Positions 1 to 35,066 of a stretch of 35,066 nt of DNA are shown here, in pieces. The stretch comes from a candidate division WOR-3 bacterium. Lineage in GTDB: Bacteria > Hydrothermota > Tepidihabitantia > SM23-42. The notes beneath the pieces were generated by a model, which saw only the letters and a program-made list of their open reading frames with translations, searched no databases and had not been told where the DNA came from. Location: contig DRIG01000058.1 of the NCBI GenBank assembly GCA_011052815.1, forward strand, positions 1 to 35,066, read 5' to 3'. The first letter of the stretch is position 1, and the number at the start of each line of letters is the position of its first letter. A program made the translations under genes and the position numbers.

Positions 1-344
1 GGGGAAACGGGGAATGGGAGAAACGGGGAAAGGGAGAATAAGGGCATTTCGGATTTCGGGTTTCGGATTTGGAAAGGAACAGGACGTTGGGAGCGTTTGG
101 AGCGTTGAGAGCGTTATGAGCGTTGGGAGCGGCGGGAAAGAGAGCTGCGCTGGAAGGGATGCACTTTGTGCATGGAAGGGAGCGGTGCTGGAAGGGACAT
201 TTAGTCATTGGTCATTGAGTCATTAAGTTATTAAGATTCTTCGTCCGCCAAAAAGAGCGGCGGACTCAGAATGACAGTGGTGAAACGGAGAGCGGGAGAA
301 ACGGAGAATGGGAGAATGGGAGAAACGGAGAGAGGGAGAGGGAT
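1..344. repeat. Complex dispersed repeat block, copy 1 (cut by window start)
   Basis: Purine-rich, low-complexity DNA with no credible gene. It runs through GGGAGAAACGG-type stretches, a segment reading GGCATTTCGGATTTCGG, a degenerate array of GAGCGTT units (about 91-131), and a 38-bp unit at 144-181 containing ATGCACTTTGTGCAT. A GATTCTTCG/CAGAATGAC palindrome at 235-275 follows. The same order of modules recurs at 19081-19420, so this is a composite repeat family and not random AT/GC bias. It lies directly after the stop codon of the MgtE-like gene. The open frames that cross it (for example 14-226) are products of the repeat. Confidence 0.75.
235..275. repeat. Short palindromic repeat (GATTCTTCG...CAGAATGAC family)
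   Basis: The arms GATTCTTCGTCCGCC and GGCGGACTCAGAATGAC face each other around a short AAAAAGAGC loop and could form a stem. Related copies occur at about 19090-19412 and twice inside the element at 27668-27900. This type of interspersed palindrome is common in genomes of several candidate phyla. Its role is unknown. Confidence 0.65.
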
Positions 345-1562
345 TTACAGAATGTGTATCAGGAGGATGAAGAGGAATACTCCTGATACATCACCGATAC
401 TGGTGATTAACGGAGCAACGATATTACTGGGGTCGAGGTGTATTTTTTTTGCAATCGATGCAATTAAAAAAGAGATTAAACTTGTGCCGAGCCCCAGAAT
501 GAATAAGCCGATTAGAGTAATGATAAAGAGCAGAAAGAAGTCCGGTTGACCGATATGGAGCCAGAGCGCGGTGAAGTGGGTGACGACGGTGATCGGTAAA
601 ATCAGAATAAGTGACAGAAAGAGAGCCGCAGTCAGGTTTTGCCAGACGTATTTGTTCCAGCGAAATGGTTTGGTGTAACCGATATAAAGGGCAGAGGTCA
701 GTCGCATCCCTGTGATTGAGCCGATGCTGCCGCCTTTGGAGATGAGTTGAGGCAGGAGGACCAGGAGATACGGCGCTGTGCGGAATAGAAGTTCGTGGGA
801 ATGAAGAAAGACTCCGGCAAAGACACCGAGCAGACCGCAGATCAAGATGACCGGGCTGCTTTCTAAGAAGATTCTGAAGAATTTGTAGCGGGAAGGCAGG
901 GTTTCTTTGATGACAAGCAAGGTGAGCACCAGATAACTTAAATCGGGTAGGGTTAATTTATTGACGATCGTCGCTCCCAGGTATATCGACAGGACCGCAA
1001 CCCCGTCGCCGATGACCGCAATCGCCGGTGATATGATGTCGTCCGGGTCGATTCCTTTTTTGAACGAAAAGATTGATAAAAAGAGGGTGAAGGGAATCAT
1101 CACCAGGCTGGCGAGCACACCGCTTAAGAAACCGATGAGGGTCAACTTTGTTATGCCGGCAGAGGGAAGACCGAGTATAAGGCAGAGAAGATGGGCGAGG
1201 ATTCCGAACAGAGCCGAGAAAGAGAAGCTCAAAGAGAATGCACCGAGAATATTGTTCAGAAGAATTGAACTGAACCTGAGGCGGGGTTTGATGAGTCCCA
1301 GATGGAGCAGGGTGCTCATTCGTGAACCAAAGGAGATGCCTACGTCACCACGCAGGTCAAGGATCGCCGGAATCAGGACGAATACACCCGGTACAAGGAC
1401 GAGGATTTCTTCCATCTTGCCCAGTACTGAACCGGCAAAGGCTCCTCCGAATATCGTGAGAAAAAGAAGAGGAGTCGCTTCTTTTAAGATTTTACTTATT
1501 ATTCTTCGTCTTTTTCTCTTTTTTCTTCGCCTTCGCATATTCCGCCATCTTTCGGAGCGCAA
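345..1562 (-). CDS. Duplicated MgtE-like (SLC41-type) divalent cation permease
   Basis: Predicted inner-membrane cation (Mg2+-type) transporter. The protein is almost wholly hydrophobic and contains two copies of the MgtE membrane domain. Copy 1 has PGVFVLIPAILDLRGD near residue 58 and DPDDIISPAIAVIGDG near 172; copy 2 has LLPQLISKGGSIGS near 268 and DPSNIVAPLITSIGDV near 375. The N-terminal cytosolic MgtE_N and CBS domains of bacterial MgtE are absent. The upstream gene encodes a PhoU/TrkA-C protein and probably supplies the regulatory part. The start is unsettled: the ATG used here overlaps that gene by 71 bp, a second ATG lies at 1538, and the first ~25 residues are unusually Arg/Lys-rich. 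The family assignment is good; the transported ion is inferred. Confidence 0.83.
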   Translation of the reverse strand: MRSERWRNMRRRRKKRKRRRIISKILKEATPLLFLTIFGGAFAGSVLGKMEEILVLVPGVFVLIPAILDLRGDVGISFGSRMSTLLHLGLIKPRLRFSSILLNNILGAFSLSFSFSALFGILAHLLCLILGLPSAGITKLTLIGFLSGVLASLVMIPFTLFLSIFSFKKGIDPDDIISPAIAVIGDGVAVLSIYLGATIVNKLTLPDLSYLVLTLLVIKETLPSRYKFFRIFLESSPVILICGLLGVFAGVFLHSHELLFRTAPYLLVLLPQLISKGGSIGSITGMRLTSALYIGYTKPFRWNKYVWQNLTAALFLSLILILPITVVTHFTALWLHIGQPDFFLLFIITLIGLFILGLGTSLISFLIASIAKKIHLDPSNIVAPLITSIGDVSGVFLFILLIHIL

Positions 1563-2088
1563 CGTCTTTACCTTTTAAAAGGAGCACATCATCGGGTTTG
1601 AGTATTGTCTTGCCGACCGGTTCGAATATCCATTTGTTGCCGCGTCTTATCGCCCTTATCGTAAATCCGGTCTGCTCGGGAAGTTTTGCTTTTTCAAGGG
1701 AACAATCGGCGAGAGAGGAGCCTTCTTCGACAATCATCTTCTTTATGATTGTGTCCCGTCGATAAGCCGCCTCAATGATCGGATGGACACCCCGGGCGAT
1801 GATTTCAATCATATCATCAATACCGTCGGAGATTTCTTTTACTGCAACTCCGATCTGGAGCAGGGAAGCGAGCTGTAATATTTCGTTTTTTGAGAGTCCT
1901 TTGGCAGCATAAATTGTCGAGATACGCATCTCATAGGTGAGTTCTTTGATTTCGTTCTTTATGCGTGTGATTTCCTCAATCAGGGTCAGGTCGTCCTGCA
2001 GCAGAGCGGCATACCCGAGTTCAATGAGCAGGTCAGAGAGATCCCGCATTTTAATAAGCATCTCTTTCAGACTTTTTATCCCTTTCAT
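1492..2088 (-). CDS. PhoU-like / TrkA-C (RCK_C) regulatory subunit of a cation transporter
   Basis: Cytosolic protein of 198 residues. Residues 1-115 are helical and PhoU-like, with acidic helices such as LYAALLQDD-type and EISDGIDDMIEII stretches. Residues ~120-185 form a TrkA-C/RCK_C ligand-binding fold (TIRAIRRGNKW, then KPDDVLLLKG). The last ~15 residues are nearly all Lys and overlap the start of the downstream permease gene. Proteins of this architecture are known next to MgtE-like or divalent-cation permeases, so a gating role for the 345-1562 product is likely. The start is supported by a strong AAGGAGG Shine-Dalgarno sequence 5-6 bp before the ATG. I saw no convincing promoter upstream. 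Confidence 0.8.
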   Translation of the reverse strand: MKGIKSLKEMLIKMRDLSDLLIELGYAALLQDDLTLIEEITRIKNEIKELTYEMRISTIYAAKGLSKNEILQLASLLQIGVAVKEISDGIDDMIEIIARGVHPIIEAAYRRDTIIKKMIVEEGSSLADCSLEKAKLPEQTGFTIRAIRRGNKWIFEPVGKTILKPDDVLLLKGKDVALRKMAEYAKAKKKEKKTKNNK

Positions 2089-2149
2089 AAAGAACCTCCT
2101 TGTTTACTTAAAAAGTTATTTGACGGATAAGATCAGATCGATAAATTTT

Positions 2150-4090
2150 TTACCTGTTCAATAAATATTTTTTCAAAAAAAGAATTTGCGCATAGTATGA
2201 AAAGTCACGATTCGCCTTTTTCCTGAAACCGTGACCTTCGTCTTCAGCCAGAAGATACCACACATCCACCCTGTTTTTTCGCACCGCCCGGATGATCTGT
2301 TCTGCTTCTGCGACCGGAACACGCGGGTCGTTTGCTCCCTGGATCACAAGAAGGGGTTTTTTTATCCGGTCGGCGTTTGTCAGGGGAGATATCTTCTGGA
2401 GGAATTCACGCATCTGCGGGTCACGTTCATCTCCATATTCAGCCCTTCTCAAATCCCGGCGATATGCACCGGTCTTTTCAAGAAAGGTTACAAAATTGCT
2501 GATTCCGCAGGCATCAATGCCGCAGGATAAGCGGTTACTGTAATGGACCATCGCGGCGAGAACCAGGTAGCCGCCGTAGGAACCGCCGCTTATTGCAACA
2601 CGGGTTTGATCGAGCTCAGGTTGTTTCTCTATCCAGTCCAGGAGTGCACCGATATCTTTAACCGCATCTTCTCTGTGATAGCCGTTGTCGAGCATTAAAT
2701 ACTCTTTGCCGTAACCAGACGAGCCTCTGATGTTCGGCGCGATGACCGCGAGCCCCATCTCGTTTAAGTAGAACTGAGTTAATGAGGAGAAGAAGGGAAG
2801 ATACTGGCTTTCCGGACCGCCGTGGCAGATTATCAACACCGGATAGGGCGGTTTGAAGCCGGTCGGCCGATAATAGAAAGCAGGAATCATTCTCGGCTCG
2901 CCGTTGATACTGTCGAATGTCGGATAATGAATCAATTCCGGTGTGACGAAGAGTTCGGTGTTTAAACCACCGACCTCACTGTATGTCCAGCGCACAAGTG
3001 TTTTCTTTTTTAAATTCAGGGTATAGACGTCGCCCGGTGTTTTGGAAGAATTTCTCACAAAGGCGAGCTCTTTTCCGTCGGGTTTGAATTTTATTCCGTA
3101 TATCAATCCTTCAGGTAGATGCGCCTGCGTGATGGTATGGGTCTTTGTATTCAGAAAATATAACTTCGTTATTCCGTTTTCATTGCTGATAAAGGCGATC
3201 GTGTCGCCTGATGGTGAGAGGTCGAAGTCCACAATGTCCCAGGGGATGCTTCGGGTGAGGGGGATGTTTTTTTGATCAACCAGGTCGTGATAAACGAGCT
3301 GTTTGAAATCACTGAATTGATCAGATGTGAAATAGAGCCCTTTGCCGTCTTTTGCCCAGCGTGCGTCGTCATAAGAAATTTTTTGAGTCACCGGGTTTAT
3401 CCGGGTCAACTTTTTCGTTTTGATATTCAGGATGTAATAGTATGATTCATTCGCCGAAACATAATGTTCGACGAGCAGCCTTTTGTCGTCAGGTGAAAAG
3501 TCCACTGCCCGCCAGTAACCCTCTTGCTTTAATATACACTGATGATCTTCCGGACCGTCCGCGCTTCCCAGGTAAATATCATAGTCTTTTCCGTTTCTCT
3601 TTGTACTGGAGAATGCGAATTTATCACCTCTATTGTTCCATTTGATCGCCCGATAACGGGAACTTTCTCTGGTCAGTACCTGTATCTTGCCGGTTTTGTA
3701 ATTATATCGATAGATCCGATTCAACTCATTACCGGCGGAGTCTTTGGTGAAGAGGAAGAAAGGCTTTTCAGGGTCAGGGCAGACAAGACCACCGGCTACA
3801 GGTTCTTTGAAAAAGGTCAGCTGTTTTCTGAAACCCGCAGGATGCGCCACCAGGTGTATCTGGGCGACGTCCCCGAGTCTTGTGCGGATGAGGATGCCTT
3901 TATCATCAGGAAGCCAGTCGCAGAACGATGCGTGGTGAACATTCTGGTAAGGAAGAAGATCTGCAATGAGTCGGGATGGGATTTCCGGGATCTTTTCAAT
4001 GTACAGAGAACCTTTTTGATACCCCTTTGTTTTTCCATAACCCGGCAGGGTCAAAATTAAGATTAATATAAAAAACAATATCTTTTTCAT
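2150..4090 (-). CDS. Exported S9-family prolyl oligopeptidase / acylaminoacyl peptidase
   Basis: Serine peptidase of about 646 residues. An N-terminal signal peptide (MKKILFFILILILTLPGYG) is followed by a beta-propeller made of WD40/PD40-like repeats (about residues 50-370) and a C-terminal alpha/beta-hydrolase domain. The catalytic triad is visible as Ser504 in SGGSYGG, Asp588 in GANDPR and His620 in DEGHGF, with the family HGGPES oxyanion segment upstream. The frame is open for 39 more codons upstream, but this start gives a clean signal peptide and overlaps the uppP stop as ATGA, so I chose it. Expected location is periplasm or cell surface. Likely role is cleavage of short peptides for nutrition; the exact specificity cannot be read from the sequence. 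Confidence 0.9.
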   Translation of the reverse strand: MKKILFFILILILTLPGYGKTKGYQKGSLYIEKIPEIPSRLIADLLPYQNVHHASFCDWLPDDKGILIRTRLGDVAQIHLVAHPAGFRKQLTFFKEPVAGGLVCPDPEKPFFLFTKDSAGNELNRIYRYNYKTGKIQVLTRESSRYRAIKWNNRGDKFAFSSTKRNGKDYDIYLGSADGPEDHQCILKQEGYWRAVDFSPDDKRLLVEHYVSANESYYYILNIKTKKLTRINPVTQKISYDDARWAKDGKGLYFTSDQFSDFKQLVYHDLVDQKNIPLTRSIPWDIVDFDLSPSGDTIAFISNENGITKLYFLNTKTHTITQAHLPEGLIYGIKFKPDGKELAFVRNSSKTPGDVYTLNLKKKTLVRWTYSEVGGLNTELFVTPELIHYPTFDSINGEPRMIPAFYYRPTGFKPPYPVLIICHGGPESQYLPFFSSLTQFYLNEMGLAVIAPNIRGSSGYGKEYLMLDNGYHREDAVKDIGALLDWIEKQPELDQTRVAISGGSYGGYLVLAAMVHYSNRLSCGIDACGISNFVTFLEKTGAYRRDLRRAEYGDERDPQMREFLQKISPLTNADRIKKPLLVIQGANDPRVPVAEAEQIIRAVRKNRVDVWYLLAEDEGHGFRKKANRDFSYYAQILFLKKYLLNR

Positions 4091-4839
4091 CGCAGCAGCA
4101 ACAGGATAATACTTATGCCCAGACAATAAAATCCAAAGTAATGGAATCTGTTCTGAACCGCTTTCTTTAAAATCTTTAAGGCGATGATGCCGAAGATGAA
4201 ACTGCATACCATGCCGATGATGACAGAGAGCGGATTTTCTATTTTTGGGATTGAACTTACCTCAATGATGTTGGCTCCCAGAATAGCGGGCAGTGACAGT
4301 AGAAATGAAAAATTAAATGCTCGTTCAGGAGCCACCTTTGAAAAGAGGGCGGCGGATATCGTCATACCGGAACGTGAAATCCCCGGGAAGACGGCAAACA
4401 TCTGGCTGAACCCGATGACAAGGGCGGATAGGAAATTCACTTTTGCTTCACCCCTTTTTATGATGGTGGTCAAGAGTAAGATCGTTCCCGTGGCACCTAG
4501 AAAGAGTGTAATCATCAGCATATCAGAAAAGGTCTGTTCAATCTGCGTTCTGAAGATAAAACCGAATATTCCGATGGGGATCGTACCGATGATTATATAC
4601 CCGAGATAATTAATACTTTCCTTTTCTTTTTTGAATATACCTTTTATTATATCCCTGATCGGTTTAAAGAAAAAGACCACTGTTGCGAGGAAGGTTCCGA
4701 AGTGCAAAAACACTGAAAGGGTGACCGGTTCACTGATTCCGAAGTATTTTTCCAGCACAGCGAGATGGCCTGAACTCGAAATGGGCAGAAACTCGGTTAA
4801 TCCCTGAACAATGCCGAGAATGACTGTTTTTATAATCAT
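4087..4839 (-). CDS. uppP: Undecaprenyl-diphosphatase (UppP/BacA)
   Basis: Integral membrane phosphatase that converts undecaprenyl diphosphate to the monophosphate, recycling the lipid carrier for peptidoglycan and other envelope glycans. The two family signatures are present: QGLTEFLPISSSGH at residues 12-25 (with the QxxxE pair) and PGISRSGMT at 152-160. The length of 250 residues is slightly short but complete. It sits in the middle of a minus-strand operon. Its ATG overlaps the ubiA-like stop, and its TGA overlaps the ATG of the S9 peptidase, so translation is probably coupled. The neighbouring prenyltransferase also handles polyprenyl substrates, a sensible partnership. Confidence 0.95.
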   Translation of the reverse strand: MIIKTVILGIVQGLTEFLPISSSGHLAVLEKYFGISEPVTLSVFLHFGTFLATVVFFFKPIRDIIKGIFKKEKESINYLGYIIIGTIPIGIFGFIFRTQIEQTFSDMLMITLFLGATGTILLLTTIIKRGEAKVNFLSALVIGFSQMFAVFPGISRSGMTISAALFSKVAPERAFNFSFLLSLPAILGANIIEVSSIPKIENPLSVIIGMVCSFIFGIIALKILKKAVQNRFHYFGFYCLGISIILLLLR

Positions 4840-5645
4840 ATTATCATCGCGATGACACCGACTCCCATTGATATCTTGAGGAGGGTGCTGAATTTCGGTA
4901 ATTCTTTCTGCTCAGGGGTTTTCAGGAATCTGAATATGGAGTAGAAGATAATCGGGTATGCACCGAATAATATTACGAGCAGATACCTGATACTTAGAAT
5001 CCCCATAAGATAGGGTACCGGCAAAATGATGCAGAGCACCGCCAGAAAGAGGGCGCTGATGACGAGCGCGCGTTCATATCCGAAACGGATCGGAAGGGAA
5101 ATCACTCCGTATTCTGTATCTCCTTTCATATCCATAATATCTTTGACTATTTCACGGGGCATATGGATAAAAAAAGAGAATATAAAAGGGAATACGCTTA
5201 CACTGTTCTTTACGATAAGCCCTCCCAGGAGGAAACTGAAGCCGGTCATCATTGAGACGAAGAAATTGGCGGCGATCGTTTTCTTGAAATGGAGCGCATA
5301 TAAGAATAACAATATCAGGGTCGCCAAAACGAGGATGAACGGTGCTGTTCCGAGAGTGAAAGCAAAGACCCCGGCTAACAGCAGAAAAAAGACCGCCATC
5401 ATCACCACAACGTTCTTTTTGACGGTTCCTTTTACCAAAGGGCGTTCAGGATTATTGAGTTTATCTATGTCGATGTCGTAGAGGTCGTTTACGACGTTGC
5501 CAAAGGCACATACGATGAAACCGATCATTCCCGCAAGAATGAGTCGGGGCGGTAAGAGGAGATTTTTGCCGATCCAGGCGCCGATGAGCACTGAGATGAG
5601 GGTTAAGAAACAATTCAGAGGCCGGATAATGGTTATATAGCCCAT
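4836..5645 (-). CDS. UbiA-family prenyltransferase, DGGGP synthase-like
   Basis: Membrane prenyltransferase of 269 residues. Both Asp-rich motifs that bind prenyl diphosphate through Mg2+ are present: NDLYDIDID (N53, D54, D57, D61) and DIMDMKGD (D169, D172, D176). About eight to nine hydrophobic segments separate them. The PERPLVKG stretch and the REIVKDIMDMKGD motif resemble the (S)-2,3-di-O-geranylgeranylglyceryl phosphate synthase branch of the superfamily. Menaquinone (MenA), heme O and chlorophyll-type members remain possible. It heads the operon with uppP and an S9 peptidase. Its promoter places the -10 box 6 bp before the ATG, and no Shine-Dalgarno is visible, so a leaderless transcript is predicted. 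Confidence 0.82.
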   Translation of the reverse strand: MGYITIIRPLNCFLTLISVLIGAWIGKNLLLPPRLILAGMIGFIVCAFGNVVNDLYDIDIDKLNNPERPLVKGTVKKNVVVMMAVFFLLLAGVFAFTLGTAPFILVLATLILLFLYALHFKKTIAANFFVSMMTGFSFLLGGLIVKNSVSVFPFIFSFFIHMPREIVKDIMDMKGDTEYGVISLPIRFGYERALVISALFLAVLCIILPVPYLMGILSIRYLLVILFGAYPIIFYSIFRFLKTPEQKELPKFSTLLKISMGVGVIAMII

Positions 5646-5651
5646 ATCGTA

Positions 5652-5679
5652 ATTGTATTGAAATTGATATCAAAGTCAA
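5652..5679 (-). promoter_or_regulatory. Promoter of the ubiA-uppP-S9 operon (leaderless)
   Basis: Read on the minus strand: TTGACT at 5679-5674, a 16-bp spacer, then TACAAT at 5657-5652. The ATG begins 6 bp further on at 5645, so transcription should start at or within a base or two of the start codon. Confidence 0.6.
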
Positions 5680-5706
5680 CGATGAAAGCGTGAAACAGCA
5701 TTCGTA

Positions 5707-5734
5707 TTGACATCATAGAATATTTCATTATAAT
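5707..5734 (+). promoter_or_regulatory. Promoter of the ruvX-mltG-cyclase-diguanylate cyclase operon
   Basis: Consensus TTGACA at 5707-5712, a 16-bp spacer and TATAAT at 5729-5734. The leader is about 35 nt and carries an AAGGAG Shine-Dalgarno sequence before the ruvX ATG at 5777. It is divergent from the ubiA promoter, about 27 bp away. Confidence 0.75.
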
Positions 5735-5776
5735 CTATTTTGTGCATAATATCTCCACTGCGGATAAGGAGAGTCT

Positions 5777-6193
5777 ATGAGAATAATGGCTGTTGATTAC
5801 GGCAGGAAGCGTGTCGGAATTGCAATCACTGATCCTCTTTGTGTGATATCCCAGCCGTTTCTTACACTCAACGTCAGCTCGGATAAAGAGCTTATCATTC
5901 GACTTAAGTGTCTCATAAAAGAGAATCAGGTGGGTTGTATTCTGATCGGTAATCCCCTTTCGCATAAAGGAGAAGCGACTGAAATATCAAAAGATATCCA
6001 GCGGTTTTTGAAACGGCTGAAGAAATCGGTGGATATCGAGGTCATTCTCTGGGACGAACGCTTTACGAGTAAATATGCATTGAATCTGTTGAAGAGCCAT
6101 GGTTTTAAATACAAAAGACAGAAGGTTGATGAGATCGCCGCCTGTATTATGCTCGATGAGTATCTTAAGTCACAACCTATATGTCCGGTATGA
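5777..6193 (+). CDS. ruvX: RuvX/YqgF-type Holliday junction resolvase-like nuclease
   Basis: Small RNase H-fold protein of 138 residues, the usual family length. The first acidic residue is Asp7 in MAVDYGRKRVGIA. Other family elements follow: a LIGNPLS strand, WDERFTS, and the terminal DEIAACIMLDEYL helix carrying the last acidic residue. Members act in 16S rRNA 5' maturation and have been linked to Holliday-junction processing. It is the first gene of a five-gene plus-strand operon, with AAGGAG spaced 8 bp from the ATG. The mltG start lies inside its last codons, a ruvX-mltG pairing that occurs in many bacteria. Confidence 0.92.
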   Translation: MRIMAVDYGRKRVGIAITDPLCVISQPFLTLNVSSDKELIIRLKCLIKENQVGCILIGNPLSHKGEATEISKDIQRFLKRLKKSVDIEVILWDERFTSKYALNLLKSHGFKYKRQKVDEIAACIMLDEYLKSQPICPV

Positions 6194-7152
6194 AAAGACG
6201 GATAATCGCACTTTCAATCCTCATTATTATATTTTTCATCTGGTGGCAACCGATCAATCTCGGCGCGACTGAGGTCACCATTCCGAAAGGGGTGAGTGCC
6301 AAAGAGATTGCAGAATTCCTCGCCCGGTATCAGATCGTCAGGGATGTCCACGAATTCCTTTTCTGGTTGAAGATATCCGGAAAAGAGAAGGAATTGAAGT
6401 CCGGCACCTATCAACTGCAGAGATACCGAAATCCACTTTATGTAATCAACGAACTCTCGCACGGCGGCAAGTCGGATATTCTTGTTACGATTCCCGAAGG
6501 ACTGACTCTTTATGAAACCGCGGAGATTCTTGAAATTAACGGGGTGATAAATAAAGAACATTTCCTCGCTCTGTGTAATGATCAGGATTTTATAAGAGAA
6601 GCGGGGTTGAAAGGAAATTCTTTGGAGGGGTATCTTTTCCCTGATACTTATTCTTTTAATCCGAGTCAGAGTGATTCGGAGATTATTATGACATTTGTCG
6701 ATAATTTCAAAAAACATCTCAAGAAATTTTCTCTGGAGAAAGTCGATTCGATATATCAAATTATCATTCTCGCTTCAATGGTGGAAAAAGAAGCGAAGTT
6801 TGAGGATGAAAGACCGATAATCGCAAAGGTCTTTCTTAATAGATTAAGACATAACCGACCTTTAGAATCGTGTGCGACTGTTTTTTACGCCTTGAAAAAG
6901 ATCGACTATGATAAGTATCGGACAAAGACCAAACTGCTCGACCGCGACTTACGGGTGAACTCACCGTACAACACCTATCTCCATACCGGCCTTCCTCCGG
7001 CTCCAATCTGTTCACCGGGCGAAGGTTCGATCAAAGCGGTTATCTCACCCGCTGATGTGGATTATCTTTACTTCGTCTCGATGGGCAACGGCCGACATCA
7101 TTTTTCGAGAACATTCCGGGAACATATCATTGCAAAGGAAAAATATAAATGA
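6190..7152 (+). CDS. mltG: Endolytic peptidoglycan transglycosylase MltG (YceG)
   Basis: Inner-membrane lytic transglycosylase that cuts nascent glycan strands and terminates their elongation. One N-terminal membrane helix (residues ~4-18) is followed by a LysM-like region (VTIPKGVSAKEIAEFL; later VTIPEGLTLYETAEIL) and the catalytic domain with EGYLFPDTY, SMVEKEAKF (catalytic Glu at about residue 199), VFLNRL, SPYNTYLHTGLPPAPI and the C-terminal FSRTFREH. Another ATG at 6181 is in frame, but the one at 6190 overlaps the ruvX stop as ATGA, the coupling used throughout this region. The stop likewise overlaps the next ATG. The link to the following cyclase genes suggests co-expression of cell-wall growth and signalling. 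Confidence 0.95.
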   Translation: MKRRIIALSILIIIFFIWWQPINLGATEVTIPKGVSAKEIAEFLARYQIVRDVHEFLFWLKISGKEKELKSGTYQLQRYRNPLYVINELSHGGKSDILVTIPEGLTLYETAEILEINGVINKEHFLALCNDQDFIREAGLKGNSLEGYLFPDTYSFNPSQSDSEIIMTFVDNFKKHLKKFSLEKVDSIYQIIILASMVEKEAKFEDERPIIAKVFLNRLRHNRPLESCATVFYALKKIDYDKYRTKTKLLDRDLRVNSPYNTYLHTGLPPAPICSPGEGSIKAVISPADVDYLYFVSMGNGRHHFSRTFREHIIAKEKYK

Positions 7153-9566
7153 AGAGAGCCGAGTTTGAAGACATCATCATCCTGAACACCCCGTATTACA
7201 GGAATCTCGAAAAGACGTACCGTGATACGATTAATTTCACCCGTTATATCGACATCTTGAAGAGGGTGGTTCAGGGTGACGGTTTTATCGAGGCGCTTGA
7301 GAAGAAGGGCGGTAAAGAACTTGTTTATTTAGGCAGGAAAATTTTTTCGCTTCAGGAAGAGTTCGTCACCAATTATATCCAGTTTTTGTCCGACGATTCA
7401 CTGGTGAATAAGTGGGAGAAGTTTTTTGAAAGATACAGCACCCAGCTCTTTGAAATTTATGAGAATTTCGTTGCCGGGGAGAGTAATAAAATCCTCATAT
7501 TTGAAATCGTTAATCGAAAATTATTACGTGATTTTTTGACCAAACAGACCGTCAATAAACCACTTGAACAACGGATGAATATCTCCGAGCGTTTCGGTGT
7601 GGTCGTGAATCAGTTGTTCAGCTATATCCGCAATTCACTGACCAAGAATATTCCGGTTGCGGATGCACTCATAGTCAGCAGTTACGAGAAGATTCCTTTC
7701 CTGCCGCGATGCAGCCACAGTGAAACGATGAAATTGCTGAGCAGATGTTTTCTTGAAAAGGGACTTCCCGAGCCCGTATTCACCGCGATGATAAAAAATA
7801 TCATGATTTCCTACTATGTCGCCACGAAAGAAAAGGTGATCAATGCGATAAACTCTCTGACATATTTAAACAGAGATAAGATCATGGAGATTTTCAAATC
7901 ACATTTTTTCTTTCCCGACGACGACAGTTTAAATGAGATACTGGAATTGCTTAAGAAGAAAGCATTCACCATGCTGGAAAGCAACAAGGAGAAGAGGAAC
8001 ACCGTCGACAAAAAAATCAGAGAGATGAAACAGAAGATAAAAGAGACCACGAACGCCATTAAAGAGGAATTGATGAATCTTACCGAGAACTTTTCGACTG
8101 AAGAATCGGTTGATAATATATTGAAGAAACTGCGGCGGAACTTGATTGGTTATGGATATGATCTGCGGTTTCTTAAAAACGAATATGAGGAATATGTGAA
8201 GAAAGACAGCGGGCTGAAGAGTATTCTCAACTTCAAAACCAGCGATCTGCAGAAATTCATCTTTAAAAACGAGTGGGATCCCTACCTAATTCTCTTTTTC
8301 AACACCACCCGCAAAATACCGGAGGAACGTCTTCAATTGTTGATAAAAAATGTTATGGGTGAAATCAAAGGCAATAAAACGGCTTTGGAGGTGATGAGCA
8401 GATACAAGATATCCGGATTTCTGAAAGAAAAATACAACGGTGATGCGATTATGGAAAAATTCAATCTTATCATAGACCAGGTGATATTACCTCTGGTAAA
8501 GTCGTTCCTTCTGGAAGAGTTGATCGAATACTATCCCAAACTTTCCGGAGGATTACCCAGTGAGGGAATCCGTTATCTTTCTGAAGAAGCGTTAGCCGGC
8601 AGGGTGAATCTGGTGGAGAAAGAGATGAATGTCATGACACCGAAAAAGACTGTTTCGCCCCTGGCTATTTCTCACTTCAAAAATTTGATTTCCGTGCTCA
8701 TCTACGACATCAGGGGTTCTACCTTCATGGGAACCAAGCTGCGGGACGCAAAGCGGGAAAACGAAATCAGAAATTATTTCCAGGAGTCGATGTTGGCGGC
8801 GGTTGAAAAATACGGTGGTATTCCGATAAAAGATACGGGTGACGGCGGTATCGTGTTGTTCGCTGCGAATAATCATGATATAAAGAATAAAAAGACAACA
8901 GAGCTTGAAGGCGGGAGTGTTCTTTCCGCTGTTCGCAGCGGTCTTGAGATGGTGCAGTGCGCCAAGAATTTCGTCCAGGAGAACATAAACAAATATCAGG
9001 ACTGGTTTCGTGAAACAGAGGAGCGGAAGATCAACTTTGAGGGAGCCACTTATGCGACACTTCCTCCGTCCTATCAATCGATCTTTCAAATCGGGGTGGG
9101 AATCGCTTCAGGCGCCTATCCGAAAGAGGTCTATCTGGACAAGAATGCGTTCGGAGAACTCGATCTTACGGGAATGCTGGTGCGGGAAGCCAATTTTTAT
9201 TCCAAGGTCAAGGCAAAGTCCAAATCAACGGTGATCTGTGACGACGCCACCGTATATAATCTGTTGTTGAATGTCAACAAATTTTCTTTCTTAAGTGAAA
9301 CGGGATTGAGAATAGACCCGCTGCTTCTCGATATCGAACAGGGATTAGAGTACTGGATCAACCAGAAGGTCGCGCGTCGGGGATTCATCCTCGATCTTTA
9401 CAAAATTTTCGTAACCCAGCTGGGACAGGAAGTATCCCGACCAGGAAGCCTCAAGATCATGCTCGGGATCTTTGACATAGAGATAGACGAGACCGGTGAG
9501 ATCAAAGACGGCAAAGGCGGTCGAGGGAAATTCCTTTTTGAGGTATCGTCGGAGGCGGTTAAATGA
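7149..9566 (+). CDS. Divergent class III nucleotide cyclase-domain protein (paralogue 1)
   Basis: Soluble-looking protein of 805 residues. Residues 1-510 are mostly helical with charged coiled-coil-like stretches (about 265-320) and match no domain I recognise. Residues ~515-700 resemble a class III adenylate/guanylate cyclase. Metal-binding Asp520 lies in YDIRGST and Asp565 in KDTGDGG; Lys561 is at the adenine-selecting position, and IGVGIASG matches the strand after the core helix. At 678-685 the expected VNxAxRL reads VREANFYS, so the transition-state Asn and Arg are not in their normal places. About 85 residues separate the GDG and IGVGIASG motifs, more than usual. An ATGA overlap couples it to mltG and to its paralogue. 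A cyclic nucleotide is the most likely product, but a degenerate sensor or a different nucleotide chemistry is possible. Confidence 0.72.
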   Translation: MKRAEFEDIIILNTPYYRNLEKTYRDTINFTRYIDILKRVVQGDGFIEALEKKGGKELVYLGRKIFSLQEEFVTNYIQFLSDDSLVNKWEKFFERYSTQLFEIYENFVAGESNKILIFEIVNRKLLRDFLTKQTVNKPLEQRMNISERFGVVVNQLFSYIRNSLTKNIPVADALIVSSYEKIPFLPRCSHSETMKLLSRCFLEKGLPEPVFTAMIKNIMISYYVATKEKVINAINSLTYLNRDKIMEIFKSHFFFPDDDSLNEILELLKKKAFTMLESNKEKRNTVDKKIREMKQKIKETTNAIKEELMNLTENFSTEESVDNILKKLRRNLIGYGYDLRFLKNEYEEYVKKDSGLKSILNFKTSDLQKFIFKNEWDPYLILFFNTTRKIPEERLQLLIKNVMGEIKGNKTALEVMSRYKISGFLKEKYNGDAIMEKFNLIIDQVILPLVKSFLLEELIEYYPKLSGGLPSEGIRYLSEEALAGRVNLVEKEMNVMTPKKTVSPLAISHFKNLISVLIYDIRGSTFMGTKLRDAKRENEIRNYFQESMLAAVEKYGGIPIKDTGDGGIVLFAANNHDIKNKKTTELEGGSVLSAVRSGLEMVQCAKNFVQENINKYQDWFRETEERKINFEGATYATLPPSYQSIFQIGVGIASGAYPKEVYLDKNAFGELDLTGMLVREANFYSKVKAKSKSTVICDDATVYNLLLNVNKFSFLSETGLRIDPLLLDIEQGLEYWINQKVARRGFILDLYKIFVTQLGQEVSRPGSLKIMLGIFDIEIDETGEIKDGKGGRGKFLFEVSSEAVK

Positions 9567-11827
9567 ACAAATACCATATTTCTCAGATCCAGGATTATCT
9601 TGAATATAACAGTGAATATTGTCGATTATTGAAAGAGCGCTTTATCAACGAAAAGAAGTATTCACAGAATCTGTCTTTGATCAAGCAGGGGTTCGCTTTT
9701 TTGGGGATATCCGATGCACCTTTGAAGATTTTTGAAGGAAGGAGTAATTTTGTTATATGGCTGGGCCGCCGGGTGGTTGAGTATGAAGGTGCGGAACTGG
9801 CGCTCTATATCGGTCACAAGAAAATGGGATTACCCATTCCTGACGGACTCGTTGAAAAGTGCCCGCATAATGTCATTGAATTGATTGAAAGAGCGGGACA
9901 GCGTGAGTATATCCAGAAGTTCAAGAAAGAGTTGAAGGCGGTTTCATTCTCCCCTGAAATATTTTTGATCGTTCATAGTTCTTTGTTGCAGGCGCGTACC
10001 GAACATCTGCTTCCGAGTTTGTTGTCGGATATCGATCGGATAGTATGTCGAAATATAAAAGAAGCCGTGGAAAAGATCCCCCGTGTGTATCTGGATTATC
10101 TGTCCCAGCCGTCTTTTCTTAAGGTGGTAAAGAAAATTTCCTCTCTCGTCCGGGAGATCAAGACCAAAATGGAACAGGAATTGAGAGATATAACCCTTTA
10201 TTCTTTACGTCTGAAAGAACAACTGCGGGAACTTTATCTCGAGGCGGATAGAGGACTTAAAGAGATCATCGAGAACGACGTCGAACAGGGTGAGGATATC
10301 AACATAATCACCCAGAAGACGTCGAATCTTTTCTCCCGTCTGGACAGATTGTTTCTTGGAAATATATATCACCTTAAGGACTATGAAAAGAGAAAGGTGG
10401 AGATAGAAGCATTCTTGCAGCAGGAGGAGGAGTTTAAATATCGACCCGAACGAAAGACTTTGAACAGAAGAAAGAAAACGAGCGAACTCTTTGATGAATA
10501 TATGTTCTATCTTCGATTCGGCAACTTGACCAAAGAAGAAGACAGGAAGTTTGCGAAGATCCTGACTCAGGAATTTGAACAACTGCACAAACAGAAGAAT
10601 CCCAGTGTCGCCCTTTTGAATAAATTCGAGAAGCGTGGACTTTTGTCTGTGGAGATCGATTTTGATGCGATAAAAGAAGCCTATCATTCTTTTATGAAAC
10701 AGGTGATTATTCCGTATCAGATAGGTCAGTGCCTGTTTGATCTGGTGCAATGCTTTCCTCCGCCGGCAGAACAGCCAAAGAGGTTGATATACGACCTGGC
10801 GAATCTGAAGATACTTTCTCTTGAAGGAAAGAACATATTGACGGTTGTTGACAAAAAACAGAATTATCCTGGTGAGATCCGAAAATTCGTTGAGACATTC
10901 AGAAAGTGTATCACGATTCTGGTCTATGATATCCGCGGTTCTTCGTATATGGGTGTTAAATTACAGAATGCAGCCAAAGAGCAGAGAATCAAATATAAGT
11001 TCGCCAAGGAGATGGCGGATATCGTCAAAAAGTATGGTGGGTTTCTTCTGAAGGACACCGGCGACGGCGGATTGATCTGGTTCGCGGAAAATTCAGCATC
11101 CCTGTACGCCCATCTTTACACAGAATCAATAACAGGCAGAGGGATAAAACTTCGATCTTCGATCTTTTCCGGCGCCGAATTCGAATTGATTCCGGCGGCT
11201 GATTCGGCGAAGAGGGCGATTCTCTGCGCACGTGATATGGTGCAGAGGGCAGAGGAGTTCATCCGCGCGAATTTTATGCATTACCGTGAGTGGTTTGCCG
11301 ACGTCGCGGAACGGACTCTTGAACTCGACGGAATAACTTATGCGTTGCTTCCTCCGGAATTCAAGAGTTTATTCAGAATCGGAGTGGGCATCGCGTCGGG
11401 CGTACCGATTAAAGATGTCGTCTTTTCTGCTAATTCGTACGGCGATCCGGACCTCGTCGGGCCGATCATTTCCGATGCCAATCTCTATTCCATGGAGCGT
11501 CAGCCCGGCAGGTCAGTGGTAATCTGTGATTCGGCTTCGTTGATCAATTTGATTCTGAACGTCGAGGATTTTGATTACTGCTTTGACGAGGAGGACTTTG
11601 AGAAATATATCAAGAAAGCGGAAGAAGTCAGACAGAACAATCACGGATATAAGTTCGAGGATTTTAAAATTTCCGTCGTCCCCAAAGGGGTTCACTATTT
11701 AGAAGAATTGAACAAAAACAAAGCGGTTGCGTCTGCTGATATCACCGAGATCTATATGCATGAAGATTCCCTTTACAACGATAAACAGAAGAAGATAAAG
11801 TTGTTGTACGAAATAATCAACACCTGA
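9563..11827 (+). CDS. Divergent class III nucleotide cyclase-domain protein (paralogue 2)
   Basis: Protein of 754 residues, paralogous to its upstream neighbour. The N-terminal ~445 residues are helical and unrecognised, with weak shared motifs (WLGRRVVEYEG here, YLGRKIFSLQE there; an F..QVI.P segment before the cyclase domain). The cyclase-like domain has Asp456 in YDIRGSS, Lys497 and Asp501 in KDTGDGG, and IGVGIASG. At 636-643 the sequence ISDANLYS replaces VNxAxRL; the ANxYS core is shared with paralogue 1. The insert before IGVGIASG is also conserved (YREWF...LDGITYALLPPEF). It starts by an ATGA overlap, and its stop overlaps the following start as TGATG. No membrane segment was seen. The two proteins may form a heterodimer, as class III active sites lie at a dimer interface; this is inference. 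Confidence 0.72.
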   Translation: MNKYHISQIQDYLEYNSEYCRLLKERFINEKKYSQNLSLIKQGFAFLGISDAPLKIFEGRSNFVIWLGRRVVEYEGAELALYIGHKKMGLPIPDGLVEKCPHNVIELIERAGQREYIQKFKKELKAVSFSPEIFLIVHSSLLQARTEHLLPSLLSDIDRIVCRNIKEAVEKIPRVYLDYLSQPSFLKVVKKISSLVREIKTKMEQELRDITLYSLRLKEQLRELYLEADRGLKEIIENDVEQGEDINIITQKTSNLFSRLDRLFLGNIYHLKDYEKRKVEIEAFLQQEEEFKYRPERKTLNRRKKTSELFDEYMFYLRFGNLTKEEDRKFAKILTQEFEQLHKQKNPSVALLNKFEKRGLLSVEIDFDAIKEAYHSFMKQVIIPYQIGQCLFDLVQCFPPPAEQPKRLIYDLANLKILSLEGKNILTVVDKKQNYPGEIRKFVETFRKCITILVYDIRGSSYMGVKLQNAAKEQRIKYKFAKEMADIVKKYGGFLLKDTGDGGLIWFAENSASLYAHLYTESITGRGIKLRSSIFSGAEFELIPAADSAKRAILCARDMVQRAEEFIRANFMHYREWFADVAERTLELDGITYALLPPEFKSLFRIGVGIASGVPIKDVVFSANSYGDPDLVGPIISDANLYSMERQPGRSVVICDSASLINLILNVEDFDYCFDEEDFEKYIKKAEEVRQNNHGYKFEDFKISVVPKGVHYLEELNKNKAVASADITEIYMHEDSLYNDKQKKIKLLYEIINT

Positions 11828-13218
11828 TGCAGGTTTTAATCTACGATACAGACCGCCTCAGACTCGCCACCGTGGCGAAGAACCTGCAGAATTTAGGACT
11901 GAACTGGACCGCGGTAACAAAGACCGATGATATAAAAAAACTGATCAGAAAGAGGAAATTTGATCTCCTTGTTCTTGATGGTTCGGCGGTCAGGATACTC
12001 GATCGAATCAAAAAACTGGATTCCTCGATTCCCGTTGTTATTGTTATGGATAAGGACCAGAAGGTCGATTATCAGGAGATTATTCTGTCAGGAATCGTTG
12101 GATTGATTATCCGTCCTTATCGCCTTGATTTTTTCAAGAAGGTGGTCGAGAAAGCCGTCAAACATCGGGAAAAAGCCATCTTGAATTTAAAGACCGTGGC
12201 GTCGCTGAAGCAGAAGATTCAGGAACTCCAGACCCTGAATGAAATTGTTCAGGCGATAAATTCATCATTGGAACCCGGGGAGATTCTGCGCACCATTATG
12301 GAGAAGACCGCGGATTTGATCAAGGCTGAGGGCTGGTCGGTTCTCTTCCTCGAACACGACAAAGGGGAACTGGTTTTTGAAGCCGCAGCCGGCGAAGCCG
12401 GGAAAAAACTTTTGGGAATGCGACTCAAGGTGGGACAGGGGGTCGCCGGCTGGGTCGCCCGTTACGGCCAGTCGCTTATCGTGCCCGATGTGACAAAAGA
12501 CCCGCGTTTCTATTCAGGAGTGGATAAGAAGACGAAGTTTACTACAAAATCGATACTCTGTGTTCCGATGAAAAGCCGCGATAAGATCATCGGGGTGGTT
12601 GAGGTGGTTAATAAGATCGGTGGCGAGCCGTTTACCGACGATGATCTTGAGATATTCGAGAATCTGGTCGCCCACATCACCATCGCCCTGCAGAACGCCG
12701 CGATGTACCGTAAGATGGAAGAGGCGAGTTTGATCGACGACCTCACCCAGCTTTATAACAGCCGTTATTGCAATCAATACCTGGATAAATTACTGGAAGG
12801 ACGCAGGGGAGCGCCGGCTCTTGTGTCATTGATCTTTCTGGATATCGATTTTTTCAAACTGGTCGATGATAACTTCGGTCATCTTGTAGGAAGTGAGACA
12901 CTGAAACGGGTGGGTGAACGTTTGAAGAATGTCGTCAGAGGCGGCGACGTGGTCGTACGTTACGGAGGCGATGAATATATCGTAATCCTACCGAATACCG
13001 ATAAGAAGACCGCCACTGTAATCGCCGAAAGGATCAGGAAAGAGATCAATTCCAAACCTTTTAACGCCGTGGGCAGGAAGAAGTTCAACATCTCGGTGAC
13101 GCTCGGCGTCGCCACAAGTCCTGAGGATGCAAAAACACGGGATGAACTTATTGGTAAGGCTGACAAGGCGATGTATGAAGGGAAACTTTCAGGCAGGGAT
13201 AAGGTCGTCGTGGCTTAA
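11827..13218 (+). CDS. REC-GAF-GGDEF diguanylate cyclase
   Basis: Makes cyclic di-GMP from two GTP. Residues 1-120 form a receiver-like domain with Asp51 in LLVLDGS at the phospho-acceptor place; the usual Thr/Ser is not evident (VIVMDKD) and the conserved Lys is Arg (IIRPYR), so it may not switch in the ordinary way. A linking helix leads to a GAF domain (about 145-295). The GGDEF domain (about 300-463) has the active motif RYGGDEY with GGDEY at 380-384, and an RxxD inhibitory site (R371-D374) five residues before it, so product feedback is expected. The ATG overlaps the stop of cyclase paralogue 2. It ends the five-gene operon and faces the antiporter gene 3 bp away. Confidence 0.93.
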   Translation: MQVLIYDTDRLRLATVAKNLQNLGLNWTAVTKTDDIKKLIRKRKFDLLVLDGSAVRILDRIKKLDSSIPVVIVMDKDQKVDYQEIILSGIVGLIIRPYRLDFFKKVVEKAVKHREKAILNLKTVASLKQKIQELQTLNEIVQAINSSLEPGEILRTIMEKTADLIKAEGWSVLFLEHDKGELVFEAAAGEAGKKLLGMRLKVGQGVAGWVARYGQSLIVPDVTKDPRFYSGVDKKTKFTTKSILCVPMKSRDKIIGVVEVVNKIGGEPFTDDDLEIFENLVAHITIALQNAAMYRKMEEASLIDDLTQLYNSRYCNQYLDKLLEGRRGAPALVSLIFLDIDFFKLVDDNFGHLVGSETLKRVGERLKNVVRGGDVVVRYGGDEYIVILPNTDKKTATVIAERIRKEINSKPFNAVGRKKFNISVTLGVATSPEDAKTRDELIGKADKAMYEGKLSGRDKVVVA

Positions 13219-13221
13219 CGA

Positions 13222-14421
13222 TTAATATTCATGGGGTGATTTCCCCACCTCTCCGGCTTTTTCAAGTGCTATCTTTACAAAGAACGGTCCGATCAATTCA
13301 TAGATTACGGTCGTCACAATGATCGTCGAGAGGATTGTGTCGCCGATACTGTTTGTAAAATATGTCTTTGCAACCAATGCCAGACCGATCGCCACACCGG
13401 CCTGAGGAGCAAGTCCTAAACCAAGATATTTTTTTATTTTTTTGCTTGCTTTTGCAAGATATGCCCCGCTGAAGGCACCCAGCATTTCTCCGGGTAGCCT
13501 TGTCAATACATAGACGATGCCGATGAGACCGAGTGCCGGGATGTTCGGGATTTCAAGGCTCGCACCTGCAAGGACAAAAAAGAGAAGATAGAGCGGTGGA
13601 TCGAATTTTTTCAGGATTTCAAAGATTTCATCACATAATTTTATTCGGTTCGCTATCACCGCACCGAAGAACATATTCGCCAGCAGCAATGAAACATTCA
13701 ACATAATCGACAGACCGCTGTTTATTAAGATGATCCCGAGTGTGTAAATCAGAATGTTGGATGAAGTTCTCAGATACTTTAAAAAATATGAGTACACAAA
13801 TCCCAAGGATATGCCGAGACCCAGACCGCCGAGCACTTCCCAGAATCCGTGGACGACGTCGGAAAATATATTTGCGAAGATACCTATATGGGCGCTTGCA
13901 AAACTCTTTGCAAGGGCAAGACAGAAGGCGAATAGGATTATACCCCATGCGTCGTCGATCGCCACAACTCCCAACAGCGTATCAGTGAAAGGTCCTTTTG
14001 CACGATATTCACGGGTTACCATAACCACGGCTGCCGGAGCCGTAGCCGGTGCGATCGCCGCTAAAATCAGCGCAATCGGTAGCGGAGTTTTAATAATGAA
14101 AAAAAGAAAGAAAAAAACCAGCGAGAAAGAACCGATTACCTCACCGAGGGATATGGCGAGCACTGATTTTCCGATTCTGCGTAACTTTGTAATCGTGAAG
14201 TTCTGACCGAGACTTACGGCGATCAACCCCAGTGCTATATTGGAGATGAACGTGGTGGAGTTAAGTACGTCTTCTGCGATTAATTTAAGGATATGAGGTC
14301 CTAAAATTATGCCGAAGACGATATAAGCTGTAACTGAGGGGAATTTTAATTTTTTGAATAATCGAGCGCCGATTAGTCCGATGGTTAGAATAAGACCGAG
14401 ACTAAGGAGCGTATTCAGCAT
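13222..14421 (-). CDS. CPA2-type cation/proton antiporter
   Basis: Membrane antiporter of 399 residues with about 11-13 hydrophobic segments covering the whole protein. It begins with the FPSVTAYIVFGIILGPH motif of the Na+/H+ exchanger family. The core has ATAPAAVVMVTREY followed by the ion-binding acidic pair in VVAIDDAWG; two adjacent Asp residues are typical of electrogenic CPA2 members. Na+ or K+ could be the counter-ion. No C-terminal TrkA domain is present; a CBS-pair protein encoded 2 bp upstream probably acts as its regulatory partner. It converges with the diguanylate cyclase gene with almost no space for a terminator. Confidence 0.88.
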   Translation of the reverse strand: MLNTLLSLGLILTIGLIGARLFKKLKFPSVTAYIVFGIILGPHILKLIAEDVLNSTTFISNIALGLIAVSLGQNFTITKLRRIGKSVLAISLGEVIGSFSLVFFFLFFIIKTPLPIALILAAIAPATAPAAVVMVTREYRAKGPFTDTLLGVVAIDDAWGIILFAFCLALAKSFASAHIGIFANIFSDVVHGFWEVLGGLGLGISLGFVYSYFLKYLRTSSNILIYTLGIILINSGLSIMLNVSLLLANMFFGAVIANRIKLCDEIFEILKKFDPPLYLLFFVLAGASLEIPNIPALGLIGIVYVLTRLPGEMLGAFSGAYLAKASKKIKKYLGLGLAPQAGVAIGLALVAKTYFTNSIGDTILSTIIVTTVIYELIGPFFVKIALEKAGEVGKSPHEY

Positions 14422-14423
14422 TC

Positions 14424-14894
14424 TCAGACGACGCCCTTGCTTTTGAAGATACTCATAACCACATCAAACAATCCAACAAACCCTATAAATTTTTTTTCTT
14501 TATTAATAACCGGCAGTTGCTCTCTGTTATGCAGTCTCATCAGACGGAATGCCTCTTTGATCGGCAGGTCTTCATCAATTGCAAGAAATTTCGTGTTCAT
14601 GATATCTTCGGCGACGATGAGCTGTCCCATTTCCGGAGACAATTCGATTTCAGTGATTTCAATCGGTTTTTCATCCAGAAACGGGATCGTTTTGAGAATT
14701 TCCGGTTCCTCGGGTCGGAAGACATCAATAAGATTCTTGAGTGAGATAATACCGACTAAAAGGTTTTCTTCTTCAACGACCGGCACCAGTGGAAAGGTAT
14801 GAAATTTTTTGAATGTCATGAGTATTTTTCTTAACGTAGTATAGCGCTGGACCGTTATCACCTTTTTACAGGTAATCTTTCTTACCTTTTCCAT
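14424..14894 (-). CDS. Two-CBS-domain regulatory protein
   Basis: Cytosolic protein of about 156 residues made of a CBS pair. CBS1 runs from KKVITVQRYTTLRKILMTF to LVGIISLKNLIDVF, CBS2 from AEDIMNTKFLAIDEDLPIKEAF to FIGFVGLFDVVMSI. CBS pairs bind adenine nucleotides and gate linked transporters or enzymes; here the antiporter gene follows after 2 bp, so control of cation/proton exchange by energy state is the simplest inference. I chose the ATG at 14894 because a GAGGTGG sequence lies just upstream; a GTG two codons earlier is also in frame. A TTGACA/TATCAT promoter lies about 70 bp upstream. Confidence 0.85.
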   Translation of the reverse strand: MEKVRKITCKKVITVQRYTTLRKILMTFKKFHTFPLVPVVEEENLLVGIISLKNLIDVFRPEEPEILKTIPFLDEKPIEITEIELSPEMGQLIVAEDIMNTKFLAIDEDLPIKEAFRLMRLHNREQLPVINKEKKFIGFVGLFDVVMSIFKSKGVV

Positions 14895-14961
14895 AACCAC
14901 CTCAATTTTTTCTTAAGCTTAAAAAAATAACTAAAAACTCATACTTCCTGTTCACGGAATA

Positions 14962-14989
14962 ATGATATTCATAATAATAATAATGTCAA
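14962..14989 (-). promoter_or_regulatory. Promoter of the CBS-antiporter operon
   Basis: Minus strand: TTGACA at 14989-14984, a 16-bp spacer and TATCAT at 14967-14962, about 67 bp before the CBS start codon. The rest of 14895-15167 is AT-rich and shows no further gene or obvious terminator. Confidence 0.6.
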
Positions 14990-15167
14990 TACATTGTTTT
15001 TTTTATCCAAAAACAATCTTACCGAAAGTCGGTTATTTAATTAAAATTGGTTTGATCAATAATCCTCTTGACCATCACAAATTTCCTTTATCTATTATTC
15101 AATTCTACCCCCACTACCTGGCGTGTCAAGGTGGTGACCTAGGAGCGGCTTAATTGACGTCGTATAT

Positions 15168-17924
15168 CTATCTTACAATTATTATTTTTTCCATCATACT
15201 TTGTTTCTTATCGGTTTTAAGGTGGACGAAATAAACCCCAGATGGTAATTGATCATTTACATTATGTAACTCTATTTTACAATCATCTTCCTTTCTTACT
15301 CTTATTTTATACTTGCTGACAGAACGTCCACAGCAATCATATATACTTATTGCTATTTCTTTGCTGCCTGCTGGAACGCTTAAATTTAAATTCCTAATAC
15401 AGCTAATAATGGGTACCTCAACACACATCGGTGATTTATGTTCTTCCTTTTGGGGTATGCTGATTTGAACACTATCTGATGGTTCTGATTCACAACCCAT
15501 CGTATCGTAAGCTGTTACCTTATATTGATAATACCACATACATAACACTGTTGTATCAATGAACGTCGTGTCATTAGAATCAGTATTGTCGCCAATAAAT
15601 GCCCAATCATTCCAGTCAGTCATTCCTAGAACTTGTTTTCCTCTCCGAATAATCCGGTATCCATCTAAATCAGCTTCATCGTTATTATTCCATCTAAGAT
15701 AAACATCATAATAATTAATTAAAGAATCGAAAAGGCCTGTAGGCTTTGCAGGTACACTATCAGCTATGTAGTGATGATAGGTTATTTGATTTAATGTATC
15801 ACCATGGAGATATCCATAAAAATACCAGCCAGAACGGAAGTCAAAAAATGTCTGACAAGATGTTGTATCAGATGGTTCGTAGTCGTCTAAAACATTCCAT
15901 ACTTGTCTGTACATCTGAGTCATTAGATCCGATGTTGTATCTGTGAAACCGCCACTTGGATAGTAAGGATATGGATTTTCGTTATTTGAGTCATAAATAT
16001 CCCAAAGTACGCCAGCAACTGCTCCTTCACACCATTGTCCGCCTTCAAATTCTGTTGTATCAAAGTGACTTCCATGCCAAGGGTTTTCGATATCGTGGTA
16101 ATAGGTAGTATCATTAGCGGTTGTTCTACCGATGCCTTTTTTAGTATTAATTTGACATGCACTATCGAACACCGAGGCTGCAAAAAAATTGGCCCATCCT
16201 TCCGCATAAGCTAATCCTTTATCTCCTGGATTAGGATATTCAAGGTACCAGTAATGATTTCCCGTTGAACAGGGAGGGAATGGTGGAGCACATTTTACCA
16301 TTACATGATGACCATACTCATGCAATGAGGACCAATCATCCCATTCATCGTGCCAAGATGAATAGTCACCTACCGTGTCACCGCATATATATATAGTATC
16401 GACAGTTTGTCCGTAGCCCATTGCGATTTGAGTAGGATGTTCATAATCAGGTTCCCATTTAGCAACTACCCTATAAAGAGTATCCCCATTAGTATAGGAA
16501 CTGTCTCTGAGAAATCGATAAGCACTTAATAGGTTATCATATATGTTGGCTGCGCCACTTCGTGGCCACTGGTTATCCGGCCAGAGTTGACCATCAGTGA
16601 GATATTCACCACAGCATAATGTGCCGATGTTAGTGCTTACCAAGAGAGATTCTATCTTGCCGCGGAAACGCCAATTTTGAGAATCTTCGCTAGCAGGAAT
16701 AAATGAGAATTTCAATGAATCTGAATACAGCTTTATTCGGTCAAAGTCTTGTGCTCCTGGTGGGGTGTTTGGTCCTCGTAGCCAAACTAACGGAATGAAA
16801 TATCCTGGTGTATTAACTCCTTGCACTGTTATAGAATATTCTCCATCATCGTTAGTAATGTCAGGGCCATAATAATGTGAGCCCCCAGAACCATCCCAAT
16901 ATCCTCGGATCCACACTTTTACATTTCTTAATGGCATATTTATAGTTGCAGTATCTAAACCGTCAATTCTATCGTATAAATGTTTCTTATACACGATCGT
17001 CCCGCTTATCGTAATATCGGCCCTTTGATCCGGTATATGATTAAAATTAGTATTGCTATTAATATTATTAGAACCACCATCATTACGAAAAAAGTTCTTG
17101 AAACCTTCACTTTTTTTTATTACATCTTCTACTGCTTCCCATTTGCTTATTCCTTTTTCTTTCATCAGTTGTCTTGCTTCAATCAGGATAGATATTGATT
17201 TTTTTCTGTCATGAATGCCATAGCGCCAGATCATGTTATAAATAACATCATGCATCAGCTCAAGTGCTTCCCAATCCGATAATGTTGGATCCAAATTTTT
17301 GAGTTTTTCTATTTCATTTCTGATTTTTCTTGCTTCATCGTCATATGAGCGACCGAGTGACTTCATCCTGGTTCCCGCCTCAATATCATAACAGTATTCT
17401 GGACCTATACGCGACCAAAGATCGAGATCATGACCAAATTTTTCGTAGGAAATCGTATCATCTTCAGCAAGAATAACCATGTCAATCATTTTTCCACGTT
17501 CGGCTTTCCACGTTTTGCCGCCATGGCCATCGGATACTTCTACTTTTGTAATTACCTTCATCTGTAATAATCGTGATACTACTTTAAACCGTATCGTTGC
17601 TTGTGCTGACATTCCCTTTTTTAGAGGAGAAAATACAGTCTCCTGTTGACCGCTTGTAAGTTGCGCTCCGTGATAGAAAGTGTACACTATTTTACTTCTG
17701 GGTATATCGCGATATGGTATTAGCATAGTGCATCTCAATTCAACTTCGTCACCAAGCTTAGGTTTATCAGGAGTCATTTCTACTTCAATTTCAAGACCAT
17801 ATCCGTCCATAATTGTCATTTGTGATTGCCGCCCTGCGGAATTTTGACTGAATGCGAATCGGAATCCGACTATTAGTAACAAAAGAACCAATATATTAAG
17901 ATATTTTTTGTTGCTCTTATACAT
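15168..17924 (-). CDS. Large secreted HEYGHH metallopeptidase-like protein with FN3 and type IX-like C-terminal tail
   Basis: 918 residues. An N-terminal signal peptide (hydrophobic stretch LNILVLLLLIVGF) precedes an immunoglobulin-like region (TPDKPKLGDEVELRC), a helical part, and a carboxypeptidase-regulatory-like domain (about 300-390). The zinc motif HEYGHH is at 535-540, followed by AEGWANFF with Glu575, giving a gluzincin-like HExxH plus distant Glu. A fibronectin III-like domain (KPTGLFDSL to SVQISIP) and a C-terminal tail (IAISIYDCCGRS...LPSGVYFVHLKT...MEKIIIVR) follow. The tail resembles type A sorting domains of type IX secretion. The gene looks richer in A/T than its neighbours. 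AGGAGGA sits 5 bp before the ATG. Likely an extracellular protease; its substrate is unknown. Confidence 0.8.
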   Translation of the reverse strand: MYKSNKKYLNILVLLLLIVGFRFAFSQNSAGRQSQMTIMDGYGLEIEVEMTPDKPKLGDEVELRCTMLIPYRDIPRSKIVYTFYHGAQLTSGQQETVFSPLKKGMSAQATIRFKVVSRLLQMKVITKVEVSDGHGGKTWKAERGKMIDMVILAEDDTISYEKFGHDLDLWSRIGPEYCYDIEAGTRMKSLGRSYDDEARKIRNEIEKLKNLDPTLSDWEALELMHDVIYNMIWRYGIHDRKKSISILIEARQLMKEKGISKWEAVEDVIKKSEGFKNFFRNDGGSNNINSNTNFNHIPDQRADITISGTIVYKKHLYDRIDGLDTATINMPLRNVKVWIRGYWDGSGGSHYYGPDITNDDGEYSITVQGVNTPGYFIPLVWLRGPNTPPGAQDFDRIKLYSDSLKFSFIPASEDSQNWRFRGKIESLLVSTNIGTLCCGEYLTDGQLWPDNQWPRSGAANIYDNLLSAYRFLRDSSYTNGDTLYRVVAKWEPDYEHPTQIAMGYGQTVDTIYICGDTVGDYSSWHDEWDDWSSLHEYGHHVMVKCAPPFPPCSTGNHYWYLEYPNPGDKGLAYAEGWANFFAASVFDSACQINTKKGIGRTTANDTTYYHDIENPWHGSHFDTTEFEGGQWCEGAVAGVLWDIYDSNNENPYPYYPSGGFTDTTSDLMTQMYRQVWNVLDDYEPSDTTSCQTFFDFRSGWYFYGYLHGDTLNQITYHHYIADSVPAKPTGLFDSLINYYDVYLRWNNNDEADLDGYRIIRRGKQVLGMTDWNDWAFIGDNTDSNDTTFIDTTVLCMWYYQYKVTAYDTMGCESEPSDSVQISIPQKEEHKSPMCVEVPIISCIRNLNLSVPAGSKEIAISIYDCCGRSVSKYKIRVRKEDDCKIELHNVNDQLPSGVYFVHLKTDKKQSMMEKIIIVR

Positions 17925-18075
17925 CTTTCCTCCTATTGTTTTAATGATTTATGTATTTTTATTATATAGTTTTCTCTATGTTGACTTCTATGCGTCTCCC
18001 TCGTTCACTACCTCGACAGGTAATATGATAGAAGGCACCTGAGAACTGAATTCTTAAAGCCTTCACCATTACTGC

Positions 18076-18103
18076 ATTATACTCATTCTCCACCTAATGT
18101 CAA
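18076..18103 (-). promoter_or_regulatory. Promoter of the secreted metallopeptidase gene, with a long leader
   Basis: Minus strand: TTGACA at 18103-18098, a 16-bp spacer and TATAAT at 18081-18076. This leaves a leader of about 145 nt before the start codon at 17924. I found no clear riboswitch fold in the leader by eye. Confidence 0.65.
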
Positions 18104-18169
18104 TACATTTGGAGCTTGGGTCTTTATTGTTTTAGAGATAACGGTTGTTCCGTGTGGAAGTTTTGAGGT

Positions 18170-19006
18170 TCAGAGGATCGTATTATCGATGAGTCTTGTT
18201 TTACCGAAGAAGACGGCGACTGCTACAAGGGTGCCGCGCCGCAGTCTTTTTACAGGTTTCAAGGTGTCTTTATCCACGATCTCGATATAATCAATTTTAC
18301 CACCTTTTTCTTTTATCATACGTTCGATTTCAGCAGCGGCTTTTTTCGGAGTGCGGAGACCCTTCTGATAAGCATTCTGAATCCACTTAAGGGACTCGTA
18401 GATGATCGGAGCGCACCTTCTCTGTTCAGGAGTAAGATAGGTGTTACGGGAACTCATCGCCAGGCCGTCTTTTTCTCTGATGATTTTCCCGGTGATAATC
18501 TTTATGTCGAGGTTCAGATCTTTTACCATCTTCTTTATGATGACTGCCTGTTGATAATCTTTTTTTCCGAACACCGCTATTTCCGGTTCGACGATATTAA
18601 AGAGCTTTAAAACGATTGTCGTCACACCGCGGAAGTGGTGGGGACGGGAGCGCCCGCACAATAACTTGCTCAACTCCTCGACATAGACATAGGTTTTGTA
18701 ATCCTCTGGATATATTTCACGAACCGAGGGGATGAAGACCAGATCAACCCTTTCTTTTTTGAGTAATTTCAAATCTCTGTTTATGTCCCGGGGATACTTT
18801 TCTAAGTCTTCACCCGGTCCGAACTGCGTGGGATTAACGAAGATCGAGACGACCAGAAAATCACATTTTTTACGGGCGAGACGCACGAGGGAGAGATGGC
18901 CTTCGTGAAGATAACCCATCGTGGGTACAAATCCTATGGTCTGCCCGTTTTTTTTGAGTTTTTTGATGATTTTTTTCAAGCCGGTTATCTTTTTAACGGT
19001 CTGCAT
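18170..19006 (-). CDS. panC: Pantothenate synthetase (pantoate-beta-alanine ligase)
   Basis: ATP-dependent condensation of pantoate and beta-alanine to pantothenate, the coenzyme A precursor. The 278-residue length fits the family. Motifs in order: PTMGYLHEGHLSLV (the HIGH-like nucleotide loop), SIFVNPTQFGPGED, YPRD, the FRGVTTIVLKLFNIV segment, FGKKDYQQ, and MSSRNTYLTPEQR (KMSKS-like loop). It is a single-gene unit here; panB, panD and panE are not in the window. The promoter puts TATAAT 6 bp before the ATG and no Shine-Dalgarno is visible, so the mRNA is probably leaderless. Confidence 0.97.
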   Translation of the reverse strand: MQTVKKITGLKKIIKKLKKNGQTIGFVPTMGYLHEGHLSLVRLARKKCDFLVVSIFVNPTQFGPGEDLEKYPRDINRDLKLLKKERVDLVFIPSVREIYPEDYKTYVYVEELSKLLCGRSRPHHFRGVTTIVLKLFNIVEPEIAVFGKKDYQQAVIIKKMVKDLNLDIKIITGKIIREKDGLAMSSRNTYLTPEQRRCAPIIYESLKWIQNAYQKGLRTPKKAAAEIERMIKEKGGKIDYIEIVDKDTLKPVKRLRRGTLVAVAVFFGKTRLIDNTIL

Positions 19007-19012
19007 AAGCCT

Positions 19013-19040
19013 ATTATATTGTTTTTTCCGAGCCTGTCAA
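19013..19040 (-). promoter_or_regulatory. Promoter of panC (leaderless)
   Basis: Minus strand: TTGACA at 19040-19035, a 16-bp spacer and a perfect TATAAT at 19018-19013; six bases (AGGCTT) then separate it from the ATG at 19006. Confidence 0.75.
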
Positions 19041-19080
19041 TTAAGTGAATGAGGACTTCAGGATAAAATGGTCAGTATTC

Positions 19081-19420
19081 AGCCTCTTGAGATTCTTCGT
19101 CCGCCTGCGGCAGAGGGCGAAGGGCAAAGGGCATAGAGCATGGAGCAAAGGGAGAATGGGAGAAACGGAGAAAGGGAGAATAAGGGCATTTCGGATTTCG
19201 GATTTGGAAAGGAACAGGACGTTGGGAGCGTTTAGATCGTTGAGATCGTTTGGAGCGTTAGGAGCGGTGCATGGAAGGGAGCTGCGCTGGAAGGGATGCA
19301 CTTTGTGCATGGAAGGGAGCTGCGCTGGAAGGGATGCACTTTGTGCATGGAAGGGAGCGGTGCTGGGGAAAAAAGAGAGATTCTTCGCTTCGCTCAGAAT
19401 GACAGAAGAGGGAAGCGGCG
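19081..19420. repeat. Complex dispersed repeat block, copy 2
   Basis: This fills most of the 578-bp gap between panC and porC. It repeats the modules of the block at 1-344: GAGATTCTTCGTCCGCC, GGGAGAATGGGAGAAACGG, GGCATTTCGGATTTCGG, GGAACAGGACGTTGGGAGCG, GAGCGTT-type units, 38-bp units, and a final GATTCTTCGCTTCG...CAGAATGACAG palindrome. A 384-bp open frame crosses it but has no protein character. I saw no target-site duplication at its edges. It ends just upstream of the porC promoter. Confidence 0.75.
19282..19357. repeat. Tandem 38-bp repeat, two copies plus partial
   Basis: Two identical 38-bp units, 19282-19319 and 19320-19357, start with GCTGCGCTGGAAGGG and contain the palindrome ATGCACTTTGTGCAT. 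A partial unit precedes them. A single copy of the same unit is at 144-181, so copy number differs between the two repeat blocks. Confidence 0.85.
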
Positions 19421-19430
19421 CTGGATGATA

Positions 19431-19458
19431 TTGACTTCTCGAGAATTTTGGCTATAAT
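19431..19458 (+). promoter_or_regulatory. Promoter of porCDAB
   Basis: TTGACT at 19431-19436, a 16-bp spacer and TATAAT at 19453-19458, giving a leader of about 120 nt before porC. A second TTGACT at 19523-19528 has no well-spaced -10 box. No riboswitch was recognised in the leader. Confidence 0.65.
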
Positions 19459-19584
19459 AATATTCGGGTAAGAATCAGGAATTTTGCAGATCTGAACGAC
19501 TAAGGTTCGTCCACATACAGTCTTGACTTAAGGTAACTTTTTAGAAATTATCATAACTTTTAAAAATAAGAAAGGAGTAATCCA

Positions 19585-20154
19585 ATGGCATTACTGGAGA
19601 TAAGGTGGCACGGCAGAGGAGGACAGGGTGCAAAGACCGCTGCCCTGCTCTTCGGCGATGCCGCTGTTGAGACAGGTAAATATATTCAAGCATTCCCTGA
19701 GTACGGGCCGGAAAGAATGGGGGCACCGGTTTTTGCTTTCAACCGCATTTCCGATGAGCCCATTCTCCAGCACTGTGGCATCAAGACACCGCAGATTGTT
19801 GTTGTGCTGGATCCTACTCTGATGGAGACCGTTGATGTTACTGATGGTCTGCCAGAGGATGGTGTGGTGCTGGTCAATACACAGAAGAGTGCGGAAGAGA
19901 TAAAGAAGCAGCTTAAGCTTACGACTCAGACCGTATATGTTGTCGATGCGAGCAAGATTTCACAGGAGATTCTGGGTCGTGACCTGCCCAATACCCCGAT
20001 GCTCGGTGCGTTGATAAAGGCATCAAAGTTACTTGAATTCGAACCGATGTTGAAGTCGGTGGAGAAGCGTTTGAAGAAGAAATTTCCGAATCGTCCTGAT
20101 GTGGTGGAAGGTAATATCAAGGCTATCAAGAAGGCATATGAGGAGGTAGGGTGA
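19585..20154 (+). CDS. porC: 2-oxoacid (pyruvate):ferredoxin oxidoreductase, gamma subunit
   Basis: Gamma subunit (189 residues) of a four-subunit enzyme that oxidatively decarboxylates a 2-oxoacid, usually pyruvate, to acyl-CoA, CO2 and reduced ferredoxin. The family start EIRWHGRGGQGAKTAA is clear, followed by AFPEYGPERMGAPV and SDEPI. Genes follow in the order gamma, delta, alpha, beta with overlapping ends. An AGAAAGGAG sequence precedes the ATG with good spacing. The substrate could also be 2-oxoisovalerate (VOR), but the alpha and beta sequences look most like pyruvate enzymes. Confidence 0.93.
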   Translation: MALLEIRWHGRGGQGAKTAALLFGDAAVETGKYIQAFPEYGPERMGAPVFAFNRISDEPILQHCGIKTPQIVVVLDPTLMETVDVTDGLPEDGVVLVNTQKSAEEIKKQLKLTTQTVYVVDASKISQEILGRDLPNTPMLGALIKASKLLEFEPMLKSVEKRLKKKFPNRPDVVEGNIKAIKKAYEEVG

Positions 20155-20444
20155 TGAAGAAGGATAAGAAAGGCTGGAGAGAACTTCCGATCGGTCTCGT
20201 TCTGGAACCGGGAAGCAGTGAAAATTTTGAGACGGGTGACTGGCGGAGCGAGAAGCCGATCTGGGATGCGGAAAAGTGCACACACTGTCTGATCTGCTGG
20301 GTGTATTGCCCTGATTCATCGATCATCGTGAAGGACGGAAAGGTACAGGGTATTGATTATAAATTCTGCAAGGGTTGTGGTATCTGCGCAGAGGAATGTC
20401 CACCTAAAATAAAGGCGATTACAATGATAAGGGAGGAAAAATGA
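20154..20444 (+). CDS. porD: 2-oxoacid (pyruvate):ferredoxin oxidoreductase, delta subunit (2 x 4Fe-4S)
   Basis: Ferredoxin-like subunit of 96 residues that carries electrons from the catalytic core to free ferredoxin. Two complete 4Fe-4S motifs are visible: C42xxC45xxC48xxxC52 and C72xxC75xxC78xxxC82, followed by PP/P. The ATG at 20154 overlaps the porC stop as TGATG and has AGGAGG seven bases upstream; a GTG one codon earlier is possible but less well placed. The stop overlaps porA as ATGA. Confidence 0.94.
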   Translation: MKKDKKGWRELPIGLVLEPGSSENFETGDWRSEKPIWDAEKCTHCLICWVYCPDSSIIVKDGKVQGIDYKFCKGCGICAEECPPKIKAITMIREEK

Positions 20445-21613
20445 TTGTTGCGAGAACAGGAAATGAAGCAATGGCTGAGGCTATGCGTCAGATAAACCCT
20501 GATGTCGTGGCTGCGTATCCCATTACACCCGCCACTGAGGTGGTACAGTTGTTTTCCAAGTTCGTCCATGACGGAGTCGTCGATACCGAGTTTGTACCGG
20601 TTGAGAGTGAACACTCGGCATGCAGCGCCTGCGTGGGTGCTTCTGCGGCTGGTGCCCGGGTGATGACGTCCACGGCATCCCAGGGGCTTGCTTTGATGCA
20701 TGAAATTCTGTTTATCGCCGCAGGCCTGCGGCTTCCGATCGTTATCTGTCTGGTCAATCGTTCTCTTTCGAGTCCGATCAACATCCATTGTGACCATTCA
20801 GACACCCTTGCGTCGCGGGACAGCGGTTGGTTGCAGATATACACGGAAAATGCACAGGAGGCGTATGATACAACAATCCAGTTGGTGAAGATTGCAGAGA
20901 CCGTACTGTTGCCCGGGATTGTATCGACGGACGCCTTTATCATCAGTCATGGAATGGAGCGGGTGGAACTGGTGGATGACAAAGAAGTTCCCGCGTTTCT
21001 CGGTGAGCGGAAGCTCAATTACTCTTTACTCGATACCGATGCACCAATTACGCTCGGGCCGCTTGATCTACAGGATTACTTTTTTGAACACAAACGCTCA
21101 GAGATTGATGCAATGGACCGCGTTTTACCGGTGATAGAAAAAGTCCAGAAGGAGTTCGGTGATAAATTCGGACGTTATTATCCAGTGGTGGATGAGTATA
21201 AGATGGATGATGCCGAGGTTGCGATTCTCGTGATGGGCTCGACCGGTGGCACCGCCAAGGTCGCTGTCGAAAGACTGCGGGAAAAGGGTAAAAAGGTCGG
21301 TTTGATACGCTGTCGAGTATATCGCCCCTTCCCTAAGGAGGCGATGTGTGCTGCTCTTTCCAAAGCCGGCGTCATCGGCATTATGGACCGGGCAGACACA
21401 CTTTCGACCCTTGGAGGCCATCTCTACAATGATGCCCGTTCCATACTCTATGATGCAGAGGTCCGCCCTCTACTGAAGAATTATATTTACGGTCTCGGCG
21501 GCAGGGATATCAGTATAGAAGAGATTGAGACGGTGTACGAGCAGCTCTTTGAGATTAAAAAGTCGGGTAAGGTCGATAAAGATATTGTGTACTTTGGAGT
21601 GAGAGGTGAATAA
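20441..21613 (+). CDS. porA: 2-oxoacid (pyruvate):ferredoxin oxidoreductase, alpha subunit
   Basis: Alpha subunit (390 residues) that forms the substrate pocket together with beta and binds the TPP pyrimidine end. The start TGNEAMAEAMRQINPDVVAAYPITPATE is diagnostic, followed by VESEHSACSACVGASAAGARVMTSTASQGLALM and the transketolase C-terminal-like part (MGSTGGTAK, RPFP). Coupled to porD by ATGA and to porB by TAATG. With fhs elsewhere in the window it suggests anaerobic metabolism based on acetyl-CoA and formate, which is inference. Confidence 0.95.
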   Translation: MIVARTGNEAMAEAMRQINPDVVAAYPITPATEVVQLFSKFVHDGVVDTEFVPVESEHSACSACVGASAAGARVMTSTASQGLALMHEILFIAAGLRLPIVICLVNRSLSSPINIHCDHSDTLASRDSGWLQIYTENAQEAYDTTIQLVKIAETVLLPGIVSTDAFIISHGMERVELVDDKEVPAFLGERKLNYSLLDTDAPITLGPLDLQDYFFEHKRSEIDAMDRVLPVIEKVQKEFGDKFGRYYPVVDEYKMDDAEVAILVMGSTGGTAKVAVERLREKGKKVGLIRCRVYRPFPKEAMCAALSKAGVIGIMDRADTLSTLGGHLYNDARSILYDAEVRPLLKNYIYGLGGRDISIEEIETVYEQLFEIKKSGKVDKDIVYFGVRGE

Positions 21614-22536
21614 TGGCTAAGCTTAAGGAACTTGCATTACCAAAAGAGAAATTTGTCGGAGGTCACCGTGGGTGCGCTGGATGCGGTGCGGCGATAATTG
21701 CACGCCAGGTGCTTATGGCGGCGGAGAACCCCGTGGTGGTCGGTTGTGCAACCGGTTGTCTTGAGGTCTTTTCAACGATCTATCCTTATTCTGCATGGAA
21801 GGTCCCTTATATCCATAATGCATTCGAGAATGTGGCGGCGACAATGGCAGGGGTGGAAGCGGCGTATAAGGCACTGAAGAGAAAAGGTAAGATAACCAAA
21901 GATTTACGGTTTATCGCATTCGGCGGTGACGGCGGAACATATGATATCGGTTTACAGGCGTTGTCCGGAATGATCGAGCGGAGACATCGGGTGCTTTATG
22001 TGTGTTATAATAATGAAGCATATATGAATACGGGAATTCAGCGTTCGTCCGCGACGCCGCGCGGCGCCCACACGACGACTTCACCCGCAGGAAAGGTTAT
22101 ACCTGGAAAACCTCAGTTGCGAAAGAATCTGACCGAAATCGTGATCGCTCATGAACCCGCTTATGCGGCGCAGACAACGTTCGCCTACTGGAACGACCTC
22201 GTTACAAAAGTCCGTAAAGCCCTGAACGCCGACGGTCCTTCCTTCCTTAATATATATGCACCCTGCCGTCTCGGCTGGGCATATCCTCCGGAAAAGACCG
22301 TCAAAATTTCAAAACTGGCAGTGGAGACCTGTATCTGGCCTCTTTATGAATATGAGAACGGCAAATATCGTATCACCGTGAAGCCCAAGGAGAAAAAACC
22401 GATCACCGAATTTCTGAAGTTACAGGGAAGATTTAATCATCTCTTTAAATGGAAGGATCAGCTTCCTATCCAGGAATTTCAAAAAGAGGTCGATTACATC
22501 TGGGAGAGATTACTGAAGCGCGCTGAGGCGTCATAA
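21613..22536 (+). CDS. porB: 2-oxoacid (pyruvate):ferredoxin oxidoreductase, beta subunit
   Basis: Beta subunit (307 residues), which binds TPP diphosphate through GDGG (105-108) and the Asn pair near 133, and holds the proximal 4Fe-4S cluster. Cys21 and Cys24 (CAGC), further Cys at 45 and 49, and a late Cys in APCRLGW are candidate ligands. GIQRSSATPRGAHTTTSPAGK-like sequence is typical of PorB. It is the last gene of the operon; the HAD gene starts about 66 bp later. Confidence 0.95.
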   Translation: MAKLKELALPKEKFVGGHRGCAGCGAAIIARQVLMAAENPVVVGCATGCLEVFSTIYPYSAWKVPYIHNAFENVAATMAGVEAAYKALKRKGKITKDLRFIAFGGDGGTYDIGLQALSGMIERRHRVLYVCYNNEAYMNTGIQRSSATPRGAHTTTSPAGKVIPGKPQLRKNLTEIVIAHEPAYAAQTTFAYWNDLVTKVRKALNADGPSFLNIYAPCRLGWAYPPEKTVKISKLAVETCIWPLYEYENGKYRITVKPKEKKPITEFLKLQGRFNHLFKWKDQLPIQEFQKEVDYIWERLLKRAEAS

Positions 22537-22602
22537 CTTTTCCGGGATTCGACATTATAAGACGGCGCATATTCTTTCTCCATCGCTGCTTTTGTGTGGG
22601 AA

Positions 22603-23211
22603 ATGATTAAAGCGGTAATCTTCGACCTCGACGGCACCTTATATCAGAGTACGGTAATAAGAGAGAAGTTTGCCGAAGCTGCATATCTCACGCTGTCCAG
22701 ATTCCAAAAGATTACTCTTGCCGACGCCCGTAAACTGATTGAAACCAGGCGTGATGAACTGGGAAAGAAGACCGGAGCGGGAGTTCCTTATACCCTGGTA
22801 TTGAAATCGTTCGGGGTTCCTATAGAGTTCTGGCATCGCGAGAATATCAACTACTTTGATCCACGTAAATATCTGTCCCGGGATAAAAGATTAATTGAGA
22901 GCCTTGTTAGATTGAAAGAACAGTATAAACTTGCGGTTTTGACCAATAATAATCTGGTTCAATCAGAACGGACCCTTGAGGCGCTTGGGATAACAAACCT
23001 GTTCTGCAGGATATTCACTTACAACACCTATAAGTTGCTCAAACCGGATATAACCTTCTTTAAGAAGGCGGCTGAAGATCTCCAGGTGATTCCCGGAGAA
23101 TGTCTCTTTGTGGGAGACCGTTATGACGTCGATCTCGAACCGGCTCTGAGTTTAGGGATGAAGATTCGACACGTTAAAGGACCTGAGGATATATATTCGC
23201 TGGCGGTTTAG
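22603..23211 (+). CDS. HAD-superfamily phosphatase
   Basis: Haloacid dehalogenase-like hydrolase of about 202 residues. Motif I is FDLDGTLY with nucleophile Asp8 and Asp10; motif II is LTNNN; the motif III Lys is in KLLKPDITFF; motif IV is VGDRYDVDLEPA. A helical cap (about residues 16-85) places it among phosphoglycolate phosphatase/pyrimidine-nucleotidase-like members, but the substrate cannot be read. A GTG at 22594 is an alternative start; the ATG at 22603 is preferred because it directly precedes motif I at normal distance. A weak TTCGAC/TATTCT pair with a 16-bp spacer lies about 35-60 bp upstream, so it may have its own promoter. Confidence 0.85.
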   Translation: MIKAVIFDLDGTLYQSTVIREKFAEAAYLTLSRFQKITLADARKLIETRRDELGKKTGAGVPYTLVLKSFGVPIEFWHRENINYFDPRKYLSRDKRLIESLVRLKEQYKLAVLTNNNLVQSERTLEALGITNLFCRIFTYNTYKLLKPDITFFKKAAEDLQVIPGECLFVGDRYDVDLEPALSLGMKIRHVKGPEDIYSLAV

Positions 23212-23213
23212 GA

Positions 23214-23933
23214 TTATTCTTTGCCGAGCTCTTGTTTCAGCATCCGTCGGGCCCGGACAGCATAGATGGATGAGGGTGTGTTGACAAGGAGTTCTTCCAG
23301 AATCCTCTGTGCCTCTTTCTTCTTATCCAGTTGAATCAGGAGTTCTGCGTAGAGCAGCAGGGCGTTATTCATTTTTTGCGCCGGAGAGGTGTTGAATGAT
23401 TCCTCAAGGGCGCTGAGGGCGAGGGGGAGTTCACCTCTTTCTTTATATAGAAGAGCCAGATAATAACAGGCGTGCACACCGGCTGTGCTTTTTAAAAGAG
23501 GCTTCAAACTGTCTTCAGCAGAATCAAAGTTTCCGATATGGAAGAGATAGAGGGCGTATGCCAGTCTTTTTAATAGTGCCGTGTTTTCCTTTACTGATTC
23601 AATCAGATAGAGTCGTTCAAGCGCATCATTGGTGATGTCCGCACGGGGATATTTAGTAGACAGGAGCAGGTATTCTTTACGTGCTTCAAGCAGTCGGCCG
23701 GAAAAGAAGTAGTCTTCGGCAATAGCGAATAATAAAACAGGTTTTTCTTCCCAGGATGAGTTCTTTTCGTATTTTTTTAATAATTCGATTCCCTTATCAA
23801 AATCACTGAGTTTGAGGTAACATCTGTTCAGTTCGAGGATCGTGCTCAACTGCGGTGCCTTATCGAGCAGAGAGGAGAGGCTGTCGATTTTACTATGTAC
23901 TTCGATGTTTAAAAACAAGAAAAGCAGTATCAT
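23214..23933 (-). CDS. TPR-repeat protein, probably exported
   Basis: 239 residues with a short hydrophobic N-terminus (MILLFLFLNIEVHS) that may be a signal peptide, followed by helical pairs of TPR type (for example NRCYLKLSDFDKGIELLKKY, YYLALLYKERGELPLALSALE and YAELLIQLDKKKEAQRILEEL). TPRs mediate protein-protein contact. Its ATG overlaps the stop of the DUF4175-like gene, so it ends a three-gene operon and probably works with that large membrane protein at the cell envelope. No enzymatic motif was seen. Confidence 0.75.
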   Translation of the reverse strand: MILLFLFLNIEVHSKIDSLSSLLDKAPQLSTILELNRCYLKLSDFDKGIELLKKYEKNSSWEEKPVLLFAIAEDYFFSGRLLEARKEYLLLSTKYPRADITNDALERLYLIESVKENTALLKRLAYALYLFHIGNFDSAEDSLKPLLKSTAGVHACYYLALLYKERGELPLALSALEESFNTSPAQKMNNALLLYAELLIQLDKKKEAQRILEELLVNTPSSIYAVRARRMLKQELGKE

Positions 23934-26900
23934 CTTTCTTCGAACAAAGTTTTGAAATACTCTCTGATATAGAGTTCATATTCCCGGGGATAAGTTTCCT
24001 GGAGAGCCTGTTGAATCAGTTCGCGCAGCCGGTCTTTTCCCAGATCGTCAGGCAGTGGTTCTATATTTCTCTCACCGAGTATATCCTGTCCCGGTTTGCT
24101 CTTTCTCTTTTTACTGTAGTCTTCCTTCCTGATTGATTTTTGCGCATCAAGCAGTCTCGTCAAAATCTTCTTTTGTCTTTCAATCAATTTCCGATCCAGT
24201 TTGTATTGATATAACGCCTCTTCTGTCTCTTTCATTTCTTCAATGATTTTATCGATCAATGCCTGCTGTTCAGCTTCTCCGTATGATGATTTAAGGGATT
24301 CAAGCGCCTGGCGCAGGGCACGCTGTTTACCGGCGAGCCTCGCCAGTTGTGCTCTTTGTTGAGGGGTCAACCCCTCACCGCCCGGGATCGGAAAGATATT
24401 AAAGAGCGATTGATTGAGGCTCATCTGGCCCTTTGATATACTGGACAGCTCCTGAAGGAATTGGTCGAACCCTGTGGAAGATTCTCCGCCTTCACTCGCT
24501 TTTTCCAGATTTCGGAGCATTTCCAGACAGACGATGTTTATCAATTCCATGGATTTCCTGGCGTTCGTTCTTTTATCTTTGTTCTGCACCACTTTTTTCA
24601 TATGGCTCAGGGCCCGGGCAAACGTCTTTCCCATTCGAGGCGTCACATAGAGACTTTTGAGTTGCTGGGCATAAAGGCTTTCCGCTGCAGCTCTGGCAGC
24701 GGTCATTATTTGGCTCTGCTCTTCAATGTCGATATCTTTGTTTTCCTGGAAGAGATTCTCTTCAGCCTTTGATATCTCGATCAACTGGGTTAAGATATCC
24801 AGTAATTTTTTTCTCAACTGCGCCATGCGGCCTTTTGTAAAGGTCGCGTACAACTGATCCAGTTTATCAGCAAGCCGCCGCAGTCCTTTTTTCTTCGACG
24901 GCATAGAAGAAGTTCGGGCGACGTTCTCTGATTCTTCGGCGAGTTCTTTCAGCCGTTCACTTATCTCCTGCTCCAGTTCTTCTGATGCGGCGAGTTTTCT
25001 CAGTTCTTCGGAAAGTTTTTTAATTTCGGTATCAAGGTCTTCTATCTCTTTGCTGAGATCAAGGGGGGTCTCTTCAGCAGAGAGCGAATCGAGTTCTTCG
25101 GCCTTTAAAGCCAATTCCACCGCCTTTTCGGCGAGCTCTTTCAACTTTTGCTCCTGACGATAACGTTTGAGTATTTTCAGTGTCCGCTCCAATGCCTTTG
25201 CCAGTTCTTTCTGCTCTTTCTGAAGACGTTCCAGGGCTTTTTGAATATCCTGTGGATTTTTATTGACGGCTGTCTGGAGTTCTTCTAAAGCACGTTTCAA
25301 CTCCTCGGGTGCGATTTCCTGCAGTATCTTTGATATTTCGTACAGCCGCTCAATAGATTCACGATCGAGGATGATCCCCTGGTTTAATTTTTCAATGGTT
25401 TTTTTCAACTCGGTCTGCCAGTCATCTATCTTTTCCAGAATTTCTTTTTCATCGCCGATGAGTTCTTTCAATCTTTCCTGCTCAGACCACGTCAATTCCC
25501 TTTCTTTCATTAACTTCTGCTTGATGCGTTCGATCTCTTCGACTTTGTCGGTATGTTCGGAACGTAAATCTTTCAACCCTTCTTCAATAACATCTTCTTT
25601 TTTACTGACCTCTTCATATATCTCTTCCATCGTGGGGAAATATACACGGTAGGTTTTACTCTTCGTCCTGTTGCCTGCATTGTCGGTTATCACTGCAAAA
25701 TAACTGACTTCGTCACCGGGCAGCATTCCGAGTCCACTCAAATCCCAGGTGAAGAAGAGTGTATCCTGAAGAGCTCCTCTTTTAAGATGCAGAGGTTTTT
25801 TATTTTCATTTTTGAATGTGTAGTGGAAGACGGCGTCGCGAAGACCGTAGTCGTCACTGCACTTGATTCCGATGTCGAGCTGCATGTCGTTCGGCAGATT
25901 GATGTTGTACCCGGGATAGAAGATGTCGACAAGCGGGGCGAGATCCGGAATCGCATAGATTATTATCTGTTCTTTCAGCTCGGTTGAAGATTCAAGGAAT
26001 AGTACGGCTGTACCATTTTCGTCAACAGTGAAGTCCCCTGAGAACTCATTATCCCTGTAATTCAATTCCAGGGTGTCTTCAAACAGTAATAAAGAGGCGG
26101 CGGAGAGTGGTTGGGAGGCGCTTCCCTGCATATGGACTCTGGTTCCACGTGGTGCGATTATCTGCCTCCCGGTTTTTACTTCCTGGTTCAATCCCGTGTA
26201 CAAAGGATACTTCAGAGAAAAAGAGAGGGATTTGATGTAAAGCGGTTCCAGGGTGGAGAGAGTGACTTCATCGGTTTTTTTGTCGAGGAATTCAAAATGG
26301 TATGTTAGGGGAGCCTCCAATCTGAGTTTTTTCAGCGCACGTCCGTTTTTAACCGCAAGCTTTTCTTTAATTACTGTTTTTCCTCTGTTGATGATCAGTT
26401 TGACGTTTCCGGGTTGATATACTCCATTCAGGTGGAGAGCCAGTTCGACCTGGGTGCCTTTGATGAATTTGTCGGCGGACGGCGTCGTATAATAATCGAT
26501 TTTGTGATTCAAGGAATACCAGAAGCGCGCAGGCATAAACGCCGGCAGGATAAGAAAGAATGCGATGGAAATCAATAGAAATTGAGACGCCCGGCGGAGG
26601 GGTGCATAGCTGAGCGACTTTTTGAAGTCCAGGTTTTCTGTTTTTTTGACCGTCTCTCTGATGTAGGCGTCGATGAATTCCTGAGAATACCTCTCTTTGT
26701 TGTTTTTCGGAATCCGGGAAAGCTGGATGCAGTTTACGAGTTCACCCTTCAAGCCGAGTTTCTTTTCGATTGTCTTCACCTTTTTGAAAAAAGAAGAGGG
26801 GCGGTATAATAAAAGAGGAAGTACTCCGATGAGTGCGTATAAAGGGGATTTTATGAGGAGCAATGCAACCGACAGAGCAATCAGCACTGTGGATGATGTG

Positions 26901-26986
26901 AATATGATATAAGATGAAACGGTTATCAGTTCCTGAATCCTGACGTATTTCTTTACTTTTTTGAGGAGGTCATTTATGTCGGACAT
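23930..26986 (-). CDS. Large membrane-anchored coiled-coil protein, DUF4175-like
   Basis: 1018 residues. Two hydrophobic segments near residues 22-60 and another near 135-152 anchor it; the part after the third is probably periplasmic and beta-rich (about 160-445). A very long Glu/Lys-rich coiled coil follows (about 455-720) and then a helical C-terminus ending REYELYIREYFKTLFEE. This layout resembles DUF4175 proteins. They occur with DUF4159, DUF58 and MoxR-type genes in Bacteroidetes-like and related genomes; the upstream gene here is indeed DUF4159. Molecular function is unknown; envelope stress or surface assembly has been suggested for such clusters. Only 3 bp separate it from the upstream stop, and no strong Shine-Dalgarno is visible. 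Confidence 0.72.
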   Translation of the reverse strand: MSDINDLLKKVKKYVRIQELITVSSYIIFTSSTVLIALSVALLLIKSPLYALIGVLPLLLYRPSSFFKKVKTIEKKLGLKGELVNCIQLSRIPKNNKERYSQEFIDAYIRETVKKTENLDFKKSLSYAPLRRASQFLLISIAFFLILPAFMPARFWYSLNHKIDYYTTPSADKFIKGTQVELALHLNGVYQPGNVKLIINRGKTVIKEKLAVKNGRALKKLRLEAPLTYHFEFLDKKTDEVTLSTLEPLYIKSLSFSLKYPLYTGLNQEVKTGRQIIAPRGTRVHMQGSASQPLSAASLLLFEDTLELNYRDNEFSGDFTVDENGTAVLFLESSTELKEQIIIYAIPDLAPLVDIFYPGYNINLPNDMQLDIGIKCSDDYGLRDAVFHYTFKNENKKPLHLKRGALQDTLFFTWDLSGLGMLPGDEVSYFAVITDNAGNRTKSKTYRVYFPTMEEIYEEVSKKEDVIEEGLKDLRSEHTDKVEEIERIKQKLMKERELTWSEQERLKELIGDEKEILEKIDDWQTELKKTIEKLNQGIILDRESIERLYEISKILQEIAPEELKRALEELQTAVNKNPQDIQKALERLQKEQKELAKALERTLKILKRYRQEQKLKELAEKAVELALKAEELDSLSAEETPLDLSKEIEDLDTEIKKLSEELRKLAASEELEQEISERLKELAEESENVARTSSMPSKKKGLRRLADKLDQLYATFTKGRMAQLRKKLLDILTQLIEISKAEENLFQENKDIDIEEQSQIMTAARAAAESLYAQQLKSLYVTPRMGKTFARALSHMKKVVQNKDKRTNARKSMELINIVCLEMLRNLEKASEGGESSTGFDQFLQELSSISKGQMSLNQSLFNIFPIPGGEGLTPQQRAQLARLAGKQRALRQALESLKSSYGEAEQQALIDKIIEEMKETEEALYQYKLDRKLIERQKKILTRLLDAQKSIRKEDYSKKRKSKPGQDILGERNIEPLPDDLGKDRLRELIQQALQETYPREYELYIREYFKTLFEER

Positions 26987-26989
26987 GAA

Positions 26990-27622
26990 TCAATGGGTTA
27001 AACTGTAAACAACGATATTAATTCCCATTCGAAAAGCCGCTTCCCTCTTTTCCGGAGGGTCGTTGTGCACTTCAGGGTTTTCCCAGCCGTCACCCAGATC
27101 ACATTGATAGGTGTAGAAGACCACAAGGCGACCTTCGTAGAATATACCGAATCCCTGCGCCGGTTTACCGTCGTGCTCGTGAATTTTGGGTAAGCCGTCG
27201 GGAAAATCGTAGAAAGAGTGGTAGATCGGGTGATCAAGGGGCAGTTCCACCAGCGGGGAGTCAGGAAAGACCTTTTTTATCTCACGTCGGAAAGACGAAT
27301 CCATACCGTAGTTATCATCGGCGTGAAGAAAACCTCCCGCCGCAAAATAGCTTCTTAAAATTTTAAGTTCTTTGTCTGAAAAATGTATATTTCCATGACC
27401 GGTGAGATAGAGATATGGATATTTAAAGAGATCCGGGTCCGAGATTTCAACAATATCTTCTTTCAGGGGGGTACGGATGCTGGTGCGTTCCCGAATCTCC
27501 CTCAACAGATTCGGAAGGGATGAGGGGTCTGAGTACCAGTCACCGCCGCCGCTGTATTTTACCCGGGCGATCGTAAAATCATACTGTCCTAAAAGAATCA
27601 GTATCAAAAGCAGTGTATTCAC
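26990..27622 (-). CDS. DUF4159-domain protein, exported
   Basis: 210 residues with a short hydrophobic N-terminus (NTLLLILILLG) likely acting as signal peptide. The domain starts FTIARVKYSGGGDWYSDPSS and continues with YLYLTGHGNIHFS, FFAAGGFLHADD-like sequence, LPLDHPIYHSFY and QCDLGDGWE, which are recognisable DUF4159 landmarks; the fold resembles a glutamine-amidotransferase-like (ThuA/GATase) domain of unknown catalytic status. The start is GTG: the -10 box TATAAT lies 5 bp upstream, so a leaderless mRNA is predicted, and the ATG two bases away is followed at once by a stop. It is the first gene of the cluster with DUF4175 and TPR genes. Confidence 0.82.
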   Translation of the reverse strand: MNTLLLILILLGQYDFTIARVKYSGGGDWYSDPSSLPNLLREIRERTSIRTPLKEDIVEISDPDLFKYPYLYLTGHGNIHFSDKELKILRSYFAAGGFLHADDNYGMDSSFRREIKKVFPDSPLVELPLDHPIYHSFYDFPDGLPKIHEHDGKPAQGFGIFYEGRLVVFYTYQCDLGDGWENPEVHNDPPEKREAAFRMGINIVVYSLTH

Positions 27623-27627
27623 ATATT

Positions 27628-27655
27628 ATTATAAGGTCTTAACCTTTAATGTCAA
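27628..27655 (-). promoter_or_regulatory. Promoter of the DUF4159-DUF4175-TPR operon (leaderless, GTG start)
   Basis: Minus strand: TTGACA at 27655-27650, a 16-bp spacer and TATAAT at 27633-27628; the GTG start follows after 5 bp at 27622. The MITE-like element is inserted with its target duplication beginning only 3 bp upstream of the -35 box. Confidence 0.7.
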
Positions 27656-27658
27656 GCT

Positions 27659-27909
27659 GTAAGTTGTCTGACTCCTCTCCACTTTTTTCGTTTTTATTTA
27701 AAGACCCTTCTTCTCCGTCATTGCTTCGTTCCACTCAGGACAACGTCTGAGTTTGCCTTCTTTCTCTGTCATTCTGAGTGAAACGAAGAATCTTTATCAG
27801 TCATTAGTTATTGAGATTCTTCAGTCGTCTGCTTCGGGCAGACTCCGTCAGAATGACAAAAGAGCGGGCAGAGGGATGATAAAAAGTGGAGAGGAGTCAG
27901 GTAAGTTGT
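27659..27909. mobile_element. MITE-like element with 20-bp terminal inverted repeats and 9-bp target duplication
   Basis: The element occupies 27668-27900 (233 bp). Its left end CTGACTCCTCTCCACTTTTT (27668-27687) is the exact reverse complement of its right end (27881-27900). It is flanked by a perfect 9-bp direct repeat, GTAAGTTGT, at 27659-27667 and 27901-27909, as expected from transposase-mediated insertion. There is no open frame of note inside, so it is non-autonomous. The interior carries two inward GATTCTTC/CAGAATGAC palindromes and related stretches, relatives of the repeats at 235-275 and 19081-19420. It separates the DUF4159 promoter from the pyrR promoter. Confidence 0.88.
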
Positions 27910-27976
27910 GGGTGAATTTTTAGATTATTCATTATTTTTATGAAAATAAAAAGGACGGTTATCTATATGATGTTTA

Positions 27977-27994
27977 ATGTAAAGATTTGACCCC
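27977..27994 (+). promoter_or_regulatory. 18-bp motif upstream of pyrR (candidate operator)
   Basis: ATGTAAAGATTTGACCCC, part of a longer match to the fhs copy starting GATGTTTA. It ends exactly 9 bp before the pyrR -35 box. The same motif and offset occur at fhs and purM. Confidence 0.6.
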
Positions 27995-28003
27995 ATACGC
28001 TGC

Positions 28004-28031
28004 TTGACTTGGCGTAAAATATATTTATAAT
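28004..28031 (+). promoter_or_regulatory. Promoter of the pyr operon (leaderless)
   Basis: TTGACT at 28004-28009, a 16-bp spacer and TATAAT at 28026-28031. The pyrR ATG begins 8 bp later at 28040, leaving no room for an attenuator leader. Confidence 0.7.
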
Positions 28032-28039
28032 TTATTTTA

Positions 28040-28678
28040 ATGAAAACAATAATGGAGCGTTCGGAAATAAAAAGAGCGCTGCGTCGGATAGTCCATGAAA
28101 TCATCGAACGGAACAAGGGTACAAAGAATCTGGTGCTCATCGGAATAAAACGGCGCGGCGATTTCATTGCCCGTCGGATCGCCGGTATCATATACGACTG
28201 TGAACGAAAAAAGATACCCATAGGGGCTCTTGATATAACTCTGTATCGTGATGACCTGCAGCTCGTTTCCGAAATGCCCATTATTGAAAGCACTGATATC
28301 CCCTTTGATATAAACAAAAAGATTATTGTGCTGGTTGATGATGTTCTCTATACCGGCAGGACGATCCGGGCGGCAATGGAGGAGATCTTCAATTTCGGCC
28401 GACCGAAAGCAATTCAACTCGCGGTTCTGGTCGACCGCGGTCACAGGGAACTTCCCATCCAGGCGGATTTCGTCGGCAAAAAAGTTCCGACTGCCAAAAA
28501 CGAGATCGTGGATCTACATATTGAAGAGGTCGACAAGGAAGAAGGGGTTTTCATCCATCGCATTGTCGAGGTCAAGAAGAAGGCGAAGAAGAAGAAAAGA
28601 AAGAATCGGATAAGATTGAAAACCGCTCCCAAACCAAAGGTAAAGCAATTGGTGATCAAAGAACTGAAGAAAAAATAG
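28040..28678 (+). CDS. pyrR: PyrR: pyrimidine regulator / uracil phosphoribosyltransferase with basic tail
   Basis: Phosphoribosyltransferase-fold protein of the PyrR family. It has the PRPP loop [12 protein letters not shown] (97-108), [17 protein letters not shown], the hood segment [10 protein letters not shown] and the [18 protein letters not shown] core. Family members usually end near residue 180; here about 34 extra residues follow, of which 19 are Lys or Arg. PyrR in Gram-positives binds mRNA leaders to attenuate pyr genes; here the predicted transcript is leaderless, so a site further inside the operon, DNA binding, or only the enzymatic role must be considered. No Shine-Dalgarno is visible. 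pyrB starts 3 bp after its stop. Confidence 0.9.
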
Positions 28679-28681
28679 GGT

Positions 28682-29605
28682 ATGAATAGAAGAAAAGACC
28701 TTTTGGGCATAGAAGGCCTGACGGAAAAAGAGATCATGCAGTACCTCAACCTGGCGGAAAAGTTCGCCGGTGTACTGGAGCGGCCCATTCCGATTGTTCC
28801 TTCGCTGCGCGGCAAGACTATTCTGACTTTGTTTTTTGAACCATCAACACGCACCCAGATTTCATTCAGCATTGCGGCGAAGAGATTGTCAGCCGATATC
28901 CTCAACTTTTCCAGGAGTACATCGAGTGTAACAAAGGGAGAGACCCTGCTTGACACCGCGAAAAACATCGAGGCGATGAAGGTCGACGGCGTGGTGGTCA
29001 GACATCCGGCGCCCGGTGCCGCTAAATTCCTCGGTGAACACTTAGCCGCTTTTGTGATAAACGCCGGGGACGGTGCACATGAGCATCCGACTCAGGCTTT
29101 GCTGGATTTAATGACGATAAAACAATACTTCGGTGGTTTCAAAAATTTAAAGGTGCTGATTGTGGGAGATATCGCACATTCGCGGGTCGCCCGTTCGAAT
29201 ATCTTCGGATTAAAGATCCTGGGAGCACAGGTCGGACTCTGTGCGCCACCGACATTGATTCCCCTGGATGTCAAAAAACTCGGAGTTGATGTTTTTTACA
29301 AACTGGATGACGCCATCGGAGATTTCGATGTAGTAATGGCGCTTCGGCTTCAACTGGAAAGGCAGGAAGCCGGGCTTTTCCCTTCGATAAGAGAATATCG
29401 GGAACTTTACGGCTTGACAAAGGAACGGGTGCAGAAGATGAAACCGAAGGGTATTATCATGCACCCGGGACCAACCAACCGTGGGGTTGAGATTGATCCG
29501 GATGTAGCAGATAGTGACAGATCGGTTATCTTGAATCAGGTGAAGAACGGTGTGGCAACCAGGATGGCGGTGTTGTTTATCCATTCCGGAGGAAGAATTG
29601 TCTGA
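28682..29605 (+). CDS. pyrB: Aspartate carbamoyltransferase, catalytic subunit
   Basis: Condenses carbamoyl phosphate and aspartate to carbamoyl aspartate, the committed step of pyrimidine synthesis. 307 residues, normal length. The carbamoyl-phosphate motif FEPSTRTQISF, the SVTKGET loop, VVRHPAPGA, HPTQALLDLMTI and MHPGPTNRGVE are all present. No pyrI regulatory subunit is seen next to it, so the PyrR-PyrB-PyrC layout resembles that of Bacillus-type operons. The stop overlaps the TTG start of pyrC. Confidence 0.97.
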   Translation: MNRRKDLLGIEGLTEKEIMQYLNLAEKFAGVLERPIPIVPSLRGKTILTLFFEPSTRTQISFSIAAKRLSADILNFSRSTSSVTKGETLLDTAKNIEAMKVDGVVVRHPAPGAAKFLGEHLAAFVINAGDGAHEHPTQALLDLMTIKQYFGGFKNLKVLIVGDIAHSRVARSNIFGLKILGAQVGLCAPPTLIPLDVKKLGVDVFYKLDDAIGDFDVVMALRLQLERQEAGLFPSIREYRELYGLTKERVQKMKPKGIIMHPGPTNRGVEIDPDVADSDRSVILNQVKNGVATRMAVLFIHSGGRIV

Positions 29606-30881
29606 TATCTTGATTAAAGGCGGAAGGGTTATCGACCCGAAGACAGGCCTTGATAAAAAGCAGGATGTCCTTGTGAGGGGCAATAAGATTGTTCAGATCG
29701 ATAAAAAAATAGACAGAAAAGATGCTTTTCTTATTGATGCGCGCGGCAAGATCGTATGTCCGGGGTTTATTGATTTACATTGCCATTTACGTGATCCGGG
29801 CAGACCGGATGAGGAAACGATAGAGAGCGGAAGCAACTCTGCGGTCGCCGGTGGTTTCACTACGATATGCTGTATGCCCAACACGACTCCTCCTATTGAT
29901 AATGAGGGAGTTGTCAGTTACATCTACCAGGAAGCGGGCCGGGTGAATCTCTGCCGGATATTTCCGATTGCGGCGATCACGAAACAGCGGGCAGGAAAAG
30001 AGATAACCGAGTTCGGAGAGCTTGTCAAGGCGGGTGCGAAGGGTTTTTCCGATGACGGTGATGTGGTCGCCAATGCCGAAGTTCTTAGATATGCACTGGA
30101 GTATTCAAAGACGTTCGGTCTGCCGATATTTGAACATCCGATTGATGAAAATCTATCACGTAACAGTTCGATGAATGAAGGCTTCACCTCCACCAGATTG
30201 GGACTCAAAGGTTCACCAGCGGTCGCTGAGGAGATAATCGTCGCCCGTGATCTGCTCCTTGCAAAATTCACCGGAGCACGGCTCCATCTCTGTCACATCT
30301 CCACACGTGGAGCAGTGGAATTGATAAGACAGGCGAAGAAAGACGGGATCCAGGTTACCTGTGAGACCTGCCCCCACTATCTTTATTTTAATGATAAGGT
30401 ATTGGAAGAGTTCGACACCAACTACAAAGTGAATCCACCGATAAGAGAGGAGGCGGATCGACGGGCGATTATCGAGGGATTGAAAGACGGAACGATCGAT
30501 TGTATTGCAACCGACCATGCGCCCCATTGTGAGGCGGAAAAAGAGCTGGAGTTTACCACCGCACCCACCGGTATGATCGGTTTTGAAACCGCACTTTCAA
30601 TGGTGACGGCGGAATTGGTGAACAGACATAAATTCGGTTGGTTGGAAGTGATTGAGAAGATGACGGTGAATCCCGCAAAGATACTTCATCTTGATCTTGG
30701 AGTGTTGAAAAAGGGCGCGGTGGCGGATATAACGATTTTTGATCCTCAAAAGAGGTGGAAGGTTACCCCGGGGACGATAAAGTCAAAGTCAAAGAACACC
30801 CCGTTTTTAAACAAACAGCTGGTGGGTAAAAGCATCGGGGTTATCGTCAATGGTGAATTGAAGTATTATGAAGAGGATTGA
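29598..30881 (+). CDS. pyrC: Dihydroorotase, type I
   Basis: Cyclises carbamoyl aspartate to dihydroorotate. 427 residues. Metal-site motifs in order: DLHCHLRDPG (His61, His63), GFSDDGD with the Asp that replaces or accompanies the bridging ligand in type I enzymes, EHP, HLCHIST, TCETCPHYL, and CIATDHAPH with the catalytic Asp. The C-terminus has the amidohydrolase closing strand GVLKKGAVADITIFD. The reading frame extends upstream inside pyrB, but the right start is the TTG at 29598: GGAGG lies five bases before it and the second residue onward (SDILIKGGRVID) matches the family start. It overlaps the pyrB stop by 8 bp. Confidence 0.95.
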   Translation: MSDILIKGGRVIDPKTGLDKKQDVLVRGNKIVQIDKKIDRKDAFLIDARGKIVCPGFIDLHCHLRDPGRPDEETIESGSNSAVAGGFTTICCMPNTTPPIDNEGVVSYIYQEAGRVNLCRIFPIAAITKQRAGKEITEFGELVKAGAKGFSDDGDVVANAEVLRYALEYSKTFGLPIFEHPIDENLSRNSSMNEGFTSTRLGLKGSPAVAEEIIVARDLLLAKFTGARLHLCHISTRGAVELIRQAKKDGIQVTCETCPHYLYFNDKVLEEFDTNYKVNPPIREEADRRAIIEGLKDGTIDCIATDHAPHCEAEKELEFTTAPTGMIGFETALSMVTAELVNRHKFGWLEVIEKMTVNPAKILHLDLGVLKKGAVADITIFDPQKRWKVTPGTIKSKSKNTPFLNKQLVGKSIGVIVNGELKYYEED

Positions 30882-30886
30882 AGAGT

Positions 30887-31390
30887 ATGGTTGACACGAA
30901 AAACAACCGCTACGGCAGTGTTATATTACCCGACTGGCTCGGCAGCGGTCATGACCTCTTCGGTACGATCCAGATTATTAAAGGCAAAAAGATCCAGCGG
31001 GGTTTTTTAGAGATAGATTTTGAGTTCAAATTCAGTGAAAAATTCAATTACCCGATCGTTTTTGAAATCAAAAGTGTGAATTCTGATATCGAGGTGTATG
31101 CCGTGGCGTTTCAGATCGACGGCCATATTGAACCGGCGACGCGGGCGATTGAAGAGAACATCATTGCGCCGCGGGTCTGCCGTACGCTCAGGCGCAGCGA
31201 TTTCGTAAAATTTTTTGCCGAAGTCGTTGCGAATGATGTCGATTTCGTCCTTTATCTCAATAAGGTTCCGAAAAAATTTAAAGGCATAAAATCATATAAT
31301 CTGACCGAGGAACAGAAGATTATCCTGAATGAACGGTTGATCATGGAGATCACCGAGGTGCTTGACCGGGAACATTCGGTCCAGAACTGA
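30887..31390 (+). CDS. Unknown protein, last gene of the pyr operon
   Basis: I do not recognise this 167-residue protein. It has no signal peptide or membrane segment. It looks like a mixed alpha/beta protein: a beta-rich first half (SVILPDWLG, HDLFGTIQIIKGKK, FLEIDFEFKFSE, PIVFEIKSVNSDIEVYAVAFQ) and a helical second half (SDFVKFFAEVVANDVDFVLYL, LTEEQKIILNERLIMEITEVL). The start is an ATG six bases after the pyrC stop with GAGG upstream; a TTG at 30878 overlapping the stop is an alternative. Its position implies co-transcription with pyrRBC; it ends 6 bp from the convergent purM stop. Confidence 0.7.
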   Translation: MVDTKNNRYGSVILPDWLGSGHDLFGTIQIIKGKKIQRGFLEIDFEFKFSEKFNYPIVFEIKSVNSDIEVYAVAFQIDGHIEPATRAIEENIIAPRVCRTLRRSDFVKFFAEVVANDVDFVLYLNKVPKKFKGIKSYNLTEEQKIILNERLIMEITEVLDREHSVQN

Positions 31391-31396
31391 ATTTTA

Positions 31397-32374
31397 TCAA
31401 ACGACTTTCACCCCGAAATCCCCTTTAACGATTTCGCCGATAAGTTTTACCTTCGGAGATTTGAATTTCCGCAGGTTTTTTTTATCAACCACCAGTACCA
31501 TCCCGATACCCATATTGAACACCCGATACATCTCTTCGTCAGGCACTTTACCGAGCTCTTTTATTATCTTGAAGATGGGCGGCGGGGTCCAGGTGTTTTT
31601 GTTTATTACGGCGGCGCACTTTGCCGGCAGAATCCGCTTTATGTTGTCGAAGAAACCGCCGCCGGTGATATGGGCTATTCCTTTAATCGACTGGAATCTC
31701 GGTGCAACATAGCGTTGATAACAGGTATGGATCTTCAGCAGTTCTTCACCGAGTTTACATTTCAGCTCAGGGATATAAGAAGAAAAGGTAAACTTTCTCA
31801 GAAGCACTTTCCGCGCCAGTGAGTACCCGTTGGTGTGGAGCCCCGAAGATTCCAATCCGACGAGCAGATCACCCGTTTTGATCTTTGACGTATCCAGATA
31901 CCTTTTTTTATTTACGATACCGACGATGAATCCCACGAGGTCGTAGATACCTTTTGGATAGAATCTCGTGAGACTTGCGGTTTCGCCTCCGATCAATATG
32001 AGCTTTTCTTTTTTACAGGCGGTGGCTACCCCCTTGATGATTTCCAGAAGTGTTTTGTTTTCAATCTCTGAGAAACCGATGTAGTCCATAAAGAAAAGAG
32101 GCCGTGCGCCGGTGGTCAGGATGTCGTTGATGCAGTGGTTGACGATATCCTGACCCACGGTGTGGTGTATTCCCATACCGCAGGCGACGAGGATCTTTGT
32201 GCCGACGCTGTCGACACTGCTGATCAAGTAGTCCTTACCGAGCGGGTATGCGGCTCCGAAGAGGCCGAATGCCGATTTGATATTCTTCAGGTATGTTCTT
32301 GCAACCTGTTTTCCGATTCCTTTACGCAGGAGATTTAGAGAATCGATGTCGACACCGGCGTCTTTGTAAAGCAT
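31397..32374 (-). CDS. purM: Phosphoribosylformylglycinamidine cyclo-ligase (AIR synthetase)
   Basis: ATP-dependent closure of FGAM to aminoimidazole ribonucleotide in purine synthesis. 325 residues. Landmarks: YKDAGVDIDSLN at the start, SSVDSVGTKI, VGQDIVNHCINDIL, LIGGETASL, GLESSGLHTNGYSLAR, and HITGGGFFDNIKRILP. The frame opens 11 codons earlier, but the ATG at 32374 gives the normal family start and sits 5 bp after a -10 box, matching the leaderless pattern of this genome. It converges with the pyr operon and diverges from fhs; other pur genes are not in the window. Confidence 0.95.
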   Translation of the reverse strand: MLYKDAGVDIDSLNLLRKGIGKQVARTYLKNIKSAFGLFGAAYPLGKDYLISSVDSVGTKILVACGMGIHHTVGQDIVNHCINDILTTGARPLFFMDYIGFSEIENKTLLEIIKGVATACKKEKLILIGGETASLTRFYPKGIYDLVGFIVGIVNKKRYLDTSKIKTGDLLVGLESSGLHTNGYSLARKVLLRKFTFSSYIPELKCKLGEELLKIHTCYQRYVAPRFQSIKGIAHITGGGFFDNIKRILPAKCAAVINKNTWTPPPIFKIIKELGKVPDEEMYRVFNMGIGMVLVVDKKNLRKFKSPKVKLIGEIVKGDFGVKVV

Positions 32375-32379
32375 AGGTA

Positions 32380-32407
32380 ATAATATCCATTTTTTGATAT
32401 AATGCAA
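32380..32407 (-). promoter_or_regulatory. Promoter of purM (leaderless)
   Basis: Minus strand: TTGCAT at 32407-32402, a 16-bp spacer and TATTAT at 32385-32380, 5 bp before the ATG at 32374. Confidence 0.55.
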
Positions 32408-32416
32408 TGGCTATCT

Positions 32417-32434
32417 GGGGTCAAATCTTTACAT
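32417..32434 (-). promoter_or_regulatory. 18-bp motif upstream of purM (candidate operator)
   Basis: On the minus strand ATGTAAAGATTTGACCCC, ending exactly 9 bp before the purM -35 box. With the plus-strand copy at 32482-32499 it forms a large inverted repeat, spacing 47 bp, in the purM-fhs divergent region. Confidence 0.6.
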
Positions 32435-32481
32435 CGGATGTCAGACGGAATGAATTTTTATTTTCACTGAATGGATGTCTA

Positions 32482-32499
32482 ATGTAAAGATTTGACCCC
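32482..32499 (+). promoter_or_regulatory. 18-bp motif upstream of fhs (candidate operator)
   Basis: ATGTAAAGATTTGACCCC, preceded by GATGTCTA as at pyrR (GATGTTTA). It ends exactly 9 bp before the fhs -35 box. Confidence 0.6.
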
Positions 32500-32508
32500 A
32501 AATGCAGA

Positions 32509-32536
32509 TTGACATAATGAATCCTGGCGATATACT
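32509..32536 (+). promoter_or_regulatory. Promoter of fhs (leaderless)
   Basis: TTGACA at 32509-32514, a 16-bp spacer and TATACT at 32531-32536; the fhs ATG begins 6 bp later. Confidence 0.7.
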
Positions 32537-32542
32537 AAATAT

Positions 32543-34213
32543 ATGAAGAGTGATTTAGAAATTGCCCAGGAAGCCACGCTGGTGCCGATTATGGATCTGG
32601 CGAAAAGGCTTGATATTGACGACGATTTTGTTATTCCCTGTGGAGTTTTTAAAGCCAAAATATCACTTCAATTTTATGAAAAGGTTAAAACGGCGCCGGA
32701 TGGTAAACTCGTGCTGGTAACCGCAATGACACCCACGCGATACGGCGAGGGCAAGACCACGGTTTCCATTGGATTGAGTATGGCGTTGAACAAGCTCGGC
32801 AGGAGTTCGATCGTGACTTTACGGGAGCCGTCCCTGGGACCGGTCTTTGGAATCAAAGGAGGCGCCGCCGGCGGCGGCTATGTGCAGGTTCTGCCGATGG
32901 AAGATATAAATCTGCATTTTACCGGTGACATCCACGCAATCAGTGCGGCTCATAATTTGCTCTCAGCCGTTCTCGACAGCCACATCCACTTCGGAAACAG
33001 ATTGAAGATCGATGAACGCGAAATACTCTTCCGCCGGGCGATGGATATGAATGATCGAAGTTTGCGCGATATCGTCGTGGGATTGGGAGGCCGACCGAAC
33101 GGCCCGGCGCGTGAAGACGGGTTTATCATCACTGCCGCCAGTGAGGTGATGGCGATTCTCGCTCTTTCGCAGTCTTTACCCGAATTGAAAGAACGGCTTG
33201 GAAAGATTCTGGTTTCATTTGATATGGAAGGCAACCCCATTTATGCAAAAGATTTCGGTGTGCACGGTGCAATGGCGGCGCTTTTAAAGGATGCGCTGAA
33301 ACCGAACCTCGTGCAGACAATCGATCACACGCCGGCGTTTATTCATTGCGGACCGTTCGCCAATATCGCCCATGGCACCTGCAGTATCATCGCGATAAAG
33401 ATGGCTCAGAAACTCTGTGATTTCACGGTTGTCGAAGCCGGCTTCGGTTCAGACCTCGGTGCGGAAAAATTTATTGATATCGTCTCACGGGTCGGCGGGT
33501 TTAATGTGGATGGTGCGGTGCTGGTGGCGACAATCAGGGCGTTGAAACTGCACGGCGGCGCTGTGAAGAAAACTCCGCAGTCAGGCACCACTGAAGAACT
33601 CAAAAAGGGATTTCTGAATCTGGAGAAGCACATCGACAACTTGATTAAATTCGGAATAAAACCCGTCGTCGCTCTGAATGTTTTTGAAGGTGATACCGAC
33701 GAGGAGATCAAACTGGTCCAGGAATTTTGTAGGGATCGCGATGTAAAGTGTGCAGAGGTAAGGGCGTTTTCTCAGGGAGCGGACGGAGCTGTGGAACTTG
33801 CAGAACTCGTCTGCGAATCGATCCGGAAAAACGAATGCTGTATCCGTCCAATATATGATTTAGAGGATACCATCGAAGAGAAGATTGAAAAGGTGGCGAC
33901 TCAGATATACGGTGCCGCGCGTGTTGTATACACTCCGAAGGCCGAGAAGAATATAAGACGAATAAAGAGATTGAAATTCGATAAACTGCCGATCTGTATT
34001 GCAAAGACCAACAGTTCTCTGTCGGATAATCCCGCATTATACGGCAGACCGGAAAATTTCAAGATCACCATCAGGGGAATCAATATCTCTTCAGGAGCGG
34101 GTTTTCTGGTACCTTTAGCCGGTGAAGTTATGCTGATGCCGGGATTGTCAAAGGTTCCGAACGCCCAGAGGATTGATATTGATGAGCAAGGAAGGATTTC
34201 AGGGTTGTCATAA
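32543..34213 (+). CDS. fhs: Formate-tetrahydrofolate ligase
   Basis: Makes 10-formyl-tetrahydrofolate from formate, THF and ATP, feeding purine synthesis and, in anaerobes, one-carbon or acetyl-CoA metabolism. 556 residues, full family length. The nucleotide loop TPTRYGEGKTTVSIGL is near residue 65, followed by REPSLGPVFGIKGGAAGGGY, GDIHAISAAHNLL, the GHGAMAALLKDA-like and IDHTPAFIHCGPFANIAHG segments, and EAGFGSDLGAEKF. The C-terminus carries GINISSGAGFLVPLAGEVMLMPGL-like sequence. No Shine-Dalgarno is visible and the promoter is immediately adjacent. Divergent from purM, which shares the candidate operator. Confidence 0.97.
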   Translation: MKSDLEIAQEATLVPIMDLAKRLDIDDDFVIPCGVFKAKISLQFYEKVKTAPDGKLVLVTAMTPTRYGEGKTTVSIGLSMALNKLGRSSIVTLREPSLGPVFGIKGGAAGGGYVQVLPMEDINLHFTGDIHAISAAHNLLSAVLDSHIHFGNRLKIDEREILFRRAMDMNDRSLRDIVVGLGGRPNGPAREDGFIITAASEVMAILALSQSLPELKERLGKILVSFDMEGNPIYAKDFGVHGAMAALLKDALKPNLVQTIDHTPAFIHCGPFANIAHGTCSIIAIKMAQKLCDFTVVEAGFGSDLGAEKFIDIVSRVGGFNVDGAVLVATIRALKLHGGAVKKTPQSGTTEELKKGFLNLEKHIDNLIKFGIKPVVALNVFEGDTDEEIKLVQEFCRDRDVKCAEVRAFSQGADGAVELAELVCESIRKNECCIRPIYDLEDTIEEKIEKVATQIYGAARVVYTPKAEKNIRRIKRLKFDKLPICIAKTNSSLSDNPALYGRPENFKITIRGINISSGAGFLVPLAGEVMLMPGLSKVPNAQRIDIDEQGRISGLS

Positions 34214-34257
34214 GTCTTATTTGATTGAACAAAAGAGGATGAAGAGGAGAGTGTAGT

Positions 34258-35066
34258 ATGCCGGCAAATCTACCGCCGCAGTATTTTGATGTTGAGAAAA
34301 AATACAGGGAGGCGAAAGAGCTGCAGGAGAAGCTGGTTTATCTCCAGCAGATGTTGTCGGTCGTTCCAAAACATAAAGGTACGGAAAAATTACAGGCTGA
34401 ACTGAAGACGAAGATTTCAAAGCTCAAAAACACCATCGCCAAACAGAAAAAATCAAAAGGATCCGGAGGTATCTGGTATCAGGTTGAAAAACAGGGAGCG
34501 GGTCAGGTTGTTCTCGTGGGGCTGCCCAATTGTGGAAAATCAACTGTTCTCAATACATTGACCAATGCACATGCCGCGGTCGGAGATTATCCATTTACCA
34601 CCCAGTTGCCCAAGGTGGGTATGATGGAATTTAAAGACATCAAGATTCAGATTGTTGATACACCGCCTTTACATGACGATGCACCGGCATGGCTTTTCGG
34701 TCTGTACAGAAACGGCGATCTTCTGTTGATCGTTCTCGACGCAACCCACGAACCGGCCAGCCAGTTTGATACAATCCATCATGCCCTTAATGAGAAGAAT
34801 ATTTTTATAAGAAAACAGGAATTCGGTGATTTTAAAAATACAGTGATTCTTTTGAATAAAGTGGATGTCAATGACGGATATACTCAATTTGTCGGACAGT
34901 ACGGCGAAGAGTTTGTCGTTGTACCGTTTTCAACGCATTCGGAAGAGCAGACGGCATTATTAAAAGAAAAGTTATTTGACGAGTTGCATATCATCAGGGT
35001 TTATACGAAAAAGATCGGCAGACCCGTGGTAAGAAATGAACCGATTGTGCTCAAACAGGGCACGAC
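34258..35066 (+). CDS. DRG/Obg-family GTPase with TGS domain, truncated by the window end
   Basis: First 269 residues; no stop before the window ends. A helical, basic N-terminal part (1-70, with KGTEKLQAELKTKISKL as in DRG proteins) leads to the G domain: G1 GLPNCGKST (88-96), G2 region YPFTTQLP, G3 DTPP (134-137, lacking the usual DxxG), G4 NKVD (200-203). The residues after ~240 (IIRVYTKKIGRPVVRNEPIVL) are the beginning of a TGS domain. Archaeal/eukaryotic DRG-like members are ribosome-associated GTPases. The ATG has AGGAGAG 8-9 bp upstream and lies 44 bp after fhs. Confidence 0.85.
   Translation, partial: MPANLPPQYFDVEKKYREAKELQEKLVYLQQMLSVVPKHKGTEKLQAELKTKISKLKNTIAKQKKSKGSGGIWYQVEKQGAGQVVLVGLPNCGKSTVLNTLTNAHAAVGDYPFTTQLPKVGMMEFKDIKIQIVDTPPLHDDAPAWLFGLYRNGDLLLIVLDATHEPASQFDTIHHALNEKNIFIRKQEFGDFKNTVILLNKVDVNDGYTQFVGQYGEEFVVVPFSTHSEEQTALLKEKLFDELHIIRVYTKKIGRPVVRNEPIVLKQGT

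Follow-up and report, generated by a model that had tools for sequence, protein, structure and literature searches.

A two-clade family of divergent class III cyclase-homology proteins encoded beside a diguanylate cyclase in WOR-3 bacteria

Class III nucleotidyl cyclases (PF00211), such as CyaB (3r5g) and Cya2 (2w01), have a characteristic fold and motif order, two metal-binding Asp residues, and a Lys and an Asp at the positions that contact adenine. The two adjacent proteins described here, A and B, are like them in all of these respects. They differ from class III cyclases in lacking the transition-state Arg, in the replacement of the ribose-binding Asn (in A, and in B of the class to which the source genome belongs), in a long insert that separates the metal motif from the GIASG strand, in having no PF00211 match at E<=1, and in an N-terminus of no known family. 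The heterodimeric cyclases, soluble guanylate cyclase (PMC3591389) and the mammalian C1/C2 pair, also consist of two diverged paralogous subunits; like them, A and B would be expected to have a common interface with unequal sites. In those enzymes one side gives the Asn and the Arg and the other gives the metal Asps, whereas A and B both keep the metal Asps and neither has the Arg. The roles of the corresponding adenylyl cyclase residues, N1025 and R1029, have been described (PMC3591389).

The gene after B encodes a putative diguanylate cyclase, here called DGC. It is like other GAF-GGDEF diguanylate cyclases in its GGDEY/F motif and, in most members of the type found here, its I-site. It is unlike typical ones in that it adjoins a cyclase-homology gene and in that the receiver Lys is replaced by Arg in most members. 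Cross-talk from cAMP to c-di-GMP has a precedent in Bd1971, which is reported to be a cAMP-sensing EAL enzyme, a c-di-GMP phosphodiesterase (PMC6717892). A and B with DGC would similarly tie an adenine nucleotide to the level of c-di-GMP. Unlike Bd1971, itself reported as the phosphodiesterase that senses cAMP, A and B are a separate cyclase-like pair beside a synthase. In the literature library searched, no paper mentioned Stahlbacteria together with cyclases, WOR-3 together with cyclic di-GMP, or mltG together with ruvX, and a search combining mltG, diguanylate cyclase and operon gave one incidental match only.

The window, the whole 35,066-nucleotide stretch that was analysed, comes from a 2.39-Mb, 97.6%-complete WOR-3 ("Stahlbacteria") genome, and all comparisons rest on MAG data. 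Five genes run in the same direction (Table 1), with overlaps of 13 nt (ruvX/mltG), 4 nt (mltG/A), 4 nt (A/B) and 1 nt (B/DGC). An earlier sequence-only reading had described two neighbouring cyclase-like proteins joined by overlapping stop and start codons to each other, to mltG and to a REC-GAF-GGDEF protein, behind ruvX. The open reading frames and overlaps are as it described, and the neighbours match PF03652, PF02618 and PF00990 (the last at 3.1e-41); the receiver match of DGC, at 26.3 bits, falls below the Pfam cut-off. The same ruvX-mltG-A-B-DGC order recurs in genomes of the window's family wherever contigs are long enough to test, so the run is not a chance arrangement, and the expectation that these genes are conserved together holds within that family.

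The next gene after DGC, on the opposite strand, encodes an antiporter (13222-14421). Most relatives in family f1 (L024-L040) have, in the place of 13222-14900, genes for a CBS-domain protein and for one or two Na+/H+ antiporters 3' of DGC on the same strand, mostly within about 45-80 nt. The antiporter-region genes of the window and of genus g10 (L031, L046) are convergent to DGC, of a different type, and closer to each other.

Table 1. Features of the run from ruvX to DGC (window positions)
Feature	Coordinates	Strand	Evidence or remark
ruvX (yqgF), first in run	5777..6193	+	PF03652 4.8e-35; position conserved
mltG, endolytic transglycosylase	6181..7152	+	PF02618 4.7e-81; TIGR00247
Gene A, 805 aa, A-clade cyclase-homology protein	7149..9566	+	
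A residues 1-506, N-terminal helical region, homologous to that of B, no known family	7149..8666	+	AF2 mostly helical, good pLDDT; hhalign E 1.6e-44
A residues 507-778, class III cyclase-homology domain and tail	8667..9482	+	Foldseek, hhalign; AF2 poor here
A motif YDIRGST, metal Asp D520	8703..8723	+	Asp 92/92
A motif KDTGDGG, Lys K561 (adenine position) and metal Asp D565	8829..8849	+	Lys and Asp 92/92
A motif LDLTGMLVREANFYS: D672 at adenine-pair position, R679 for Asn, F683 for transition-state Arg	9159..9203	+	
Gene B, 754 aa, B-clade cyclase-homology protein	9563..11827	+	ATGA overlap with A
B residues 1-435, N-terminal helical region	9563..10867	+	AF2 pLDDT mostly 80-95; no Pfam family
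B residues 436-707, class III cyclase-homology domain	10868..11683	+	Foldseek matches 6fht, 3r5g, 2w01
B motif YDIRGS, metal Asp D456	10925..10942	+	Residue survey, 92 sequences
B motif KDTGDGG, K497 and metal Asp D501	11051..11071	+	Residue survey, 92 sequences
B motif PDLVGPIISDANLYS: D630 kept, S637 for Asn, L641 for Arg	11447..11491	+	
DGC, 463 aa, receiver-like, GAF and GGDEF	11827..13218	+	One base in common with B stop
DGC RGGD (I-site) and GGDEY active-site motif	12937..12978	+	

The C-terminal class III cyclase fold of A and B is real, though very divergent, and this conclusion is sound. Neither protein reaches the cut-off of any Pfam or NCBIfam model, and 44 orthologous sequences in two alignments gave no coherent Pfam match, with PF00211 not above its cut-off. 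A profile of the family's C-terminal domains finds Pseudomonas aeruginosa CyaB (3r5g) at E 6e-5. The AF2 model of B (md9e500d202eb; pLDDT 78.6, pTM 0.71) was compared with the PDB by Foldseek, and the best 50 matches are all class III cyclases. The three best, 6fht, 3r5g and 2w01, have E values of 6e-4 to 9e-4, with TM scores by target length of 0.61 for 3r5g_A and 0.52 for 2w01_C. The model of A (m9c594025a644) has good pLDDT only in its N-terminal part and is poor in the cyclase region; nearly its whole Foldseek list is again class III cyclases, with weaker scores than B, and both models have low confidence values in their catalytic loops. Profile comparison by hhalign of the family with class III cyclases of the same phylum gave 97.6% and E 1e-11, and control comparisons of the family and N-terminal profiles with GGDEF-protein or MltG profiles gave 0.3% or less.

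The likeness of A to B extends through the N-termini, which align by hhalign over 472 columns, making the two proteins whole-gene paralogues and not merely the bearers of one shared domain. Profile searches of Pfam and NCBIfam and a PDB sequence search found no described family for these regions, in keeping with the proposal that they match no known domain. A known N-terminal domain was rejected as an explanation, as those searches returned only scattered chance matches of the coiled-coil type.

The catalytic residues divide sharply into those kept and those lost. Both metal Asps are invariant in the 92 family sequences surveyed (92/92), as are the Lys of KD.GDGG (92/92) and an Asp that precedes the Asn position by seven residues (92/92). 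The positions of this Lys and Asp correspond to K938 and D1018 of AC2, with which mammalian adenylyl cyclases recognise adenine. Further motifs, including GDGG and N[AS][FY]G, are strongly conserved across the family. No member has Arg or Lys at the transition-state position. The ribose-binding Asn is retained in 23 of the 92, none of them a window protein; its position holds Arg in every A-clade member, Asn in many B proteins, and Ser or Ala in the B proteins of the window's class. For comparison, the printed motifs of 30 canonical class III cyclases from this phylum show the Asn in all 30, and at the Arg position an Arg in 29 and a Lys in one. Since this position is basic in all 30, loss of the transition-state Arg belongs to the A/B family and not to these bacteria. 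Against the features of class III cyclases, then, the metal Asps and the Lys/Asp pair are present in A and B, and the Asn and Arg of VNxAxR are absent along with the PF00211 match. Ordinary cAMP synthesis by A and B is doubtful because the Arg is missing throughout and the Asn is gone from both paralogues in the window's class. The sequence-only reading had suggested production of a cyclic mononucleotide, a suggestion that these losses weaken.

A and B are two ancient clades. In a tree of 81 sequences built with the trait column (the Asn position) removed, all 35 sequences with Arg at that position fall on one side of a branch with support 100/98 and the rest fall opposite; the duplication is therefore older than the families seen. 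All 40 Arg-bearing members of the 92 belong to the A clade. Among 61 genomes, the window's own and its relatives, the pair was matched in 23/23 of the window's family, in 3/4 of its sister family f2 and in the only f3 genome, and in no other class member examined (one weak hit, in G040, was not counted). Of 147 genomes in the phylum, 53 have a match to the B profile. A scan of 84,980 species genomes, which required exact short motifs and may miss more distant relatives, found 63 loci, in WOR-3, TA06 and Edwardsbacteria/UBP2. Several of the MAGs with members (L129, L130, L151, L154-L156, L165) are labelled Cloacimonadota or Acetofilamentum sp.; these labels are probably wrong, because their family members group with WOR-3 sequences in the tree. 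Apparent breaks of the B gene in the bin53 and bin1428 chromosomes (L028, L050, L051) were rejected as artefacts: in these single-contig WOR-3 'chromosomes', runs of N at scaffold joins inside B and DGC mimic gene breaks. A plasmid search gave no match. A defence system of the Pycsar or CBASS kind was also rejected, given no PADLOC match to a cyclase model and a stable, ordered distribution in the window's family.

All 24 loci of the window's class in which both genes are intact have an A/B overlap of exactly 4 nt, which indirectly supports a putative A/B heterodimer. An obligate heterodimer, as first suggested, does not hold for the family. A-clade members are nearly always accompanied by B, and B occurs without A in f11, f20 and f21 and, within the reach of the scan, also in Edwardsbacteria, several of these lineages being near-complete. 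In families f16, f28, f29 and f30 the two genes are separated.

The deepest neighbour link is that of B to the GGDEF protein, which is kept while the upstream genes change. A GGDEF gene is next after B in most lineages, often overlapping it, across four unrelated upstream contexts. Besides mltG, these are pyrR-pyrB-pyrC (L092 by Pfam; L094, L102, L084, L150 and f11 by eye), pilB-pilT-type genes with an MshEN domain (L098 by Pfam; L100, L101 and L162 by eye), and tldD/pmbA (L086 by Pfam; L090 by eye). B lies directly behind the pyrR-pyrB-pyrC-like genes in L084, L092, L094 and L150, and a uridine-kinase-like gene is nearby downstream in L092 and L094, which makes this a pyrimidine-related setting. 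No GGDEF gene adjoins B in f11 or L083. In f29 and f30, gene A comes after ribosomal-protein genes and rpoA (by eye). Partial arrangements occur by lineage: mltG-A (L138, where A comes after mltG), A-B (L083), A-GGDEF (L096, where the GGDEF gene follows A), and B-GGDEF in many. Judged from gene order, these look like pieces of one older arrangement.

The link to mltG is mostly local to the window's lineage. A cell-wall link as the core function was rejected, as the mltG tie is not kept outside the window's class except in L138. The idea of joint signalling across the operon is supported in its c-di-GMP part and weakened in its tie to a glycan-cutting enzyme, given the other surroundings in which A and B are found.

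GGDEY or GGDEF is kept in every complete partner examined, DGC itself having GGDEY. In the DGC receiver the phospho-Asp is kept and the Lys is replaced by Arg. That this bacterium uses c-di-GMP signalling follows from the 12 GGDEF, 10 HD_5 (HD-GYP-type) and 4 MshEN domains of its genome, in which PilZ receptors were not found. The genome also has 14 canonical class III cyclase domains, and CRP-like cNMP-binding domains are present in 27 of 28 genomes. With canonical cyclases, CRP-like proteins, GGDEF, HD_5 and MshEN all in the genome, receivers exist for either a cyclic mononucleotide or a c-di-GMP mechanism. Several of the 14 canonical domains lie in frames of 1,100-1,250 aa (G000, 2.4 Mb; contigs C98, C23, C83 and others), and canonical class III cyclases are also greatly expanded in G002, G017 and G025.

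We propose, as a tentative reading to which we give slightly less than an even chance, that A and B form a heterodimer that binds Mg-ATP, does not cyclise it at normal class III rates, and controls the partner diguanylate cyclase. A and B would be co-translated as its subunits. Their homologous N-terminal helical regions would pair, with a role in sensing or scaffolding, and their C-terminal domains would dimerise head to tail. The interface pockets would hold Mg-ATP through both metal Asps and the adenine-reading Lys/Asp, a prediction made because these residues are kept. Since the transition-state Arg is missing, as is the ribose Asn in this class, no cAMP would be made at normal class III rates. 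Binding or turnover of ATP would then act as a switch on the diguanylate cyclase of the next gene and set local c-di-GMP output. Several observations favour this ATP switch: the loss of the Arg is family-specific, the B-GGDEF linkage is deep, and the GGDEY/F motif is intact in complete partners. Against it stand the near-complete lineages with B and no A, and the lack of an adjoining GGDEF gene in f11 and L083. Perfectly conserved metal ligands also suit an enzyme better than a pure sensor.

The main rival of the ATP switch is a working enzyme with a rewired site, which we consider somewhat unlikely. The Arg that A has in place of the Asn, and that lies one helical turn away from where the Arg usually is, would stabilise the transition state where B gives the metals, and the cAMP or other cNMP would be read by the GAF domain of DGC or by CRP-like proteins. 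The invariant metal and base residues fit such an enzyme, as does the confinement of this Arg to the A clade, and B has lost its Asn twice, each time in lineages having A. Yet B-only lineages keep the family without such an Arg. Partner GAF domains do keep NK-x(n)-F-x3-DL, but this motif is common among GAF domains and lacks its final Glu here, so that it has no diagnostic value for cNMP sensing. CRP-like proteins are widespread, although the 14 canonical cyclases could already supply them. A heterodimer that drives its operon partner to make c-di-GMP, with catalysis rebuilt around the displaced Arg or directed to another nucleotide product, would be a second-messenger relay of a kind not described before; we regard this as unlikely.

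It is quite improbable that the domains use the class III fold for a different nucleotidyl reaction, for instance to release pyrophosphate from ATP or to make a linear or cyclic oligonucleotide. Such a reaction would account for invariant metal and adenine residues beside lost cyclisation-specific ones, and for the additional conserved family motifs. That A and B are independent housekeeping genes, with overlaps that reflect compact operons and no joint function, has an equally low probability: they are apart in four families and their neighbours vary widely, but the B-GGDEF linkage recurs in different surroundings, the A-B overlap is invariant where the genes adjoin in the window's class, and fragments of one arrangement are spread across lineages.

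A and B represent a two-clade protein family that is core to some WOR-3 and Edwardsbacteria lineages and missing from the curated libraries searched. Its members keep the metal-binding and ATP-reading residues of class III cyclases unchanged and have lost the cyclisation residues. The family makes testable the idea that a class III fold may serve as an ATP switch, or carry out different chemistry, and may provide an input to c-di-GMP signalling.
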